DNA of 64,000 bases. Origin: Chloroflexota bacterium. Lineage in GTDB: Bacteria; Chloroflexota; UBA11872. The notes beneath the pieces were generated by a model. It was given only the letters and a program-made list of their open reading frames with translations, was not told the origin of the DNA and searched no databases. This document shows, in pieces, positions 1 to 64,000 of the stretch. The translations under genes and the position numbers were made by a program. The DNA lies in contig JAPOYR010000006.1 of the NCBI GenBank assembly GCA_026706485.1, positions 85,194 through 149,193 on the forward strand, written 5' to 3'. Each line of letters begins with the position of its first letter. Position 1 is the stretch's first letter.

Positions 1-183
1 GATCACTTCCTTGGTGACGACCGTCTCGACCGGAACTTCCTTGATGACTTCCTTGGTGACGACTTCAGTTTCGCCACAGGCGCCCAGGATCATCGCGACG
101 GTCGCGGTTCCACCGGCCGCCGCAGCCAGGCGGAACAGACGCCGCCGGCTCAGCGTTCCCGTCGGACTCAAGGTCTCTTTCAT
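1..183 (-). CDS. Tat-exported solute-binding lipoprotein, N-terminus only (cut by window edge)
   Basis: Reading the minus strand from an ATG at 183 gives 61 codons that run off the window. A twin-arginine stretch (SRRRLF, residues 12-17) precedes a hydrophobic segment and a lipobox ending LGAC (Cys 36), so the product should be exported folded and lipid-anchored. Directly after the Cys begins a Val/Thr-Lys-Glu-Val repeat tether like that of the three solute-binding proteins at 13980-20835. The ligand-binding domain lies outside the window, so the transporter family (SBP family 1 or 5) cannot be told. Confidence 0.72.
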   Translation of the reverse strand, partial: MKETLSPTGTLSRRRLFRLAAAAGGTATVAMILGACGETEVVTKEVIKEVPVETVVTKEVI

Positions 184-516
184 CCCTCACCCCTCTGCTC
201 GCGCGGGACGCATGAGGTCGCCGCCGCACAACTGGTCGACACGAACACGACGTTGGCTGAGATTATATCGCCTGGATGCGTTCCGGCATGGCATGGCGCG
301 CGGAAGCTTGTGCCCGTCCGGCACTCATCGGCATCGGTCTGGTTGTAGGCGCCGCGCAGTCGAATCCGCCTGCACCTCTTACGGCTCCCGGCGATTGCGC
401 TGTATATCACGTCGCGAATCGGCGCTTCAACCGCCGCGCCGCGTGATCACCGCCTGCGCCGCACGCGCTCCGCATGCCACACTGCGCCCATAAGGATCGT
501 GGACCGAGGTGCGGCG
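184..516. promoter_or_regulatory. Divergent intergenic region with a -10-like box
   Basis: This 333-base gap separates the leftward lipoprotein from the rightward PhyH gene. On the minus strand a perfect TATAAT lies at 267-262, about 80 bases before the lipoprotein start. I see no convincing -35 at the right distance, so the promoter assignment is weak. I see no gene in the gap. Confidence 0.3.
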
Positions 517-1374
517 ATGGACCCGAGTTGCTTGGAATTTGCGCTCACCGACTCCGAGGCGGCGACCTTCGAGCGGGATGGATTCCTGGTCGTCGAAGAC
601 GCGCTCTCCGACGCCAAGGTTGCCGAGCTGAGCGAGCTGATGGACCGGCTGGTCGCCAGCGGCGGCTACACCCACACCCCGCACGGCGCCCGCGCCGGTC
701 GCGTCAACGCCATCGACGTCGCCGGACTGGATCCCGCCTTGATCGAGCTGGTCGATCATCCGCGCACGCTGCCCAAGGTCTGGGGAATCCTGGGCTGGAA
801 CATCCACCTCTATCACAGCCACTACATCACGGCGGAGCAGATTGACCGGCCGTCCAACGGGGGCGCCGAGGCCACGCTCGGCTGGCACCAGGACTCAGGG
901 CAAATCAACCAGGACCTCGAAACCAATCCCCGCCCCCGGCTCTCGCTCAAGGTGGCTTATTTCCTCAGCGACGCCAGCGAGCCCGACCGGGGCAACTTCT
1001 GGGTGCTGCCCGGCAGCCACTTGCGGAATGAGATCGAGGTTCCCGCGTCCGGCCGCGGCCAGCCGGACGGCGCCATGCCTGTGTGCGTGTCGCCCGGCAC
1101 CGCCGTGCTCTTCGATCGACGGCTCTGGCACGCCGGATCGCCAAACTACGCGCCCATCGTGCGCAAGGCGCTCTTCTACGGCTACTCCCACCGCTGGGTC
1201 CACGCCCGCGATGAGGTGACCGTGCCGCCAGACCTATGGGAGGCGGCCGATCCCATCCGGCGGCAGCTGCTCGGCTATTCCACGAGCCAGCACGGCCGCA
1301 CGTCCCCCACGGACGAGGACGTCCCGCTGAGAGGGTGGCTGGAACAGCACCAGCCGGCCACGGCGGCGCGCTAA
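517..1374 (+). CDS. Phytanoyl-CoA dioxygenase (PhyH) family protein
   Basis: This is a cytosolic Fe(II)/2-oxoglutarate-dependent oxygenase of the PhyH superfamily, 285 aa. The iron-binding triad is visible: HQD (His124, Asp126) in LGWHQDSG and the distal His205 in LWHAGSPN. Arg216 fits the 2-oxoglutarate-binding Arg. The ATG at 517 is chosen because GAGGT lies 7 bases upstream; a GTG at 499 in frame would add six residues. The substrate cannot be predicted, since family members hydroxylate lipids, small metabolites and secondary metabolites. It is one of four PhyH genes in the window and stands alone, so context does not help. Confidence 0.88.
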   Translation: MDPSCLEFALTDSEAATFERDGFLVVEDALSDAKVAELSELMDRLVASGGYTHTPHGARAGRVNAIDVAGLDPALIELVDHPRTLPKVWGILGWNIHLYHSHYITAEQIDRPSNGGAEATLGWHQDSGQINQDLETNPRPRLSLKVAYFLSDASEPDRGNFWVLPGSHLRNEIEVPASGRGQPDGAMPVCVSPGTAVLFDRRLWHAGSPNYAPIVRKALFYGYSHRWVHARDEVTVPPDLWEAADPIRRQLLGYSTSQHGRTSPTDEDVPLRGWLEQHQPATAAR

Positions 1375-1384
1375 GCGCCTCGTC

Positions 1385-1404
1385 ATTCCCGCGAAGGCGG
1401 GAAT
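1385..1404. repeat. Short palindromic repeat (ATTCCCGC / GCGGGAAT)
   Basis: Eight-base perfect inverted repeat with a GAAG loop just after the PhyH stop codon at 1374. It is the common REP-like type scattered in bacterial genomes. It could act as a weak terminator between convergent PhyH genes. Confidence 0.6.
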
Positions 1405-1528
1405 CCACCCTTCAGTGAACCTGGGAGCGAAAAGGGCTCGAGCGGTAATCCCTAAAGTTGGCCGGCTTTTGCAAGTGTCTCCGCAGCCGGGGAGCCGAAA
1501 TCCAAATCCACTTAGGAATCTACGGTAG

Positions 1529-1549
1529 GGGCAGGTTTCAAACCTGCCC
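1529..1549. repeat. Palindromic repeat (GGGCAGGTTT / AAACCTGCCC)
   Basis: Ten-base perfect inverted repeat around a single C. It lies in the convergent gap between two PhyH genes and could form a hairpin in transcripts from either side. Confidence 0.6.
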
Positions 1550-1557
1550 GTCCGGGC

Positions 1558-1635
1558 TAGGTTCGCCCTGAGCGATGTCGAAGGGCGTGGTTCGACAGGC
1601 TCACCACGAACGGTCGACGGGCTTACCACGAACGG
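1558..1635. repeat. Dispersed repeat with TTCGCCCTGAGC and TTCGACAGGCTC cores
   Basis: Contains the cores TTCGCCCTGAGC, GTCGAAGGGC, TTCGACAGGCTCACC and two copies of ACCACGAACGG. A related element lies at 34629-34681. This REP-like family sits only between genes here, in a convergent gap. Confidence 0.55.
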
Positions 1636-1641
1636 AACTGG

Positions 1642-2637
1642 CTACGCGCAGAGCGGGTGGTTGATATCCCAGCGCAGGCCCGTGGTCTCCGGCGGATGGG
1701 CCACGAGCCGCGCGTGCGCTTCGATCCACTGCCGCCGCCACTCGCGGTGGTCGCGTAGCTCGGATGACGGATTCGAGCGACTGCGCGCGATGAACCCCGG
1801 CAGGTAGCTCCGGCCTGAGGGCGCGTCCGGGTGCTGATAGCGCAGGTCCAGGCTCATGCGCACGCTGTCGCCCAGATTCGGCATGGCGCCGTGCATGAGG
1901 TGGCGGGAAAACACGATCACCGACCCCGCGCGCACCGGCAGCGGCTGCGTGCGTTCCTTGGACATGATGCCGTCGGGAAGATGCACGCCGCTCGCGGGGT
2001 TCGGACAGTGCTGCGCCAGGCCCTGGCGATGGCTGCGGGGAGCGATCTTCAGGCACCCGTTCTCCGTCATGGCGTCGCTCAGGGCCACCCACGCGGTGAT
2101 CATGTCGGTGTCGTCGGCCTCGCGTGACTGCACCGCGTGGTCCTGGTGCCACGGGGTCGCGCGGCCAAGGCGGTCGTCCTGGGCCAGAAACCGCTCGGGA
2201 ACCTTGAGCCGCGCGTGCTGGATCGGGCAGGAGTAGATCTCGGGTCCGACAAACGGCTCGACGACGTCCAGCAGCTTGGGGTGCCGCAGCAAATCGAAGG
2301 CGGGCTTGCCCAAGTAGGGATCGCGGTCCGCCGTGGCGATCGTGGTGGGCCTGATCGAGGGATCGAACGGCGCCCCATCGATCTTGCCGGCGCACTCGGC
2401 CAGGTACATCAGCTTCGCCTGGAGGTCGCCGTCGCGCGGCCACGCGGCAAGCTGCTCCGGGGTCAGCTCCTCATCGGCCAGGCGTTCCGCAATGCGCTCG
2501 AAGTCCTCCAACAGCGCGGCGAAGTCGCGTTCGGGATCGAACACGTCCTCGAAGATCACCCAGCCCTCGCGCTCGAAGTGCGCGAGCTTTTCCGCCAGCT
2601 CGTCAGTGCGCTCGACCGGCGCCGTTTCGACTGCCAC
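1642..2637 (-). CDS. Phytanoyl-CoA dioxygenase (PhyH) family protein
   Basis: A second PhyH-superfamily Fe(II)/2-oxoglutarate oxygenase, convergent with the first and clearly divergent from it in sequence. The HQD iron motif is in TPWHQDHA and the distal His in HLMHGAMPN, followed by an Arg ten residues later (SVRMSLD). I prefer the GTG at 2637 because GGAG sits 8 bases upstream, giving 331 aa; an in-frame ATG at 2670 would add 11 residues but has no clear ribosome site. Substrate unknown. Confidence 0.86.
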   Translation of the reverse strand: MAVETAPVERTDELAEKLAHFEREGWVIFEDVFDPERDFAALLEDFERIAERLADEELTPEQLAAWPRDGDLQAKLMYLAECAGKIDGAPFDPSIRPTTIATADRDPYLGKPAFDLLRHPKLLDVVEPFVGPEIYSCPIQHARLKVPERFLAQDDRLGRATPWHQDHAVQSREADDTDMITAWVALSDAMTENGCLKIAPRSHRQGLAQHCPNPASGVHLPDGIMSKERTQPLPVRAGSVIVFSRHLMHGAMPNLGDSVRMSLDLRYQHPDAPSGRSYLPGFIARSRSNPSSELRDHREWRRQWIEAHARLVAHPPETTGLRWDINHPLCA

Positions 2638-2946
2638 GTGTCGTTCTCCAGGCTGGTCTAGACTCTGCATTCATCAGGATACGGCACCTGGCTTTCAGGC
2701 GATTTCGAGGTCCAAAGCAGGCGCCCTCTGGGCTGGTTTTCCGCCGATTGCGGGGGGCGCGCGCGGACGATCTTCTCCTTATGGAGGGGAGTTTTTTGGC
2801 GTGTTCGGGCTTTAACTTCGACTACGAAATATATTTCAGTGGTCATGGCGGGTGCTCGAAAGCCTCGACGAACCGGCGATGGGGCGCGCGCGCCGACGGT
2901 GTGGCAGTCCGTCCGTCAGCCGTGTCGCACACCTCGGTGGTCGCAC
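2638..2946. other. Intergenic region, no gene seen
   Basis: About 300 bases between the chromate transporter and PhyH, both leftward. It includes an AT-rich patch near 2820-2840 and a small CTCC/GGAG hairpin followed by six T near 2777-2797. Nothing here is convincing as a gene or a named site. Confidence 0.4.
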
Positions 2947-4047
2947 CTACGGCACGACCACCTGGTAGATCACCCCCACCACGGCCCCCGCCGGCACCAG
3001 CCACGTCGCCGTCGTGCGGTAGCGAATCACCAGCGCCAGCGAAACCGCCGCCAGCACTCCCGTGAACACGTCCACGATGGCCGCGCGTCCCAGTGTGGCC
3101 GCCACGCCGATCATCAGCGCGATGGCCGCCGCGTTCACGCCGTCCAGGAAGCCGCTGGCCCGACGGTCGGCGCGGACCCGCGCCACCAACGGGTTCAGCA
3201 TGGCGACGAAGACGAACGACGGCAGGAAGATTGCCACCGTCGCCAGCACCGCCCCCGACCAGCCGCCGAGGATGTAGCCCACGAAGCTGGCGGTGGTGAA
3301 CACCGGGCCGGGCGTCATCTGGCCCACCGCCACCGCGTCCAGCAGCTGCTGCTGGGTCAGCCAGCCGAGGCGGTCGACGAAGTCGCCCTGCATGAACGCC
3401 AACAGCACGTAGCCGCTGCCGTAGAGCACCGCGCCAATCTTGAGAAACAGCAAGAACAGGTGCCCCAGGCCGAACGTGCTCGCGGCCGTGAGGGCGGCCG
3501 GCATCGCACCCAGCGGCAGCAGGCCGAAAAGAGCCCCGCCTCCGGGTCCGGGCCATTCGCGGACTCGGGCGAGCAGACCGATGCCGCCGCCCGCGGCCAG
3601 CAGGATCAGCTCATTGACGCCCGCGATGTAGAGCGTCAGCACGCCGACCGCCAGCACCAGCGTCCACACCTTGCCCAGCGCGGTCCTGGCCAATCCCACG
3701 ATCGCGTTGACCACGATCGCGATCACCGCCGGCTTGATGCCGTAGAGCGCCCACTGCAACGCCGGCGCCTCGTTGAACTCGACGTACACCCACGCCAGCC
3801 CGGTCACGATCAGGAAGGCCGGCAGGATGAACAGCGCGCCCGCCGCCACCAATCCCCGCCACCCGGCGCGCTCCAGCCCCAAGTGAATCGCCATCTCGGT
3901 TGAGTTGGGACCGGGGATCAGGCTGGTGGCGCCCACCAGGTCCATGAACCGCTGGTCCGAGAGCCATTTGCGGCGGCTTACCGCTTCCTCGCGGAACATC
4001 GCGATGTGGGCCGCCGGCCCGCCAAAGCCCAGCACGCCGAGCTTCAA
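2947..4047 (-). CDS. chrA: Chromate transporter, CHR family (two-domain)
   Basis: Polytopic membrane protein of the CHR family, which exports chromate or related oxyanions. The diagnostic motifs are present in both halves: GFGGPAAHIAM and LIPGPNSTEMAIHLG in the first, and QGDFVDRLGWL with VGQMTPGPVFTTASFVGY in the second. The order fits the long bidomain form. The only in-frame start of the usual kinds is TTG at 4047 (366 aa), yet family-like residues (LREVSGLF) continue upstream to about 4071 in an open frame that reaches a stop at 4107 without ATG or GTG. The true start may therefore be a CTG near 4071 or another unusual codon. Whether chromate is the real substrate is not shown by context. 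Confidence 0.88.
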   Translation of the reverse strand: MKLGVLGFGGPAAHIAMFREEAVSRRKWLSDQRFMDLVGATSLIPGPNSTEMAIHLGLERAGWRGLVAAGALFILPAFLIVTGLAWVYVEFNEAPALQWALYGIKPAVIAIVVNAIVGLARTALGKVWTLVLAVGVLTLYIAGVNELILLAAGGGIGLLARVREWPGPGGGALFGLLPLGAMPAALTAASTFGLGHLFLLFLKIGAVLYGSGYVLLAFMQGDFVDRLGWLTQQQLLDAVAVGQMTPGPVFTTASFVGYILGGWSGAVLATVAIFLPSFVFVAMLNPLVARVRADRRASGFLDGVNAAAIALMIGVAATLGRAAIVDVFTGVLAAVSLALVIRYRTTATWLVPAGAVVGVIYQVVVP

Positions 4048-4291
4048 AAAGAGCCCGGAAACCTCGCGCAGCGCCCCGCGGCGTTCAGATGGTGTCGTGA
4101 CCGGTTAACTCCTTCGCCGGGGGGCTGACGCCGCGCTTGTCCGAATGGTCGGTTCGCAGTTGTAGCAGGCAGCGGTCCTTGCCTGAGTCTGCCCAGCGTC
4201 GGGGAGCCACCGCGCGCGCCGTTCCGCTAGACTCAACACACTCCCGCGCGGCCAATGCCGCGCGGCATCGCCCACAGCGAGCGAGAGCGCC

Positions 4292-5791
4292 ATGCCACGG
4301 ACCAACTGCCTGTCGATGCTGCTCAATGACGACATCGCCGACTGCGACACGCTCGCGTTTCGGGTCGAGCCGGCGGTCCCCGATCCGGCCAATCCGCTGC
4401 TCGAGCCGCACTTCCCCTGGGACAGCGGCGCGGTGTTCGCCCACGGCACGTTCGCCAAGGACCCCATCGACGGGCTCTGGAAGGGCTGGCATCTCTCGAC
4501 GCCCGCTGGGGAGTCGCGCTTCGAGTCTTACCGTCGTCTCACCTACTGCGAATCCGAAGACGGCGTGAACTGGACTCGGCCCGAGCTCGATATCGCCTCT
4601 CAGCCCGGGTATCCGAAGACCAACATCATCTTCGATCTCGACTCGGGAGGCGCGTCGCAGTTTGCGTCCGTGCTCATCCACCCCGACGCGGAGCCCGAGC
4701 GGCGCTACGAGATGTTCGCCATGCGCGTGCCGGGACGACCCGAGGGCATCGGGGCCAACTTCATTCCCGGCATCCCGCGCCGGCCCGGCGAAGACCGGCA
4801 TCCGACTGCCGTCTATCGCTACTTCTCGTCGGACGGCATCCACTGGAACGCCGAGGAGGGCCCGCTGCTCGAGGTGATGACGATCGGCAACCGCATGATC
4901 ATGCCCTACACCACCCCCATCGGCGGGGCCGACCACTCGGCCTACTTCAAATCCGAGGACGGGGGCTACGAGCTGATCCAGAAGGTCGGCACGACGATGC
5001 ATCCCGGCGGCGCCATCCCCTACGACTGCTTCCCGATGGGCCGCCGCGTCATCGGCCGGCGCACCAGTCCCGACGGATCGAACTGGTCGCCGATCGAGAT
5101 CATCATCGAGCCGGACTGGAAGGACGCCCAGGACCTGCAGTTCATGGAGTTGGCCCCATTGAAGGTGAAGGGCGGACACCTGGGTCTGCTCTGCTGCTAC
5201 AACCTTCGCGAGCAGACGATCAACTGGCAGTTCGCCGGCAGCGCCGACCGCCGCATCTGGGAGCGCCCGGCGCGCCGCCCCACGCTCGACAACGCGCCGC
5301 TCGGCGACTACGGCGGTGGCATGCTCTGGCCCACCCACAGCTTCATCGAGCACGAGGGCCGCGTCTACATGTACTACGGCGCGCTCGAGGGCATCCACGG
5401 CGATATCTTTTCCGATCAACCGTCGCTGCATATCTTCAACGGCGCGCTCTGCCGCGCCAGCTGGGAGCTCGATCGCTACTGGGCCGCCGTGTCCGCCGCG
5501 GGCGGCGTCAACGTCGGCACGTTGACCACTCACCCGCTGCCGGTGGCCGGCAAGCAGCTGCTGCTCAACGCGGCGACCTCCACGGTTGGCCCCGGTGAGC
5601 TCGAGGTCGAGCTGCTCGATCCCGACGGCAATGCGATCGAGGGCTTCAGCCGCGAGGACTACGTGGCCTGGCACGGCGACTCCAAGGCGCAGCCGGCGCG
5701 CTGGTCCGGCGGCAGCGTGGCCCCGCGCGACGACGTGGCCGCCAAGTTCTATCTGCGGCGATCGCGGCTCTACGGCTTTGGCTGGGAATAG
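4292..5791 (+). CDS. Five-bladed beta-propeller glycosidase-like protein (GH32/43-like)
   Basis: A 499-aa protein without an obvious signal peptide. Repeated Asp-rich strand motifs (PHFPWDSGAVF, LTYCESEDGVNW, YRYFSSDGIHW, YEMFAMR) resemble the five-bladed propeller fold of GH32/GH43/GH68 enzymes and of the related uncharacterised proteins common in Planctomycetes and Chloroflexota. A C-terminal domain ends in KFYLRRSRLYGFGW, matching the end of the paralogue at 31606-33048 (KFYLQNAKLYAF). I cannot assign catalytic acids safely. It overlaps or abuts the GH127 gene downstream, suggesting joint use in oligosaccharide breakdown. Confidence 0.78.
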   Translation: MPRTNCLSMLLNDDIADCDTLAFRVEPAVPDPANPLLEPHFPWDSGAVFAHGTFAKDPIDGLWKGWHLSTPAGESRFESYRRLTYCESEDGVNWTRPELDIASQPGYPKTNIIFDLDSGGASQFASVLIHPDAEPERRYEMFAMRVPGRPEGIGANFIPGIPRRPGEDRHPTAVYRYFSSDGIHWNAEEGPLLEVMTIGNRMIMPYTTPIGGADHSAYFKSEDGGYELIQKVGTTMHPGGAIPYDCFPMGRRVIGRRTSPDGSNWSPIEIIIEPDWKDAQDLQFMELAPLKVKGGHLGLLCCYNLREQTINWQFAGSADRRIWERPARRPTLDNAPLGDYGGGMLWPTHSFIEHEGRVYMYYGALEGIHGDIFSDQPSLHIFNGALCRASWELDRYWAAVSAAGGVNVGTLTTHPLPVAGKQLLLNAATSTVGPGELEVELLDPDGNAIEGFSREDYVAWHGDSKAQPARWSGGSVAPRDDVAAKFYLRRSRLYGFGWE

Positions 5792-7781
5792 CGGCGGACG
5801 CGCCACCGAGCCGCCCTGGCGGCTGGCGGGCGCCGTCGACACCACCGACAGCCCCCACGCGCGGCTGCGCCCCGTGCCGATTCACGCCGTCACGATGGGC
5901 GACGGCTTTTGGAAACCGCGCATGGAAGGCAACCGCACCGCCGGCATCGCCGCCTTCCTCGCCTGGATGGATGAGGACGGCCAGGTCGCGCCGTTTCGCG
6001 CCTTCGCGCACTTCGCGCGCACCGGCGATTCATCGCGCATCCCTGGCGCGCTCGACACGATGCGCGCCACCTTCGAGGGCCGCAACAGCCGCCGCCTGCG
6101 GCACTCCTGGCGCGCCGCGCTAATGGAAGTGGTTGAGGCTTGCGCCTTCACGCTGCAATCCGTGGACGACCCGGACCTGCGGGCGCTCATGGACGAGCTG
6201 GTCGCCGGCATCGTGGCCGCGCATGACAGCGAGGAATTCTGGCAGTGGTACTACGGCGACGACTTTCAGTTCTCCTATCAGCTCGCCGGCCCGGGCCACA
6301 TGATCCAGGCGGCCGTCGCCCACCATCGGACCACCGGGCAAACCGATTTCCTCGACGTGGCCGTTCGCGTCGCGGACGCGATCGCGGCCAAGTTCGAGGG
6401 AAACGCGTTCGCCGAGCATCCGGGCATCGAAATGGCGCTGGTCGAGCTTTGGCGGGCGACGGGCGAGGAGCGCATCTTCCGGCTCGCGGCGCACTTCACC
6501 GCGCTGCTCATGGAGCAGGAGCCGGTGATCGGCCCGCACACCGGCGAGGGCAACTGGCGCCATTTCAATTGTCACGTCGTGCGGCAGACCTATCTGCCCG
6601 CCGGCGCCGCCGACCTGCTGGCCGAGCGATCGGACCCGGCCCTGCACGCGCAGCTGCACGCCATCTGGCGCGACATGATGCGCGGCAAGCTGCAAGTTTC
6701 CGGGCACATCGCCGTGGACCACTGGATGCCCGAGCGCATCACGCCGGAGCCCTTCGCCCTCGCCGAGGGCGTGCTCGGCAACGTGCTGAACCACATCAAC
6801 CACGGCTTCGAGCTCTGCGAGAGCGTCGGCAACGTCATGTGGAGCTGGCGCATGTTGATGCTCGGCGCGGATGCCGCATACGCCGACCAGCTCGAGCGGG
6901 CGCTCTACAACGGCCTGCTGCCGCACTACGGCCTCGACGACCGCAGTTGGTTCTATCTGTGTCCCATGGCGTCGGACGGCGATCACCCGCGCCGCAACGC
7001 CTGGGGCAACCCGGCCACCGGCTGCTGCGGGGCCAACGCGGTCCGGTTCACGCCCTCGGTGCCGTCCTACATGTTCACCACCTCCGACGACGGCGTGTGG
7101 GTGCACCTGTACGACGCCTGCCGCATGGACTGGCATCTGCCGGATGGCTCGCCGATCAGCCTGGACGTGCGCACCCGCTATCCATGGAGCGGCGGCGTTG
7201 AGGTGCATGTAGGCGTCGACGAGCCTTCCGACTTCACGGTGCACCTGCGCATTCCCGGCTGGTGCGACGACGCGCAGGCCACCGTCAACGGTGAGCCCGT
7301 CGCCGACCCGATCACCCGGGGGGCATATCTCGCCCTGCGCCGCACCTGGAACGACGGCGACGTGATCACGCTCGACCTGCCGATGCCGGTGGTTGGCATG
7401 GAGGCCGATCCGCGGGCCGAGGAGTTTCGCGGCAAGACCGCCGTCATGCGCGGGCCGTTGCTCTACTGCTTCGAGGGGATCGACAACATGGCGACGAGCG
7501 TTCGCGACCTCGCCGTCGAGCCGGGCGAAGCCATTCGACCCTTCGTGTCGGACTCCGAACCCCAGGCGCTGTATCAGCCGGCTGCAACCCTGGCGGCGTT
7601 CGTGCCCGTCGACCAACCGGACCTCCTGGGCGGAGTGACCGTGCTCCAGGGTCCCGCCGCGGGTCGCGACGCCGGGACGGAGCTCACCGCCGTTCCCTTC
7701 TATGCCTGGTCCAATCGCGAACCGACGCCCATGGCCGTGTGGATCGATTGGGCCGATGGCGAGGGACGTCAAGGGCGGTAG
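5778..7781 (+). CDS. Beta-L-arabinofuranosidase, glycoside hydrolase family 127
   Basis: GH127 enzymes release L-arabinofuranose from plant or algal glycans using a Zn-bound Cys nucleophile. From the TTG at 5778 (667 aa) the zinc site is visible: Glu345-Leu-Cys347 and the Cys416-Cys417 pair in GCCGAN, matching the E-x-C and CC pattern of HypBA1. The N-terminal DGFWKPRMEGNR is the family opening. The start is uncertain: TTG at 5778 lies inside the end of the previous gene, a GTG at 5874 and an ATG at 5895 are in frame, but the family usually has residues before DGFW. The tight overlap suggests translational coupling. It lacks a signal peptide, so it is probably cytosolic and acts on imported oligosaccharides. 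Confidence 0.87.
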   Translation: MAGNSGGRATEPPWRLAGAVDTTDSPHARLRPVPIHAVTMGDGFWKPRMEGNRTAGIAAFLAWMDEDGQVAPFRAFAHFARTGDSSRIPGALDTMRATFEGRNSRRLRHSWRAALMEVVEACAFTLQSVDDPDLRALMDELVAGIVAAHDSEEFWQWYYGDDFQFSYQLAGPGHMIQAAVAHHRTTGQTDFLDVAVRVADAIAAKFEGNAFAEHPGIEMALVELWRATGEERIFRLAAHFTALLMEQEPVIGPHTGEGNWRHFNCHVVRQTYLPAGAADLLAERSDPALHAQLHAIWRDMMRGKLQVSGHIAVDHWMPERITPEPFALAEGVLGNVLNHINHGFELCESVGNVMWSWRMLMLGADAAYADQLERALYNGLLPHYGLDDRSWFYLCPMASDGDHPRRNAWGNPATGCCGANAVRFTPSVPSYMFTTSDDGVWVHLYDACRMDWHLPDGSPISLDVRTRYPWSGGVEVHVGVDEPSDFTVHLRIPGWCDDAQATVNGEPVADPITRGAYLALRRTWNDGDVITLDLPMPVVGMEADPRAEEFRGKTAVMRGPLLYCFEGIDNMATSVRDLAVEPGEAIRPFVSDSEPQALYQPAATLAAFVPVDQPDLLGGVTVLQGPAAGRDAGTELTAVPFYAWSNREPTPMAVWIDWADGEGRQGR

Positions 7782-7882
7782 TCCGAGAAGCGCCGATCCC
7801 CTTTTAGGCACACCCGTCCGCGAATTGGCGGCGGCCTGAACGACGCGGCCAACCAAGCCAAGCAGTTTTCGAACGATGCTGA

Positions 7883-7905
7883 TTATTGCGACTCAGTGTC
7901 AATAA
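7883..7905. promoter_or_regulatory. 23-bp palindromic operator candidate upstream of metal-binding lipoprotein
   Basis: An interrupted palindrome with outer arms TTATTG/CAATAA and inner arms ACT/AGT around one central base lies 52 bases before the first metal-binding lipoprotein. Its size and AT-rich dyad suit a Fur/Zur-family metalloregulator. A second TATTGCGAC copy follows at 7911-7919. No regulator gene is seen in the window, so the assignment to Zur is inference. Confidence 0.5.
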
Positions 7906-7957
7906 ATGTATATTGCGACCAGGTATCGATTACGAAGTCTCCATCGGAGGTTGGTCA

Positions 7958-9367
7958 ATGAGGTTCCGCATCGCGCTCGCCGCGATCTTTAGCGTTCTGG
8001 TCCTGGCTACGGCCTGCGGGGAAAGCGACTCGAGTTCGGAGCGCGCCGCGGCCGTTGCGACCCCAACGCCCTCCGCCACCGAAGCGGCAGCGCCCGGCGA
8101 CCCGAGTTCGGAGCGCCTCACGGTCATCGCGACGATCTACCCGCTGGGGTACTTCGCCGAGCGTGTTGGCGGTGACCGGGCCGAGGTCACCGTGCTCGTT
8201 GAACCCGGCATCGAGGCGCACGGCTATGAAGTCACGGCGTCCGAGCTTCGGACGCTCGGCGACGCCGACGTGATCGTGATGAACGGAATCGGTCTCGAGC
8301 CGTGGATGGAGCGGGCGATACACGCCGTCGAAGACGAAATCTCGGCGGTAGTCGTGGAAGCGGCCGATCCAGCGCTGGCTATGGAGGGCGAAGTCCATAT
8401 GCACGACGACGAGGAAGAGGGCCACCACGACGACGAAGAAGGCCACCACGACGAGGACGAAGAAGGCCATCACGACGAAGATGAAGAAGGCCACCACGAC
8501 GAGGACGAAGAAGGCCATCACGACGAAGATGAAGAAGGCCACCACGACGAGGACGAAGAAGGCCATCACGACGAAGATGAAGAAGGCCACCACGACGAGG
8601 ACGAAGAAGGCCATCACGACGAAGATGAAGAAGGCCACCACGACGAGGACGAAGAAGGCCATCACGACGAAGATGAAGAAGGCCACCACGACGAGGACGA
8701 AGAAGGCCATCACGACGAAGATGAAGAAGGCCACCACGACGAGGATGAAGAAGGCCATCACGACGACGAGGAAGGCCACCATGACGACGAGGAAGGCCAC
8801 CATGACGACGAGGAAGGCCACCACCACCACGGCGAAGGCGGGCTCGACCCGCACTTCTGGCTAAGCCCGACGATGGCCGCGCGACAGGTCGAGCGCATCC
8901 GTGACGCCTTCATCACCGCGGATGCGGCCAACGCAGCCGCCTACCGGCAAAACGCGGACGAGTTGATGGCCGAGTTGGAGGAGTTGGACCGGGAATTCAC
9001 CGAGAGTCTCGTCGCCTGCAAGCACGATCACTTCGTGACTTCGCACGCGGCCTACGGCTATCTGGCCGCGCAGTACGGCCTCGAGCAGATTGCGCTGGCC
9101 GGATTCTCCCCGGAGGTGGACCCCTCGCCGCAGCGGCTAGCCAGCGTCACGGACCGCGTGACCGACCTGGGCCTGGGGCATGTGCTGGTCGAGCCGGTGC
9201 TCAGCGACCGCCTCGCGCAGACGGTGGCCCGCGAAACCGGCATCGAGCTCCGCGCCATCCACGCCATCGAGAGCGTGACGCAGAACGAGCTCGACGCGCA
9301 CGGCGACTACTTCGGCCTCATGCGCGACAACATGGCGGCGCTCAGGCTCGCCCTGGAGTGCGAATGA
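7958..9367 (+). CDS. znuA: Zinc/manganese ABC transporter substrate-binding lipoprotein with His/Asp/Glu repeat loop
   Basis: Cluster A-I metal-binding protein that captures Zn(II) (or Mn) outside the membrane for the ABC importer at 10767-12430. The ATG at 7958 is preceded by GGAGG (7946-7950). A signal peptide ends in a lipobox-like LATAC. Metal ligands fit the family: His in GIEAHGYE, His in LDPHFWLSP, His in FVTSHAAYG and an acidic residue in VLVEPVLSD. Between the first two ligands is the acidic His-rich loop, here expanded to about 140 residues with 13 tandem 8-residue units. Family loops are usually a few dozen residues. A paralogue follows at 9643. Zn is more likely than Mn because of the His-rich loop. 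Confidence 0.9.
   Translation: MRFRIALAAIFSVLVLATACGESDSSSERAAAVATPTPSATEAAAPGDPSSERLTVIATIYPLGYFAERVGGDRAEVTVLVEPGIEAHGYEVTASELRTLGDADVIVMNGIGLEPWMERAIHAVEDEISAVVVEAADPALAMEGEVHMHDDEEEGHHDDEEGHHDEDEEGHHDEDEEGHHDEDEEGHHDEDEEGHHDEDEEGHHDEDEEGHHDEDEEGHHDEDEEGHHDEDEEGHHDEDEEGHHDEDEEGHHDEDEEGHHDEDEEGHHDDEEGHHDDEEGHHDDEEGHHHHGEGGLDPHFWLSPTMAARQVERIRDAFITADAANAAAYRQNADELMAELEELDREFTESLVACKHDHFVTSHAAYGYLAAQYGLEQIALAGFSPEVDPSPQRLASVTDRVTDLGLGHVLVEPVLSDRLAQTVARETGIELRAIHAIESVTQNELDAHGDYFGLMRDNMAALRLALECE
8441..8752 (+). repeat. 13 tandem 24-bp repeats encoding Gly-His-His-Asp-Glu-Asp-Glu-Glu units
   Basis: Thirteen uninterrupted 24-base units, flanked by shorter 21-base relatives (8753-8815). Two synonymous versions alternate strictly: one uses CAC, GAG and GAC and the other CAT, GAA and GAT at the same places. 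The true DNA period is therefore 48 bases. The last unit mixes both versions. This suggests expansion of a two-unit block by slippage or unequal crossing-over, with the protein unit conserved. Confidence 0.95.
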
Positions 9368-9465
9368 TGGATTCGCCGCTGCCGCAGGGCCGCGAATCGA
9401 GCGGAATCATGTGACCCCCGCGCACGGTGACGCGGCGGCGGTGGATGACGTGTCGCTGGTAGCCC
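9364..9465 (+). pseudogene. Remnant of a second metal-importer ATPase gene (5' end of znuC)
   Basis: Directly after the first lipoprotein, bases 9396 to about 9458 align without gaps to the start of the intact ATPase gene (10800-10862). The remnant reads AAAVDDVSL where the gene reads AVAVEDVSL. An ATGA overlap with the lipoprotein stop (9364-9367) copies the arrangement at 10767-10770. A one-base length difference upstream breaks the frame and the rest of the ATPase is gone. I infer an old duplication of a lipoprotein-ATPase unit. Confidence 0.72.
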
Positions 9466-9600
9466 CGGCAAGGTTGCGACTGCTTGAACAAGCTGGCTTC
9501 GGGTCGATGAGCCCGTCGCAAGCCGGATCAGCCCCGGATCCCGCGAGGCGGAGGGAAAGGCGCCGCCGGCCACGCACTTTCGCGTGGAGCGGCCTAGGGT

Positions 9601-9613
9601 GACACTATGTGTC
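9601..9613. promoter_or_regulatory. Short palindrome before second metal-binding lipoprotein
   Basis: GACAC-TAT-GTGTC, a 13-base dyad, lies 30 bases before the second lipoprotein start. It differs from the 7883-7905 operator candidate. It may be a regulator site or chance. Confidence 0.3.
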
Positions 9614-9642
9614 GAGAAGCAATTGCCGCCGGAGCCTGGTCA

Positions 9643-10770
9643 ATGAGATTCCGCATCGTGATCGTCGCCATTCTTGGAGTGCTGGTATTCACTGCCGCCT
9701 GCGGAGAAAGCGACGGGGCGTCCGACCGCCTCCAGGTTGTCGCCACGATCTATCCGCTGGGGTACTTCGCCGAACGTGTCGGCGGTGACCGGGCCGAGGT
9801 CAGCGTGCTGGTTGGGTCGGGGATCGAGGCGCACGGTTTCGAACCTAGCCCGTCCGACTTGCTCGCGCTGGGCGACGCCGATGTGATTGTCATGAACGGG
9901 ATCGGGCTCGAGCCCTGGATGGATGGCGCGATCGACGCCATTGGGGACGACCTGACCGCGATTGTCGTGGAGGCGGCCGACCCGACGCGGGCGATGGAAG
10001 GCGAAGTTCACACGCACGGTGAAGCGGAAGGCGATCACGACGACGAAGGCGATCACGGCCACGAGGACGGTGAGCACCACGATGAAGACGGTGAACACCA
10101 CGACGAGGACGAGGGTGACCACGGCGACGAAGAGGGGCACCACGACGACGAAGACGGTGAACATCACGATGAGGACGGCGAACACCACGATGAGGACGGC
10201 GAACACCACGACGAAGACGGCCACCACGAGGGCGAAGAGCGCGCACTCGACCCCCACATGTGGCTCAGCCCCACGCTGGCCGCGCTTCAGGTCGAGCGCA
10301 TCCGCGACGCCTTCGTCTCCGCGGACGCGTCGAACGCCGACGAGTACCGGCAGCGCGCGGACGAGCTCATCGCCGAGCTCAACGCGCTGGAGCAGGAGTT
10401 TGCGGACGGTCTCGAGGCCTGCAAGCACGATCACTTCGTGACTTCGCACGCGGCGTACGGATACCTGGCCGCGCAATACGGCCTGGAGCAGATCTCGGTT
10501 GCCGGGCTATCCGCCGACGTCGCGCCCTCGCCCCAGCGGCTCGCGTCCGTCACCGACCGTGTGACCGAGCTGGAGTTGGGGCATGTGCTGGTCGAGCCCG
10601 TGCTCAGCGATCGTCTCGCACAGACCGTGGCGCGTGAAACCGGGGTGGAGCTGCTGTCCATCCACGCCATCGCGAGCGTGACGGACAACGAGCTCGAGGC
10701 GCACGGCGACTACTTCGGACTCATGCGAGACAATCTTGCAAACCTCAGGATTGCCTTGGAATGTGAATGA
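9643..10770 (+). CDS. znuA: Zinc/manganese ABC transporter substrate-binding lipoprotein, second copy
   Basis: Paralogue of the protein at 7958-9367, 375 aa. It begins at ATG 9643 with GGAG upstream, has the same MRFRI signal start and a lipobox FTAAC. The same ligand motifs appear (GIEAHGFE, LDPHMWLSP, FVTSHAAYG, VLVEPVLSD). The metal-binding loop is shorter (about 75 residues) and irregular, with HHDEDGE-type units instead of a strict array. Its stop codon overlaps the ATPase start (ATGA at 10767-10770), so this copy is translationally coupled to the transporter. Confidence 0.9.
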   Translation: MRFRIVIVAILGVLVFTAACGESDGASDRLQVVATIYPLGYFAERVGGDRAEVSVLVGSGIEAHGFEPSPSDLLALGDADVIVMNGIGLEPWMDGAIDAIGDDLTAIVVEAADPTRAMEGEVHTHGEAEGDHDDEGDHGHEDGEHHDEDGEHHDEDEGDHGDEEGHHDDEDGEHHDEDGEHHDEDGEHHDEDGHHEGEERALDPHMWLSPTLAALQVERIRDAFVSADASNADEYRQRADELIAELNALEQEFADGLEACKHDHFVTSHAAYGYLAAQYGLEQISVAGLSADVAPSPQRLASVTDRVTELELGHVLVEPVLSDRLAQTVARETGVELLSIHAIASVTDNELEAHGDYFGLMRDNLANLRIALECE

Positions 10771-11546
10771 CGTGCTCTGAGTCGCCATCGCGTCCCGTCA
10801 TCGAGTGGGATTGCGTGACGTTCGCCTACGGCGAGGCGGTGGCGGTGGAGGACGTGTCGCTCACCATCCATGCCGGGGAGCTGGCGGCGATCTTGGGGCC
10901 CAACGGCAGCGGCAAGAGCACGCTGATTCGGCTCGCCCTCGGTCTGCTCCGTCCGCTATCGGGCGCCGTGCGGCTCTTCGGGCGCAATGCGGTGGACTTC
11001 GCCGACTGGGACCGCGTCGGCTACATGCCGCAGGTGATCGCCGGGACCTGGCGCGACTTTCCCATCACCGTCGCGGAGACGGTGGCCCACGGGGCCTATC
11101 GCGGCATTTCCCCCCTCGCGCTGTTTCATCGCTCCGAGCGCCCCGAGGTCATCGAGGCGCTCGAGGCGGTGGGCATGGCGTCCTACAGGGGGCGGCGACT
11201 GTCGCAACTCTCCGTCGGCCAGCAGCAACGCGTGCTCTTGGCCCGGGCGCTCGTGCGTCAGCCGGAGCTGATCGTGCTCGACGAGCCCGCGGCCGGCATT
11301 GACGTCTCGGGCGAGGAGCAGTTGTACGCCCTCCTGCGCGACCTCAACCGCGAGCGCAACTTCACCGTCGTGCTCGTCTCACACGACATCGGGGCCATGC
11401 TGCGGGAGGCCAATACCGTGGCCTGCATGAACCGCACCCTGGTTCGTCACGGGCCGCCCCACGAGCTCACCAACGCGGAAATCGCCATGCTCTACGGCGC
11501 GCCCGTCGACGTGCTGGTCCACGACGCGCTCCACGAACACCGCTAG
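10767..11546 (+). CDS. znuC: Zinc/manganese ABC transporter ATP-binding protein
   Basis: ATPase of the metal importer, 259 aa. Walker A GPNGSGKST (residues 44-52), Q-loop MPQ, signature LSVGQQQ, Walker B LIVLDEPAAG and the switch His in VLVSHDIG are all intact. The start overlaps the preceding lipoprotein stop by four bases, and the permease follows two bases after its stop, so the three genes form one operon. Confidence 0.92.
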   Translation: MTCSESPSRPVIEWDCVTFAYGEAVAVEDVSLTIHAGELAAILGPNGSGKSTLIRLALGLLRPLSGAVRLFGRNAVDFADWDRVGYMPQVIAGTWRDFPITVAETVAHGAYRGISPLALFHRSERPEVIEALEAVGMASYRGRRLSQLSVGQQQRVLLARALVRQPELIVLDEPAAGIDVSGEEQLYALLRDLNRERNFTVVLVSHDIGAMLREANTVACMNRTLVRHGPPHELTNAEIAMLYGAPVDVLVHDALHEHR

Positions 11547-11548
11547 CC

Positions 11549-12430
11549 GTGCCGTCGATCTTTCTCTACGAGTTCATGCTGCGCGCCCTCGCCGGCGGCG
11601 TGCTCGTGGGCATGCTGGCGCCCACGCTCGGGGTATTCGTCGTGCTGCGGCGCTTCTCGCTCATTGCCGACACGCTCGCGCACGTGGCGCTGATGGGCGT
11701 GGCCGTGGGACTGGCGACCAACACGTTTCCCTCGCTGGTGGCGCTAGTGGCGGCCTGTATTGGGGCCATCGTCGTCGAGCAGTTGCGTTCGCGCGGTCGG
11801 CTTCCGGGCGACATGGCCCTGGCCGTGGTGCTTTACGGGTCACTCGCGTTTGCCGTCGTCGTGATTGGAATTGCCGGCGGCTTCAACGTCGACCTCTTCT
11901 CGTTCCTATTCGGCTCCATTCTCAGCGTGTCCCCGTTGGACCTGTGGCTCCTCGCCGGGATCACGGTTGCCGTGGTGCTGTTTGTCGGCGTGTTCTTTGT
12001 CGACCTGGCGCAGATCGCCTTCGACGACGATCTGGCGAAAGTGAACGGGGTGCGGACCGGTGCGCTCAACCTCGCGCTGGCGGTGCTAACTGGCGCCACC
12101 ATCACCCTGTCGATGCGGGTCGTCGGCGTGCTGCTGGTGGGCGCCATGCTCGTCGTGCCGGTGATGGTTGGGTTGCGGCTGGCGCGCGGCTTGCGGGCCG
12201 CCATGGCGACGGCCGTCGCGGCCGGAGTGTTCAGCGCCATCGTTGGATTGACCATCGCGTTCTACGTCGACGCCTCGGCCGGCGGCGCCACCGTGCTGAC
12301 GGCCCTGGGTCTGCTTGGACTGGCCTACGTCTGGACCTCCGTGCGTCGGTGGCGTCGCCGCGGGCGTGGCGGAGCCCCCGCCGCGGCGAGTGCCAACGGA
12401 CCGCCGGGGCACCGGCACCATCACCACTGA
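11549..12430 (+). CDS. znuB: Zinc/manganese ABC transporter permease
   Basis: Membrane subunit of the importer (ABC-3 family), 293 aa, starting at GTG 11549 just after the ATPase. It has about eight hydrophobic segments and family motifs such as LGVFVVLRRFSLIADTLAH near the N-terminus and VGVLLVGAMLVVPV in the second half. The protein ends in a His-rich cytoplasmic tail (GHRHHHH), which may bind metal. The operon order is lipoprotein, ATPase, permease. Confidence 0.92.
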   Translation: MPSIFLYEFMLRALAGGVLVGMLAPTLGVFVVLRRFSLIADTLAHVALMGVAVGLATNTFPSLVALVAACIGAIVVEQLRSRGRLPGDMALAVVLYGSLAFAVVVIGIAGGFNVDLFSFLFGSILSVSPLDLWLLAGITVAVVLFVGVFFVDLAQIAFDDDLAKVNGVRTGALNLALAVLTGATITLSMRVVGVLLVGAMLVVPVMVGLRLARGLRAAMATAVAAGVFSAIVGLTIAFYVDASAGGATVLTALGLLGLAYVWTSVRRWRRRGRGGAPAAASANGPPGHRHHHH

Positions 12431-12616
12431 GCGCCGCCGTCCTGTCGGGAGGGCGGTTGGCGTGCCACCCCGGGTTTCTCGGGACCTACGTCCCGCTGGC
12501 CGTACCTCGGCGGAGCGGCGCAAGCCTGAGCCTCACGCTATCCGCTGACCCCGGACGCCCGAGGATTTCAACTCGGAGGGCCTGGCGCCGCGGCGCAGCG
12601 TGCTAGCGTGCGCCCC

Positions 12617-13780
12617 ATGGTCGACATCGAGTTCGTGGACCCAGGCGCCGCCGCCGCCGTTTGCGCCGCGTCCGGTGTCAGCAAGGTCATGCACTACGCC
12701 CAGGGCGTGCTTGAAAGTCACGCGTGGGTCGCCTGTGAGCGCCCGCCGGGTTCCGACGGCATCGAGATTGGCGCGCCGGAGCAGACCGAAGCCGGCGCCC
12801 TGTTGCTCAAACGCCGCATCGACGAGGCCCACGCGGCCGGCCTTCGAGTTGACGCCTACAGCATTCTCGGCCTTGCCGGCGTCTGGGCGGGATCACGCCA
12901 CCAGGTGCCGCGGGTCATTGAACCTGTCGGTCGAGTGCCAAGGTTTGCCGTCGATCACCCCGAATTCATGTCCAAGGCCCGCGACGGCCGAAGCTGGCTC
13001 GACTGGGACGTCGGCGAACCGGTGCTGGGCTACGACGTGGGCTACCTGGCCCTGGCGCACCCCGAAGCCCGCGCCTATGCGCGCCGCGAATTGGTGGCCT
13101 TCGCGCGAGACTTCGGGGCCGATGGGGTGCAGCTGGAGTTCCTGCCCGTGCTGGCCGCCGGCGAGAGCGTGTGGCCACTGGGATACGACGACCCGGCGCT
13201 TGCCGAGTACCGTCGGCGCTTCGGCGTGGATCCGCGCTCGCGGCCCGTGGACGACCCGGCTTGGGCGCGCCTGCGGGCCGGGTACGTGACGCAGTTCTTG
13301 CGGGAGTTGCGCGGCGACCTGGACACCTTGGGGCGGCCGGTGGAAATTGCGGCGGCAACCGAGGGCATCTGGGCCCGTCCCACCGAGGCCTACAAGCTCG
13401 GTCTGGACTGGCCGGCGTGGGTCGAGGAGGGATTGGTGGACGCGCTCTATCCGCGCTTCTTTCTCAACGACCCGCTCTATCCGCTCAGCGACCCATCAAG
13501 CGAGACGGGCTGCTGGCTGTCCGATGTCGCCCGCATCGAGCGCGAGATGGCGACCGTGCGCGGCATCGTGGGCAGTCGGTTTCGCGTGTGTGCCACGGCC
13601 ATCGCCTCGAACGCGCCCGAGAACGAGCCCGTGCCGGTGCTCGTCGAGCGAATCGTCGCCGCCGCTCGGGCCATGGTCACGTCGGGATCGGACGGCTTTG
13701 GGATCTACGTGGACGCGCGGGTCGGCGACGACGACGCCTTCTGGGCCGGTCTACGTCGCATCCACGAGGGCCGGTTCTAG
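12617..13780 (+). CDS. Glycosyl hydrolase-like TIM-barrel protein (GHL10/family-10-like)
   Basis: A 387-aa cytosolic protein. The strand motif FGADGVQLEFLP and the segment YDDPALAEYRRRFGVDPR match the style of GHL10 (DUF187-type) putative glycosidases, where the substrate lies in a TIM barrel. Glu in LEFLP could be catalytic but I cannot verify it. The ATG at 12617 is preferred over the GTG at 12608 three codons earlier; neither has a clear ribosome site. Not in an operon. Confidence 0.6.
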   Translation: MVDIEFVDPGAAAAVCAASGVSKVMHYAQGVLESHAWVACERPPGSDGIEIGAPEQTEAGALLLKRRIDEAHAAGLRVDAYSILGLAGVWAGSRHQVPRVIEPVGRVPRFAVDHPEFMSKARDGRSWLDWDVGEPVLGYDVGYLALAHPEARAYARRELVAFARDFGADGVQLEFLPVLAAGESVWPLGYDDPALAEYRRRFGVDPRSRPVDDPAWARLRAGYVTQFLRELRGDLDTLGRPVEIAAATEGIWARPTEAYKLGLDWPAWVEEGLVDALYPRFFLNDPLYPLSDPSSETGCWLSDVARIEREMATVRGIVGSRFRVCATAIASNAPENEPVPVLVERIVAAARAMVTSGSDGFGIYVDARVGDDDAFWAGLRRIHEGRF

Positions 13781-13949
13781 CGCACGGCGGTCAGTGATGG
13801 TCCGCAGCGGTGTTTTGCGCGCGGTGAACCCAGGCGCGGAAGGGCTGCCGGGACTTCGGGTATCCTTAGGGGTTCGCGGCGTTGCCCAAATGTATGCATA
13901 ATGCGCCGCTGGAAAGTCGCCGCCGCGGGTGGTCCGCGGAGCGGTGCTA

Positions 13950-13964
13950 CCGCCATGTCGGCGG
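13950..13964 (+). promoter_or_regulatory. Hairpin just before the ribosome site of SBP copy 1
   Basis: CCGCC and GGCGG flank a five-base loop (ATGTC), four bases before the AGGGGAGG ribosome site at 13968. The same hairpin with other loops precedes the copies at 16363 and 18775. It may tune translation or protect the 5' end. Confidence 0.5.
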
Positions 13965-13979
13965 CAAGGGGAGGTTTGT

Positions 13980-16043
13980 ATGAAGCATGTTGCGGGGCGT
14001 GTAATGACCCGCCGCAATCTGTTGCGTGGTGCGTCCGCCGGCCTATTCGGCGCGGCAGGCGCGGCCGTGCTGGCGGCGTGTGGCGAGGCGCAAGTCGTCG
14101 AAAAAATCGTCACGCAGGAAGTGATCAGAGAGGTCCCGGTTGAGACCGTCGTCACCAAGGAAGTGGTGAAGGAGGTCCCGGTCGAGTCCGTGGTCACGAA
14201 GGAAGTCGTCAAGGAAGTCGCGGTCGAGAAGGTCGTGACGCAGGAAGTCATCAAGGAAGTCGTCAAGGAAGTCGAAGTCGTCAAGGAAGTGCCGAAGGAA
14301 GTCGTCAAGGAAGTCGAAGTCATCAAGGAAGTGCCGAAGGAAGTCGTCAAGGAAGTCGTCGTGACGAAGGAAGTCGAGGTCATCAAGGAAGTCACGGCCG
14401 AGATGATGATTCCGGAGGGTCCGCTCAGTGGTGAGGTCCTGACCCTCAGCGCCAGCCGCGCCAACACGCAGGACATCTTCACGCAGCTCCGCCAGGTCAG
14501 CAGCACGCAGGCCTTCGTCACCGACTACGTCTTCATGCCCCTGTGGTATGGCGACACGTGGGGTCCGGGTGAGACACCGGCGATGACCGGCCAGTGGGCG
14601 CCTGGTGTGGCCAACAGCTGGGAAGAGGTCGAGCGCAACCGCGTTTACAACTTCACGCTCAATCCGGACGTGGGTTGGCACGACGGCGCGCCGTTGACCG
14701 TCAGCGACGTGTTGTTCGGCATCGAGATGGCGTTCGACACCAACTACAACAACAACAAGCACAAGCAGGATTGGGGCGACATCGCCGGCGCCAGGGCCTG
14801 GGGCGACAACCCGACCGACAGCGCCGAGGACATCGAGGGCATCTCCGTCATCGACGAGATGACGATCCAGGTTGCGCTCGAGAAGGAGGACCCGGACTGG
14901 TGGGCGGCGGGGAGCAAGATCTTCCCCATGGCGCGCCACCACTACGCGGGACTGGACAAGGCGATTGCCACCGAGGCGCGGGCCACCAGCTTGCTGGGCA
15001 ACGGTCCGATGATCTGGGAGCGCTACGTCACGCAGCAGTTCGCCGACCTCACGGCGAACAAGAGCTACGCCTACGGCGCACCGTGGGTGGACGACTACAT
15101 CGTGCGCTACGGCGACGGCGAGGCGCTGAACGCGGCCACCGAGGCCAACGAGCAGCCGAACCCGATCGACTTCCATCGCGCGGCTGGCGGCTCACGGACC
15201 GAGGCCTTCGCGCGACTGGCGGCACAGCCGCACCTGCGGCCGTTCCCGCAGCGTTCACCGTTCGGCGGGCACGTGTTCTTCAACCAGACCGCCGAGGTCT
15301 TTGCGGACATGACCCTCGAGCAGCAGTCGCTGGTGATCGAGGCCATGGTGCGCGCGGTCGACCGCGAGACCATGAACAACGAGCTGTACGGCGGCACGCT
15401 GTTCATTTCGGACTACATCTTCGAGCACATCGCGCTGTTGCAGGACCCGCCGGAGGGCACCTTCCGCGACCTGTCCTACGACCCCGACGAGGCCCGGGCC
15501 CTGCTTGAAGAGGCCCAGTGGGACTCGGAGAAGGTCATCAAGTGGATCAAGTGGGGACCGCCATCGGCCGCGGACCTGGCGCTCAAGGACTACTGGGACC
15601 AGGTTGGCGTCAAGACCGAGTTCCTGCTGGTCGACGGTTCAGCCGTGATCGAGAAGCTGTACCAAGAGCGCGTGCACGACATGGTCATGGCGAACATGGG
15701 TGGCGGCCAGAACGCCCTGGACGCCTGTCTGCGCGTGTGCAGCGACAAGGTGTACGAGCTCGGTGGGTGGAACCACTCGAACATCAACCGCCCGTGGATC
15801 GACGAGATGTACGCGGCGGTGTTCGCGGCGGAGACGCAGGAAGAGAAGCGCGAGCGCTGGCTGGAGCTGGCCGCACGGTTGCACTCCAAGGGCAACATCG
15901 TGGCCGGCCTGCTGTGGCGCGGTTCGCTGCTGAACCTGTACCACCGCCGAGTCCAGGGCGCCTTCTGGATGCAGCACTACGCGATTCCCGTTCGGTCCCC
16001 GATCAACCAGGTGTGGATCGACCCGTACTGGGAAGAGCGGTAG
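13980..16043 (+). CDS. ABC transporter substrate-binding lipoprotein, family 5 (copy 1)
   Basis: Extracellular oligopeptide/dipeptide-type receptor (SBP_bac_5), 687 aa. ATG 13980 follows GGGGAGG. The Tat motif TRRNLL, a hydrophobic stretch and the lipobox LAAC define a Tat-exported lipoprotein. Residues from about 38 to 140 are a Val-Lys-Glu repeat tether (KEVVKEV, KEVPVE and similar), probably lifting the binding domain from the surface. The rest shows family-5 features: NFTLNPDVGWHDGAPLTVSDVLFG and the late motif DLALKDYWDQVGV. The ligand is unknown. No permease or ATPase for it is in the window. Confidence 0.92.
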   Translation: MKHVAGRVMTRRNLLRGASAGLFGAAGAAVLAACGEAQVVEKIVTQEVIREVPVETVVTKEVVKEVPVESVVTKEVVKEVAVEKVVTQEVIKEVVKEVEVVKEVPKEVVKEVEVIKEVPKEVVKEVVVTKEVEVIKEVTAEMMIPEGPLSGEVLTLSASRANTQDIFTQLRQVSSTQAFVTDYVFMPLWYGDTWGPGETPAMTGQWAPGVANSWEEVERNRVYNFTLNPDVGWHDGAPLTVSDVLFGIEMAFDTNYNNNKHKQDWGDIAGARAWGDNPTDSAEDIEGISVIDEMTIQVALEKEDPDWWAAGSKIFPMARHHYAGLDKAIATEARATSLLGNGPMIWERYVTQQFADLTANKSYAYGAPWVDDYIVRYGDGEALNAATEANEQPNPIDFHRAAGGSRTEAFARLAAQPHLRPFPQRSPFGGHVFFNQTAEVFADMTLEQQSLVIEAMVRAVDRETMNNELYGGTLFISDYIFEHIALLQDPPEGTFRDLSYDPDEARALLEEAQWDSEKVIKWIKWGPPSAADLALKDYWDQVGVKTEFLLVDGSAVIEKLYQERVHDMVMANMGGGQNALDACLRVCSDKVYELGGWNHSNINRPWIDEMYAAVFAAETQEEKRERWLELAARLHSKGNIVAGLLWRGSLLNLYHRRVQGAFWMQHYAIPVRSPINQVWIDPYWEER

Positions 16044-16090
16044 CGCTCACCGCGATGCCCCTGCCCTGAGCAGCGGCACCCGCGGACAGC

Positions 16091-16124
16091 GAAGAGCCGG
16101 CGGTCGCAAGACCGCCGGCTCTTC
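16091..16124 (+). terminator. Strong hairpin after SBP copy 1
   Basis: Perfect 15-base stem (GAAGAGCCGGCGGTC and its complement) with a GCAA loop, 47 bases past the stop codon. There is no long T-run after it. The identical stem with different loops follows copies 2 and 3, so it is likely a terminator or mRNA 3'-end stabiliser. Confidence 0.8.
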
Positions 16125-16332
16125 CGCGTCTTGGCGATGGTCGGCTTCCCACGGACGCGCGGGGGATGGAAGGCGTCGGGGAATTCCACCGACACACGCA
16201 TCACTTCCGGTTAGGAGCATTTGCCCGCCCGTAGTTGATTCGGTTAGTCTCGCGCCCCGCGGCGCAGCCGGGATGATGCAAGGCGCGCCGCCCCGCTACC
16301 TTCGCCGCGGAACGTTCGCCTAGCGGTGCGCC
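16125..16332. other. Intergenic, duplicated upstream region of SBP copy 2
   Basis: No gene seen. From about 16268 onward the sequence is clearly similar to 18680 onward before copy 3 (GGATGATGC, GGCGCGCCGCCCCG, CGCCTAGCGGTGCGCC), so the upstream leader was duplicated with the gene. Confidence 0.55.
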
Positions 16333-16349
16333 GCCGCCAGGACGGCGGC
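16333..16349 (+). promoter_or_regulatory. Hairpin just before the ribosome site of SBP copy 2
   Basis: GCCGCC and GGCGGC flank the loop AGGAC; the ribosome site GGGGAGG begins two bases later (16351). Same design as before copies 1 and 3 with a changed loop. Confidence 0.5.
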
Positions 16350-16362
16350 AGGGGAGGCTGGC

Positions 16363-18408
16363 ATGAAGGATGTTGCGGGACGGGTCATGACCCGTCGGAA
16401 TCTGTTGCGCGGTGCGTCCGCCGGCCTTTTCGGGGCCGCGGGGGCGGCCGTGCTGGCGGCGTGTGGCGAGGCGCAAGTCGTCGAGAAAATCGTCACGCAG
16501 GAAGTGATCAAAGAGGTCCCGGTTGAGACCGTCGTCACCAAGGAAGTGGTGAAGGAGGTCCCGGTCGAGTCCGTGGTCACGAAGGAAGTCGTCAAGGAAG
16601 TCGCGGTCGAGAAGGTCGTGACGCAGGAAGTCATCAAGGAAGTCGTCAAGGAAGTCGAAGTCGTCAAGGAAGTGCCGAAGGAAGTCGTCAAGGAAGTCGA
16701 AGTCATCAAGGAAGTTCCGAAGGAAGTCGTCGTCGAGAAGGTCGTGACCAAGGAAGTCGTCGTCGAGAAGCTCGTGACCGCGGAGATGATGATTCCTGAG
16801 GGGCCGATCAGCGGTGGCACGCTCCGGCACAGCGCCGGCGGCGGCAACACCCAGGACATCTTCAACCCGCTCAAGCAGGTCAGCAGCTCGCAGGCCTACA
16901 TCACGGACTATGTGTTCCTGCCGCTGTGGTATGGCGACACGTGGGGCCCGGGTGACACGCCGGCCATGACCGGTGAGTGGGACCAAGGCGTGGCCAACAG
17001 ATGGGACGAGGTCGAGCGAGCCCGCGTCTACAACTTCCACATCAATCCGGACGTCAAATGGCATGACGGCCTGCCGGTGACGGCGGACGACGTGCTGTTC
17101 GGCGCCAAGCTGGGCCTGGACAAGAACTACGGCTCGGGCATGCACAAGAAGGCCTGGGCCCGCATCGTCGGTGCTGGCGCCTGGGGCGAGAACCCCACGG
17201 ACAACATTGAGGACGTTGAGGGCCTGTCCAAGCTCGACGAGATGACCGTGCAGGTCGCGATCGACCGGCCCGATTCGGCCTGGTGGGCGAGCCGCGACTG
17301 GCACCTGCCGCCGATGGCCCAGCACCACTACGCCGGTCTCGAGCCGGCGACGGCGCTCGAGACGCGCGCTACGCACCTTCTGGGCAACGGCCCGATGATC
17401 TGGAACCGCTACGTTTCTCAGCAGTTCGCCGACATGGCGGGGAACAAGGATTTCGCCTACGGCGCGCCCTACGTCGACGACTACGTCGTGCGCTACGGTG
17501 ACCGGACCGCCTTGGACGCGGCCATGGAGGCTGGCGAGCAGGACTTCCACCGCGGGAGCAACATCGAGGCCTTCCAGCGCCTCGCGTCGTTGCCGCACCT
17601 GCGGCCGTTCCCGCAGCGCTCGCCATTCGGCGGGCACGTGTTCTTCAACCAGACCGCCGAGGTCTTCGCCGACATGACGCTCGAGCAGCAGTCGCTGATG
17701 ATCGAGGCCATGGTGCGGGCGGTGGACCGGGACACGGTCAACAACGAGCTCCACGCGGGCACGCTGTTCATCTCGGACTACATCTTCGAGCACGTGGCGC
17801 TGATGCAGGACCCGCCCGAGGGCACCTTCCGCGCCATGCCCTACGACCCGGACGCGGCGCGCGCCCTAGTCGAGGAAGCCCAGTGGGACTCCGAGAAGGT
17901 GATCAACTGGATCAAGTGGGGGCCGCCGACGCCCACGGACCTGGCGCTCAAGAACTACTGGGAGCAGGTGGGCATCAAGGTTGAGTTCTTCCTGGTCGAC
18001 GGCTCGGCGGTGATCGAGAAGCTCTACCAGGAGCGCGTGCACGACATGGTCATGGCGAACATGGGCGGGGACCAGGCCGTCGTGGACGCGTGCCTGCGCG
18101 TGTGCAGCGACCGGGTGTACGAGCTCGGTGGCTGGAACCACTCGAACATCAACCGCCCGTGGATCGACGAGGCGTACGCCGACATGCTCGCGGCGCCGAA
18201 CAACGAGGCGCTGCGCGAGCGGTGGATCGAGTTCGCCACGCGACTCCACTCCAAGGGCAACATGGTGGCCGGACTGTTTTGGCGCGGCTCGCTGCGGAAC
18301 CTGTATCACAGGCGTCTGCAGGGGGCGTTCTACATGCAGTTCTACGCCATGCCGGTGCACTCGCCGATCGAGCGCGTGTGGCTGGACGAGTACTGGGACG
18401 AGCGGTAG
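16363..18408 (+). CDS. ABC transporter substrate-binding lipoprotein, family 5 (copy 2)
   Basis: Paralogue of copy 1, 681 aa, with the same Tat signal (TRRNLL), lipobox LAAC and Val-Lys-Glu tether. The tether is slightly rearranged at its end (VVEKVVTKEVVVEKLV in place of KEVVVTKEVEVIKEV). The binding domain has drifted from copies 1 and 3 and lacks the EANEQPNPIDF insertion near the middle. The residues lining the ligand pocket therefore probably differ. Its own upstream leader and downstream hairpins suggest a separate transcript. Confidence 0.92.
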   Translation: MKDVAGRVMTRRNLLRGASAGLFGAAGAAVLAACGEAQVVEKIVTQEVIKEVPVETVVTKEVVKEVPVESVVTKEVVKEVAVEKVVTQEVIKEVVKEVEVVKEVPKEVVKEVEVIKEVPKEVVVEKVVTKEVVVEKLVTAEMMIPEGPISGGTLRHSAGGGNTQDIFNPLKQVSSSQAYITDYVFLPLWYGDTWGPGDTPAMTGEWDQGVANRWDEVERARVYNFHINPDVKWHDGLPVTADDVLFGAKLGLDKNYGSGMHKKAWARIVGAGAWGENPTDNIEDVEGLSKLDEMTVQVAIDRPDSAWWASRDWHLPPMAQHHYAGLEPATALETRATHLLGNGPMIWNRYVSQQFADMAGNKDFAYGAPYVDDYVVRYGDRTALDAAMEAGEQDFHRGSNIEAFQRLASLPHLRPFPQRSPFGGHVFFNQTAEVFADMTLEQQSLMIEAMVRAVDRDTVNNELHAGTLFISDYIFEHVALMQDPPEGTFRAMPYDPDAARALVEEAQWDSEKVINWIKWGPPTPTDLALKNYWEQVGIKVEFFLVDGSAVIEKLYQERVHDMVMANMGGDQAVVDACLRVCSDRVYELGGWNHSNINRPWIDEAYADMLAAPNNEALRERWIEFATRLHSKGNMVAGLFWRGSLRNLYHRRLQGAFYMQFYAMPVHSPIERVWLDEYWDER

Positions 18409-18419
18409 CGCCTACCGCG

Positions 18420-18444
18420 ATGCCGCCGCGCAATGCGGCGGCAT
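18420..18444 (+). terminator. First hairpin after SBP copy 2
   Basis: Perfect ten-base inverted repeat (ATGCCGCCGC / GCGGCGGCAT) with a five-base loop, just after the stop codon. Copies 1 and 3 carry an imperfect counterpart at this place (for example GGCGCC / GGCGCC near 20848-20874). Confidence 0.65.
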
Positions 18445-18455
18445 GAGCCCAGATC

Positions 18456-18489
18456 GAAGAGCCGGCGGTCGTGCGACCGCCGGCTCTTC
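18456..18489 (+). terminator. Strong hairpin after SBP copy 2
   Basis: Same perfect 15-base stem as after copies 1 and 3, here with the loop GTGC. No T-run follows. Confidence 0.8.
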
Positions 18490-18744
18490 GGCGTCTCGCA
18501 AGTACATGGCACTCCATGCACGCGCCGGCAGCCGGCCGCTTCGCGACCCACAGATGCGCGCGTCTTCTTCGTTGACGCACGCGGTTCGAGGACATCTGAA
18601 CAGGACCGCCCGGCCGACGAACAATGGGCCATTCGCGCGCCTCTTTCGGTTTCGGTTAAGCTTTTGTCCCGCGGCGTCGCCGGGATGATGCCAGGCGCGC
18701 CGCCCCGATACTGTCGCCGCGGATCATTCGCCTAGCGGTGCGCC
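18490..18744. other. Intergenic, upstream region of SBP copy 3
   Basis: No gene seen. The last hundred bases are similar to the leader of copy 2 (see 16268 onward). A promoter is likely here but I cannot place its boxes. Confidence 0.5.
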
Positions 18745-18761
18745 GCCGCCAAGTCGGCGGC
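18745..18761 (+). promoter_or_regulatory. Hairpin just before the ribosome site of SBP copy 3
   Basis: GCCGCC and GGCGGC flank the loop AAGTC; GGGGAGG follows at 18763. Third instance of the same leader hairpin. Confidence 0.5.
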
Positions 18762-18774
18762 AGGGGAGGTTTGT

Positions 18775-20835
18775 ATGAAGCATGTTGCGGGACGGGTCAT
18801 GACCCGTCGAAATCTATTGCGCGGTGCGTCCGCCGGCCTATTCGGCGCGGCAGGCGCGGCCGTGCTGGCGGCGTGTGGCGAGGCGCAAGTCGTCGAAAAA
18901 ATCGTCACGCAGGAAGTGATCAGAGAGGTCCCGGTTGAGACCGTCGTCACCAAGGAAGTGGTGAAGGAGGTCCCGGTCGAGTCCGTGGTCACGAAGGAAG
19001 TCGTCAAGGAAGTCGCGGTCGAGAAGGTCGTGACGCAGGAAGTCATCAAGGAAGTCGTCAAGGAAGTCGAAGTCGTCAAGGAAGTGCCGAAGGAAGTCGT
19101 CAAGGAAGTCGAAGTCATCAAGGAAGTGCCGAAGGAAGTCGTCAAGGAAGTCGTCGTGACGAAGGAAGTCGAGGTCATCAAGGAAGTCACGGCCGAGATG
19201 ATGATTCCGGACGGCCCGCTCAGCGGCGGCACGCTGACGCTCAGCGCCAGTCGCGCCAACACGCAGGACATCTTCACGCCGCTGCGCGCCGTCAGCAGCA
19301 CGCAGGGGTTCGTGTTTGGCTACGTCTATGAACCGCTGTGGATCGGCGACACCTGGGGCATGGGCGAGACGCCGCAGATGACCGGCCAATGGGATAAGGC
19401 CCTGGCCAGCAGCTGGGAGGAAGTTGAGCAGGACCGCTCCTACATCTTCCATCTCAACCCCGACATCTGGTGGCACGACCGCACGCGTGTGGTCGACGCC
19501 GACGATGTGCTGTTCGGCATGGAGATGGCGTTCGACCCGGCCTACAACAACAACAAGCACAAGACGGCTTGGGGCGACATCGAGGGTGTGAAGGCCTGGG
19601 CGGAGAACCCGACCGACAGCATCACCGACGCCTCGGGTGTGTCCAAGATTGACGAGATGACGGTCCAGGTCACGATCGAGCGGCCCGACAACAACTGGTG
19701 GGCGTCCGGCAGCAAGGTCTTTGCCATGCCGCGGCACCACTTTGCGGGCCTGGACAAGGCAATCGCGACCGAAGCGCGGGCGGTGGACCTCCTCGGCAAT
19801 GGCCCGATGATCTTCGAACGCTACGTCACCCAGCAGTTCGCCGACCTCACGTCGAACAAGGACTGGGCCTACGGCGCGCCGTATGTGGACGACTACGTCG
19901 TGCGCTATGGCGACGGCGCGGCGCTCGACGCGGCCACCGAGGCCAACGAGCAGCCGAACCCGATCGACTTCCACCGTGCGGCGGGCGGCATCGAGGCCTT
20001 CGCGCGGTTGGCGGCGCAGGCGCACCTGCGGCCGTTCCCACAGCGCTCACCGTTCGCGTCCGGCGTGTTCCTCAACCAGACGGCGGAGATCTTCGCCGAC
20101 ATGACCCTCGAGCAGCAGTCAATGCTGATCGAGGCCATGGTGCTGGCGGTGGACCGTGAGCAGTTGAACAACGAGCTGCACGGCGGCACGCGGTTCATCT
20201 CGGACTACATCTTCGAGCACGTGGCGCTGCTGTCGGACCCGCCCGAGGGCACCTTCCGCGACCTGTCCTACAACCCGGACGCCGCACGTGAACTGCTCGC
20301 GGAATCGGGCTGGGACTCGAGCAAGGTCATCAAGTGGATGCGGTGGCGAGCGCCGGCGCCGCGTGATCTGGCCATCAAGGCCTACTGGGACGAGGTCGGA
20401 ATCCAGACCGAGTTCCTGATCATCGATGGCTCCGCCGTGATCGAGAAGCTCTACCAGGAGCGGGTGCACGATCTGGTGTTCGCCAACATGGGCGGCGACC
20501 AGAACCCCGTGGACGCGTGCCTGCGGATCTGCAGCGACCGGCTGTATGAGCTGGGTGGTTGGAACCACTCGAACATCAACCGGCCGTGGATCGACGAGGC
20601 GTACGCGGCCATCCTCGGCGCGGCAAACGCCGAAGAGCGGCGCGAGGCGTGGTTGGAGATGGCGACGCGGCTGCATGCGCGCGGTGAAATGGTTTACGGC
20701 CAGTTCTCGCGCGGGTCGCTGCTGAACCTGTACCACCGCCGGGTCAAGGGCGCGTTCTGGATGCAGAACTACGCCATTCCCGTGCGGTCGCCGATCAACC
20801 TGGTGTGGATCGACCCGTACTGGGAAGAGCGGTAG
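18775..20835 (+). CDS. ABC transporter substrate-binding lipoprotein, family 5 (copy 3)
   Basis: Third tandem paralogue, 686 aa, with the Tat motif TRRNLL, lipobox LAAC, repeat tether and family-5 binding domain (FHLNPDIWWHD, DLAIKAYWDEVGI). From the signal region to the end of the tether its DNA appears identical to copy 1 (18825-19213 against 14028-14416), while the binding domains differ throughout. This suggests recent exchange of the leader between copies. No cognate permease in the window. Confidence 0.92.
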   Translation: MKHVAGRVMTRRNLLRGASAGLFGAAGAAVLAACGEAQVVEKIVTQEVIREVPVETVVTKEVVKEVPVESVVTKEVVKEVAVEKVVTQEVIKEVVKEVEVVKEVPKEVVKEVEVIKEVPKEVVKEVVVTKEVEVIKEVTAEMMIPDGPLSGGTLTLSASRANTQDIFTPLRAVSSTQGFVFGYVYEPLWIGDTWGMGETPQMTGQWDKALASSWEEVEQDRSYIFHLNPDIWWHDRTRVVDADDVLFGMEMAFDPAYNNNKHKTAWGDIEGVKAWAENPTDSITDASGVSKIDEMTVQVTIERPDNNWWASGSKVFAMPRHHFAGLDKAIATEARAVDLLGNGPMIFERYVTQQFADLTSNKDWAYGAPYVDDYVVRYGDGAALDAATEANEQPNPIDFHRAAGGIEAFARLAAQAHLRPFPQRSPFASGVFLNQTAEIFADMTLEQQSMLIEAMVLAVDREQLNNELHGGTRFISDYIFEHVALLSDPPEGTFRDLSYNPDAARELLAESGWDSSKVIKWMRWRAPAPRDLAIKAYWDEVGIQTEFLIIDGSAVIEKLYQERVHDLVFANMGGDQNPVDACLRICSDRLYELGGWNHSNINRPWIDEAYAAILGAANAEERREAWLEMATRLHARGEMVYGQFSRGSLLNLYHRRVKGAFWMQNYAIPVRSPINLVWIDPYWEER

Positions 20836-20882
20836 CGCCCACCGCGGCGCCCCTGCCCTGAGCAGCGGCGCCCGCGGCCAGC

Positions 20883-20916
20883 GAAGAGCCGGCGGTCACT
20901 CGACCGCCGGCTCTTC
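20883..20916 (+). terminator. Strong hairpin after SBP copy 3
   Basis: Same perfect 15-base stem as after copies 1 and 2, loop ACTC. Only the loop has changed between the three. Confidence 0.8.
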
Positions 20917-21042
20917 GGCGTTTCGAGGCGCCCGCGAGTGCGAGGCGTCCCGATTGCCGCCTCGACCATCGGCATCATGGATAATCGCGGCACTGTTTCC
21001 CGCACCGGCTGACGGCGCGGCGCGATGAAGGAACCTGACGAT

Positions 21043-21795
21043 ATGCACTTGGTGCGCTACGAACTCGACGGCAGCATCCGGCACGGCATCTTGGACGACG
21101 GCTCGATCGCCGAGATCGAGGGCGACTTCTTTGGCGACCGTCAGCGCACCGGCGCGGTGGTGTCGCTCGACGCGGTCACGCTCAAGTCCCCGACCATGCC
21201 GTCAAAGGTCATCAACGCCGCCGGCAACTACGAGAGCCACATGGCCGGTGCGCCCAAGCCGCCCCGCCCCAAGCCGTTCCTGGCGCCCAGCACGTCCGTC
21301 ACGGATCCCGGCGCCAACGTCGTCATGCCGCGCGAAACGCCGGTGTCGTACGAAGGCGAAATGGCTGTCGTCATCGCCAAGCGCGGCCGCCATATCGCGG
21401 AAGACGAGGTCTCGGACTACATCCTCGGCGTGTGCTGCGCCAACGACGTCAGCGCCTACGAGTGGGTCGGCGCCGACAGCGATTGGTTCCGCGGCAAGGG
21501 CACGGACACGTTCTCGCCCTTCGGGCCCTGGATCACCCCCGGCCTGGACTACCGCGACCTCCAGCTCATCACCCGCGTTAACGGTGAGGTCGTCGAGGAC
21601 ACCCGCACCACCAAGATGTTCTACGGCGTCGACGAGTTGGTCAGCTACGTCTCGCGGTATATGACCCTCGAGCCGGGCGATGTCTTCTTCACCGGCACCT
21701 CCGGCGAGAGCACGCCGCTCAACGACGGCGACGTCGTCGAAGTCGAAGTCGAAGGCAACGGGGTCCTCAGCAATACGTTCGTGCTGGCAACCTAG
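21043..21795 (+). CDS. Fumarylacetoacetate hydrolase (FAH) family protein
   Basis: Cytosolic metal-dependent C-C hydrolase or decarboxylase of the FAH superfamily, 250 aa. The metal site is visible as Glu-Gly-Glu in YEGEMAVVIAK and Asp in CANDVSAYEW, followed by KGTDTFSPFGPW and the late FFTGTSGEST. Such enzymes cleave acylpyruvates or oxo-dioates in aromatic and sugar-acid catabolism; the exact substrate is open. ATG 21043 is preferred because AAGGA lies about nine bases before it; an upstream ATG at 21025 is in frame. Confidence 0.88.
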   Translation: MHLVRYELDGSIRHGILDDGSIAEIEGDFFGDRQRTGAVVSLDAVTLKSPTMPSKVINAAGNYESHMAGAPKPPRPKPFLAPSTSVTDPGANVVMPRETPVSYEGEMAVVIAKRGRHIAEDEVSDYILGVCCANDVSAYEWVGADSDWFRGKGTDTFSPFGPWITPGLDYRDLQLITRVNGEVVEDTRTTKMFYGVDELVSYVSRYMTLEPGDVFFTGTSGESTPLNDGDVVEVEVEGNGVLSNTFVLAT

Positions 21796-21822
21796 CGGGC
21801 CTGCTCCAGCCTCTCTGTTATT

Positions 21823-21868
21823 CCGAGCCCCTCTGTCATTCCGAGCGTAGCGAGGAATCAAGAGCGCT
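21823..21868. repeat. Dispersed repeat, half element (TCATTCCGAGCGTAGCGAGGAATC)
   Basis: Contains the core CATTCCGAGC-GTAGCGAGGAATC, preceded by a shorter copy of TTCCGAGCCCCTCTG. It lies in a convergent gap and is related to 22760-22852 and 44225-44430. Confidence 0.6.
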
Positions 21869-21907
21869 GAACTTCCGGCCGCCGGCTGCCCGGACCGTCG
21901 CTTCGAG

Positions 21908-22681
21908 CTAGTCCGCCAGGCCCATCAGGGCGCGTCGCCGTGGGCCGGTTTGGCGGGCGAAGTAGGCGTCGGTGGACTTCATCTCGTCGTGCGATGCGAA
22001 CTCCACCTGCGACGGCTTGAACAGCAGCCAGATCACCCGGCGCGGCCGGTCCGAGTCGTTCGGCGTGTTCGTGTGCCAGAGGTTCGTGTTGTTCAGCAGA
22101 CAGGCGCCCGCGGGTCCGGTGGCGTGCACCATTCCGGGAAGCGCGCGGGGCTGACTGTCGTGATTGGCCCACGGTGGCGGCGGCTCGGCGCTCAGATGAC
22201 TTCCGGGAAGAAAGGCGGTCGCGCCGTTGCGCTCGGTGATGTCGTCCAAGAAGAAGGTCAGACGGAGGTAAGGGCCGCCGTCGCGATGCCAGAGCGTCGC
22301 CGCCCGTGAACGCGGCGCCCGATGGTTCCCCGTCGCATCGCAGCACAGCGTCGCGTCGTGTCCCAGCGCGGCTTGGACGATGGGGAGCACGGTGGGCAGG
22401 TCCATGAGGTCCTCGAAGACCGGGTCCAATTCGAACAGCCGGTTGATGTCGATGGATCCCGATCCCGGAAGCGATGTCCGCCGATAGTCCTGCACGGCCG
22501 TTGGCACGTTGGGGTGGTCGCGGAAGAGTCGGTCGAGGCACTCGCGAACCCGTTCCAGTCGTGTGGGGGCAAGCGCTTCGGGCACGAGCGTGAAGCCGGA
22601 GAACTCCAGGCGCTTGAGGTGCAGCGCCATGGCGTGGACTTCCGGAAGCTGCTCCATCGCCCCCTCGCCTGGACGAGTCAT
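21908..22681 (-). CDS. Phytanoyl-CoA dioxygenase (PhyH) family protein
   Basis: Compact PhyH-superfamily Fe(II)/2-oxoglutarate oxygenase, 257 aa. The iron motif is HRD in LWHRDGGPY, the distal His is in NLWHTNTPN, and Arg follows in RRVIWLLF. The ATG at 22681 has no clear ribosome site; another in-frame ATG at 22657 follows AGGGGG but only two bases away. It is divergent from the phosphonoacetate hydrolase gene at 23013, and since several PhyH relatives oxidise phosphonates, a link is possible but unproven. Confidence 0.85.
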   Translation of the reverse strand: MTRPGEGAMEQLPEVHAMALHLKRLEFSGFTLVPEALAPTRLERVRECLDRLFRDHPNVPTAVQDYRRTSLPGSGSIDINRLFELDPVFEDLMDLPTVLPIVQAALGHDATLCCDATGNHRAPRSRAATLWHRDGGPYLRLTFFLDDITERNGATAFLPGSHLSAEPPPPWANHDSQPRALPGMVHATGPAGACLLNNTNLWHTNTPNDSDRPRRVIWLLFKPSQVEFASHDEMKSTDAYFARQTGPRRRALMGLAD

Positions 22682-22717
22682 ACCGGTAGCGCTGCGAGGA
22701 TAGCGCCGGACCGGTGG

Positions 22718-22739
22718 CCCAGGCTGCGTGCAGCCTGGG
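22718..22739. repeat. Palindrome CCCAGGCTGC / GCAGCCTGGG
   Basis: Perfect ten-base arms around GT. A near-identical element with one mismatch lies at 48441-48462. REP-like. Confidence 0.6.
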
Positions 22740-22759
22740 AACTTGCCCGAGCGCGGACG

Positions 22760-22852
22760 TTCAAACTGTCACTCCGAGCGCAGCAAGGAATCAAAGGGGC
22801 AGGAAAAGTTCGCAGCGTCCGTAGATTCCTCACATTCGTTCGGAATGACTGG
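22760..22852. repeat. Full inverted dispersed repeat
   Basis: The left arm (CACTCCGAGCGCAGC-AAGGAATC) and the right arm (GATTCCTCACATTCGTTCGGAATG) are imperfect reverse complements about 90 bases apart end to end. The same structure occurs at 44340-44426. Its size and symmetry resemble a small non-autonomous element, but I see no target duplication. Confidence 0.6.
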
Positions 22853-23012
22853 ACAAGGGCCGGCAGCCCGGTCCACCGAGGGGATCGGAACTTCGTAGAC
22901 GAAGTTAAACGCCGAACACGTACAAAAACCCGCTCAGACCCCAAATGGCCGCCGGGAGCTGGAACCGCCTTTAGACTGGACGCGAACCCGAACGCGAAAT
23001 GCGAGGCCGCCG

Positions 23013-24209
23013 TTGCCTGAAAACCATTCGCCCGTGGTCGTGATCTGCGCCGACGGCGCCGACCCGGCCTACGTGGACGCGGCCATCGACCACGGGTGCA
23101 TGCCCACGCTCGCCCGCTTCCAGCGCGAGGGCGCGTATCACCTCGTCCCGGCGGCGATTCCCTCGTTCACCAACCCCAACAACATGACCATCGCCACCGG
23201 TCAGCCGCCCGCGGCGCACGGCATCTCGGGGAATTACTTCTACGACGCGAAGCGCGAGGTCGAAGTGATGATGGACCACCCGCGATTCCTGCGCTGCGAG
23301 TCGCTCTTCGCCAGGTTCAGCCGGGAAGGCCATCGCGTGGCCGCCATCACGGCCAAGGACAAGCTGCGCACCATGCTGGCCACCGGCTGGCGCGGCATCT
23401 GCTTCTCCGGCGAGCTGGCGCACGCAACGACCGAGGAAGAGCACGGCATCGCGGAGGTCACCCGGCGCATGGGTCGGAGCAATCCCGGCATCTATTCCGG
23501 ACAAATGAGCGACTTTGTCATGGCCTGCGGTGTCTACCTCGCGCGCGAGCGCCTGGCCGACCTGCTCTATCTCTCGCTCACGGACTTCGTGCAGCACACC
23601 TACGCGCCCGGCTCGCCCGAAGCCGACGCTTTCTACACGTCGCTCGACCACCGCCTCGCCGAGCTCGATGCGATGGGGGCCGTGATCCTGCTCACCGCCG
23701 ACCACGGCATGAACGACAAGTGCCATCCCGACGGCACACCCAACATCGTCTACCTGGAAACGCTGCTGGAAGGGGCGGTGCCCGGGCCGTTTCGAGTGGT
23801 GCTGCCGGTGACCGATCCGCACGTGACGCACCACGCGGGCCTTGGATCCTTTGCCACCGTCTATCTGCCGCCCGATCAGGTGGATGCGGCCATCCAGCGC
23901 CTGCGCGAAGACCCGCGCATCGACGACGCCTTGCCCCGCGGCGAAGCCGCCGCCAAGTACGAGTTGCCTGCCGATCGCATCGGCGACATCGTCCTGCTCA
24001 GCGATCGCGGCTCCGTCCTGGGCCGGGCGCCCGGCGCGCACGATCTATCGGTCCTTAGCGCCTCACGTCTCCGCTCGCATGGCGGCCTGCACGAGGTGAC
24101 CGTGCCCTTCGCGTCGAATCGTCGGCTGACACCTGAAGTTGAATCGCGAGCGGCCTCGCTGCGGAACGCCGACGCGTTCTCGGTCGCAATGGACGGGCTG
24201 CAGATTTAG
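23013..24209 (+). CDS. phnA: Phosphonoacetate hydrolase
   Basis: Cleaves phosphonoacetate to acetate and phosphate; a zinc enzyme of the alkaline phosphatase superfamily, about 398 aa, the usual length. Key features are Asp14 in CADGADPAYVD, the nucleophile Thr53 in SFTNPNN, HGISGNYF, the Asp/His pair in TDFVQHTYAPG, TADHGMN and the final His in RSHGG. The match to the characterised Pseudomonas enzyme runs over the whole length. TTG at 23013 has GAGG eight bases upstream. A PhyH gene lies divergently upstream; no other phosphonate gene is seen in the window. Confidence 0.9.
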   Translation: MPENHSPVVVICADGADPAYVDAAIDHGCMPTLARFQREGAYHLVPAAIPSFTNPNNMTIATGQPPAAHGISGNYFYDAKREVEVMMDHPRFLRCESLFARFSREGHRVAAITAKDKLRTMLATGWRGICFSGELAHATTEEEHGIAEVTRRMGRSNPGIYSGQMSDFVMACGVYLARERLADLLYLSLTDFVQHTYAPGSPEADAFYTSLDHRLAELDAMGAVILLTADHGMNDKCHPDGTPNIVYLETLLEGAVPGPFRVVLPVTDPHVTHHAGLGSFATVYLPPDQVDAAIQRLREDPRIDDALPRGEAAAKYELPADRIGDIVLLSDRGSVLGRAPGAHDLSVLSASRLRSHGGLHEVTVPFASNRRLTPEVESRAASLRNADAFSVAMDGLQI

Positions 24210-24270
24210 GCGGGCGCGCACCGCGTGCGGTCTGGCCGCGGTCATGGCACCCTCGATTGAGGGAGGCACG

Positions 24271-26043
24271 ATGAGCGACGCAGCGTCGACCCAATCGCCC
24301 AACACCGTTTGGCTCCTCCGCCGCCTGGCAGCCTACCTCCGGCCGCACTGGCGCTGGCAGGCGGCGGCGATCATGTCGTCGGTCCTGGTTGTGGCCACCT
24401 TCCTACCCTTCCCCTGGCTGACCAAGATCCTCATCGACGACGTCGTGGGGGCCGGGAACCTGGACCTGCTCGGGCCGGCGGCGGCGGGCATCGTCGCGTC
24501 GGCCGTGGCCACGGCCGGTCTGCTTCTGGCGTCCAACTATCTGTACACGACCGCCGGCGAGCAGGCGATCAACGACCTCCGCACGCGGCTCATGAACCAC
24601 ACGTTGCGGCTGCCGCTGGCCTATTTCCGGCGTCAACGGACCGGCGAGGTCGTGGCGCACTTCACCACCGACTCCGTCGCAGTGACGGGCGTCTATCGCG
24701 CGACTTTCGGCGTCGCCCCGGCCGCCGTTATCGAGCTCGCCGTCATGCTGCTGGTCGTCGGGCTGATCGACTGGCGCTTTGTCCTTGTGTCGCTTGGCGT
24801 CATCCCGCTCCAGGCGACTCTGCCCGCGCTGCTCGGCCGCCCGCAACGCCGGGCTGGTGAACGGGAGCAATCGGCCATGGCCGCGCTCGGCGGTCTGTCG
24901 ACCGAGCTGGTCGCCGGCGCCCGAGAGATCAAGGCCTTCAACCGACAGGGCTGGGCAGCGCGCCGCCTGGCGAGCGACTTACGCCGGCTGTTCAGCGCTC
25001 GCCTGCGCGTCGCGACATTGCGGCACACTCGGCTCTTCTTCACCGTCATCCACGAGCTGATTCGGGTGGCGATCTTTGCCGTGCTCGCGGGCGCCATCCT
25101 TGGCGGCGAGGTCAAACTCGGCGTGGTGCTCGCGCTGGCGCAATACATGTTGTACCTCGTGGGGCCGGCATTCGCGCTGATGGGCGCTTACGCCGAGACC
25201 CAGCACGCCCTGGGCGCGGCGGGACGGCTGTTCGCGTTCCTCGACACGCCCACAGAGTCGGCGAAACCGGACGCCGCGCGTGGCCTGCCGGACATCCGTG
25301 GCGAGATCGACTTCGAGCACGTCAGCGCCGCGTACGAGAGCGGCGCGCGTGTGATCCAAGACGTGAGCTTCACGGCGCCCGCCGGTCGGATCACGGCCTT
25401 GGTCGGTCCCAGCGGCTCCGGCAAGACCACCATCGCGAACCTGTTGCTGCGCTTCCTGCAGCCGCACGGCGGACGCATCCTCGTTGATGGACATGACGTG
25501 GCCACGGTCACCGCGGCCGAGTTGCGGCGCCACGTGGGCGTCGTGTTTCAGGATCCCGTGCTCTTCGCAGGCACGGTGGCCGACAACATCAGGTTTGGCC
25601 GCGACGATATCTCGGAAGCGCGGGTCGTCGAGGCCGCCACGATCGCCAACGCGCATGATTTCATCACGGCCATGCCGCAGGGCTACGCGACCCAGATCGG
25701 CGAACGCGGCCTGCGGCTCTCCGGCGGGCAGGCGCAGCGCATCGCGATTGCCCGGGCCATCGCCGCCGACCCGCGGATCCTCGTCCTCGACGAGGCCACC
25801 TCGGCGCTCGACGCCGAGGCCGAGCGCCTGGTGCACGTGGCGCTGGAGCGGGCTGCCGCGGACCGCACCATGCTGGTGATCGCACACCGGCTGGCGACCG
25901 TGCGCGGCGCGGATCGCATCGTCGTGCTCGACGCGGGCAAGGTCGCGGATACCGGTCGGCACGACGAGCTCTACGAACGCTGTCACCTCTACCGCGAGCT
26001 CTGCGACCTGCAGATGACTTCCACCGGCACGGTGAATTCATGA
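24271..26043 (+). CDS. ABC exporter, fused permease-ATPase (pair 1, subunit A)
   Basis: Type IV (B-type) ABC exporter half-transporter, 590 aa: six-helix membrane domain in residues 1-320 and an ATPase domain after about 350. Walker A GPSGSGKTT, Q-loop VFQDP, signature LSGGQ, Walker B ILVLDEATS and the switch His in VIAHRL are intact. ATG 24271 follows GGGAGG. Its stop overlaps the start of subunit B (ATGA at 26040), so the two probably form a heterodimer. Substrate unknown; lipids, peptides and drugs are all possible. Confidence 0.92.
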   Translation: MSDAASTQSPNTVWLLRRLAAYLRPHWRWQAAAIMSSVLVVATFLPFPWLTKILIDDVVGAGNLDLLGPAAAGIVASAVATAGLLLASNYLYTTAGEQAINDLRTRLMNHTLRLPLAYFRRQRTGEVVAHFTTDSVAVTGVYRATFGVAPAAVIELAVMLLVVGLIDWRFVLVSLGVIPLQATLPALLGRPQRRAGEREQSAMAALGGLSTELVAGAREIKAFNRQGWAARRLASDLRRLFSARLRVATLRHTRLFFTVIHELIRVAIFAVLAGAILGGEVKLGVVLALAQYMLYLVGPAFALMGAYAETQHALGAAGRLFAFLDTPTESAKPDAARGLPDIRGEIDFEHVSAAYESGARVIQDVSFTAPAGRITALVGPSGSGKTTIANLLLRFLQPHGGRILVDGHDVATVTAAELRRHVGVVFQDPVLFAGTVADNIRFGRDDISEARVVEAATIANAHDFITAMPQGYATQIGERGLRLSGGQAQRIAIARAIAADPRILVLDEATSALDAEAERLVHVALERAAADRTMLVIAHRLATVRGADRIVVLDAGKVADTGRHDELYERCHLYRELCDLQMTSTGTVNS

Positions 26044-27830
26044 GCGCGCCGGCAGCCGCGATGGCCCCGAGTGAGACCGCCGGCGCCCCGCGCGCCTGGT
26101 CCACCTTCCGGCGCCTGCTCGGCTATGTGCGCCCGTATTGGCTGACCGGCGCGCTCGCCACCGCGGCGGCGGCCGCCGCCGCAGTGCTTGTGCTCGCCCG
26201 TCCCTGGCTCATCAAGCTGCTGGTCGACGACGTCTTCGGCCAGGGAAATGAAGCGCTGCTCGCGCCGGTGCTCGTCGCCATGTTCGCGCTGGAAGCGGTC
26301 CTTGTCGGGCTGGGATACGCCGCCGAATACGGTTATGCCCGCATGGGCGAACGCGCCATGAACCTCTTGCGGACGGGCATCCTGCACCACGCGCATCGCC
26401 TGCCCTTGATCAGCTTGCGTCGGCATCGGACCGGCGAAGTTGTGGCGCACTTCACCTCCGACGCCACCGCGATTGGCGGGGTCTACCAGCGCGTATTTTC
26501 GGATGGCGCTCTTTCGAGCCTTCGGGTGGTGGCCGTGGTGGGCATCATCTTCGCGGTGGACTGGCGCTTCGGCCTCCTCGCCGCGGCCTTGATCCCGTTC
26601 TACGCCTTCCTGCCGGTGCTGATGCAAGGCAGGGTGCAGGGCGCCAGCCAGCGCGTCCAGGACGCCATGGCCGATCTGTCGGCGCTGCTGACTGAATTCG
26701 TGGGAGGCGCCCGCGACCTCAAGGCCTTCAATCGCGAGGATTGGGCCGGACGGCGGCTGCGCGTCGCGGCGCGCCGGCTGTGGCGCGGGCGCCTGCGCCT
26801 GGTCGTGGTGCAAGGCATCGCCATGGCCCAGACGGTCGTCTACTGGGGCACTCTGGCGGCGATCTGGATCGTGCTGGCCCCGCCGGCGGTCGAGGGCCAG
26901 ATCACCTTGGGACTCGTGATCGCGCTGGGTTACTACTTCCTGATGCTCGAATCGCCCTCGCGCCGATTGGTGACCGCGTATGTCGAGATCCAGACGGCGC
27001 TGGGGGCGGCACGTCGAGTCTTCGCCTTCCTGGACACGCCTGAAGAGCCGAGCCGCGCCGCGGCCACGTCGCCCCCGATCAGGGACGGTGAGGTGCGCTT
27101 CGACCGTGTGGCGTTCAGCTACGACGACGACCAGCCGGTCTTGCGCGAGGTCAGCTTCCATGCCACGCGCGGCACGACCCTTGCGGTCGTGGGACCGAGT
27201 GGCGCCGGCAAGACGACGCTGATCAATCTGCTGCTCCGCTTTGTCGATCCGGCGTCCGGTCGCATCACCGTGGACGGACACGAGACCCGCGCCTTTGATC
27301 CCGCGGCGCTGCGCGGATCGTTTGGGGTCGTGTTCCAGGACCCCATGTTGTTCGAGGGCGCCATCGGCGAGAACATTCGCTTCGGCCGCGAGGACCTCAC
27401 GGATGCCCACGTCGAGCGCGCGGCCGTTATTGCCAATGCGCACGACTTCATCACCGCCACCGAGCACGGCTACGCGACCCGCATCGGCGAACGCGGCCTG
27501 CGGCTCTCGGGCGGCCAGGCGCAACGGGTCGCGATTGCCCGCGCCATTGCCGCCGATCCGCGCATCCTCGTTCTCGACGAGGCCACCTCGGCGCTGGACG
27601 CCGAGTCCGAACGCCTGGCGCAGGAAGCGCTGGACCGCGCCTCGCATGGGCGAACGACCATCGTCATCGCCCACCGGCTCGCCACGGTGCGCCGCGCGGA
27701 TTCGATCGTGGTGCTCGACGAGGGCCAGGTGCTCGATACCGGCCGGCACGAGGAGCTCTATGACCGCTGCGATCTCTACCGGCGTCTCTGCGATTTGCAG
27801 TTCCTAGAGCCGGACACAGGCACGGCATAG
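26040..27830 (+). CDS. ABC exporter, fused permease-ATPase (pair 1, subunit B)
   Basis: Partner of the preceding gene, 596 aa, same domain order. Walker A GPSGAGKTT, signature LSGGQ, Walker B ILVLDEATS with the catalytic Glu, and VIAHRL are intact, so neither ATP site of the pair is obviously degenerate. It ends in LYRRLCDLQFLEPD, very close to the end of the gene at 29698, which marks these two as equivalent members of duplicated pairs. Confidence 0.92.
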   Translation: MSAPAAAMAPSETAGAPRAWSTFRRLLGYVRPYWLTGALATAAAAAAAVLVLARPWLIKLLVDDVFGQGNEALLAPVLVAMFALEAVLVGLGYAAEYGYARMGERAMNLLRTGILHHAHRLPLISLRRHRTGEVVAHFTSDATAIGGVYQRVFSDGALSSLRVVAVVGIIFAVDWRFGLLAAALIPFYAFLPVLMQGRVQGASQRVQDAMADLSALLTEFVGGARDLKAFNREDWAGRRLRVAARRLWRGRLRLVVVQGIAMAQTVVYWGTLAAIWIVLAPPAVEGQITLGLVIALGYYFLMLESPSRRLVTAYVEIQTALGAARRVFAFLDTPEEPSRAAATSPPIRDGEVRFDRVAFSYDDDQPVLREVSFHATRGTTLAVVGPSGAGKTTLINLLLRFVDPASGRITVDGHETRAFDPAALRGSFGVVFQDPMLFEGAIGENIRFGREDLTDAHVERAAVIANAHDFITATEHGYATRIGERGLRLSGGQAQRVAIARAIAADPRILVLDEATSALDAESERLAQEALDRASHGRTTIVIAHRLATVRRADSIVVLDEGQVLDTGRHEELYDRCDLYRRLCDLQFLEPDTGTA

Positions 27831-27943
27831 CCCGCGTCATCTGCTAATCTCTCGCTCCGCCGTGTCGGGCACGCCGCGAAAACGGCCGACGCAGACTTTT
27901 GGTGCGGTCTTGCTTGACCGCCCTGGCGGCCTGAGCGACTCAC

Positions 27944-29701
27944 ATGGAAGCCCCACTCCCCAGTACCGCCACGACCGTCCGCCGCCTGGCCGCCTATCTG
28001 CGGCCGCACTGGCGGGCACAGGTCGGCGCCATCGTCGCCTCCTTGCTCGCGGTGAGCGCCGAGGTTCCGGTCCCGTTGCTCACCAAGGCGCTCGTCGACG
28101 ACGTGGCGATTGCCGGCAAGCTGGAGTTGCTGCCGCCGGTGCTGGCGGCCCTGGGGATTCTGGCGGTGTTGACGGCGGCTCTATCCGTTCTCAGCCGCTA
28201 TCTGTTCACGCGCGCGGGCGCGCGCGCCGTCAATGTGCTGCGGGCGCACCTGATGCGGCACTTGTTTCGCCTGCCGCTGACGTATTTCCGGCGGCACCGT
28301 CGGGGCGAGGTCGTTACGCATTTCACGTCGGACGCCGAGGCCGTCCTGACCGCATACCAAGAGTCATACGGTCAAGGAATCGCGTCGGCAATACAGCTCG
28401 TCATCGTAGTCGCGGTAATTGCCGTCTTCGACTGGCGATTTGGGGTCGCGGCGGCGGCGATCGTTCCCGTCTACATGCTCGTGCCCTGGCTGAACCGGCG
28501 GCACCAAGCCCGGGCAAGCCGCCGCATGCAGGACGCAACCGGCCACCTCGGCGGCCTCGCCACGGAACTCGTCGCCGGCACACGGGATCTCCGGGCATTC
28601 AATGCGGAGGCCTGGTCCCTCCAGCGCTTACGTCTGGGCCTACGTGCGATGTTGCGGGCGGGCGTCTATCAGGGGACCGTCCGCGGCTGGTCCTACGCCC
28701 TCAATGCCGTGTTTTGGTTGATTCACGCGGGAATCTTCGCCGTGCTGGCCGACGGCATTTTTCAGGGCACGGTCACCATCGGCTTCGCCCTTGCCATGGT
28801 TGGCTACTTTGCCTGGCTGGACTTTTCGGTGTTCCCACTCACCATCGCGTATGTAGAACTTCAGAACGCCGTTGGCGCAGCCGGGCGGCTGTTTGGCTTC
28901 ATCGATACATCGGGTGAGCCGGCCGCGGACCAAGCCTCATCAGAGCTGTCCGTGCCGCGCGGCGAGATTGAGTTTCGTAACGTCAGCGTGGCCTTCGCGT
29001 CCGGCCCAAACGTGCTTCAGGGCGTGTCCTTCACGGTGCCTGCCGGGAAGCTGACTGCCCTCGTTGGCCCCACGGGCGCCGGCAAGTCGACGGCCGTCAA
29101 CGCCCTGCTTGGCTTCGTCCGTCCCCACGAAGGCTCCATCGCCATTGACGGTCGCGACATCTCGGAAACCGGTCCAACGCAGGTGCGGCGCCACGTCGGC
29201 GTCGTGTTCCAGGACCCGGCGCTGTTTACCGGATCGATCGGTGAAAACATCAGCTTCGGTCGCGATGACATTGACCCGGCGCGCATCGAGGAATCGGCAC
29301 GCATCGCGCGCGCCGCGGAATTTATCGAGGAGCTGCCGGGGGGCTACGAGACCACTCTTGGCGAACGCGGGCTCGGCTTGTCGGGCGGCCAGGTGCAACG
29401 GATCGCCATCGCGCGCGCCATCGCGCCCGACCCCAAGATCCTCGTGCTCGACGAGGCAACCTCCTCGCTCGACGCCGAGGCTGAACGCGACGTGATGGCC
29501 GCGATGTCGGCAAGCATGGGCGGGCGCACCACGATCGTGATTGCCCACCGGCTGGCAACAGTCCGGCGGGCTAACGAGATCGTCGTGCTCGACGCCGGTC
29601 GTGTCATTGACCGTGGTCGACATGACGAGCTCTACGGACGGTGTGAGCTGTACCGCGACCTCTGCGATCTGCAGATGGTGCAGCCGGCGGCCGCGCCATG
29701 A
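27944..29701 (+). CDS. ABC exporter, fused permease-ATPase (pair 2, subunit A')
   Basis: Third exporter half, 585 aa. It resembles subunit A at both ends (RRLAAYLRPHWR near the start, LYRDLCDLQM at the end) more than its neighbour B. Walker A GPTGAGKST, signature LSGGQ, Walker B ILVLDEATS and VIAHRL are present. It starts 113 bases after pair 1, probably as part of the same or a closely following transcript, and overlaps the next gene by ATGA at 29698. Confidence 0.91.
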   Translation: MEAPLPSTATTVRRLAAYLRPHWRAQVGAIVASLLAVSAEVPVPLLTKALVDDVAIAGKLELLPPVLAALGILAVLTAALSVLSRYLFTRAGARAVNVLRAHLMRHLFRLPLTYFRRHRRGEVVTHFTSDAEAVLTAYQESYGQGIASAIQLVIVVAVIAVFDWRFGVAAAAIVPVYMLVPWLNRRHQARASRRMQDATGHLGGLATELVAGTRDLRAFNAEAWSLQRLRLGLRAMLRAGVYQGTVRGWSYALNAVFWLIHAGIFAVLADGIFQGTVTIGFALAMVGYFAWLDFSVFPLTIAYVELQNAVGAAGRLFGFIDTSGEPAADQASSELSVPRGEIEFRNVSVAFASGPNVLQGVSFTVPAGKLTALVGPTGAGKSTAVNALLGFVRPHEGSIAIDGRDISETGPTQVRRHVGVVFQDPALFTGSIGENISFGRDDIDPARIEESARIARAAEFIEELPGGYETTLGERGLGLSGGQVQRIAIARAIAPDPKILVLDEATSSLDAEAERDVMAAMSASMGGRTTIVIAHRLATVRRANEIVVLDAGRVIDRGRHDELYGRCELYRDLCDLQMVQPAAAP

Positions 29702-31494
29702 GCACTGCGTTGCCAGCCGACCAGGTTGCACCTCGCGCGACGCCGGAGCTCTCGGATCGGGCACTGGTGCGACGCTTGTGGGCCTACATGCGGCCCAGCG
29801 GCTGGGATTACTCGGTGGCCATTGGGGCGACGCTCGGCAACTCGGTGATCTGGATCGTTCGCCCATGGCTGTTGCACCTCATCATCGACGACGTGTTTGG
29901 GCAAGGGAATCGTGATTTGCTGGTGCCGGTGCTGATCGCGATCGGCGCCGTGGGCATCGTGACGGCCATCGATGCGACGGTCGGCCACTGGTTCCACGAG
30001 CGCGCGGCCCAGGGCGCGATGCTCAGGCTTCGCTCTGACGTTCTACGGCACGCCCAGCGGATGCCGCTCAGCGAAGTCCGCGCCCGCCGGACTGGCGACA
30101 TCGCCGCACACCTGAGCTCCGACGCCACCGTGATCGCCGGTGTCTTTTTGGATTTCGTCTCGCTGGTGTTCGCCCAAGCGTTCCGTCTGCCGGCGTATCT
30201 GGCAATCCTCTTTGCCATCGACTGGCGCCTGGGCGTGATTGCGCTCAGTTCGCTGCCACTGCATGCGCTGATGGCGACGAAGCTTCGCGGCACCACGCGG
30301 TCAGCCAGCGGACGCGTCCAGGATGCTGTCGGGCGGCTGTCGGCCGTGCTCACCGACATGGCCGGGGGTGTGCGCGACATCAAGGCTGCGAACCGCCAAA
30401 CCTGGGCGGGCGAGCGTGTCGGCACTGAGGCGGATGGGCTCTGGCGGGCACAAGTCCATCTGTCGCTGTTCAATAGCCTGCGATGGGCGCCAAATGTCGT
30501 GTACTGGCTGATCTACATCGCCATCTGGGCCGTTCTCGCCGGCGCCGTGGTGGATGGGGCGGTGCAACTGGGAATGCTCGTGGCGGCCGGCCAGTACATG
30601 CTTCAACTCGGTGCACCGGTAGGCAACGCCGTCTCCGATTACTCCCGCATGCAGATGGCGGCCGGCGCCGCTCGCCGCGTGTTCGCGTTCCTCGACTCCG
30701 GTCCCGGGCCAGCGCCACCCGCGACGACCACCCAGCCTGTGGGTGAACGCGGAGAGATTCGCTTCGAGCGTGTGTCATTCGCCTACCCGGATAGCGATCC
30801 GGTACTGCGCGACGTGAGCTTTCGCGCCAACCCCGGAGAAACCGTTGCGCTGGTCGGTCCGAGCGGGGCGGGGAAGACGTCGCTCACCAGCCTCTTACTC
30901 CGGTTCTACGAGCCGACTAGCGGCTGCATCCGTGTCGATGGAACCGACATTTCTGGCGTCGATGCTGCCGCGGTCCGGGCGCGCCTTGGCGTGGTGTTCC
31001 AGGACACCGTGCTCTTCGACGGTTCGATCGAGCAAAACATCCGGCTTGGGCGTGACGACCTCGGAGGCGAACGAATGATCGAGGCCGCGACAATCGCCAA
31101 CGCGCACGACTTCATCACCGCCACCGAGGATGGCTACGACACGCACATCGGCGAGCGTGGCTTGCGCCTTTCCGGCGGGCAGATCCAACGGGTGGCGATT
31201 GCGCGAGCGATTCTCGATGACCCTCGCATTCTCATCCTCGACGAGGCCACATCATCGCTCGATGCGGAGTCCGAGCGTCTGGTGCAGGAGGCACTCGAGC
31301 GCGCAGCCGCGGGCCGCACGACCATGGTCATCGCCCACCGGCTCGCCACCGTGCGCCGCGCGGATTCAATCGTGGTGCTCGACGAGGGCCGCGTGCTGGA
31401 TACCGGCCGCCATGACGAGCTATACGCGCGCTGCGACCTGTACCGACGTCTCTGCGACCTGCAGTTCCTGCAGCCGGACGCCGTCCAGGAATAG
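29698..31494 (+). CDS. ABC exporter, fused permease-ATPase (pair 2, subunit B')
   Basis: Fourth exporter half, 598 aa, the counterpart of subunit B (both end LYRRLCDLQFL-PD and share DDVFGQGN near the start). All ATPase motifs are intact: GPSGAGKTS, VFQDT, LSGGQ, ILILDEATS, VIAHRL. The start lies within the previous stop, implying coupled translation and a heterodimer with A'. Confidence 0.91.
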   Translation: MSTALPADQVAPRATPELSDRALVRRLWAYMRPSGWDYSVAIGATLGNSVIWIVRPWLLHLIIDDVFGQGNRDLLVPVLIAIGAVGIVTAIDATVGHWFHERAAQGAMLRLRSDVLRHAQRMPLSEVRARRTGDIAAHLSSDATVIAGVFLDFVSLVFAQAFRLPAYLAILFAIDWRLGVIALSSLPLHALMATKLRGTTRSASGRVQDAVGRLSAVLTDMAGGVRDIKAANRQTWAGERVGTEADGLWRAQVHLSLFNSLRWAPNVVYWLIYIAIWAVLAGAVVDGAVQLGMLVAAGQYMLQLGAPVGNAVSDYSRMQMAAGAARRVFAFLDSGPGPAPPATTTQPVGERGEIRFERVSFAYPDSDPVLRDVSFRANPGETVALVGPSGAGKTSLTSLLLRFYEPTSGCIRVDGTDISGVDAAAVRARLGVVFQDTVLFDGSIEQNIRLGRDDLGGERMIEAATIANAHDFITATEDGYDTHIGERGLRLSGGQIQRVAIARAILDDPRILILDEATSSLDAESERLVQEALERAAAGRTTMVIAHRLATVRRADSIVVLDEGRVLDTGRHDELYARCDLYRRLCDLQFLQPDAVQE

Positions 31495-31605
31495 GCCAAG
31501 CGATCGATTGGCCCGGTCGGTGCCGATGCGATCGACACCTCGCGATTCCGCGGGGCGCTCGACTTGGGAGAATGGAGGCGAGGCACTAAATACGAGGACG
31601 GGCCG

Positions 31606-33048
31606 ATGACGCAACCGTTGGAGTTCGGCAGCCAGAAGCAGCTCTTCATCGACGATCTCGTCATTGACGAGGCCGTCGGCGTCACGCGGAGCCTCAATCA
31701 GCCCGAGAAATACGTCGGCAATCCCGTCATGATTCCGCTCTATCCGTGGGAAGGCCGGCTGGAGCTTTTTGGCACAGTCTGGCGCGACCCGGACGGCGGT
31801 TTCCGGATGTGGTACCAGGGCATGGGCGGCATGGGCGTCGCCCGCATGGGCCTGGACCTGACGGGCACCCACCTGGAGGACCTCGACTTCGACATGCGGA
31901 ACCTCCAATACAGCATCTGCTACGCCACCTCGCACGACGGCATCCACTGGGAGCGGCCCAACCTCGGCCTGGTCGAGTTCGACGGCGCCACCGATAACAA
32001 CGTCGTGATTGCGAACGCGGCTTTCGCCAATGTGATCGAGGACACCCGCGACCCGGACCCCGACCGGCGCTACAAGTCGCTGTTCTTCGAGGATCAAGAC
32101 TGTGCGGCGCTGGGCTCGCTCCACATCGACCAGGGCGTCTCCGTGGCATTTTCGCCAGACGGGCTGCGGTGGACCAAGCACCCGGGCAACCCCGTGATCA
32201 CCAGGTCCAGCGACAGCCACACGCTCTTTGGCTGGGATGACCTGCACGGCTGCTACGTGGCGTATGCCCGACCCACGATGCGCGAAGGCAACATGACCCG
32301 CCGCATCGGGCGCTGCGTGAGCGACGACTTCGTGAACTGGAGTGACCCCGAAGACGTCCTCGCGCCGGACGAGCATGACCCGCCCGCGGTGGAGTTCTAC
32401 GGCATGCCGGTGTTTCGATATTCGGGCTACTACCTTGGCCTGCTGTACGTCTTTCACACCCGGCCCGAAGAGCCCATCGAGCGCAATTTCCGCAATTTCG
32501 GCGCCATCGACGTCCAGCTCGCCTCGAGTCGGGACGGCGTCAGCTGGGAGCGGGCCGGCGATCGGCAGCCGTTCATCCCAAACGGCCCGCCCGGAAGCAT
32601 CGACGCCGGCGAGATTTTTGTGGCCCGCGCTCCCGTGGCGGTGGACGACGAGCTGTGGTTCTACTACTCGCCCAGCGCGACGGAGCACGGCGTCACTGGT
32701 CGCAGCGGGCCGATCTGCCTGGCCAAGCTGCGGATGGACGGCTTCGTCTCGGTCGACGCCGGCGACGACACCGGCACGCTGGTCACCAAGGCGTTCCGAT
32801 GCGCGGGTGGTCCGCTGACGATCAACGCCGCCGCGCGCGGCGGCCTCGTCGGCGTCGCGGTCCTCGACGAAAGCGGCACCCAGCACCGGGGATACTCCCG
32901 CCATGAGTGCGCCCTGTTCGACGGCGACTCGATCAGCCACCGAGTGACCTGGCACGACAAGCGCTCGCTGGACGAGTTGAAGGGACGCAACATCCGCCTC
33001 AAGTTCTACCTGCAAAACGCCAAGCTCTACGCCTTCACCATCGGCTAG
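31606..33048 (+). CDS. Five-bladed beta-propeller glycosidase-like protein, paralogue
   Basis: Paralogue of the protein at 4292-5791, 480 aa. It opens with KQLFIDDLVIDE and PVMIPLYPWEG, a common opening of GH32/43-like proteins of Planctomycetes and Chloroflexota, and has ICYATSHDGIHWERPN and KFYLQNAKLYAF at the end. ATG 31606 has GAGGA eight bases upstream; a TTG at 31564 is also in frame. The catalytic role is not established. It follows the exporter genes but with its own leader. Confidence 0.75.
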   Translation: MTQPLEFGSQKQLFIDDLVIDEAVGVTRSLNQPEKYVGNPVMIPLYPWEGRLELFGTVWRDPDGGFRMWYQGMGGMGVARMGLDLTGTHLEDLDFDMRNLQYSICYATSHDGIHWERPNLGLVEFDGATDNNVVIANAAFANVIEDTRDPDPDRRYKSLFFEDQDCAALGSLHIDQGVSVAFSPDGLRWTKHPGNPVITRSSDSHTLFGWDDLHGCYVAYARPTMREGNMTRRIGRCVSDDFVNWSDPEDVLAPDEHDPPAVEFYGMPVFRYSGYYLGLLYVFHTRPEEPIERNFRNFGAIDVQLASSRDGVSWERAGDRQPFIPNGPPGSIDAGEIFVARAPVAVDDELWFYYSPSATEHGVTGRSGPICLAKLRMDGFVSVDAGDDTGTLVTKAFRCAGGPLTINAAARGGLVGVAVLDESGTQHRGYSRHECALFDGDSISHRVTWHDKRSLDELKGRNIRLKFYLQNAKLYAFTIG

Positions 33049-33091
33049 CAATAGCCGCACCTAGCCACTCGTCGTCGAGCCGCGACAGCTA

Positions 33092-33772
33092 CTAGGCTCC
33101 TGATCGTTCCCCCAGCAGCTTGAGCGTGCCGTCCGCGATGGTGGCGACGATCTCGTCGAACGCCGCCGCGCCCATCTCGCGTGAGGCCGTCCCAACTGGA
33201 TTCAAGCCGAGGATGCCCTGTGCCTCCAGCTCCAGATCGGACCGGACCTTGGTCAAGTCCACGAGGTCCGGGTCCACGTGCCACAGCACGCTGGTTTCCC
33301 ATTTCGCTGCGTGGTCGAGGGGATATTCCTCGTCGTCGATCGCCGCGTTGTCGGGCAGGATCCAGAGCGCGATTCCGGCGGCCTCCGCGGCCGGTCGCGC
33401 GCCGCGCTCCAGCGCCGCCAGGTGGTCGGGATTGCCGTGGCCGGAAATGATGACCACCACCGCGAAACCCTCCTCGGCCAGCTGCGCCACGTACTCGTGC
33501 GCCAATGACTCGAGCGTCCCGGCCGAAATCTCAATGGTGTGACCGAAGCCGGCTTGAGGTTTCATCGTCCCGTGTCCGCAATACAGCGTCGGCAGCGAGA
33601 TGGCGCCGATGCGGTCGGCCACGGCGTCGGCGAAGGCGGCGGCCTTCAGCCCGTCGAGGCCGATCGCCGCGTGATAGCCGTGCCATTCCAGGGCGCCCCA
33701 AGGGAGCACCGCCACGGGCACCTTGGCGCGGATGGCCTCGATCTCTTCTGGTCGCAGGCGTTCGTATTTCAT
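33092..33772 (-). CDS. Creatininase family amidohydrolase
   Basis: Cytosolic metal-dependent amidohydrolase of the creatininase/MftE family, 226 aa. The metal-binding segments LPWGALEWHGYH near residue 25 and IISGHGN near residue 110 are clear. Members include creatinine amidohydrolase, riboflavin-pathway and mycofactocin enzymes, so the substrate is open. ATG 33772 is the first sensible start; the open frame upstream is not family-like. The gene is divergent from the RraA-family gene. Confidence 0.85.
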   Translation of the reverse strand: MKYERLRPEEIEAIRAKVPVAVLPWGALEWHGYHAAIGLDGLKAAAFADAVADRIGAISLPTLYCGHGTMKPQAGFGHTIEISAGTLESLAHEYVAQLAEEGFAVVVIISGHGNPDHLAALERGARPAAEAAGIALWILPDNAAIDDEEYPLDHAAKWETSVLWHVDPDLVDLTKVRSDLELEAQGILGLNPVGTASREMGAAAFDEIVATIADGTLKLLGERSGA

Positions 33773-33914
33773 GGCGCGGCCTCCAGCTCCGGCGGCGGGC
33801 CGGGAGCGTATCAGAACTACGGCATGGAACTGCCAAGCGCCGTACTTGCGCGTCGGCGCCACCGTGCGTAGGTTCGGGGATTCACCGCACTCGCACCACG
33901 ATTCGAGCGAAGCC

Positions 33915-34589
33915 ATGACCGAGCTGGACCCGGCGATCCTCGACGGCTTGCTGGAGTACGACACCCCGACCATCTGCAACGCGATCGAAGAGATGGAGGT
34001 GCGCGACCCGGTCGACGGCTACATGGGCTGGGACGTTCGCTGCATGTATCCGGACCTGGGACGCATGGTGGGCTACGCCGTCACCGCGACGGGCCGCAGC
34101 ACCGTGCCTGGCTCGCCGCAGAAAGGCGACGGCTTCCCCCAGTGGTTCGAGCTGGTCGAGAAGTCACCCAAGCCGGCGGTGCTCGTGCTCAAGGACGTGG
34201 GGCCCGACCGCTACCGCTCGGCCCACTGCGGCGACGTGATGGTCACGATTTCGCTGGCTTTGGGCGCCATTGGCCTGGTGACCGACGGCGGCGTGCGCGA
34301 TTTCGAAACCGTGCATGAGCTCGGCTTTCGCTACTTCGCGTCGGGCCTGGTGGCCGCGCACGGCACGCCCGAGATCGTGCAGGCGGGGCTGGACGTCACG
34401 ATCAGCGGCACCCTCGTGCGCACCGGCGACATCATCCATGCCGACGTGAATGGGGTCGCCGTGCTGCCGCCGGAACATTGCGCCGAAATCCTGGAGCGCT
34501 GCCCCGGCGTGCTCGAGATCGAGGAGCGCCGACGTGCGTTGGCCAACTCGCCCGGATTCAAGGCGGCGGACCTGCGCAACATGCCCTAG
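33915..34589 (+). CDS. RraA family protein (4-hydroxy-4-methyl-2-oxoglutarate aldolase-like)
   Basis: Member of the RraA/HMG aldolase family, 224 aa, often misnamed dimethylmenaquinone methyltransferase. The active-site segment GDVMVTISLALGAIGLVTDGGVRDF matches the family: GD, then DGGVRD with Arg and Asp for pyruvate and metal. These enzymes cleave oxo-acid aldols in aromatic or sugar-acid catabolism. ATG 33915 is 143 bases from the divergent creatininase gene. Aldolase activity is a family-level inference. Confidence 0.86.
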   Translation: MTELDPAILDGLLEYDTPTICNAIEEMEVRDPVDGYMGWDVRCMYPDLGRMVGYAVTATGRSTVPGSPQKGDGFPQWFELVEKSPKPAVLVLKDVGPDRYRSAHCGDVMVTISLALGAIGLVTDGGVRDFETVHELGFRYFASGLVAAHGTPEIVQAGLDVTISGTLVRTGDIIHADVNGVAVLPPEHCAEILERCPGVLEIEERRRALANSPGFKAADLRNMP

Positions 34590-34628
34590 GGGTTACTGAA
34601 CGAGAAAGGCCCCATGGCATCCATAGAC

Positions 34629-34681
34629 CCCAATTCGTTCGACAGCCCCTTCGACTAGCTCAGGGCGAACGGATTGGGGGC
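34629..34681. repeat. Dispersed inverted repeat between convergent genes
   Basis: Arms CCCCAATTCGTTCG and CGAACGGATTGGGG pair with one mismatch, with CCCTTCGAC and CTCAGGGCGAAC between. Related to 1558-1635. It lies between the convergent RraA and permease genes and may end both transcripts. Confidence 0.65.
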
Positions 34682-34725
34682 TAGCCCGGGTTCTTCATCA
34701 GACTCTTGCAAGGTGGGCTCGGCGG

Positions 34726-35673
34726 TCAGCCTTCCAACAGCCGCCCGCGTATCCGCAGGAACCAGAAGACGAAGAACGCGGTGATCAGCAGGATCATCAC
34801 GGCCGACGCGGCCGAGATGCCGAAGTTGAAGCCGATAAACGCCTCGCGATAGGTCAGCAGCGGCAGCACCATCGTCGTGTCGCCGGGGCCGCCGCCGGTC
34901 GTCAGGAACGGCAGGTCCCAATTGCGGAACGTATAGATCGTGTCCAGCAGCAGGATCGTGAGGATCGTGGGCCCCATGGCCGGCAGCGTGATGTGACGAA
35001 AGCGCCGCCAGCGCCCCGCGCCGTCAACCGAGGCCGCTTCGTAGTGGTCCTTGGGAATGCTCTGCAAGCCGGCCAGCCACATGATCATCGTCAGCGGATA
35101 GCCGCCCCAACCGTTGGTGGCGATCAGCGCCGGCATGGCCAGCTTGAAGTCGCCAAACCACTCCGGCGGCGGGCAGCACTCCACGATGCCGAGGCTCCGC
35201 AGCATGCTGTTGAATCCGCCGCGATGGTCGAGCAGCAGCACCCAGGTGATGGCGACGACCGCGGGGATGATGAGCCAGGGTGTGATGAATATGGCCCGAA
35301 AGAACGTCCGCAGCGACCCGCGCATGCGTGACGTGAGCAGCAGTGCCAGGCCGCCGCCCACGATCTGATGAATGATCAGGCTGGCGACTACGAAGATGAT
35401 CGAGTTCGCGAGCGCGACCCAAAAGAGCTCTTTCTGAAACAGATCGGCGTAGTTCTCGAAACCGACGAACCGTTCCCCGACGCGCGAAAACAAGTCTTGA
35501 AACAAGCTCATGTGAATCATGCGGCCCATGGGAAACACCATCAGGGCCGCCATCACGAGCACTGCCGGGGCGACGAACGCATAGGGAAGCAGCGCCCGCC
35601 GCCATGACCCGCGACGCTTTGAGCCCGCGCCGCTCGATGCGCGCGACGTTGGAGGGGCTACCGAGTCGGCCAT
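34726..35673 (-). CDS. Sugar ABC transporter permease (MalF/UgpA type)
   Basis: Inner-membrane permease of a carbohydrate importer, 315 aa, six hydrophobic segments. The EAA loop that contacts the ATPase is visible as YEAASVDGAGRWRRF followed by ITLPAMGP. It is the last gene of the leftward operon 38117-34726 and follows the binding protein across a large hairpin. No ATPase lies nearby, so a shared MsmK/UgpC-type ATPase elsewhere is expected. Confidence 0.9.
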   Translation of the reverse strand: MADSVAPPTSRASSGAGSKRRGSWRRALLPYAFVAPAVLVMAALMVFPMGRMIHMSLFQDLFSRVGERFVGFENYADLFQKELFWVALANSIIFVVASLIIHQIVGGGLALLLTSRMRGSLRTFFRAIFITPWLIIPAVVAITWVLLLDHRGGFNSMLRSLGIVECCPPPEWFGDFKLAMPALIATNGWGGYPLTMIMWLAGLQSIPKDHYEAASVDGAGRWRRFRHITLPAMGPTILTILLLDTIYTFRNWDLPFLTTGGGPGDTTMVLPLLTYREAFIGFNFGISAASAVMILLITAFFVFWFLRIRGRLLEG

Positions 35674-35702
35674 TGCGAAGGCTAAGTCCTAAGCGCTCTC
35701 GC

Positions 35703-35751
35703 GCGTGGCTCTCTTGGGGGGCGCAGGCTGAAGCCCGCGCCCCCAAGAGCC
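35703..35751 (-). terminator. Large hairpin between binding-protein and permease genes
   Basis: Arms GTGGCTCTCTTGGGGGGCGC and GCGCCCCCAAGAGCCAC pair almost fully, around AGGCT-GAA-GCCC. It lies 28 bases past the binding-protein stop, inside the operon. In the maltose operon a similar REP hairpin keeps the binding-protein mRNA abundant relative to the permease. The same role is likely here. Confidence 0.7.
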
Positions 35752-35779
35752 ACACTCGCTATGACAGCGAGCGGACGGC

Positions 35780-37105
35780 CTAGCCGCTTACCGATTCGTT
35801 CCATTCCGTCTCGGTGCGGTCCAGGACCTCCTGATAGGAGGCGGTCCCGTTGATGGCGTCGTGGATGTGCCCGACCAAGATCAGGCGCTCATCGCCCAGG
35901 CCCTCGGAGCCCCGGGCGCCCTCGAACGTGGCCCACTTGACCGCCTCGCTCACAAGACCGCTCATCTTGCCTTCCGAGTAGGTGGGCGTCGCGTTCTTGT
36001 TCGCCGGAACCTGGTTGCCGAGCCCCGCGAGCAGCGAATTGCCCTCGACGCCGGCGATCCATGCCAGGAAATCGAAGGTTTCCTGCGGGTGCTCCGTGCG
36101 GTCGGCGATGCTGTTGCGCCAGCCGAAGGTGAAGCCGGCCCGCTCGGCCGGACCCTCCAGCGGCGGACCAACGAAGAAACTGAGATCTTCGCGCTCCAGA
36201 TAGCCGTTGAAGTGCGCGGAGTTGTCGTAGAACATGCCGCTCAAGCCTGAGCCGAAGTTCTCGATCAGCGTTTGCTCGGTGCCATTGAGGCTTCCGGGGG
36301 CGACCATGCCTTCCTTGAGCTCCATGTCGAGCACGTAGCTCAGCGCCGCCAGGCCTTCCGAGGTATTGGCCTCGAAGGTGAGGTCGTCGTCGTTCTCAAC
36401 CTCTCCGCCCGCCTGCCAGATCTGCGGGTACAGGTGGCTGTAGACCTGCGGATTTTCCAGGCTCCAGGCGTGCGAGATGCCGTACTGGCCGGCGTCCGGG
36501 TTCGTGATCTGCTTGCCGATCTCGATGTGCTCGTCCCAGTTGTCCGGTGGCCCGTCCACGCCGGCGGCCTCGAACGTGCCCTCGTTGTAGTGGGTGAGCC
36601 CGGTGATCGTGGACATCGGGACGACGACGATCTCGTTCCCGATCCGGTTCTTGAGCGGCTCGGCGTAGTCCGACCAGTCGAAGTTCGCCGCGTTGGCCAT
36701 GCTCTCGACTTCGCGAATCATGCCCTGGTCCCAGAAGTCACCGATCTGCCAGAAGCCGATTTGGATGGCGTCCGGCAGGGCTCCGGCGGCGTGCAGGGTG
36801 ATCATCTTGTCCTGGGCCTGTGAAAAGCCAAGGTTCTGGGGCTCCACATGGATGTGGGGCATGGCCGCGTGGAAGGCGTCCAAGATCTCTGCGGCCGGGC
36901 CCTCTCCGACCTCGGAGAACGCCCAGTTCAGGTATTCGATCGTGACCGTTTCCCGCTCGCCGCTGTCCATGGCGGTCTCGGCCATGGCTTCGGGCTCGGC
37001 CTCGTCCTCGCCGCAGGCCGCGAGCACCGACGCCGCCGCGACACTTACCGTCACGCCAAAGCCTGCAGCAAGCAACGATCGCCGGCTGAATTTGCGTGGA
37101 CTCAT
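35780..37105 (-). CDS. Sugar ABC transporter substrate-binding lipoprotein, family 1
   Basis: Extracellular receptor of the carbohydrate importer (SBP family 1), 441 aa. ATG 37105 follows AGGAGG. SRRSLL is a Tat motif and LAAC the lipobox (Cys about 31), followed by an acidic linker, not the Val-Lys-Glu tether of the family-5 proteins. The body has the expected TIEYLNWAF, GALPDAIQIG and late FLAWIAG segments. It lies between the two permease genes, an unusual order. Confidence 0.91.
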   Translation of the reverse strand: MSPRKFSRRSLLAAGFGVTVSVAAASVLAACGEDEAEPEAMAETAMDSGERETVTIEYLNWAFSEVGEGPAAEILDAFHAAMPHIHVEPQNLGFSQAQDKMITLHAAGALPDAIQIGFWQIGDFWDQGMIREVESMANAANFDWSDYAEPLKNRIGNEIVVVPMSTITGLTHYNEGTFEAAGVDGPPDNWDEHIEIGKQITNPDAGQYGISHAWSLENPQVYSHLYPQIWQAGGEVENDDDLTFEANTSEGLAALSYVLDMELKEGMVAPGSLNGTEQTLIENFGSGLSGMFYDNSAHFNGYLEREDLSFFVGPPLEGPAERAGFTFGWRNSIADRTEHPQETFDFLAWIAGVEGNSLLAGLGNQVPANKNATPTYSEGKMSGLVSEAVKWATFEGARGSEGLGDERLILVGHIHDAINGTASYQEVLDRTETEWNESVSG

Positions 37106-37205
37106 ACACACCTCCTGTCCAACGTGGTTTCGGGCGCTCGGCCCGCGGAGCCGAGCACCGCAGTCGATCAGCGTTTCCCGATACGCCACCTCCTCATGTG
37201 CACGG

Positions 37206-38117
37206 CTACTGCTTGACAGCCCCGAGGGTCAGTCCCGACACCAGGTATCGCTGCGCCAGGGCGTAGAGCACGAGCAGCGGAATGCTGGCGATCACGGATG
37301 CCGCCAGCATCTGATGCCAGTCCACGTTTTGCTGTCCGATGAGCGTGACGATGCCCAGTGGAATGGTGCGCATGTCATCGGACACCGTCAGCTGCACGGC
37401 AAACAGCAGATCCTGGAACGAGAGAATGAAGGCAAAGACCCCGGTCGCCACGATTCCCGGCAATGCCAGGGGGCGCATGATCGTCCAGAGCATGCGCAGC
37501 CGGCCAGCGCCGTCGATGAATGCGGACTCTTCCAGCTCGATCGGAATGGTGGCGAAATAGGTCGTCAACATGAGGATGGCCAGCGGCAGGGCAAACGCGG
37601 CGTAGGTGATGATCAGCGCCAGGTGGGTGTCGTAGAGCCCGAACTGCCGCACCAGCGCGAAGAACGGGATGATCATGGCCACCGGCGGGATCTGCTGCGT
37701 GCCCACCACGAAAAACTCCAGCAGTCGCTTGCCGCGAAAGGCAAAGCGCGAAATGCCGTAGGCGGCGAGCGCTCCCAGTGTGATGGCGAGCAGAGTGGTA
37801 GCGCCGGCCACGAAATAGCTATTCAGAAATATTCGAAGCCAAAGGCCCTTTCCGAAGACTTTGCCGTAGGCCTCGAGGGTTGGCGTTGGCGGCAGCCACT
37901 CGGCCGGATGCTTGAAGATCTCCCCGTTGGGCCGAATCGAGTTGGTGACCAGCCAGAAAATGGGATACAGCACGACGACGGCGAGGGCGAGAAGAATTAG
38001 ACCCCGGATGATGATTTCGAGATGGGATGGCCAGCGGCGCAACGCCCCCCGGCCGGCTGCCGGTGCCGCGCCGGCGCCAGGTTGTCGAGCGACTGCATTG
38101 CGGATCATGGTGCACAC
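37206..38117 (-). CDS. Sugar ABC transporter permease (MalG/UgpE type)
   Basis: Second permease of the importer, 303 aa, first in the operon. It has six hydrophobic segments, the N-terminal YPIFWLVTNSIRPNGEI segment typical of MalG-type proteins, and the EAA motif LEESAFIDGAGRLRMLW with RPLALPGI. GTG 38117 or ATG 38108 may start it. The ligand of the system is unknown; neighbours suggest sugar acids or oligosaccharides. Confidence 0.9.
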   Translation of the reverse strand: MCTMIRNAVARQPGAGAAPAAGRGALRRWPSHLEIIIRGLILLALAVVVLYPIFWLVTNSIRPNGEIFKHPAEWLPPTPTLEAYGKVFGKGLWLRIFLNSYFVAGATTLLAITLGALAAYGISRFAFRGKRLLEFFVVGTQQIPPVAMIIPFFALVRQFGLYDTHLALIITYAAFALPLAILMLTTYFATIPIELEESAFIDGAGRLRMLWTIMRPLALPGIVATGVFAFILSFQDLLFAVQLTVSDDMRTIPLGIVTLIGQQNVDWHQMLAASVIASIPLLVLYALAQRYLVSGLTLGAVKQ

Positions 38118-38284
38118 CCACGATCACCAAAGCTCGCCGCTGAGCCCGGGATCAAGCCCCTCTGCAGACGGCGCGAGTATACGCCGGGTGCCAACTAGCC
38201 GCGAGCGAACTGCCCCGAGACTGAAACTGTGGCCCCATATAATGCGGGCTCGCCGTGCAGCGTGCATATCCGAGGAGTCGCACC

Positions 38285-39436
38285 GTGGCGCGCAAGGTCA
38301 GCGTCGGCGTCGTGGGCATTGGGACGGTGGCCGAGCTGTTCTACCTGGAAGCCATCGTCACGCATGGTGATCGCGCCGAGCTGACGGCGCTCTGCGACGT
38401 GGTGCCGGGCCGGGCGCAGGCCGCCGCCGATAAGTGGGGCGCCAGGGCCGCGTTCACCGACTTGGGTGAGATGCTCGCGTCGACGGACGTCGAGGCCGTG
38501 CTGGTGTTGACCAAACACAGCCAGCACTACGAGCACGCCAAGCAGGTACTTGAAGCCGGCCGGCATCTGGGCATTGAAAAGCCCATTGCGGCGACGTTCG
38601 AGCAGGCGACCGAGATCGTGGAGCTGGCGGAAGCGCGGGGGCTCAAGCTGGCGGCGGCGCCGGCCATGGCGTTCGAGCCCGTGGCGCGGCGCGCCGAGGC
38701 CCTCATTGCCAGAGGCGCCATCGGCCGGGTGGCCGCGGTGCGGACGCACATGACCGCCAATCCTGCCGACCGGGAAACCGAGTGGCAGCGAATTGGGCCC
38801 AACCTGGCCCGGATCGATACTCCTCCTACCGATCAAACGTGGATGTACCAGGCCGGCGAGGGCGGCCCGCTCTTTGACCTGACGCCCTATCAGCTCATTC
38901 CGCCCACGCGGCTCTTGGGCCCGATCAAGCGCGTGGGCGCGCTCGCCGGCATCGCCGTGCCCGAGCGAGTCTCTGGGAGCGGTCCGGCCAAGGGGCAGCG
39001 GTTCGCCACCACGGCCCCGGACAACGTGGTGATGCTGCTTGACTGGGGCGAGGATCGCTTCGGCACGGTCTATTCGGGATACCTGCCGGCGAACTTCCGC
39101 GGGCCGCACACCGAGTACTACGGCGACGCCGGGGTTCTCGCGGTGAACGGCGGCACGGGCGTCGACAACATCGAGCTCTACCGCACCGTCACCGGCGGCC
39201 GTGAAAGCCGTTGGGAGGCCGTGGGCGAGCCGAACGACGGCTGGGACGTCGTGGACCGCGCGGGCGCGATCACGCACCTGGTGGACTGCATCGCGGACGA
39301 TGCCGAGGTGCAACTCTCCGCCCGCCAGGCGCTGCACATCCTCGAGGTGATCGACCTGGTGCACCAATCGAGCGCCGGCGCCCAGTTCCTGCCGACGACC
39401 ACGACGTTTGAGTTGCCGGGGGCGCTTCCGGTCTAG
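38285..39436 (+). CDS. Gfo/Idh/MocA family oxidoreductase
   Basis: NAD(P)-dependent sugar or inositol dehydrogenase family, 383 aa. Rossmann motif GVVGIGTVAEL at the N-terminus and the catalytic-type Lys in GIEKPIA are present; the second domain has the alpha/beta fold region GGPLFDLTPYQL. GTG 38285 has GAGGAG seven bases before it. It is divergent from the sugar importer, suggesting it acts on the imported compound. Confidence 0.87.
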   Translation: MARKVSVGVVGIGTVAELFYLEAIVTHGDRAELTALCDVVPGRAQAAADKWGARAAFTDLGEMLASTDVEAVLVLTKHSQHYEHAKQVLEAGRHLGIEKPIAATFEQATEIVELAEARGLKLAAAPAMAFEPVARRAEALIARGAIGRVAAVRTHMTANPADRETEWQRIGPNLARIDTPPTDQTWMYQAGEGGPLFDLTPYQLIPPTRLLGPIKRVGALAGIAVPERVSGSGPAKGQRFATTAPDNVVMLLDWGEDRFGTVYSGYLPANFRGPHTEYYGDAGVLAVNGGTGVDNIELYRTVTGGRESRWEAVGEPNDGWDVVDRAGAITHLVDCIADDAEVQLSARQALHILEVIDLVHQSSAGAQFLPTTTTFELPGALPV

Positions 39437-39460
39437 GCTGTCGGGCCGGACGGCTTGGCG

Positions 39461-40213
39461 CTACGCGCGCGAGTCGTCGTGGACGTAGACCGAGACGTGG
39501 TTGGTGCTGGAGGCGTCGAACGGCGACCGGCTCCAGTTCGCCCAGCGCGCGTGCAAGCGCAGCCCGGCGAGTTGCGCCATTAGGTCGAGCTCCGACGGCC
39601 AGGCGTACCGGATCTGAGTGGGTCGCATGTCGATTGATCCGTCCGACAAGAAGATCATTTGGCTAGTGACGCGCTGGGCCACTGGGTCGTGGCTGGCGGC
39701 ATCCAGACGGACCTGATCGAGGCCGACCTCTCCGACGCTGAGCGATCGGTTGCGTTGAAACCGCGCCAGGTTCGGCACGAAGGCCTCGATCACGAGCGCA
39801 CCATCCGGTTTGAGGCGTTTTGCCACGTTGCCGAAGCAGCGCACCTGGTCCGCCTGCTCCAGCAACACGTAGAACGTGTTGAAGACTACGAAGATGAGGT
39901 CGAACGGACCCGGGCGACCGACGTCGGCGAAGTCGCCCATCGTCACAGGAATGTCCGCGCCGCCTGGCTTGGCACGAAGCTTCGCCACCATGGACTCCGA
40001 CAGGTCGATGCCCTCGACGGCCACGCCCTCGGCCGCCAGCGGCAGCGCGAAGCGACCGGTCCCGATGCCCAACTCGAGCGCACGGCCTCCACACGCGAGG
40101 TCCGCCAGAAACGCAATTTCGGACGGATTGGCGTCCCTGTGGATGTCGTCGTAGATCTCGGCCCACCGCTCGCCATAGGTCGCCGGGTCGATAGGTCCGT
40201 CGGTTGTTGCCAT
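39461..40213 (-). CDS. Class I SAM-dependent methyltransferase
   Basis: Cytosolic methyltransferase, 250 aa. The SAM-binding motif I is ALELGIGTGRFALPL, motif II-like Asp is in VEGIDLSESM, and FDLIFVVFNTFYVL fits motif IV. The C-terminal half carries family-specific strands. The acceptor cannot be predicted. It is convergent with the Gfo/Idh gene and divergent from the M19 gene. Confidence 0.88.
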   Translation of the reverse strand: MATTDGPIDPATYGERWAEIYDDIHRDANPSEIAFLADLACGGRALELGIGTGRFALPLAAEGVAVEGIDLSESMVAKLRAKPGGADIPVTMGDFADVGRPGPFDLIFVVFNTFYVLLEQADQVRCFGNVAKRLKPDGALVIEAFVPNLARFQRNRSLSVGEVGLDQVRLDAASHDPVAQRVTSQMIFLSDGSIDMRPTQIRYAWPSELDLMAQLAGLRLHARWANWSRSPFDASSTNHVSVYVHDDSRA

Positions 40214-40299
40214 GGGCGATTATGCGGCACGTGCGCATGGCGCCCACGCCAGTTGCCCGCGTCTGCCATGCTTGGCGGAGCGAAGCGAGGAGCACTGCC

Positions 40300-41319
40300 A
40301 TGTCCCCTGACACGCCCCTGCCGCCTGTGCTGAGCGACGCTCCGGTGATCGACCTGCTCGGCGGCAACCTCGGCTCGGTCATCCCTCCGAGCAAGACGCC
40401 CGCGGCCTACGGCGACCACGTCAGGCACGGCGGCGTGAACGTCATTCACGTCACGTTGGCGCTCTACGCGCGGGACATTGAGCACCTGCTCGACGACTTC
40501 TTCGACGCCTTCAATCTCTGCGATCAGATGGGCCACAAGCTCATGCTCATCGAGCGGACGGCGGACATCGGCGAGGCGCACGCTTCCGGAAAGCTGGGGC
40601 TGATCCTTGGCTTCCAGGGGCTGGACGTCTTCCGTCACAACACCCAGTTCGTCCCAATCTTCCATCGACTGGGCCTGCGCGTCGCCGCCCTCACCTACAA
40701 CGAAGTCAACCAGCTGGGCGCCGGCTGCCTCGAGCCGCGCGACGACGGCCTGACGCTGCTGGGCATCCGCATGGTTCGCGAGCTGCGGCGCGCGGGGATC
40801 GTGCTCGATCTGTCCCACGCGGGCGTCCGAACGTCGCTCGACGCCATCGAACGCTACGACGGTCCCGTGATGTTCACGCACTCCAACGCCCACGCCGTCA
40901 CTCCCAACCCGCGCAACCTGACCGACGACCAGATTCGCGCCACGGCCGCCACGGGCGGCGTCGTCGGCCTGGCGTCGTATGCCCCGTTCTGCCACCAGGA
41001 AAAAAAGGACAGCCTGGACCTGGAAGACTTCTTCCGCCACATCGACTACGTCTGTGAGCTGGTCGGCCCGGAGCACGCGGCCATCGGCTCGGACATCACG
41101 CCGCAATCGAAGGTGAAGTGGGAAAACGCCACCAAGCGCATGTACCCCGACATGGTCGGGCGCTACGTGCTGGAGACGGAGTACGTGGAAGGGCTTCACA
41201 CGCACGCGGAGTTTCCGGCAATTCCCGAGGGTCTGCGGAAGCTTGGCTATGCGGAGGACGAGATTCGGGGCATCCTCGGAGGTAACGCCGCCCGTGTTTT
41301 CGAACAGATCTGGGGCTAG
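40300..41319 (+). CDS. Peptidase M19 (membrane dipeptidase) family protein with altered metal site
   Basis: Amidohydrolase-fold protein of the renal dipeptidase family, 339 aa; ATG 40300 follows GAGGAG. His173 (LDLSHAG), His194 (FTHSNA), Arg205 (NPRNL) and Asp265 (AIGSD) keep one metal site and the substrate Arg. The first-site His-x-Asp of the usual DGHNDLP is replaced by DLLGGNL, and the bridging Glu appears as Gln106 (GFQG). I recall a bacterial M19 subfamily with a GFQN-type segment, so this may be a subfamily trait rather than decay. Dipeptidase activity is uncertain. An M24 peptidase follows after 42 bases. Confidence 0.83.
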   Translation: MSPDTPLPPVLSDAPVIDLLGGNLGSVIPPSKTPAAYGDHVRHGGVNVIHVTLALYARDIEHLLDDFFDAFNLCDQMGHKLMLIERTADIGEAHASGKLGLILGFQGLDVFRHNTQFVPIFHRLGLRVAALTYNEVNQLGAGCLEPRDDGLTLLGIRMVRELRRAGIVLDLSHAGVRTSLDAIERYDGPVMFTHSNAHAVTPNPRNLTDDQIRATAATGGVVGLASYAPFCHQEKKDSLDLEDFFRHIDYVCELVGPEHAAIGSDITPQSKVKWENATKRMYPDMVGRYVLETEYVEGLHTHAEFPAIPEGLRKLGYAEDEIRGILGGNAARVFEQIWG

Positions 41320-41361
41320 TCCCCCGACGGAAAACGAACCGTAGGCGCGAGGGACGATCCC

Positions 41362-42498
41362 GTGCTGCTGAACCACGCTCGTGCCCTGGAGTTGATGGGT
41401 CGGGAGGGCGTCGACATCTTGGTCCTGACGCAGCCCAACAACTTCCTCTACTTCTCGGACTTCACGCAGGTCAACTCGTTTTCGTTCATCGACCGCCCCG
41501 CCATCTGCCTGTTCTTTGCCGATGCCGCGATCGATCCGGTCGCCATCATTCCGCGCTGGAACTACCAGGCGTTCGTCAGGACGAGTTGGATCGAAGACGT
41601 CGTGGTTTACGCGGAGCACGCCGTCCCGGGCAGCCGCGCCGAGGCCGGCGGCTGGCGGCGGGCGCTTCGCACGGCGCTCGCCGATCGCACCGACGCGCGA
41701 ACGGTGGGCGTGGAAGAGAAGGTGATCCCCAAGTGGATCATGGACGAGGTGGCGGCGGCCTGCGCCGACTGCACGGTGCGCGACTGCGGCGAGCTGATCC
41801 GGCGCATTCGCGCCATCAAGACCGCCGACGAGCTTGGCCACCTGCGCGCGGCGGCAGGAGTCTTGGATACCGCCTCCGCCGACATGCTGGCGGCTGCCCA
41901 CACCGGGGTCAGTGAGGCCGAGTTGGCGGCTACGTTTCGAGCCAGCGTTGGGCGGCAGGGCGCGGAGGGCATCAAGAACTTCGTGCTTGGGTTCGGCCCG
42001 GAAACCGTCATCACGCATAAGGTTCCCGGAAGCCGCCGGCTCGCCGAGGGCGACCTGATCCGCTTCGACCTGGGCGCGCTCGTGCACGGCTACCACGCCG
42101 ACAACGCGCGGTCCCATGTGTGGGGCACGCCGAGCGCCGTGCAAGAGCGGCTCTACGCGGCCGTGATGCACGGCCAGACCCAAGGCGAGGCGCTCTTGCG
42201 GCCGGGCGTGAGCGCGGGAGAGATCTACGCGGCCACCGTGGACGGCCTGCAACAGTCGCTGCCCCACGCGCGGTTGGAGCACGTGGGGCACGGCATCGGC
42301 GTGGAGCACCACGAAAGCCCGGCGCTGATCCACGGCAACACCCAGGCGCTGGAACCGAACATGGTCATAAACCTCGAGACGCTCTACCACGACGCCGAGC
42401 ACGGGGCGTTTGCGGTCGAGGACACCTATCTGATCACGGCCGACGGCCACGAGCGATGGACACACCTGTCCCGAGAGCTGGGTCTGGCGGCGGCCTGA
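41362..42498 (+). CDS. Xaa-Pro aminopeptidase-like protein, peptidase M24 family
   Basis: Cytosolic pita-bread-fold metallopeptidase, 378 aa, with an N-terminal creatinase-like domain (1-150) and the M24 domain. The five metal ligands can be placed: Asp in IRFDLGA, Asp in YHADNARS, His in GHGIGVEHHE, Glu in INLETL and Glu in AVEDTYL. It may remove Xaa-Pro ends or act on creatine-like compounds. GTG 41362 follows GAGGGA. The position right after the M19 gene suggests joint peptide or amide turnover. Confidence 0.88.
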   Translation: MLLNHARALELMGREGVDILVLTQPNNFLYFSDFTQVNSFSFIDRPAICLFFADAAIDPVAIIPRWNYQAFVRTSWIEDVVVYAEHAVPGSRAEAGGWRRALRTALADRTDARTVGVEEKVIPKWIMDEVAAACADCTVRDCGELIRRIRAIKTADELGHLRAAAGVLDTASADMLAAAHTGVSEAELAATFRASVGRQGAEGIKNFVLGFGPETVITHKVPGSRRLAEGDLIRFDLGALVHGYHADNARSHVWGTPSAVQERLYAAVMHGQTQGEALLRPGVSAGEIYAATVDGLQQSLPHARLEHVGHGIGVEHHESPALIHGNTQALEPNMVINLETLYHDAEHGAFAVEDTYLITADGHERWTHLSRELGLAAA

Positions 42499-42500
42499 CG

Positions 42501-43271
42501 GTGGGCCGGGTCTTCGGGTACGCGGGGTGGGCGGTCATGCAGGTGGTCCGGAACTTCGGCACGCTCGGGTTGCGTCTGAATATCCTGTGGTTTCTCGCCG
42601 CGCTGCCGTTGCTTCCGGCCGTTGGCATTCCAGTTGCGCTTGCCGTCCAGCAGGCCGCGAGCGGATTTGACTCCCCGCAAGCACCGCTGATCCTGGCCCT
42701 CGCGCTGCTTGGCGCCACGGGCGCGGCGTGCCTGTCGGCGGGGCCCGCGACACTGGCACTGGTCCAGTCAGCGGCGCGCTTCGTGCAGGGCGACGAGATT
42801 GGCTTCGTCGACTTCTGGCACGCCCTGCGGCGCCATTGGCCGCGCGGGTGGCTGGTGCTGTTCGCCGACCTCGTGCCGCTCTATGCCCTGGTTTTCGGCT
42901 TCTACTTCTACTTGAACTCGGGGCAACTCGCCCTGCAGGCGCTGGCATTCGTGGCGCTGTACCTGACGCTCGTCTGGGTCGGCGCGCAGGCCTATCTCTT
43001 TCCCCTGCTCATTCGCGCCGACGTATCGCCGCCACAGGCGTTTCTGGGTGCGTTTGCGATGGCCCTGGGTCGCGTCGCGTCCTCCGCCGCGTTCGTGCTG
43101 GTCGCCGCCGCGGCTATCGGCGTGAGCCTGGCCTTTGTGCTCCCGCTGATGGTCTTGGCGCCGGTTACCCTGGCCTTGGTCGGACATCGAATGGCGCAGG
43201 ATCGGTTTGGCGGGCCATTGGGCGAAACGACGGAGTCCGAGCCCGACGATTCGCGACGCGACGATGGGTGA
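42501..43271 (+). CDS. DUF624/YesL-like membrane protein
   Basis: Membrane protein, 256 aa, about six hydrophobic segments. The pattern LRLNILWFLAALPLL followed by AGPATLAL and FWHALRRHW fits the YesL/DUF624 family found near carbohydrate transporters. GTG 42501 begins two bases after the previous stop, so it is probably co-translated. Its function is unknown in the family. Confidence 0.68.
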   Translation: MGRVFGYAGWAVMQVVRNFGTLGLRLNILWFLAALPLLPAVGIPVALAVQQAASGFDSPQAPLILALALLGATGAACLSAGPATLALVQSAARFVQGDEIGFVDFWHALRRHWPRGWLVLFADLVPLYALVFGFYFYLNSGQLALQALAFVALYLTLVWVGAQAYLFPLLIRADVSPPQAFLGAFAMALGRVASSAAFVLVAAAAIGVSLAFVLPLMVLAPVTLALVGHRMAQDRFGGPLGETTESEPDDSRRDDG

Positions 43272-43313
43272 GGCAGGGTCGCAGGAGCGGCCCGCAGCCA
43301 CAGGAGGTGAGCG

Positions 43314-44192
43314 ATGAGTGAATCGACTTCGGTCGAGCTGGTGGCCGACGCGCACGCCATCGTCGGCGAGGGGCCGGTGTGGGACGCCTCCACGGGCCTC
43401 CTGGTCTGGGTCGACATCGAGGGCAAGCGCATTTACGAGTTCGATCCTGCAACCGGCGTCAATCGGGAAATCGAGGTCCCGCAGTATCCCGGCGCCGTGG
43501 TGCGCCGCGCGTCCGGTGGCTACATGGCCGCGGTGACCAACGGTTTCGCCTCCGTCGATCGTGACGGCGGGTTCGAGTTGGTGGTGCCGGTCGAGGCGGA
43601 CCTGCCCGAAAACCGCATGAACGACGGCAAGTGCGACCCGCAGGGCCGGTTCTGGGCCGGCACGACGCGCATGACCCACGACGCCCCGATCGGCGTGCTT
43701 CACCGGCTGGACACCGACCTGTCGCTCCATCCCATGGTCGGTGAGCTCTGGGTGTCCAACGGGCTGGACTGGACCGACGACGAGCGGCGCATGTACTTCA
43801 TCGACTCGTTCGCGGGGAGCGTGGATGTCTTCGACTACGACGCCGCCACCGGCGATATCGCCAATCGCCGCCCGCTCATCGACGTGCCGGAGTCCTGGGG
43901 CACCCCGGACGGCATGACGCTGGACGCCGAGGGCTATCTCTGGGTGGCGTTCTGGGGCAGCAGCCGTGTGCGGCGATTCGACCCGGAGGGACGGTTGGAC
44001 CGGGAGATCGCGCTGCCCGTCACGCAGGTCACCAGCTGCGCCTTCGGTGGACCCGATCTGCGCGATCTCTACATCACCAGCGGAGCGCGGGGGCTCGACG
44101 CCGAGGCGCTCGAGCGCGAGCCGCAAGCGGGCGGCCTGTTCCGCGCACGGCCCGGCGTGCAGGGACGCCCGGCGTTCGAGTTCGCTGGGTAA
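43314..44192 (+). CDS. SMP-30/gluconolactonase/LRE family protein
   Basis: Six-bladed propeller lactonase family, 292 aa, which hydrolyses sugar lactones. The divalent metal ligands are visible: Glu in GEGPVWD, Asn in ENRMNDGKCD, Asn in VSNGLDWT and Asp in PDGMTLD. ATG 43314 has a strong AGGAGGTGA before it. With the neighbouring sugar importer and the Gfo/Idh enzyme it could complete a sugar-to-aldonate route. Confidence 0.9.
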   Translation: MSESTSVELVADAHAIVGEGPVWDASTGLLVWVDIEGKRIYEFDPATGVNREIEVPQYPGAVVRRASGGYMAAVTNGFASVDRDGGFELVVPVEADLPENRMNDGKCDPQGRFWAGTTRMTHDAPIGVLHRLDTDLSLHPMVGELWVSNGLDWTDDERRMYFIDSFAGSVDVFDYDAATGDIANRRPLIDVPESWGTPDGMTLDAEGYLWVAFWGSSRVRRFDPEGRLDREIALPVTQVTSCAFGGPDLRDLYITSGARGLDAEALEREPQAGGLFRARPGVQGRPAFEFAG

Positions 44193-44224
44193 TCGCGCCG
44201 CGGCCGCCTTCAGGCCACCCAGGT

Positions 44225-44430
44225 GTCATTGCGAGCCCAATTCATGTCATTTCGAGCGAAGCGAGAAATCTAGAGGGCCCTAAACGGGCGCGGCGTCGTT
44301 GGATTCCTCACTGCGTGTGGAGACTCCACCTGGGCCACCGGTGTCACTTCGAGCGGAGCGAGAAATCTAAGGGGCAAGGGAGAAGGCGCAGTGTCCTTAG
44401 ATTCCTCACTGCGTTCGGAATGACAGGACA
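44225..44430. repeat. Two dispersed repeats between convergent genes
   Basis: The first (about 44243-44312) has GTCATTTCGAGCGAAGCGAGAA and GGATTCCTCACTGCG. The second (about 44340-44426) has arms TCACTTCGAGCGGAGCGAGA and TTCCTCACTGCGTTCGGAA that pair as imperfect reverse complements. Same family as 21823-21868 and 22760-22852. Confidence 0.65.
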
Positions 44431-44475
44431 GGGAACACTCTAGAGCGGCCTGGCTGCGAGTCGGCCCGGGTTCTG

Positions 44476-45516
44476 CTACCCGCCCTTGGCGCCGGCGACG
44501 TCCTTGCGCTGGAACAGCCAGAAGGCGAGCCCGCCGAAGATGACGGTGTATGCCAGCATCACCATCGCGGCGGGCAAATCGTCGGGCAACGCGCCAATTC
44601 CGCCCGGTCCAAATGAAAACTCGTCGACATCCATCCATCCGCTGGCCGCGCGGCCTAGCACAAAGGTGGAGATGGGCTCGAACCAGTCGAAACTCGCAAG
44701 GATCCCAACGACGATCTGCTCAATGACGTAGTAGCCCACGCTGATCGCGATGCCCATTCCCGATGATGCCGTCAACACCGACATCAGCACAGCCAAGGCC
44801 ACATACGGCATGTAGACATAGGTGAGCTTGCCAAACGAGGCGGCAAGGTCCGACCACTCCCCGTAACCGACAAGCTCGCCGCCCTCGAGCGTGAGTGACG
44901 CAATCACGCTGCCAACGCCGACGACGGACAAAACGAAGGCGCTCAGACCGACGCTCACGAGCCCAATCACGAGCGTCTTTGACGCCAGTAGCTGCCAGCG
45001 GCCGACGCCCCGCACCAAGACGGTGCGCAAGGTCCCCCAGCCATATTCGGTCCCCGGAATCGACGCCGCCAGGATCATCATGAGGATGACCCCGAAGAAC
45101 GCGAGCGTGCTGTGCAACGACACCCTGAGGCTGTGGGGCGGGAACATTGATTGCCGGATCGAATCGGATTGGCCGACGACCGATTCACAATCCTCGGCGA
45201 AATCCAGCAAGTCCCTGGCGATTCTCTCGCGTTCCTCCGGCGAAAAACGCTCCAGATCTACGGGGAGATCGCCCTCTCGCATGTCTCCGATTTCTCCGCA
45301 CGTGAGATCAAACGTGACGCTTTTCCCTGCGGTATCCGTTGGCGCAAACACCCGGCTAGTTTGATTGGCAGGCCCTCCGCTTTGGACGAACGCATAGGTG
45401 CTCCAAAAGACCAATTGCGCGATGGCGATGGCGATGAGCAGCAGAATCCACGGCATGCGCCGGCGGTGCAGCTTGAACCACTCCCACCGGGTGAGGGTGA
45501 GGACGTGTCCGATCAT
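44476..45516 (-). CDS. ABC-2 type transporter permease, copy 2
   Basis: Six-helix ABC exporter permease, 346 aa, with an extracellular loop (about 55-130) after the first membrane segment. It is highly similar over its whole length to the permease at 45622-46662; both begin MIGHVL-LTRWEWFKLHRRRMPWI and both end KDVAGAKGG. Its ATG overlaps the end of the decayed ATPase tail before it. It probably pairs with the upstream permease as a heterodimer served by the ATPase at 46659. The substrate is unknown. Confidence 0.88.
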   Translation of the reverse strand: MIGHVLTLTRWEWFKLHRRRMPWILLLIAIAIAQLVFWSTYAFVQSGGPANQTSRVFAPTDTAGKSVTFDLTCGEIGDMREGDLPVDLERFSPEERERIARDLLDFAEDCESVVGQSDSIRQSMFPPHSLRVSLHSTLAFFGVILMMILAASIPGTEYGWGTLRTVLVRGVGRWQLLASKTLVIGLVSVGLSAFVLSVVGVGSVIASLTLEGGELVGYGEWSDLAASFGKLTYVYMPYVALAVLMSVLTASSGMGIAISVGYYVIEQIVVGILASFDWFEPISTFVLGRAASGWMDVDEFSFGPGGIGALPDDLPAAMVMLAYTVIFGGLAFWLFQRKDVAGAKGG

Positions 45517-45601
45517 TCGGCCTCGCCCTCGTCATCGCCGGCGACTTCGAGGAAATACTACTCCAGGGACATCTGAAGGGGCGCGATTTCCGCGAGGTGC
45601 G
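45513..45601 (-). pseudogene. Decayed 3' end of an ABC ATPase gene between the two permeases
   Basis: On the minus strand this reads LAEIAPLQMSLE-stop-YFLEVAGDDEGE, aligning with the intact ATPase end SEITPLQMSLEQYFLEVTGDVAGE. The conserved Gln codon is now TAG. The terminal stop overlaps the permease ATG as ATGA, exactly as in the intact pair at 46659-46662. The rest of the ATPase copy is gone. It shows that an ATPase-permease unit was duplicated and the second ATPase mostly deleted. Confidence 0.85.
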
Positions 45602-45621
45602 CCCGGATTGCCGCGGGGCCG

Positions 45622-46662
45622 CTACCCGCCCTTGGCGCCGGCGACGTCCTTGCGCTGGAACAGTATGAAGGCGAGGCCGCCGAGGATGACGATATATCCC
45701 AGCATCACCATCGCGGCGGGCAGAGGATCGGGCATTTCGCCAACGCCTCCCGCGCCAAACGAGAAGTCGCCGAGTTCCAACCAACCGCTGGTCACGCGCC
45801 CGAGGACGAAGTTGGAGATTCCCTCGAACCAATCGAAGTTGACCAGGATGCCGACGACGATTGACTCAATGACGTAGTAGCCGACGCCGATCGCAATGCC
45901 CATTCCCGACGATGAAGTCAACACCGACATCAGCACGGCCAACGCCACATACGGCAAATAGGTATAGATGAGCTTGCCGAACGCGATGGCAAAGTCGGAC
46001 CATTCCCCGGCCCCAGCCAGCTCGCCGCCTTCCAGCGTGAGGGTCGCGACCACGCTGGCAACGCCGACGGTTGCCAGAACGGCGGCACTCAGGCCGGCGC
46101 TCGCGAGCATGATCACCAGTGTCTTGGCTGCAAGCAGCTGCCACCTTCCGACCCCCTTCACCAGGACGGCGCGCAGGGTCCCCCAGCCGTATTCGGTCCC
46201 TGTTGTCGACGCCGCCAGAATCATCATGAGGATGACGCCGAAGAAGGCCAGCGAGCTGCCCAAGGCAAACGTGAGGCTGTTCGGAAGAAACAGGGCTTGC
46301 CGGATGTCGTTGGAGTCCTCGTTGACGGACTCACAGCTCTCGGCGAATTGCTGCAGGGTCCTCGCGATGTTCTGCTGTTCCTCCTGAGAGAATCGCTCGA
46401 TGTCCAGCGGGAGTTCGCCATCGCGCATGTCGTCGATATCAGCGCAGGTGAACTCAATCTCGACGGTTTCCCCAGCCGTATCGGTGGCGTCGAACGAAAC
46501 GCTCGATTGGCTGGCGGGTCCTCCGCTCTGCGCGAAGGCGTAGGTGCTCCAGAAGATGAGCTGCGAAATGGCCACGCCGATGATCAGCAGAATCCACGGC
46601 ATCCGGCGGCGGTGCAGCTTGAACCACTCCCAGCGCGTGAGCCTGAGGACGTGCCCGATCAT
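45622..46662 (-). CDS. ABC-2 type transporter permease, copy 1
   Basis: Membrane subunit of the ABC exporter, 346 aa, coupled to the ATPase by a four-base overlap at 46659-46662. After the first membrane segment comes a roughly 75-residue acidic extracellular loop, then five more hydrophobic segments including EYGWGTLRAVLVKGVGRW, a cytoplasmic motif also in copy 2. Bacitracin- or lantibiotic-export permeases have this layout, but the substrate here is not shown. Confidence 0.88.
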   Translation of the reverse strand: MIGHVLRLTRWEWFKLHRRRMPWILLIIGVAISQLIFWSTYAFAQSGGPASQSSVSFDATDTAGETVEIEFTCADIDDMRDGELPLDIERFSQEEQQNIARTLQQFAESCESVNEDSNDIRQALFLPNSLTFALGSSLAFFGVILMMILAASTTGTEYGWGTLRAVLVKGVGRWQLLAAKTLVIMLASAGLSAAVLATVGVASVVATLTLEGGELAGAGEWSDFAIAFGKLIYTYLPYVALAVLMSVLTSSSGMGIAIGVGYYVIESIVVGILVNFDWFEGISNFVLGRVTSGWLELGDFSFGAGGVGEMPDPLPAAMVMLGYIVILGGLAFILFQRKDVAGAKGG

Positions 46663-47573
46663 TGGATCTCACCCGCGACATCGCCGGTGACTTCGAGGAA
46701 ATACTGCTCCAGCGACATTTGCAGCGGCGTGATCTCGGAGATATAGACCCCCGCCCGGCCCAGCGTCTCGCTCAACTCCGACGTGCGGTCGTGTGGCGCC
46801 GTCACGATCAGCGCCTCGCCCTCGATCCGCACGTCCTCCACCCAATCCAGCGCCGCGAGAACCTCGACCGCCTTCGCGTCGTCGGAGGTCCGCAGGCGGA
46901 CTTGCTCCTGCGGGTGCAGCAGGTCGCCGACCGCGCCCTGGGTGATCACCTTGCCCTTGGACAAGATGGCCACGCTGTCGCAGATCTGCTCCACCTCGTT
47001 GAGCAGGTGGCTGGAGAGCAGCACCGTGCGGTCGGCGCTCCCCAGGCTGCGAATCAGCTCACGCACTTCGGCCATGCCCGCCGGATCCATGCCGTTGGTC
47101 GGCTCGTCCAGGATCAACAGCTCGGGGTTGCCGAGCAGGGTGTAGGCCAGGCCCAGGCGCTGCTTCATGCCCAGCGAGTAGGTCTGGAACCGGTCGCCCG
47201 CGCGATCCGCCAGTCCGACTTGCTCGAGCAGATCGTCCAGCTCCTTGGGCGAGCCGCGTCCGGAGATGCCCTGGAAATAGGCCAGGTTGCGGCGTCCGGA
47301 GAGATAGGGATAGAAGTACGGCTGCTCGACGATGGCGCCCACGCGATGCAGGGCCTCGGCATGGCTCGTCCCTGAGCCCAGCAGGCTGAAGCTGCCCGAG
47401 GTCGGACGCACCAGGCCCAGCAGCATGCCAATGGTGGTGGTCTTTCCCGATCCATTCGGCCCGAGGAGACCGAAGATGCGCCCGCGAGGCACTTCCAGCG
47501 AAAGCTGGTCCACCGCCAGGATGTGACCGTAACGCTTCGTCAAGGCATCGGTCTGGATGACGAGGTCGTTCAA
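46659..47573 (-). CDS. ABC-2 type transporter ATP-binding protein
   Basis: ATPase of the exporter, 304 aa. Walker A GPNGSGKTT, Q-loop VEQPYFYPYLSG, signature YSLGMKQRL, Walker B LLILDEPTNGMDP and switch His in LLSSHLLNEVE are intact. The C-terminal extension (220-304) is the DUF4162-like region common in BcrA-type ATPases. First gene of the leftward operon. Confidence 0.92.
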   Translation of the reverse strand: MNDLVIQTDALTKRYGHILAVDQLSLEVPRGRIFGLLGPNGSGKTTTIGMLLGLVRPTSGSFSLLGSGTSHAEALHRVGAIVEQPYFYPYLSGRRNLAYFQGISGRGSPKELDDLLEQVGLADRAGDRFQTYSLGMKQRLGLAYTLLGNPELLILDEPTNGMDPAGMAEVRELIRSLGSADRTVLLSSHLLNEVEQICDSVAILSKGKVITQGAVGDLLHPQEQVRLRTSDDAKAVEVLAALDWVEDVRIEGEALIVTAPHDRTSELSETLGRAGVYISEITPLQMSLEQYFLEVTGDVAGEIQ

Positions 47574-47739
47574 GACAGTCCTGTTCGGTTCAACGTGGTT
47601 CCGCGGAAGGACGGCACATCATACGGGATTGCGGCGAATCCATGTGAAGGAATGCACATGGCGGAGATCGTGCCCAAGTGGCAGGCGCCTTGGTGATCGA
47701 TTTGGACGGCGATAGGGGTCCATCCTTCCGCCGAGCGCC

Positions 47740-48135
47740 CTACGAGGGCTCCCCGCGTCGGACTGTTCCTATGCGGTCGATCGCACAGTCGAACGAGGCC
47801 ACCACCCCGACGCCCGTCCGCTCCGCGCTGGCTACCAGATAAGCGTCGGCGTAGTCGAGCCCGTGCACCTCGTAGAGCTCCACCGCGCGCAGGAGCAGCG
47901 GGCCGTCAACCACACGAATCGCGCGGAAGGCGAGGATGGACCGGAGCGCCTCAGCAACCTGAGTCCGAGGCGCCTCGTAGCACGACTCCAATACACACGC
48001 GACCTCGGCGAGGATCAGGTCCGGCAGCAGCAGGTTGTCCGCCTGATCGAGGTATCGAGTTGCCCTTTTCGCCTGTTCCGGAGGATCGCCGGTGAAATGC
48101 CGGACGAGTATGTTCGTGTCGAGAAAGGCCGTCAT
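47740..48135 (-). CDS. vapC: PIN-domain toxin, VapC family
   Basis: Ribonuclease toxin of a type II toxin-antitoxin pair, 131 aa. The PIN acidic residues are Asp6 (FLDTNIL), Glu44 (LAEVACVLE), Asp94/Asp97 (GLDYADAYL) and Asp116 (ASFDCAID). Its ATG overlaps the antitoxin stop by four bases, the usual coupled arrangement. Target RNA unknown. Confidence 0.9.
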   Translation of the reverse strand: MTAFLDTNILVRHFTGDPPEQAKRATRYLDQADNLLLPDLILAEVACVLESCYEAPRTQVAEALRSILAFRAIRVVDGPLLLRAVELYEVHGLDYADAYLVASAERTGVGVVASFDCAIDRIGTVRRGEPS

Positions 48136-48380
48136 CGCCGGGCGGCGGCCCTGGCCCTCCGGGTTTCGCGCACCACGTCATCCCACGGCGTACCGCGCTT
48201 CGCCGCGGGCACGCTCACCGAGCCGGCCAGCTGGATCAGGTCGGGGCTGCGCGCCAGGATCGCCCGCTGTCCCTCCACCCTGAGGATGACCTGGTCGCCC
48301 TCGTGGATGGTGAGCGCCTCACGCACGGCTTGGGGAATCGTGATCTGGCCCTTCGAGCTGACACGAGCTGCGACATCCAT
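48132..48380 (-). CDS. vapB: AbrB/MazE-fold antitoxin of the VapBC pair
   Basis: DNA-binding antitoxin, 82 aa. The N-terminal swapped-hairpin motif VSSKGQITIPQAVREALTI and GDQVIL is the SpoVT-AbrB domain; the Arg-rich C-terminus should wrap the toxin. ATG 48380 is chosen because AAGGA lies seven bases upstream; an upstream start at 48428 would place the operator inside the gene. Confidence 0.9.
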   Translation of the reverse strand: MDVAARVSSKGQITIPQAVREALTIHEGDQVILRVEGQRAILARSPDLIQLAGSVSVPAAKRGTPWDDVVRETRRARAAARR

Positions 48381-48386
48381 GGGATG

Positions 48387-48414
48387 ATCCTTACTTATCG
48401 TCGACAGTAAGGAT
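48387..48414. promoter_or_regulatory. Inverted repeat operator candidate for vapBC
   Basis: Perfect arms ATCCTTAC and GTAAGGAT separated by 12 bases, just before the antitoxin start. The proximal arm includes the ribosome site (AAGGA). VapB-VapC complexes usually repress their own operon from such sites. Confidence 0.65.
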
Positions 48415-48440
48415 ACGCCAACGTTCAAGGTTCGCGCTCA

Positions 48441-48462
48441 CCCAGGCTGCACGCAGCCCGGG
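48441..48462. repeat. Palindrome CCCAGGCTGC / GCAGCCCGGG
   Basis: Second copy of the palindrome at 22718-22739, with one mismatch in the right arm. Followed by a further GCAGTCTGGGCCACCG. Confidence 0.55.
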
Positions 48463-48520
48463 CCACCGTGCAGTCTGGGCCACCGGGCCGCCTTAGCGAA
48501 CTGGGCTCCGCCGCCGGCGG

Positions 48521-49444
48521 CTACAGGGCGAAGGTGTCCGGGCCGGTGCGGCGCCAGTCGGGGCGGTAGCCCTCTTTGGCGTTGTATCCCATGGACGGGA
48601 ATACCTGTTGCGGCGTGCGCCAGGGCCATGCCTGCCCGCCGATGACGCGGTAGTCGTCGTCCCGGCCGCAGAGCCAATAGAACATGTGCGCCACGAATAT
48701 GGCGGTGCGGTGGCCGCCGTAGTAGGCGGTGTGGAAGTCAAAGTCGTCCTCCACGATCCAATCCCGCTGCGGCTCGGCCGAGCGCCAATAGTTGTACTTC
48801 AGCATCCGCCGTCGGCCGGTCGAAGTGGAGACGCCGCGGCGGTGCAGGATGCTCTGGTGGTGGATGCCGATGGTGCCGGCGGGACCTTCGAGCAGGATGC
48901 CCTGCTCCTCGAAGTCGCGCTTGTTGGGTCCGATGTGAGTGCCGGGGAAAACCTCCGTGGGACCCATCCCGGCCGGCGTGTCCTGCGGAAAGTAGAAGAC
49001 CTCCAGGAAGTTGAGCTCGGGACCGAAGATGTGATCCGCGTCCTGATGCCAACCCTGCGCCGGCATGGGGCACTCCACTTTGTGGTGGCTGGTGATCACC
49101 GGCAGGCCGACGCCGGCGCCCAGCAGCGACCGCAGCGCGCCCGCGAGCTGCGGATTCAGCAGCACGTGCTCGATGAACCAGTCCTCGAGCAGGATCGAGC
49201 TGGGTTCGTGCGAGTCGCGGATGCGCTCCAGCTCGTCCAGCGTCATCCCCGGCGGCATCATGAACGGGTTCAGTGGAATCTTGCCGTCCAAGTAATCGCA
49301 GCATTTCTGGTTGATCTCGTCCGGCACGACGCCTTCGAGGAGCAGGTGCCCGTCGCGGCAGAACTCGAGCACCTGGCTGTCGGTGAGGGTGGGCGCGCAG
49401 TCGAAGGTGCGGGCTTCGCTGTCGTACTCGACGTTGGATGGCAT
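48521..49444 (-). CDS. Phytanoyl-CoA dioxygenase (PhyH) family protein
   Basis: Fourth PhyH-superfamily Fe(II)/2-oxoglutarate oxygenase, 307 aa. The iron motif is HQD in GWHQDADHIFG, the distal His is in ILHRRGVS and Arg follows in RRRMLKYNYW. It differs from the others in its long C-terminal part (RVIGGQAWPW to the end), which hints at a different substrate. ATG 49444 is the only good start. Confidence 0.86.
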   Translation of the reverse strand: MPSNVEYDSEARTFDCAPTLTDSQVLEFCRDGHLLLEGVVPDEINQKCCDYLDGKIPLNPFMMPPGMTLDELERIRDSHEPSSILLEDWFIEHVLLNPQLAGALRSLLGAGVGLPVITSHHKVECPMPAQGWHQDADHIFGPELNFLEVFYFPQDTPAGMGPTEVFPGTHIGPNKRDFEEQGILLEGPAGTIGIHHQSILHRRGVSTSTGRRRMLKYNYWRSAEPQRDWIVEDDFDFHTAYYGGHRTAIFVAHMFYWLCGRDDDYRVIGGQAWPWRTPQQVFPSMGYNAKEGYRPDWRRTGPDTFAL

Positions 49445-49584
49445 GGGCGGCGGTATCCGAGATTGCCGAGGCTGCCTATTCTATGCGGCTTGGCCGGTGA
49501 AGGGACTCCGTGGCGTCAACGGATCAGAGAGAAAGCGCCCTGATGTCCCCGTGTCCGGTGCCAAAGGAAGCCGTCGCCAAGACT

Positions 49585-49632
49585 TGGTGCCCTCGGTAGG
49601 AATCGAACCACCAACCGTCGGGTCAAGAGTCC
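49585..49632 (-). pseudogene. Degenerate tRNA-Lys 3' half
   Basis: On the minus strand this matches the intact tRNA-Lys (56973-57048) from the anticodon loop (ACTCTTGA) through TTCGATTCCTACCG to CCA, with about 7 differences in 48 bases. The T-stem has two mispairs and no 5' acceptor strand is present, so it cannot be a working tRNA. tRNA 3' ends are common integration sites, so it may be an old att scar. Confidence 0.65.
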
Positions 49633-49881
49633 AGATACTCGGGGTATCCCAACTTTCCTCAGCGGCTGCCAACCCCCCGCCACTCCTGCAATCCGCTGTG
49701 CAACATGCATCCCAAGGGCCACGCGCACGACGGCGGTCACGCCCGAATGTTCGCCGGACGCTGGCGGCCCGCTGGCTATGAGATTCGGAAGAGTGGGGGA
49801 TTCGGGCGATCGTTTGCGATCTGACGCGCTCGCTAGCCGTGAACTCCGTAAGCCACACCCATCGGTCGCCGCCAGCCGCCG
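49633..49881. other. Intergenic, no gene seen
   Basis: GC-rich sequence between the tRNA remnant and the epimerase stop. I find no credible gene or repeat here. Confidence 0.4.
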
Positions 49882-50806
49882 CTACCGGCCGAAGGGCCGC
49901 CAGTTGCGCCCGAGTTCGGATACATACCGCCGACCGAGGCCGTCCGCATTCCGGTCGAGCCAGCTGCTCAGATTGGTCGTGCCGGTTGGTGGGGCATCCG
50001 ATGTCAGCAGACCGGCCATGAGTCCGGAAATCTCGTCGCGGGTGAGGACCACGTCCCGCATCAGCAGACCGACCAGCGCGGTCAGCGCGAGCCCGACCGT
50101 CGGGGGCGTGTGAAGCAACCGCCTGCGTACGCCCAAGGCGGCAATCAGCAGGCGCAGCAGTGCCTCGAAGGACATCGTGTCCGGCCCGGCGGCGTCGGCC
50201 ACAGAGCTGCCGCTTTGGGATCCGGCCGCCACGGCCTGCTCCGCGAGGTCTCCGACGTACACAGGTTGCACGGGAAAGTCACCGCCGCCGTAGACCGGGA
50301 AGACCGGAAAGCGGCGCAGCGCCCAGGCGATGTTGTTGACCAGGATGTCGCCTTCCCCAAAGACCAGGGTCGGCCGGAGGATGGCGTGGGGGACGCCGAC
50401 GCGCCGCAGTGCTTCTTCCACCTGTCCCTTGCCCTTGAAGTAGGGCAGCCGGGAGTCCGACGCGGCATTGGTGACGGAGAAGTGCACGATCTTGCCGACG
50501 CCCGCCTGCGCAGCCGCCGTGAACAGCGCCTCGGAGTTGGCGACGGCGCGATCGAAGGTGGTCTGGCCCCGCGCGAACCGCACCCAGTAGGTGTTGTAGA
50601 GGACGTCGGCTCCTTCGAGCGAGCGGCGCAGCCCGTCCGGGTTGGAGAAGTTCGCCGGGGCCACCTCTACTCGGCCGCCGAGCGAGATCGCTCCGTCTTG
50701 GCGCCGGGTGATCGTCCGCGACGCCCAAGTCGAGCAGGCGCTTGGCGACGTGCCTACCGGTGTAGCCGAAGGCTCCGGTGACGACGGCTAACTCGGGGTG
50801 CGGCAT
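49882..50806 (-). pseudogene. NAD(P)-binding epimerase/NmrA-like gene with a frameshift
   Basis: The N-terminus (ATG 50806) reads PELAVVTGAFGYTGRHVAKRLLDLGV with the Rossmann glycine motif, then the frame breaks. Removing one base near 50717-50720 restores VRTITRRQDGAISLGGRVEV and joins the long downstream frame (ANFSNPDGLRRSLEGADVLYNTY, with a C-terminal hydrophobic segment) to 49882. The protein would be about 307 aa, an extended-SDR/NmrA-like NAD(P)-binding protein. The break is either a real pseudogenising insertion or a sequencing error. Confidence 0.78.
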
Positions 50807-51093
50807 AGGGTTTGATCTCCTCGCCAAGTATCCGTCAGACGACGAGGGCTACGGGCGATGGCGTTCCCTGCAATCACCCGGGATCGACACCTGCATCGGT
50901 CCCGAACCGTCAGCAGAGCCGACGGCTCGACGCAGGAGCGCCCGTTCGAGAATCCTGGCGGCCCGAATGGGCTGAACGCCACAAACGCCCAATACGCGGG
51001 GTAGCGCCAGTCACGCAGGTCATGCCCCAGCAGGTAGATCTTCACCGGCTGCGCCAAAGCACCGGCGCAGGGAATCTGCCGCGTGGCGTACAT
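50788..51093 (-). CDS. Possible small ORF, unknown
   Basis: A 101-aa frame with ATG 51093 preceded by AGGAG six bases away, overlapping the epimerase start by 19 bases. The first half (VKIYLLGHDLRDWRYPAYWAFVAF) looks protein-like; the second half is Arg-rich and may be out of frame. I do not recognise it and it may be a decayed gene. Confidence 0.25.
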   Translation of the reverse strand: MYATRQIPCAGALAQPVKIYLLGHDLRDWRYPAYWAFVAFSPFGPPGFSNGRSCVEPSALLTVRDRCRCRSRVIAGNAIARSPRRLTDTWRGDQTLCRTPS

Positions 51094-51221
51094 CGGGTGC
51101 TCCTGGCCTTGACAGTGAAGTGGTTCCTCCTAGGCGTTCCGCCCGGGTTTCGACGGCAACGTGAGCCCCCTTCGGACCGGAGACACCCACGGCCATCAAA
51201 ACTTCCCCGACGAACCCTATG

Positions 51222-51260
51222 ATACGCGTATTGCCCAGCGTATTTTTGTGTGAATATATG
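51222..51260 (+). promoter_or_regulatory. Promoter candidate of the fusion regulator gene
   Basis: TTGCCC (51231-51236) and TATATG (51255-51260) are 18 bases apart, in the most AT-rich patch of the gap. The perfect palindrome ATACGCGTAT (51222-51231) overlaps the -35. It lies about 70 bases before the chosen start. Confidence 0.4.
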
Positions 51261-51332
51261 TATAGGCTTGCATGATTCGCGATCTACTTGGGCCCGCGAA
51301 TGCACGGACGCGCCCAAGCGGGGAGGTATGCC

Positions 51333-53726
51333 TTGGTCCAGCCAGACCACCGTGACCGGGAGATCGCGGCGCTGCGGCAACGCCTGTCGCGGCTGAGCGC
51401 GGCCAGCCATCGCATCAATGAGAGCCTGGAATTCGACGCGGTGCTGCAGGGGGTGCTCGACTCTGCTCGCTCTCTGACAGCTGCCCGATACGGGGTGATG
51501 ACGGTCTTCGATGACGAGGGACAGGTGCAGGACTTCTTGTCGTCGGGATTGACGGCGGAGCAGGCCGAGCAGTTGTGGCTCATGCCGGACGGGCTGCGAG
51601 TCTTCGAGTCCCTCACCGGCATCTCGGAGCCTATGCGGGTCCCCGACGTGGCGGAATACCTCCGTGCCCTGGGATTCACTGACTACAGCATCCCTCTGCC
51701 GGTGCGCGTCTTCTCCTTCCTGGCGGCGCCCATGTTCCACCGGGGCGTGCGAGTGGGCCACGTATTCGTGGGCGGCGACGACGCTGGAGCGGAGTTCAGC
51801 CAGGCCGACGAGGAAATTCTGGTGATGTTCGCCTCCCAGGCGGCGCTGGTCATCGCCAATGCCCGCAGGCACCGGGAGGAGCGGCGGGCCAGGACGGACC
51901 TGGAAACGCTGGTGAACACCTCGCCGGTGGGTGTTGTGGTCTTCGACGCTCAGACCGGTGCGCCGGTGTCGTCCAACCGGGAGGTAACGCGCATCGTGGA
52001 CAGTCTTCGGGACGGAGACCGGCCGGCGCAGGACCTGCTGGAGGTGGTGACCTGCATGCGCGCCGACGGCCGGGAGGTTTCCCTGCGGGAGTTTCCCCTA
52101 GCCGAGGTGCTCAGTTCGGGGGAGACGATCCGGGCCGAGGAGATCATGCTGCAGGTGCCCGACGGGCGGAGCGTCAGCGCCCTGCTCAACGCCACCCCCA
52201 TCCATGCGGAGGACGGCCGGCTGGTCTCCTTCGTCGTCACCCTCCAGGACCTGACGCCGCTGGAGGAACAGGAGCGGCTGCGGGCCGAGTTCCTGGGCAT
52301 GGTGAGCCACGAGCTCAGAACGCCCCTGGCGGCCGTCAAGGGCTCGATCACCACGTTGCTGGAGACCGCCAACGAGCTGGATCCCGCCGAGATGACGCAG
52401 TTCTTCCACATCATCCGCGAGCAGGCGGACCAGATGCGCCACCTCATCGGCGACCTGCTGGACGTGGCCCGCATCGAGACGGGCTCGCTCTCCGTGGACC
52501 CGGAGCCCGCGGACATGCACCTGCTGGTGGCTGACGCCAAGAGCATGTTCCAGACCGGAGGCGCGAGGAACGCCCTCCACGTGGAGCTGGCGCCGGACTT
52601 GCCCCTGGTGCTGGCCGACCGCCGGCGCATCGTCCAGGTGCTGAGCAACCTGCTGTCCAACGCTGCCGGGTACTCGCCCGACGGGTCGCCCATTCTGCTG
52701 ACGGTGGCGCGAGAGGGAGTTGACCTGGCGGTGTCGGTGGCGGACGAGGGACGAGGCATACCGGCGGATCGCCTTCCCCACATGTTCCGCAAGTTCTCGC
52801 GGCAGTACGGCGCCGCCGGGGGCGGCGTCGACGGGTCGGGGCTGGGGCTTGCCATTTGCAAGGGCATCGTGGAGGCCCACGGCGGCCGCATCTGGGCCGA
52901 GAGCGAGGGACCCGGCTTGGGCTCGCGGGTCACCTTCACCCTTCCCACGGTGGCAGAGGCCGCAACCGCCGCGCCCGCCCCGTCCCTGCCCGCCTCGCGG
53001 CAGGCAGCCGGGAACCGGGTCCGCGTCCTGGCCGTGGACGACGATCCTCAGGCGCTCAGGTACGTCCGAGACGTCCTCACCAGGGCGGGCTACGCGCCCA
53101 TCGTCACCGGCGATCCGGCCGACGTTCCCCGCCTCATGGAGCAGGAGAGTCCCCACCTGGTCCTGCTGGACTTGATGCTTCCGGGGAGTGACGGCATCGA
53201 GCTGATGACCGACATCCTGAAGACGGCGGACGTGCCGGTCATCTTCCTTTCGGTGTACGGCCAGGATGAGACCGTCGCCCGGGCCTTCGACATGGGGGCG
53301 ACCGACTACGTGGTCAAGCCCTTCTCGCCGACGGAGCTGGCGGCGAGGATGAGGTCGGCCCTGCGGAAGCGGCTGGAGCCCTTCCAGGACGAGCCGTCGG
53401 GACCCTATGCCGCCGCTGGGCTGAGCATCGACTACGCCGAACGGCGGGTGACGGTGGACGGCGAACCGGTGGAACTGACGGCCACCGAATACGCGGTGCT
53501 CTACGAGCTGGCGGTCCATGCTCGCCGGGTGCTGACCCACAGCGTGCTGCTGCAGCGGGTCTGGGGTCCGGAACGGGTTGGTGATCCCTGGCTGGTTCGG
53601 GACGTGGTGAAGAGGCTCCGCCGCAAGCTGGGCGACGACGCGGACAACCCGAAGTTCATCTTCACCGAACCCCGCGTCGGCTACCGGATGGCCGTCGAGG
53701 AGATGTCGCAGACGGAGGACAGGTGA
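51333..53726 (+). CDS. Sensor histidine kinase fused to a receiver and an OmpR-type DNA-binding domain
   Basis: Soluble one-protein two-component system, 797 aa. Order: GAF (about 15-175), PAS (185-305), HisKA with phospho-acceptor His326 (VSHELRTPL), ATPase domain (N-box SNLLSNAAG, DEGRGIP, GSGLGLAI, about 425-540), receiver (acidic DDD at about 568, phospho-acceptor Asp613 in LLDLMLPG, Lys662 in VVKPFSP) and an OmpR/PhoB winged helix (700-790, LTATEYAVLYEL, VRDVVKRLRRKLG). It has no membrane segment, so the signal is likely internal. TTG 51333 is chosen because GGGGAGG lies six bases before it. The kinase could phosphorylate its own receiver to control DNA binding. Targets are unknown; the neighbouring leucine-rich-repeat gene is a candidate. 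Confidence 0.9.
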   Translation: MVQPDHRDREIAALRQRLSRLSAASHRINESLEFDAVLQGVLDSARSLTAARYGVMTVFDDEGQVQDFLSSGLTAEQAEQLWLMPDGLRVFESLTGISEPMRVPDVAEYLRALGFTDYSIPLPVRVFSFLAAPMFHRGVRVGHVFVGGDDAGAEFSQADEEILVMFASQAALVIANARRHREERRARTDLETLVNTSPVGVVVFDAQTGAPVSSNREVTRIVDSLRDGDRPAQDLLEVVTCMRADGREVSLREFPLAEVLSSGETIRAEEIMLQVPDGRSVSALLNATPIHAEDGRLVSFVVTLQDLTPLEEQERLRAEFLGMVSHELRTPLAAVKGSITTLLETANELDPAEMTQFFHIIREQADQMRHLIGDLLDVARIETGSLSVDPEPADMHLLVADAKSMFQTGGARNALHVELAPDLPLVLADRRRIVQVLSNLLSNAAGYSPDGSPILLTVAREGVDLAVSVADEGRGIPADRLPHMFRKFSRQYGAAGGGVDGSGLGLAICKGIVEAHGGRIWAESEGPGLGSRVTFTLPTVAEAATAAPAPSLPASRQAAGNRVRVLAVDDDPQALRYVRDVLTRAGYAPIVTGDPADVPRLMEQESPHLVLLDLMLPGSDGIELMTDILKTADVPVIFLSVYGQDETVARAFDMGATDYVVKPFSPTELAARMRSALRKRLEPFQDEPSGPYAAAGLSIDYAERRVTVDGEPVELTATEYAVLYELAVHARRVLTHSVLLQRVWGPERVGDPWLVRDVVKRLRRKLGDDADNPKFIFTEPRVGYRMAVEEMSQTEDR

Positions 53727-54021
53727 GGTCGGAGTCTTACCTCACCATTCATCGGAGACCGTTGCATCAATGGTCAACTTCGCACGCCTGGGCCTCGCAT
53801 CGCCTTCGCCCGAGCCCCCGCCGCTGTCCAGATCTGATTGAGGGTAAACAGGCGTTCGGAGATATGGTGAACGCCCCTGGGCGGCGTTCCGCAGGTCCAC
53901 GACGCCGAGATCATCGGTCAGGAACCGGATGGCTCAGCAGCCATCAGCGGCGGCCGGCCGGGAGGCGACGGGCGGCCCGCACCGCGCCCTGGCGAGCTTC
54001 AACTGCCGGCGGTGCGTCGGG
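53727..54021. other. Intergenic, no gene seen
   Basis: About 295 bases between convergent genes (regulator and leucine-rich-repeat protein). I see no hairpin terminator of note and no gene. Confidence 0.4.
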
Positions 54022-56262
54022 TCAGGCCGGGCGGCAGTTGGGGTAGTCGTCGCGGGCGGGGGTTGAACTCGCGGGATACGGCGGGCCGATCAGCGCGTCG
54101 GGCAGGCGCTCGAGGAAGTCCGGGTCGGCCACGACCACGTCGCACCAATAGAGCCCCAGCGCCTGGAACGTCGCGGGGTTCGGCACGTGCCGCCATTGGT
54201 GCGTCTCGGAGTCCCAGCGGAAGACGCGGTCGTCGTCATTGCCGACGAAGCGTATCGCCTGCCGCGGCACCGTGGGCAGCCCGTCCAGCGGGATCGCGGC
54301 GAGCACGGCTGTGGGCACGGTGTACCGCTCGAGCACGTCGGGCCAGGGGATCTGACTGACCAGCGGACTGTCGGGCGGCACCCAGCGCCGCACCACCCCG
54401 CCGTCCGAGTCGAGGGGCTCGCGCCGCACGATGATATAGGTCTGACCGTTGGTCTCGTCCCGAATGATGCCGCCAAGGACGACGTCCTGCCGGTCGGCGG
54501 AGACGCTGCCGATGTCCAACTCTAGGACCGTGCCCGGCAGGTCGCGGCGCTCTAGCCGCAAAGGCGCTCCATCGTCCGGCGGCAGGATGGCCTGGGCGGC
54601 GGCGGTGGCGCCGATGACCTTGGGCTGCGGAGGCGGCGGGGGTTTGGGCTTCGGCTTGGATTTGGGCTTGGACTCCCGCTTGGGCTCGGGCTCGGACTCT
54701 TCCTCGCGCACGGGGAAAAAGTCCCGGTCGAGCTCCGTGTCGCCCCGGCACGGCCCGCTGCGCACCACTTCCAGCTCGGGGCTGGTGCGCGGTGTGGCCA
54801 GGCTGGCCGGAAGCTGGGAGGTCGCCAACTGCAACCGGCGATTGCCCTGCAGGTGCAGCACCGTCTTCAAGGGGTTGCCTTGCCTGTCGTTGCCCGTCAC
54901 CCCGCTGCCGGCGCTGCCCAGTGCGTCGGGCAGGCTGCCGCTGAGGTCGTTGCACGACAGCCCTAGCACCCGGACCTTCGAGAGCTGCCCGAGTTCGGCC
55001 GGGACCTCACCGGTCAACCCGGTCTTGTCCAGCAACAGTGTCGTTAAGTTCGTCAGGCTGCCCAGCCAGGTGGGAATCGACCCGCCCAAATCCGGGTTCC
55101 GGTGCAGCGACAGCTGCACCAGCCTCGTAAGGTCGCCCAACTCGGTAGGAATGCCTCCGGTCAGCTGATTCTGGTCCAGGTAGAGGTACTTCAGCTTGCT
55201 CAGGTTGCCGAGCTCGACGGGGATTGAGCCGTCCAACTGGTTGGCGTTCGCTTGAAACCACACCAGCTTGCTCAGGCTGCCGAGTTCGGGCGGGATCGAC
55301 CCGGTCAACTGGTTCGTATCCAGGAACAGATACTGCATGTTGCTCATGGTGCCCAGCTCGGGCGGGATCGACCCGGTCAGCTGGTTGTCCCAGAGGGACA
55401 GCTGAAACAGCTTGCTCAGGCTGCCGAAGCCAGGCGGGATCGAGCCGGTGAGCTGGTTTTCGCTCAGCAGAATGTCCGCCAGATTTGAGAGATTGGTCAG
55501 CTCGGTGGGGATCGAGCCGGTCAGCTGGTTGTCTTGCAGGTAGAGCTTCGTCAGGTTGCTCAGGTTGCCGAGCTCGGGCGGGATCGACCCCGTCAGCTGA
55601 TTCTCCCGCAGGGCCAAATCCGTCAGGCTGGCGATACTGCCCAGCTCGGGCGGGATCGAACCGCTTAGCTCGTTCCTGCCCAGATTCAAACTCTGCAGGC
55701 TGCTCAAGTTGGCAAGCTCGGCAGGGATCGAGCCGTCCAGTTGGTTGTGCTCCAGCAGCAGATGCGTCAGGTTCGCCAGGTTGCCCAACTCCGCGGGGAT
55801 CGAGCCGGTCAGCTTGTTGCCGCCCACGTGCAAGGTGATCAGGTTCGAGAGGTTGCCCAACTCTGCAGGAATCGAGCCGGTCAAGTCGTTGTTGGGCAAC
55901 CACAGGCGCTCCAGGTTCGGGAGGCTGCCCAGCCCGGCCGGGACGGTCCCCGCCAGCCTGGGGTCGGTCCTGGTTCTGAAGTCGATCCACCTAACGCCCG
56001 CCGTCGCGTTGCTCGAAATCTTCTGCCACGACGCGAGCGGCGTGCCCTCCGCCCAGTTCAGCGTGCCGTTGGGGTCGAGCTCGCTCTTCAGGTCGATCAG
56101 GGTGCGGCAGTCCCGGATCAGGGCGGCGCTGGCCTGCGAGCTGCAGTGGCTGCTCGCGTTGGCCCGGCCTGCGGCCACCAGGGCCAGCCCAAGCAGCAAG
56201 ACCGCCGCGACCGCCCATCGCCACGCGACCGCGGCGCCCGTGAGCTTTAGCGCCGGGGGCAC
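54022..56262 (-). CDS. Secreted leucine-rich-repeat protein of plant-like type
   Basis: Exported protein, about 746 aa from GTG 56262. A Sec signal peptide (AVAAVLLLGLALVAAGRANA) is followed by a Cys-containing cap, then about 14 repeats of 24 residues with the plant-type consensus LxxLxLxxNxLTGSIPxELGNLS (for example residues in NQLTGSIPPELG). A Lys/Glu/Pro linker (SEPEPKRESKPKSKPKPK) leads to a C-terminal domain of about 190 residues I do not recognise. It may bind glycans or proteins at the surface. The frame is open up to 56454, but that part is Arg/Pro-rich and unlike a protein. No sortase motif seen. Confidence 0.85.
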   Translation of the reverse strand: MPPALKLTGAAVAWRWAVAAVLLLGLALVAAGRANASSHCSSQASAALIRDCRTLIDLKSELDPNGTLNWAEGTPLASWQKISSNATAGVRWIDFRTRTDPRLAGTVPAGLGSLPNLERLWLPNNDLTGSIPAELGNLSNLITLHVGGNKLTGSIPAELGNLANLTHLLLEHNQLDGSIPAELANLSSLQSLNLGRNELSGSIPPELGSIASLTDLALRENQLTGSIPPELGNLSNLTKLYLQDNQLTGSIPTELTNLSNLADILLSENQLTGSIPPGFGSLSKLFQLSLWDNQLTGSIPPELGTMSNMQYLFLDTNQLTGSIPPELGSLSKLVWFQANANQLDGSIPVELGNLSKLKYLYLDQNQLTGGIPTELGDLTRLVQLSLHRNPDLGGSIPTWLGSLTNLTTLLLDKTGLTGEVPAELGQLSKVRVLGLSCNDLSGSLPDALGSAGSGVTGNDRQGNPLKTVLHLQGNRRLQLATSQLPASLATPRTSPELEVVRSGPCRGDTELDRDFFPVREEESEPEPKRESKPKSKPKPKPPPPPQPKVIGATAAAQAILPPDDGAPLRLERRDLPGTVLELDIGSVSADRQDVVLGGIIRDETNGQTYIIVRREPLDSDGGVVRRWVPPDSPLVSQIPWPDVLERYTVPTAVLAAIPLDGLPTVPRQAIRFVGNDDDRVFRWDSETHQWRHVPNPATFQALGLYWCDVVVADPDFLERLPDALIGPPYPASSTPARDDYPNCRPA

Positions 56263-56972
56263 GGCGGTGGTGTCTTTCGGACATCGCCACCCGCCCCACG
56301 GCGGCGTCTCCCCTGGCTGGAGTCGTCGTTCATGACCGCTCTGCGCTCGTGCGCGCGGACCTCGTCCAGTCGGTCCACCACGGGCGCCTTGGCCCCGACG
56401 GCGGCGCGCGCACGCGCCGCACGGTCCGGGCCGCCACGGACGCCGGAACCGCACGTGCCGGATATCACACCAGTGGTCATGACGGGATTCTAGGCGCCTA
56501 TCACTATGAGATAGATAACAAACTGGTCGTTAGCTATATAAAAATATGAATGATTCTGTAGGACTTATCATTCAGCCAGGCCGCCCACCGGCCCGCCCGC
56601 CCTCAGCTCACCTGCGGTCGGATGGAGTCCGGGGGAAATCCATGGGCCGGGCCGACCACATGCACGGCCCAGTGGCCGGCCTTCCGGACGCGGTCCGCAC
56701 CGAGACGAGCGCCTTGCCGGTCGGTCCCGATCCGGTGGAGATGGCCGTGCTCGTGGAGCGGTCTTCTACCCGTCAGCCGCGTCCTACATCGCTGTGGGCA
56801 CTACACCCAGGTCACCGTTGGCGGGCGGCTGCCGTCTACGCCAGAGTCTGTCGGGCCGCGCGGGCGCGCTCTCGATCTGACGACGGGTCGGAATCGCCAG
56901 GCGGCCGGCCGAAACCCCGGCCGCAATGCCGACGCGGGTCGCTCGGAGGCAGGACGGGCCGCCTCCCAGCGG
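56263..56972. other. Intergenic region with AT-rich patch
   Basis: An AT-rich stretch (56500-56570) with the dyad CTATC-7-GATAG at 56498-56514 is the probable promoter region of the leucine-rich-repeat gene. The remainder up to the tRNA is GC-rich and holds no gene I can support. Confidence 0.45.
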
Positions 56973-57048
56973 TGGTACCCCCGGTAGGAATCGAACCTAC
57001 AACCTTCGGATTAAGAGTCCGCTGCTCTGCCAATTGAGCTACGGAGGC
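56973..57048 (-). tRNA. tRNA-Lys (CTT anticodon)
   Basis: Full cloverleaf of 76 bases with encoded CCA. The acceptor stem is GCCTCCG with CGGGGGT (two G-U pairs), the D arm is GCTC-GAGC, the anticodon loop is CTCTTAA, and the T arm is GTAGG-TTCGATT-CCTAC. It lies at one side of the candidate island. Confidence 0.95.
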
Positions 57049-57126
57049 TGGGTGCCCAGTTTACTGGCGCGGCGCCGGCCGGCTCAATGATCGGGCGCCA
57101 CGGTGGCATGACCTAAACTCGGTGGC

Positions 57127-57744
57127 ATGAGCAGCGAAGCTCCGCAGGAGCCCTCGCAGCCGACTCCGGAAAGCTGGCGTGCGCGGCTGCCTTCGGTGTC
57201 TCGAAATGTCGCTCTGGCGCTGGTGGCGCTGGCCGTCGGCGGCGCGGCTCTGGGACTCTCCGTCGCCAACCGTTTGGCGGACGACGACGGCGGGTCGGTG
57301 GCCTATGTGAGCAACGTCGACGTGGGGCGCTGGAGCGAACGATTCGGGCCCCCACCGGGCTACAAGCCTGGATTCGCCCGCCCGCCGAGCAGGTTTGGGC
57401 GCGGCCCATTTGGCAAGGGCAGCTGGGATCGCGATGTCCGCGGCAAGCGCGGCGAACGATTCCCGACTCGCAAGGATGCCGGCGCTTTGGCTGGCACGGT
57501 CATAGCCATCGGCGAGGTCACCGGCGTTTCGCGTGGCACGATCAGCGTGTTCACCATTCTCGGCAACGACGTTGACATTGCCCTGCCGCGGGCCGATCAG
57601 GCCGACGGCGTAGTCGTCGGCGGCTGGGCGATTGTCATGGCGGAGCGCACGACCGACGGGCTGGTGGCGCGGTCGGTGCGTCCGATGTCGGTGCCCGACG
57701 CCTTTCGCGACCGCGCCTGGTCCCGGTCCGCCGTCGCGAGCTAG
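57127..57744 (+). CDS. Membrane-anchored protein with a DUF5666-like domain
   Basis: 205 aa with one N-terminal membrane segment (VALALVALAVGGAALGLSV) and an outward-facing Arg/Gly-rich linker (70-115). The C-terminal GTVIAIGEVTGVSRGTISV, VGGWAIVMAE pattern resembles the small beta-barrel DUF5666 domain. The role is unknown. Followed nine bases later by another membrane protein gene. Confidence 0.6.
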   Translation: MSSEAPQEPSQPTPESWRARLPSVSRNVALALVALAVGGAALGLSVANRLADDDGGSVAYVSNVDVGRWSERFGPPPGYKPGFARPPSRFGRGPFGKGSWDRDVRGKRGERFPTRKDAGALAGTVIAIGEVTGVSRGTISVFTILGNDVDIALPRADQADGVVVGGWAIVMAERTTDGLVARSVRPMSVPDAFRDRAWSRSAVAS

Positions 57745-57753
57745 TCCCAGCGA

Positions 57754-58386
57754 ATGGCGATGCTGCGACACATTGCCGACGTTCCGCTCTACGCGGCCAT
57801 CGGCGTCGGGCCGTTGGTGGCCGGCCGCACGGTGATCGATGGGTTCATCGGGATCCAGGGCGACCCGTGGCTCGGGCGCACCTCGCTCACCATCGAATGG
57901 CTGGCATTCGTGGTGCTCGGCTACTTCTTCACGCGAACCATGGTTGGATTGGCATTGGACTACGAGCCGTTCTGGCGCATCCCCGGTCGGGTGAGCGAGT
58001 TTGCCGCGTTGCTGGCGGCGGAGACGACCCCCGGGCCGTTGCACGCACACGTGGAGCGCGCCGGGGGCGACGTGTCGGCGGCCCTCCACGCCCGCTCGCT
58101 GCGCGAAGCGGGCATCGACGGTGGGCCGCTCGGCCGGCTCAACTATTCCTACATTGCCATCCGGGCGGGCTGCTTAGCGGCCGTCGTCGCGTTGGTCTGC
58201 CTGGTTGTAGAGCTGGTGCGACGCGCGGCCAGCGGCGACCAGGACGTTCTGCTCATCGGCATTCTCGCGGCCGTGGCGGCAATGGTGGTGCTTGTCGCAG
58301 CGTTCGCCAGCCGGATCATTGGCCGCGGTGTCGCCTACTACGCCGCTCGTGGGATCCGGAAGCAGGCGGCGACGGCTTCAGCCTGA
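57754..58386 (+). CDS. Membrane protein of unknown function
   Basis: 210 aa with about four hydrophobic segments, two near the N-terminus (PLYAAIGVGPLVAG, WLAFVVLGYFF) and two near the C-terminus, around a soluble stretch (80-140). I do not recognise the family. It probably shares a transcript with the preceding gene (nine-base gap). Confidence 0.6.
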   Translation: MAMLRHIADVPLYAAIGVGPLVAGRTVIDGFIGIQGDPWLGRTSLTIEWLAFVVLGYFFTRTMVGLALDYEPFWRIPGRVSEFAALLAAETTPGPLHAHVERAGGDVSAALHARSLREAGIDGGPLGRLNYSYIAIRAGCLAAVVALVCLVVELVRRAASGDQDVLLIGILAAVAAMVVLVAAFASRIIGRGVAYYAARGIRKQAATASA

Positions 58387-58427
58387 GTCTGCGTCGAGCC
58401 GGTCACGAGCCGGCCCTGCCGGCGGGG

Positions 58428-59192
58428 CTAAGCGATCGTCGGCAGGTCGAGGAACATCGCCTCGCAGTCGCGCTGCTCGGCGATGCGGCCGGCCAGGGCG
58501 CGAACCCCGAAGACCTCGGTGGCATAGTGCCCGGCGGCGATGAAATGGATGCCAAGCTCGCGCGCGAGCATCTCCGCCGGCTCGGCCATGTCGCCCGTGA
58601 GCAGGGCGTCGGCGCCGAGGCCCTGCGCCTCCTGAATAAACGACGCGCCGCCGCCGCTGCACACCGCGACGCGCCGAATCGAGGCCGGTCCGTGCATGCA
58701 GGTGGCGTGCGGTCGGCCAATGGCGGCTTCGACGCGCTCCACCAGCACCGCGGGCGTCAGCGGTTGAGGCGCACGGCCGATCTTGCCGATGGCCTGACCA
58801 CCGCTCATCGCGAACGGCGTGGGCTCAGGCTCGAGGCCGAGGGCCCGCACGATCTGCGCGTTGTTGCCCAGGCTGTCGTGCGCGTCCAGCGCCAGGTGGT
58901 AGGCGGCCAGGCTGATGTCGGCGTCGAACAGCGCGCGCAGCCGATCGCGCATGACCCGAGTGACCACCCGGCTGTCACGGTCCCAGAAGAGCCCGTGGTG
59001 CACCACGACTAGTTGCGCCCCGACTCGCGCGGCCTGCCCGAACAGCGCCAGGCTGGAGCTGACGGCGGTGACGACCCGCTCGACGCGCTCGCTGCCGACC
59101 ACCTGCAGGCCCATGGGCCCATAGTCTGGAAACGCGGCCACGTCCAGCGTGGCGTCCAGAAACGCGATCAGGTCGTCGCGGCGCTCCGACAC
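58428..59192 (-). CDS. Nif3-like dinuclear metal centre protein
   Basis: Nif3/YbgI (GTP cyclohydrolase I type 2 homologue) family, 254 aa from GTG 59192, seven bases after the upstream gene. Metal-binding motifs are VVHHGLFW, YHLALDAHDSLGNN near the middle and GHYATEVFGV at the C-terminal side. The family binds two metal ions; its biochemical role is unsettled. Confidence 0.88.
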   Translation of the reverse strand: MSERRDDLIAFLDATLDVAAFPDYGPMGLQVVGSERVERVVTAVSSSLALFGQAARVGAQLVVVHHGLFWDRDSRVVTRVMRDRLRALFDADISLAAYHLALDAHDSLGNNAQIVRALGLEPEPTPFAMSGGQAIGKIGRAPQPLTPAVLVERVEAAIGRPHATCMHGPASIRRVAVCSGGGASFIQEAQGLGADALLTGDMAEPAEMLARELGIHFIAAGHYATEVFGVRALAGRIAEQRDCEAMFLDLPTIA

Positions 59193-59199
59193 CCGGCGG

Positions 59200-59454
59200 C
59201 TAGCTGACGGCCTTGCTTGCCTCGCGCACCCCGTCGACCAGCTCTGCGTCCGTGTCGCTGGCGGTGGCGATGCGCATGAACTCATCCGCCGAAATCCCCA
59301 GCTCGCCCAGCACGCGCTTGTCAATGGGGCACGGGTAGATGTAGTCGTCGATGGTCCCGTCGGCCTTGGCGCGAGCCTTGTCCGACATGCGGGCAATCCA
59401 GGGAATGCCGCCGATCACCAGGTCGCGCGACCGCGGCTGGAAGCCTTCGCTCAT
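59200..59454 (-). CDS. DUF5069-like small protein
   Basis: 84 aa. The sequence IGGIPWIARMSDKARAKADGTIDDYIYPCPIDKRVLGELGI fits the DUF5069 pattern (G-x-x-W-L-x-R-x-x-D-K-A-R, then Y-x-C-P-x-D). Function unknown. Likely in an operon with the Nif3-like gene. Confidence 0.72.
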   Translation of the reverse strand: MSEGFQPRSRDLVIGGIPWIARMSDKARAKADGTIDDYIYPCPIDKRVLGELGISADEFMRIATASDTDAELVDGVREASKAVS

Positions 59455-59484
59455 GGGTCGATCCCCTGTGTCGTGTACCAGAGT

Positions 59485-60390
59485 CTAGACCAGCGCGGCG
59501 GCAAGGTGCGGAACGATTGTTGTGCGCGCGCAGAGCCGCCGCACGAGCGTCAAACCCACGGGGTGGGCTGGCTCGGGGCGCCAGAGGCCGGCGGCGTCGG
59601 CGAGGGCGAGCAGTAGGGCACCGGCCAGAAACTGCGAGTCGGTATTTGGAAGCGGAGCGTCCCCTTGACCGGCTAAGAGGGCCTGCCCGGCGCGACCGGA
59701 TGTTGAATCGTGCGGCAGCATTGTGGCTTTACATAACGACCACTCGGCAGAATCAAGTCCAAAGGCTTCCAGGTCAACGAAAGTGATTCCGCTTGGGCCA
59801 AGGATGACGTTGCCCGGATTCAGATCGAGCGGCACCGTCCGGACGGCGGCCGAACCGATGATGTCGGCAAGCTGGCGAATCTCCTCTGCGGCTGCTTTCC
59901 ACGCCGGGTCCTCCTGCTGCAGGAGGCCCGAGCCGATGAGCGCCTCCGCGACTTCTGAAACCTCCGAGCGGCGGAGGCTGTGCGCCCGCCTGACGCGCGC
60001 GGGATCCATCGCGTCGGTCCACGCGTCGAGCGCCGCCAGCAATGCGTCCCAGGCGCCCGATACTTGCTCCCACGCGGGCCGGGCCGCCTCGCCACGCAAC
60101 GCCTGTGCCAGGGTGGGGCCCGCAACCCATTCGCGGACAATTGCCGCATTCGCTTCGTCCAATGCGAGAAGCCGGGGAACGGGCGCGCCGCGCGCGGCAA
60201 GGGCGGCATAAGCGCCGCCCTCCGTGCGCGCTCGCTCGCCGGCCTGCCGTCCGTCGAAGAGCTTGCAGGCGAGAATTCGGGAACCGTCGCGCACCCGGTA
60301 TGTCCCCCGCGCGATGTGTTCGATCCTCGATGAGTCCACGGGAGAGGCGCCGACTGCATGCAGGGCGGCGCGGATGCGCGCGGCATTCAC
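59485..60390 (-). CDS. Aminoglycoside phosphotransferase-like kinase
   Basis: Small-molecule kinase fold (APH/choline kinase family), 301 aa. Lys43 is a candidate ATP-contacting residue, the catalytic loop is PLDLNPGN (Asp189, Asn194) and the metal Asp206 is in FVDLEAFG. The usual His before the catalytic Asp is Leu. GTG 60390 overlaps the preceding stop (GTGA). Substrate unknown; antibiotic resistance is not implied. Confidence 0.82.
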   Translation of the reverse strand: MNAARIRAALHAVGASPVDSSRIEHIARGTYRVRDGSRILACKLFDGRQAGERARTEGGAYAALAARGAPVPRLLALDEANAAIVREWVAGPTLAQALRGEAARPAWEQVSGAWDALLAALDAWTDAMDPARVRRAHSLRRSEVSEVAEALIGSGLLQQEDPAWKAAAEEIRQLADIIGSAAVRTVPLDLNPGNVILGPSGITFVDLEAFGLDSAEWSLCKATMLPHDSTSGRAGQALLAGQGDAPLPNTDSQFLAGALLLALADAAGLWRPEPAHPVGLTLVRRLCARTTIVPHLAAALV

Positions 60391-61028
60391 TCGGGCAGCT
60401 CGGTCTCGATCTCGGTCCTGACGACGCCGCCGAATTCGACGCCCAGCGCCGACGCGAGATCGCGTGGCGTGACGATGGAGCCGTCCCGGAGGCTCAGGCG
60501 GGCATGCAGACCGTCGTCCGGTCCAACCGCGAGTTCGATCAGCCCGGGTCGAATGTCCCGCGGCCGGGAGGGTCGGCCGCCACGGGCGTCGCGCTGAATC
60601 ACGACGGCGGGCGACGCGAGCAGCTGCTCCACCTGTGTTGCCAGGTCGTCGGGCGGATTCTCAGGCTGGAGTTCATAGGTCGCCCAGGCCGTCTTGAACT
60701 TGCGTCGCGCGACCCGTTGGACATCGCCGACGGCCAAGCCGTCGGCGGTTGCGCAGGCCAGCCGCTCGCGAACCGACTCCGGCGGCACGTCCTCCCGCAG
60801 CGACAGCACCACGACCTCGCGCAGGCCCTCGGACCCTACCGCGAGCGGCGGGCCGAAGGTCAGCCGGGGCTTGGGGCGAAATCCGCGGCTATAGGCCAAT
60901 GGCAGACCGGCGCGGCGCGTGGCGCGCTCCCACGCCCGGCGCACGTCGTGCAGCGACAGATACCGGGCGTCGCCCGTCTTGGCGTAGCGGAGGAGGTAGT
61001 GGTGCTCGGCGGGTGGTTCTTGGTCCAT
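60387..61028 (-). CDS. TIGR03936/DUF2344 radical-SAM-associated protein
   Basis: 213 aa. The N-terminal YLLRYAKTGDARYLSLHDVRRAWERATRRAGLPLAYSRGFRPKPRL is the hallmark of the DUF2344 family, which is usually fused to or beside a radical SAM protein (TIGR03960). No such partner is in the window; the frame beside it is the APH-like kinase. Function unknown. Confidence 0.88.
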   Translation of the reverse strand: MDQEPPAEHHYLLRYAKTGDARYLSLHDVRRAWERATRRAGLPLAYSRGFRPKPRLTFGPPLAVGSEGLREVVVLSLREDVPPESVRERLACATADGLAVGDVQRVARRKFKTAWATYELQPENPPDDLATQVEQLLASPAVVIQRDARGGRPSRPRDIRPGLIELAVGPDDGLHARLSLRDGSIVTPRDLASALGVEFGGVVRTEIETELPE

Positions 61029-61114
61029 GCGGCGAAGTCGGGTCGCGGTCGGCCGCCTGCGCGTGCCGTGCCTTGTAGCATAGGCGCGCCGAGTGACGCC
61101 GAGCGCGCGGACCA

Positions 61115-61639
61115 GTGAACGAACCGGTTCTGCTTCTCAATCAAAACTACGAGCCGCTCAACGTCTGCCGCACGCGTCGCGCCATCGTGTTGCTCAGCAA
61201 GGGCAAGGCCGAGCTGCTGGAGAACGGTCGGGCGCCGATTTACAGCGTGCGCCAGCTCTACCCGCGGCCCTCGGTCATTCGCATGCTTTACCACGTCCGC
61301 CGCCCGCGTCCGACGGTGCGGCTTAGCCGGCGTGAGGTCTTTGTGCGGGATCGCTATCGCTGTCAATACTGCGCCGAGACGATCATCGAGCCGACCGTGG
61401 ACCATGTCGTGCCGCGGCGGCTTGGCGGTCGACGACGCTGGGAGAACCTGGTGACCGCGTGCCGCCGCTGCAATCTGCGCAAGGCCGGACGCACCCCGCG
61501 CGAGGCGGGCATGCGCCTCCTGCGCCAGCCACGCCGCCCGAAATCGGCGATTGCCCACCTGGTCTGGCACGTCGCCGGAGGCAGCGTCGACCCAACCTGG
61601 CAGCCCTATTTGCCCCAGCTGGAGTTGGCCGCCGGCTAA
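61115..61639 (+). CDS. HNH endonuclease
   Basis: 174 aa. The HNH fold is clear: CQYC, then VDHVVPRRLGG and WENLVTACRRCN with four zinc-binding Cys. The N-terminal VLLLNQNYEPLNVCRTRRAIVLL matches the common bacterial family of stand-alone HNH proteins that are not linked to phage. GTG 61115. The role is unknown. Confidence 0.9.
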   Translation: MNEPVLLLNQNYEPLNVCRTRRAIVLLSKGKAELLENGRAPIYSVRQLYPRPSVIRMLYHVRRPRPTVRLSRREVFVRDRYRCQYCAETIIEPTVDHVVPRRLGGRRRWENLVTACRRCNLRKAGRTPREAGMRLLRQPRRPKSAIAHLVWHVAGGSVDPTWQPYLPQLELAAG

Positions 61640-61663
61640 CCCTCAGATTGGGGACAAGCGGGC

Positions 61664-63955
61664 TTAGTCGCCGGCGTGCTCGCGCAGCAGGTTGAGGGCC
61701 GACCCGGCCCAGAACCATTCGATCTGGTCGTCGGTCAGAGTGTGATCGAGCTGGATCTGCTCCTGTGAGCCGTCCGCGTGTTCGATGCGTGCCGCCAGGG
61801 GACGCCCAGGCGCCAGCCGATCGATGTCCAAGAGACTCACCCGGTCGTCGGCCTGGATACGGTCGTAGTCGGCGGGATCCACGAAGGTCAGCGGCAAGAT
61901 GCCTTGCTTCTTGAGGTTCGTCTCGTGGATCCGCGCGAAGCTGCGCACCACCACGGCGCCTGCGCCGAATAGGCGGGGCGACATGGCTGCGTGCTCGCGG
62001 CTGCTGCCCTCGCCGTAGTTCGAGTCGCCCACGGCCACCCAGGCGAGACCGGCCGCGGCGTAGGCCTTGGCGACTTGCGCCAGCGGCTCCTCGACGGCGC
62101 CGGTGAGCACGTTGCGGCCGGCGCCCGGTGCGTCCGCGAAGGCATTGTTGGCGCCGGTAAACATGTTGTCGCTGATGCGCGTGAGATGCCCGCGGTAGCG
62201 CAGCCAGGGGCCCGCCGGGGAGATGGCATCCGTGGTGCACTGTCCCACGGCTCGCAGCAATACCGGCATGGACCAAAACTGCTCCGCCGATCGCGCTCCG
62301 AACGGCGTCAGCCGTTCCAGCCGTTCGCTGTCCGCGGCGATCGACACCTCGACCCCAGCGGCGTCCGCCGGCGGCGGCACATAGCCATGGCGCCGGCCGG
62401 TGAAGCCGTCCGCCGGCACGTCGGGAGCCGGTTCGGGCGGGTCGAGGCGCAGCCCGTTGCCAGCGAGCGAGTCGGTGAGCGGATTGAATGACAGACGACC
62501 GCTGAGCGCGAACGCCACCGTGAGCTCGGGACTGGTGATGAACGCCTGGGTGTTGGGGCTGCCGTCGTTGCGCCGGGGAAAGTTGCGATTGAAGGACGTG
62601 ACGATGGAGTTGGTGGCCAGGGCCTTGCCGCCCGCGGCATCCGGCTCGATATCTTCGCGGCGCCATTGGCCAATGCAGGGGCCGCAGGCGTTGGCGAGCA
62701 CGCTGCCGCCAATGGCTTCCAGGTCGGCCAGCTGGCCGTCACGCTCGATCGTCGCCCGCACCATTTCGGATCCCGGCGTGACCAGAAACGGCACGGATGC
62801 GCGCAGACCGGCGGCGGACGCCTGCCGGGCCACGTCGGCGGCGCGTGTGATGTCTTCATAGGAGGAGTTGGTGCAGCTGCCGAGCAGGGCGGCCGAGATC
62901 TGCTCGGCGAAGCCTTCGGCCTCAACTTCGGCTTCCAGTGCCGAGACTGGCCGAGCCCGGTCGGGCCGGTGCGGCCCCACGACGTGCGGCTCGAGCTCTG
63001 AGAGGTCGATCTCGACCACCTGCTCATAGAACGATGCGGGATCGCGCTCGACCTCGGCGTCGGCGCGCAGCAAATCCTGGTTCGCGTCGGCCAGATCGGC
63101 CAGCTCGGCGCGCTCGGTCGCGCGCAGATAGGTGGCCATGCGCTCGTCGTAGGCGAACACGGATGTCGTCGCGCCCAGCTCGGCACCCATGTTGGTGATG
63201 GTGGACTTGCCGGTGCACGCCAGCGCGCGCGTGCCTGGTCCAAAGTATTCGATGATCCGGTTCGTGCCGCCGCTCGTGGTGAGGATGCCCGCGAGCTTCA
63301 GAATCACGTCCTTCGGCGCGGTCCAGCCGTTGAGCTCGCCCGTGAGCCGGACGCCGATGACGTGGGGTTGCAACGTCTCCCAGGGAAGATCGACCATCAC
63401 ATCCACCGCGTCCGCGCCGCCCACGCCGATTGCCAGCATTCCCAGGCCGCCGGCGTTGGGCGTGTGCGAATCGGTGCCAATGATGAGTCCGCCCGGAAAC
63501 GCGTAGTTTTCCAGGATGACCTGGTGAATGATTCCCGAGCCCGGCGCCCAGAAGCCGATGCCGTATCGTGCACTGACCGACTTGAGGAAGGCATATACCT
63601 CGTTGTTCTCGAGCAACGCCGTTTGAAGGTCAGCGTCGGCGCCCACGTGCGCCCGGATCAGGTGATCGCAATGCACGGTCGAGGGAACCGCCACCGTGTC
63701 GCGACCCGCGAGCATGAATTGCAGCAGGGCCATCTGCGCGGTCGCGTCCTGCATCGCCACGCGGTCGGGACGAATCTGCAAATAGCTTTCCAGCGGCGTC
63801 AGGTCCTGGGTGGACGGGTCGTCGAGATGGCCGAAAAGCAGCTTTTCAGCCAGCGTGAGCGGGCGGTCGAGTCGTTCACGGACCGTGGCCAGGCGTGCGC
63901 GCGCACGCGCGTAGGAATCTGCGACCAGCGCGGGGGTCGACTCGATCACCGTCAC
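61664..63955 (-). CDS. acn: Aconitate hydratase
   Basis: TCA-cycle enzyme that isomerises citrate and isocitrate, 763 aa, similar in length to mitochondrial-type aconitases. The three 4Fe-4S ligands are Cys in LLGSCTNSSYED and the two in NACGPCIGQW. Active-site segments GTDSHTPNAGGLGM, SFNRNFPRRNDG and DSNYGEGSSREHAA are intact. GTG 63955 has GGAG seven bases upstream. No TCA neighbour in the window. Confidence 0.94.
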   Translation of the reverse strand: MTVIESTPALVADSYARARARLATVRERLDRPLTLAEKLLFGHLDDPSTQDLTPLESYLQIRPDRVAMQDATAQMALLQFMLAGRDTVAVPSTVHCDHLIRAHVGADADLQTALLENNEVYAFLKSVSARYGIGFWAPGSGIIHQVILENYAFPGGLIIGTDSHTPNAGGLGMLAIGVGGADAVDVMVDLPWETLQPHVIGVRLTGELNGWTAPKDVILKLAGILTTSGGTNRIIEYFGPGTRALACTGKSTITNMGAELGATTSVFAYDERMATYLRATERAELADLADANQDLLRADAEVERDPASFYEQVVEIDLSELEPHVVGPHRPDRARPVSALEAEVEAEGFAEQISAALLGSCTNSSYEDITRAADVARQASAAGLRASVPFLVTPGSEMVRATIERDGQLADLEAIGGSVLANACGPCIGQWRREDIEPDAAGGKALATNSIVTSFNRNFPRRNDGSPNTQAFITSPELTVAFALSGRLSFNPLTDSLAGNGLRLDPPEPAPDVPADGFTGRRHGYVPPPADAAGVEVSIAADSERLERLTPFGARSAEQFWSMPVLLRAVGQCTTDAISPAGPWLRYRGHLTRISDNMFTGANNAFADAPGAGRNVLTGAVEEPLAQVAKAYAAAGLAWVAVGDSNYGEGSSREHAAMSPRLFGAGAVVVRSFARIHETNLKKQGILPLTFVDPADYDRIQADDRVSLLDIDRLAPGRPLAARIEHADGSQEQIQLDHTLTDDQIEWFWAGSALNLLREHAGD

Positions 63956-64000
63956 AAGGCTCTCCTCTCAGGGCTTACCCGGCCGAAATGGGCGGATGCC

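Follow-up and report, generated by a model that had tools for sequence, protein, structure and literature searches.

The locus described here raises the question of why a bacterial gene of apparently ordinary type carries, in the middle of its coding sequence, a tandem array so regular that its DNA period is twice the period of its protein. The window, i.e. the whole stretch of DNA analysed, comprises 64,000 nucleotides from the genome of an uncultured Chloroflexota bacterium. A first-pass annotation had described the gene as encoding a metal-binding lipoprotein with 13 tandem repeats of 24 bp at 8441-8752, formed by two synonymous versions of one unit and thus having a DNA period of 48 bp. 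Our codon reading found this description correct to the base. The gene and the parts of its repetitive region are:

7958..9367, + strand: receptor gene 1, a ZnuA/AdcA-type (PF01297) metal-binding lipoprotein of 469 residues, assigned by its PF01297 match
8369..8842, + strand: the entire His/acid-rich loop, 158 residues, predicted to be disordered (boundaries anchored by profiles; pLDDT)
8396..8440, + strand: degenerate 5' units HMHDDEEE and GHHDDEE, the latter of 21 bp (codon reading)
8441..8752, + strand: array of 13 x 24 bp (GHHDEDEE) with a 48-bp higher-order period (codon-by-codon reading, Tandem Repeats Finder)
8753..8836, + strand: 3' units, three of 21 bp (GHHDDEE) plus GHHHHGE (codon reading)

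The gene 1 product, which starts at the ATG at 7958 and has the lipobox LATAC, matched PF01297 with 1e-62 and 212.5 bits (cut-off 29) over profile positions 1-261 of 263, i.e. over both lobes. The solved structures nearest to it by sequence are AdcA and YcdH. The core of its AlphaFold model reached a TM-score by target length of 0.92 against 7jj8 (Foldseek), which shows the same arrangement of two lobes joined by a long rigid helix; pLDDT was mostly 70-97 in the core and below 50 in loop residues 142-297, with an overall mean of 60. The match, the lipobox and the AdcA-like fold place the protein in the Zn-type ABC receptor family and thereby bear out the assignment as a metal-binding lipoprotein. 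His 88, 299 and 363, invariant in 11 of 11 aligned sequences, are the probable high-affinity metal ligands, and D450 or H448 might serve as the fourth. No curated zinc or manganese equivalog in NCBIfam reached its cut-off; the scores were 123.9 bits for ZnuA (NF007091, cut-off 268), 96.3 bits for two-domain AdcA (NF033605, cut-off 700) and 182.1 bits for AztC (NF040870, cut-off 350), the last being the best NCBIfam model all the same. Thus zinc, rather than manganese, is the probable substrate as judged from the loop and the operon. PF01297 was the only domain found and the chain stops after the receptor fold; a C-terminal ZinT-like domain is absent. An antisense frame of 299 residues over gene 1 (7955-8854) was dismissed as a by-product, since the complements of His, Asp, Glu and Gly codons contain no stops.

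Gene 1 is the first gene of a Zn-type ABC operon; the genes for another binding protein, an ATPase and a permease come after it:

7886..7902, + strand: tentative operator palindrome TTGCGACTCAGTGTCAA 5' of gene 1 (weak; partial conservation)
9643..10770, + strand: paralogous receptor gene 2 with an irregular His/acid loop of 88 residues (PF01297, 1.5e-73)
10767..11546, + strand: importer ABC ATPase (PF00005, 1.9e-28; best NCBIfam model AztA, under its cut-off)
11549..12430, + strand: ABC-3 family permease with a His-rich C-terminus, GHRHHHH (PF00950, 6e-58)

In the sister genus, a gene for a FUR-family regulator lies directly upstream of the gene 1 orthologue. The PF01297 lipoprotein with its Zn-type loop, the accompanying operon genes and the FUR-family gene of the sister genus make zinc import the likely function of the operon. 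The palindrome is the sole exact match in the genome. An operator common to the relatives was not upheld: the palindrome is clearly kept in the congener G003 and partly in G004, and it is hence listed as tentative. In another genome (G007), a long frame near the receptor operon (L159 4985-6289) contains a segment very rich in His and Asp, DHDHDHGHDHDH; perhaps it encodes a second zinc-handling protein.

The array forms the middle of the His/acid-rich loop of gene 1, i.e. of the canonical Zn loop, which contains 40 His and 89 Asp/Glu in its 158 residues. Version A of the unit reads GGC CAC CAC GAC GAG GAC GAA GAA and version B GGC CAT CAC GAC GAA GAT GAA GAA; three third positions, all synonymous, set them apart (CAC/CAT, GAG/GAA and GAC/GAT). 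The strict alternation of the two versions claimed earlier holds for units 1-12 and ends at copy 13, a third synonymous form (CAC..GAG GAT). This form is identical to a unit in G003 and looks ancestral rather than hybrid. Over 8402-8824, Tandem Repeats Finder gave 94% matches for the 48-bp period versus 87% for 24 bp, and within the array 1 of 264 positions mismatched at a lag of 48 versus 35 of 288 at a lag of 24. At lag 48 the longest exact run extends over 263 bp. Any other surveyed loop reached at most 103 bp at any lag, so the periodicity is far beyond chance.

We considered whether the alternation of codons carries a meaning and rejected the idea: A and B differ at the three synonymous sites only, each one or two steps away from the unit in G003 and copy 13. 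Amplification of a dimer accounts for the alternation, which thus has no coding information or function of its own.

The loops of related receptors were surveyed with anchored profiles, which yielded 117 distinct loops from one genome per species. The loop of gene 1 is the longest of these, barring two with an inserted folded domain, and previously characterised receptor loops have 12-50 residues (PMC4542158). In the congeneric orthologues of gene 1 the loop has 109 (G002), 70 (G003), 63 (G004) and about 123 residues (G005); that of G001 is unassembled. The loops of the gene 2 paralogues have 88, 120, 88, 100 and 104 residues, and the one in the window is, as had been noted from the sequence, shorter and less regular than that of gene 1. 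The readable congener loops each differ in length and unit, and each is built from its own tandem units, some of them locally homogenised (GHHDDDEE x6 in G002, GHHDDEEE x4 in G005); a single copy number fixed in all relatives was accordingly not seen at the species level. The first-pass annotation had contrasted the long regular loop with a short irregular norm. This was overstated, as in this lineage the loops are as a rule long and regular. A third PF01297 protein of these genomes serves as an internal control: its loop, with at most one His, was constant at 15 residues in 16 of 16 distinct cases, which confines expansion to the His-loop type. No paper on tandem repeats in ZnuA loops was found in the collection of papers searched.

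Tandem repeats were also observed elsewhere in the window. In three solute-binding lipoproteins, KEV/VVKEV arrays directly follow the lipobox (14107-14393, 16477-16779 and 18902-19188). The arrays at 14.1 and 18.9 kb share about 95-98% identity, and at one and the same offset the identity of the coding DNA beyond them drops to the background level. Array exchange between the genes or an indel-shifted duplication may be the cause. At 54586-55931, Tandem Repeats Finder reported tandem repeats of 72 bp whose appearance suggests a leucine-rich-repeat protein.

The array of gene 1 is younger than the split from the nearest sampled relative, as judged from its synonymous sites. In the flanks of gene 1, 22 of 170 synonymous third positions differ from the nearest sampled congener; between lag-48 copies within the array, 1 of 88 codons differs. 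If the thirteen units had existed separately ever since that split, some 7 changes should have accumulated over 104 codons; one was seen (P about 0.009, a rough value, as copied units are not fully independent and the A/B difference itself predates the amplification). The recent expansion suspected in the first-pass annotation is therefore supported.

The units are nevertheless not free to change in every respect. Over the distinct units of the genus, the codons of the His pair are CAC 67 times, CAT 19 times and a non-His codon twice, whereas drift alone would favour non-synonymous changes of His codons by roughly 3-8 to one. Even with a conservative count of 8 independent changes, this retention has P <=0.006 under neutrality (again rough, given that copied units are not independent). 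The His pairs are thus held by purifying selection. In the acidic runs, Asp and Glu swap freely and one non-acidic replacement (Ala) occurs. By this comparison, the conserved feature is two histidines within an acidic stretch and not the exact unit.

How far these data reach depends on the assembly. An exact periodic run of 263 bp exceeds the k-mers commonly used in de Bruijn graphs for short-read assembly, so the assembler might have collapsed or expanded the array and the true repeat number might differ. Signs of such trouble are visible in the congeners: in G005 two contigs (the start of L153 and the end of L152) meet at the array with an overlap of 55 bp, and in G001 a gap of 100 N lies inside it (L151 5478-5577). 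However, the window is part of a 190-kb contig in an assembly of 13 contigs, the frame is intact, and the congeners also have long arrays, made of different units. An artefact is thus improbable; the intact frame and the congener arrays make the existence of the array safe, while the precise figure of 13 hinges on the assembly. Since short-read assemblies break at the array, loop lengths taken from databases need caution. The break in G005 would also be compatible with co-existing length variants, as expected if this were a contingency-type locus, in which copy-number changes within populations would adjust zinc capture from strain to strain. The first-pass annotation had likewise suggested that the length could vary between strains and alter the metal-buffering capacity. 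The recent amplification, the restriction to in-frame units and the different length in every readable congener fit this idea. Yet the break may come from the repeat alone and the data comprise one genome per species, and we regard such a locus as unlikely.

A stronger contender is neutral drift, i.e. that slippage makes a disordered loop grow and shrink while its length is unselected, as long as some His pairs and the frame remain. The loop lengths are indeed erratic, both between close relatives and between paralogues; the order of Asp and Glu and the step of 21 or 24 bp differ freely between units; and the arrays in the linkers of other lipoproteins in the window indicate that repeats are generally tolerated. 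The purifying selection on the His pairs across units and the constant length of the His-free loop in the third receptor speak against it, but both bear on content, and length may still be neutral. Neutral length is therefore a reading to which we give serious weight, if somewhat less than an even chance.

We think it likely, though not certain, that gene 1 encodes the extracytoplasmic zinc receptor of a ZnuABC/AdcABC-type importer, in which the His/acid loop has grown by in-frame tandem duplication and acts as a zinc-collecting tether. Modules of 21-24 bp would have been duplicated in frame, by replication slippage or unequal recombination, giving a longer disordered loop. Two 24-bp copies would then have drifted apart at three synonymous sites to form one 48-bp dimer, and this dimer would recently have been amplified to 6.5 copies; the codon alternation would be a fossil of it. 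The loop would provide many zinc sites of low affinity (micromolar in studied relatives), raise the local zinc concentration beside the single high-affinity site and then hand the zinc over, with more units presumably meaning more transient sites. In studied relatives the loop binds zinc with micromolar affinity next to a nanomolar site (PMC4542158), and AztC needs its loop histidines to take over zinc from the chaperone AztD (PMC7463823). In AdcA the loop helps to recruit zinc under restriction, where its loss hurts only under that condition and without the second accessory domain; deletion of the loop alone had no effect on growth, which counts against the tether (PMC7858048). The role of His-rich loops in zinc receptors is still poorly defined. 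Loops of 34-158 residues in this lineage, with His kept and length free, offer a natural length series for asking whether loop size sets zinc capture.

In four Chloroflexota genomes, an AztD zinc chaperone domain (NF038015, E 4e-25 to 5e-35) is nested within the receptor loop:

L023/L170 (G033 C41:29445-30542): AztC-AztD fusion locus (NF038015)
L027/L171 (G031 C34:23884-24984): AztC-AztD fusion locus (NF038015)
L172:604-3126 (G320): AztC-AztD fusion locus (NF038015)
L173:679-3114 (G233): AztC-AztD fusion locus (NF038015)

These proteins are AztC-AztD fusions that arose by insertion, of which the collection of papers searched gave no report; the window genome gave no AztD match. The insertion point occupied by a His/acid polymer in gene 1 thus holds a zinc chaperone in other genomes, in support of a role of the loop in feeding zinc to the receptor. 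In a further receptor (L029, G051 C46), the same loop holds an insert of about 100 residues that looks like a beta domain. One could go further and see the loop as an evolvable zinc collector in continual turnover, in which a His/acid polymer, possibly of variable length within populations, or an AztD insert does the same job; this extension is tentative, and we rather doubt it.

Among known systems, the closest counterparts are the orthologues in the genus and family (G001-G005, G010, G019 and others), in which the same loop position is lengthened by in-frame tandem duplication. They differ in having their own units and lengths, with longest exact runs of at most 103 bp versus 263 bp in gene 1. 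Pzp1 (ZnuA) of H. influenzae likewise has a long His/acid region, at about 50 residues the longest characterised (PMC4542158), yet, by its described length, about one third as long as the gene 1 loop. AztC of the AztABCD system of Paracoccus denitrificans shares a His/Asp/Glu loop near the metal site and provides the best NCBIfam model; unlike that system, gene 1 scores 182 bits on this model (cut-off 350) and its genome lacks an AztD gene. With the N-terminal domain of S. pneumoniae AdcA (7jj8) and B. subtilis ZnuA/YcdH (2o1e), gene 1 shares the fold, the lipoprotein nature and a disordered His/Glu-rich loop at the same place. In AdcA, however, this loop has 17 residues (120-136) in contrast to a regular 158, and a ZinT-like domain follows at the C-terminus (PMC7858048), which the gene 1 product does not have. 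Measured against these systems, the array is a genuine expansion, recent and extreme, of a part already known from zinc uptake and not a new kind of system.
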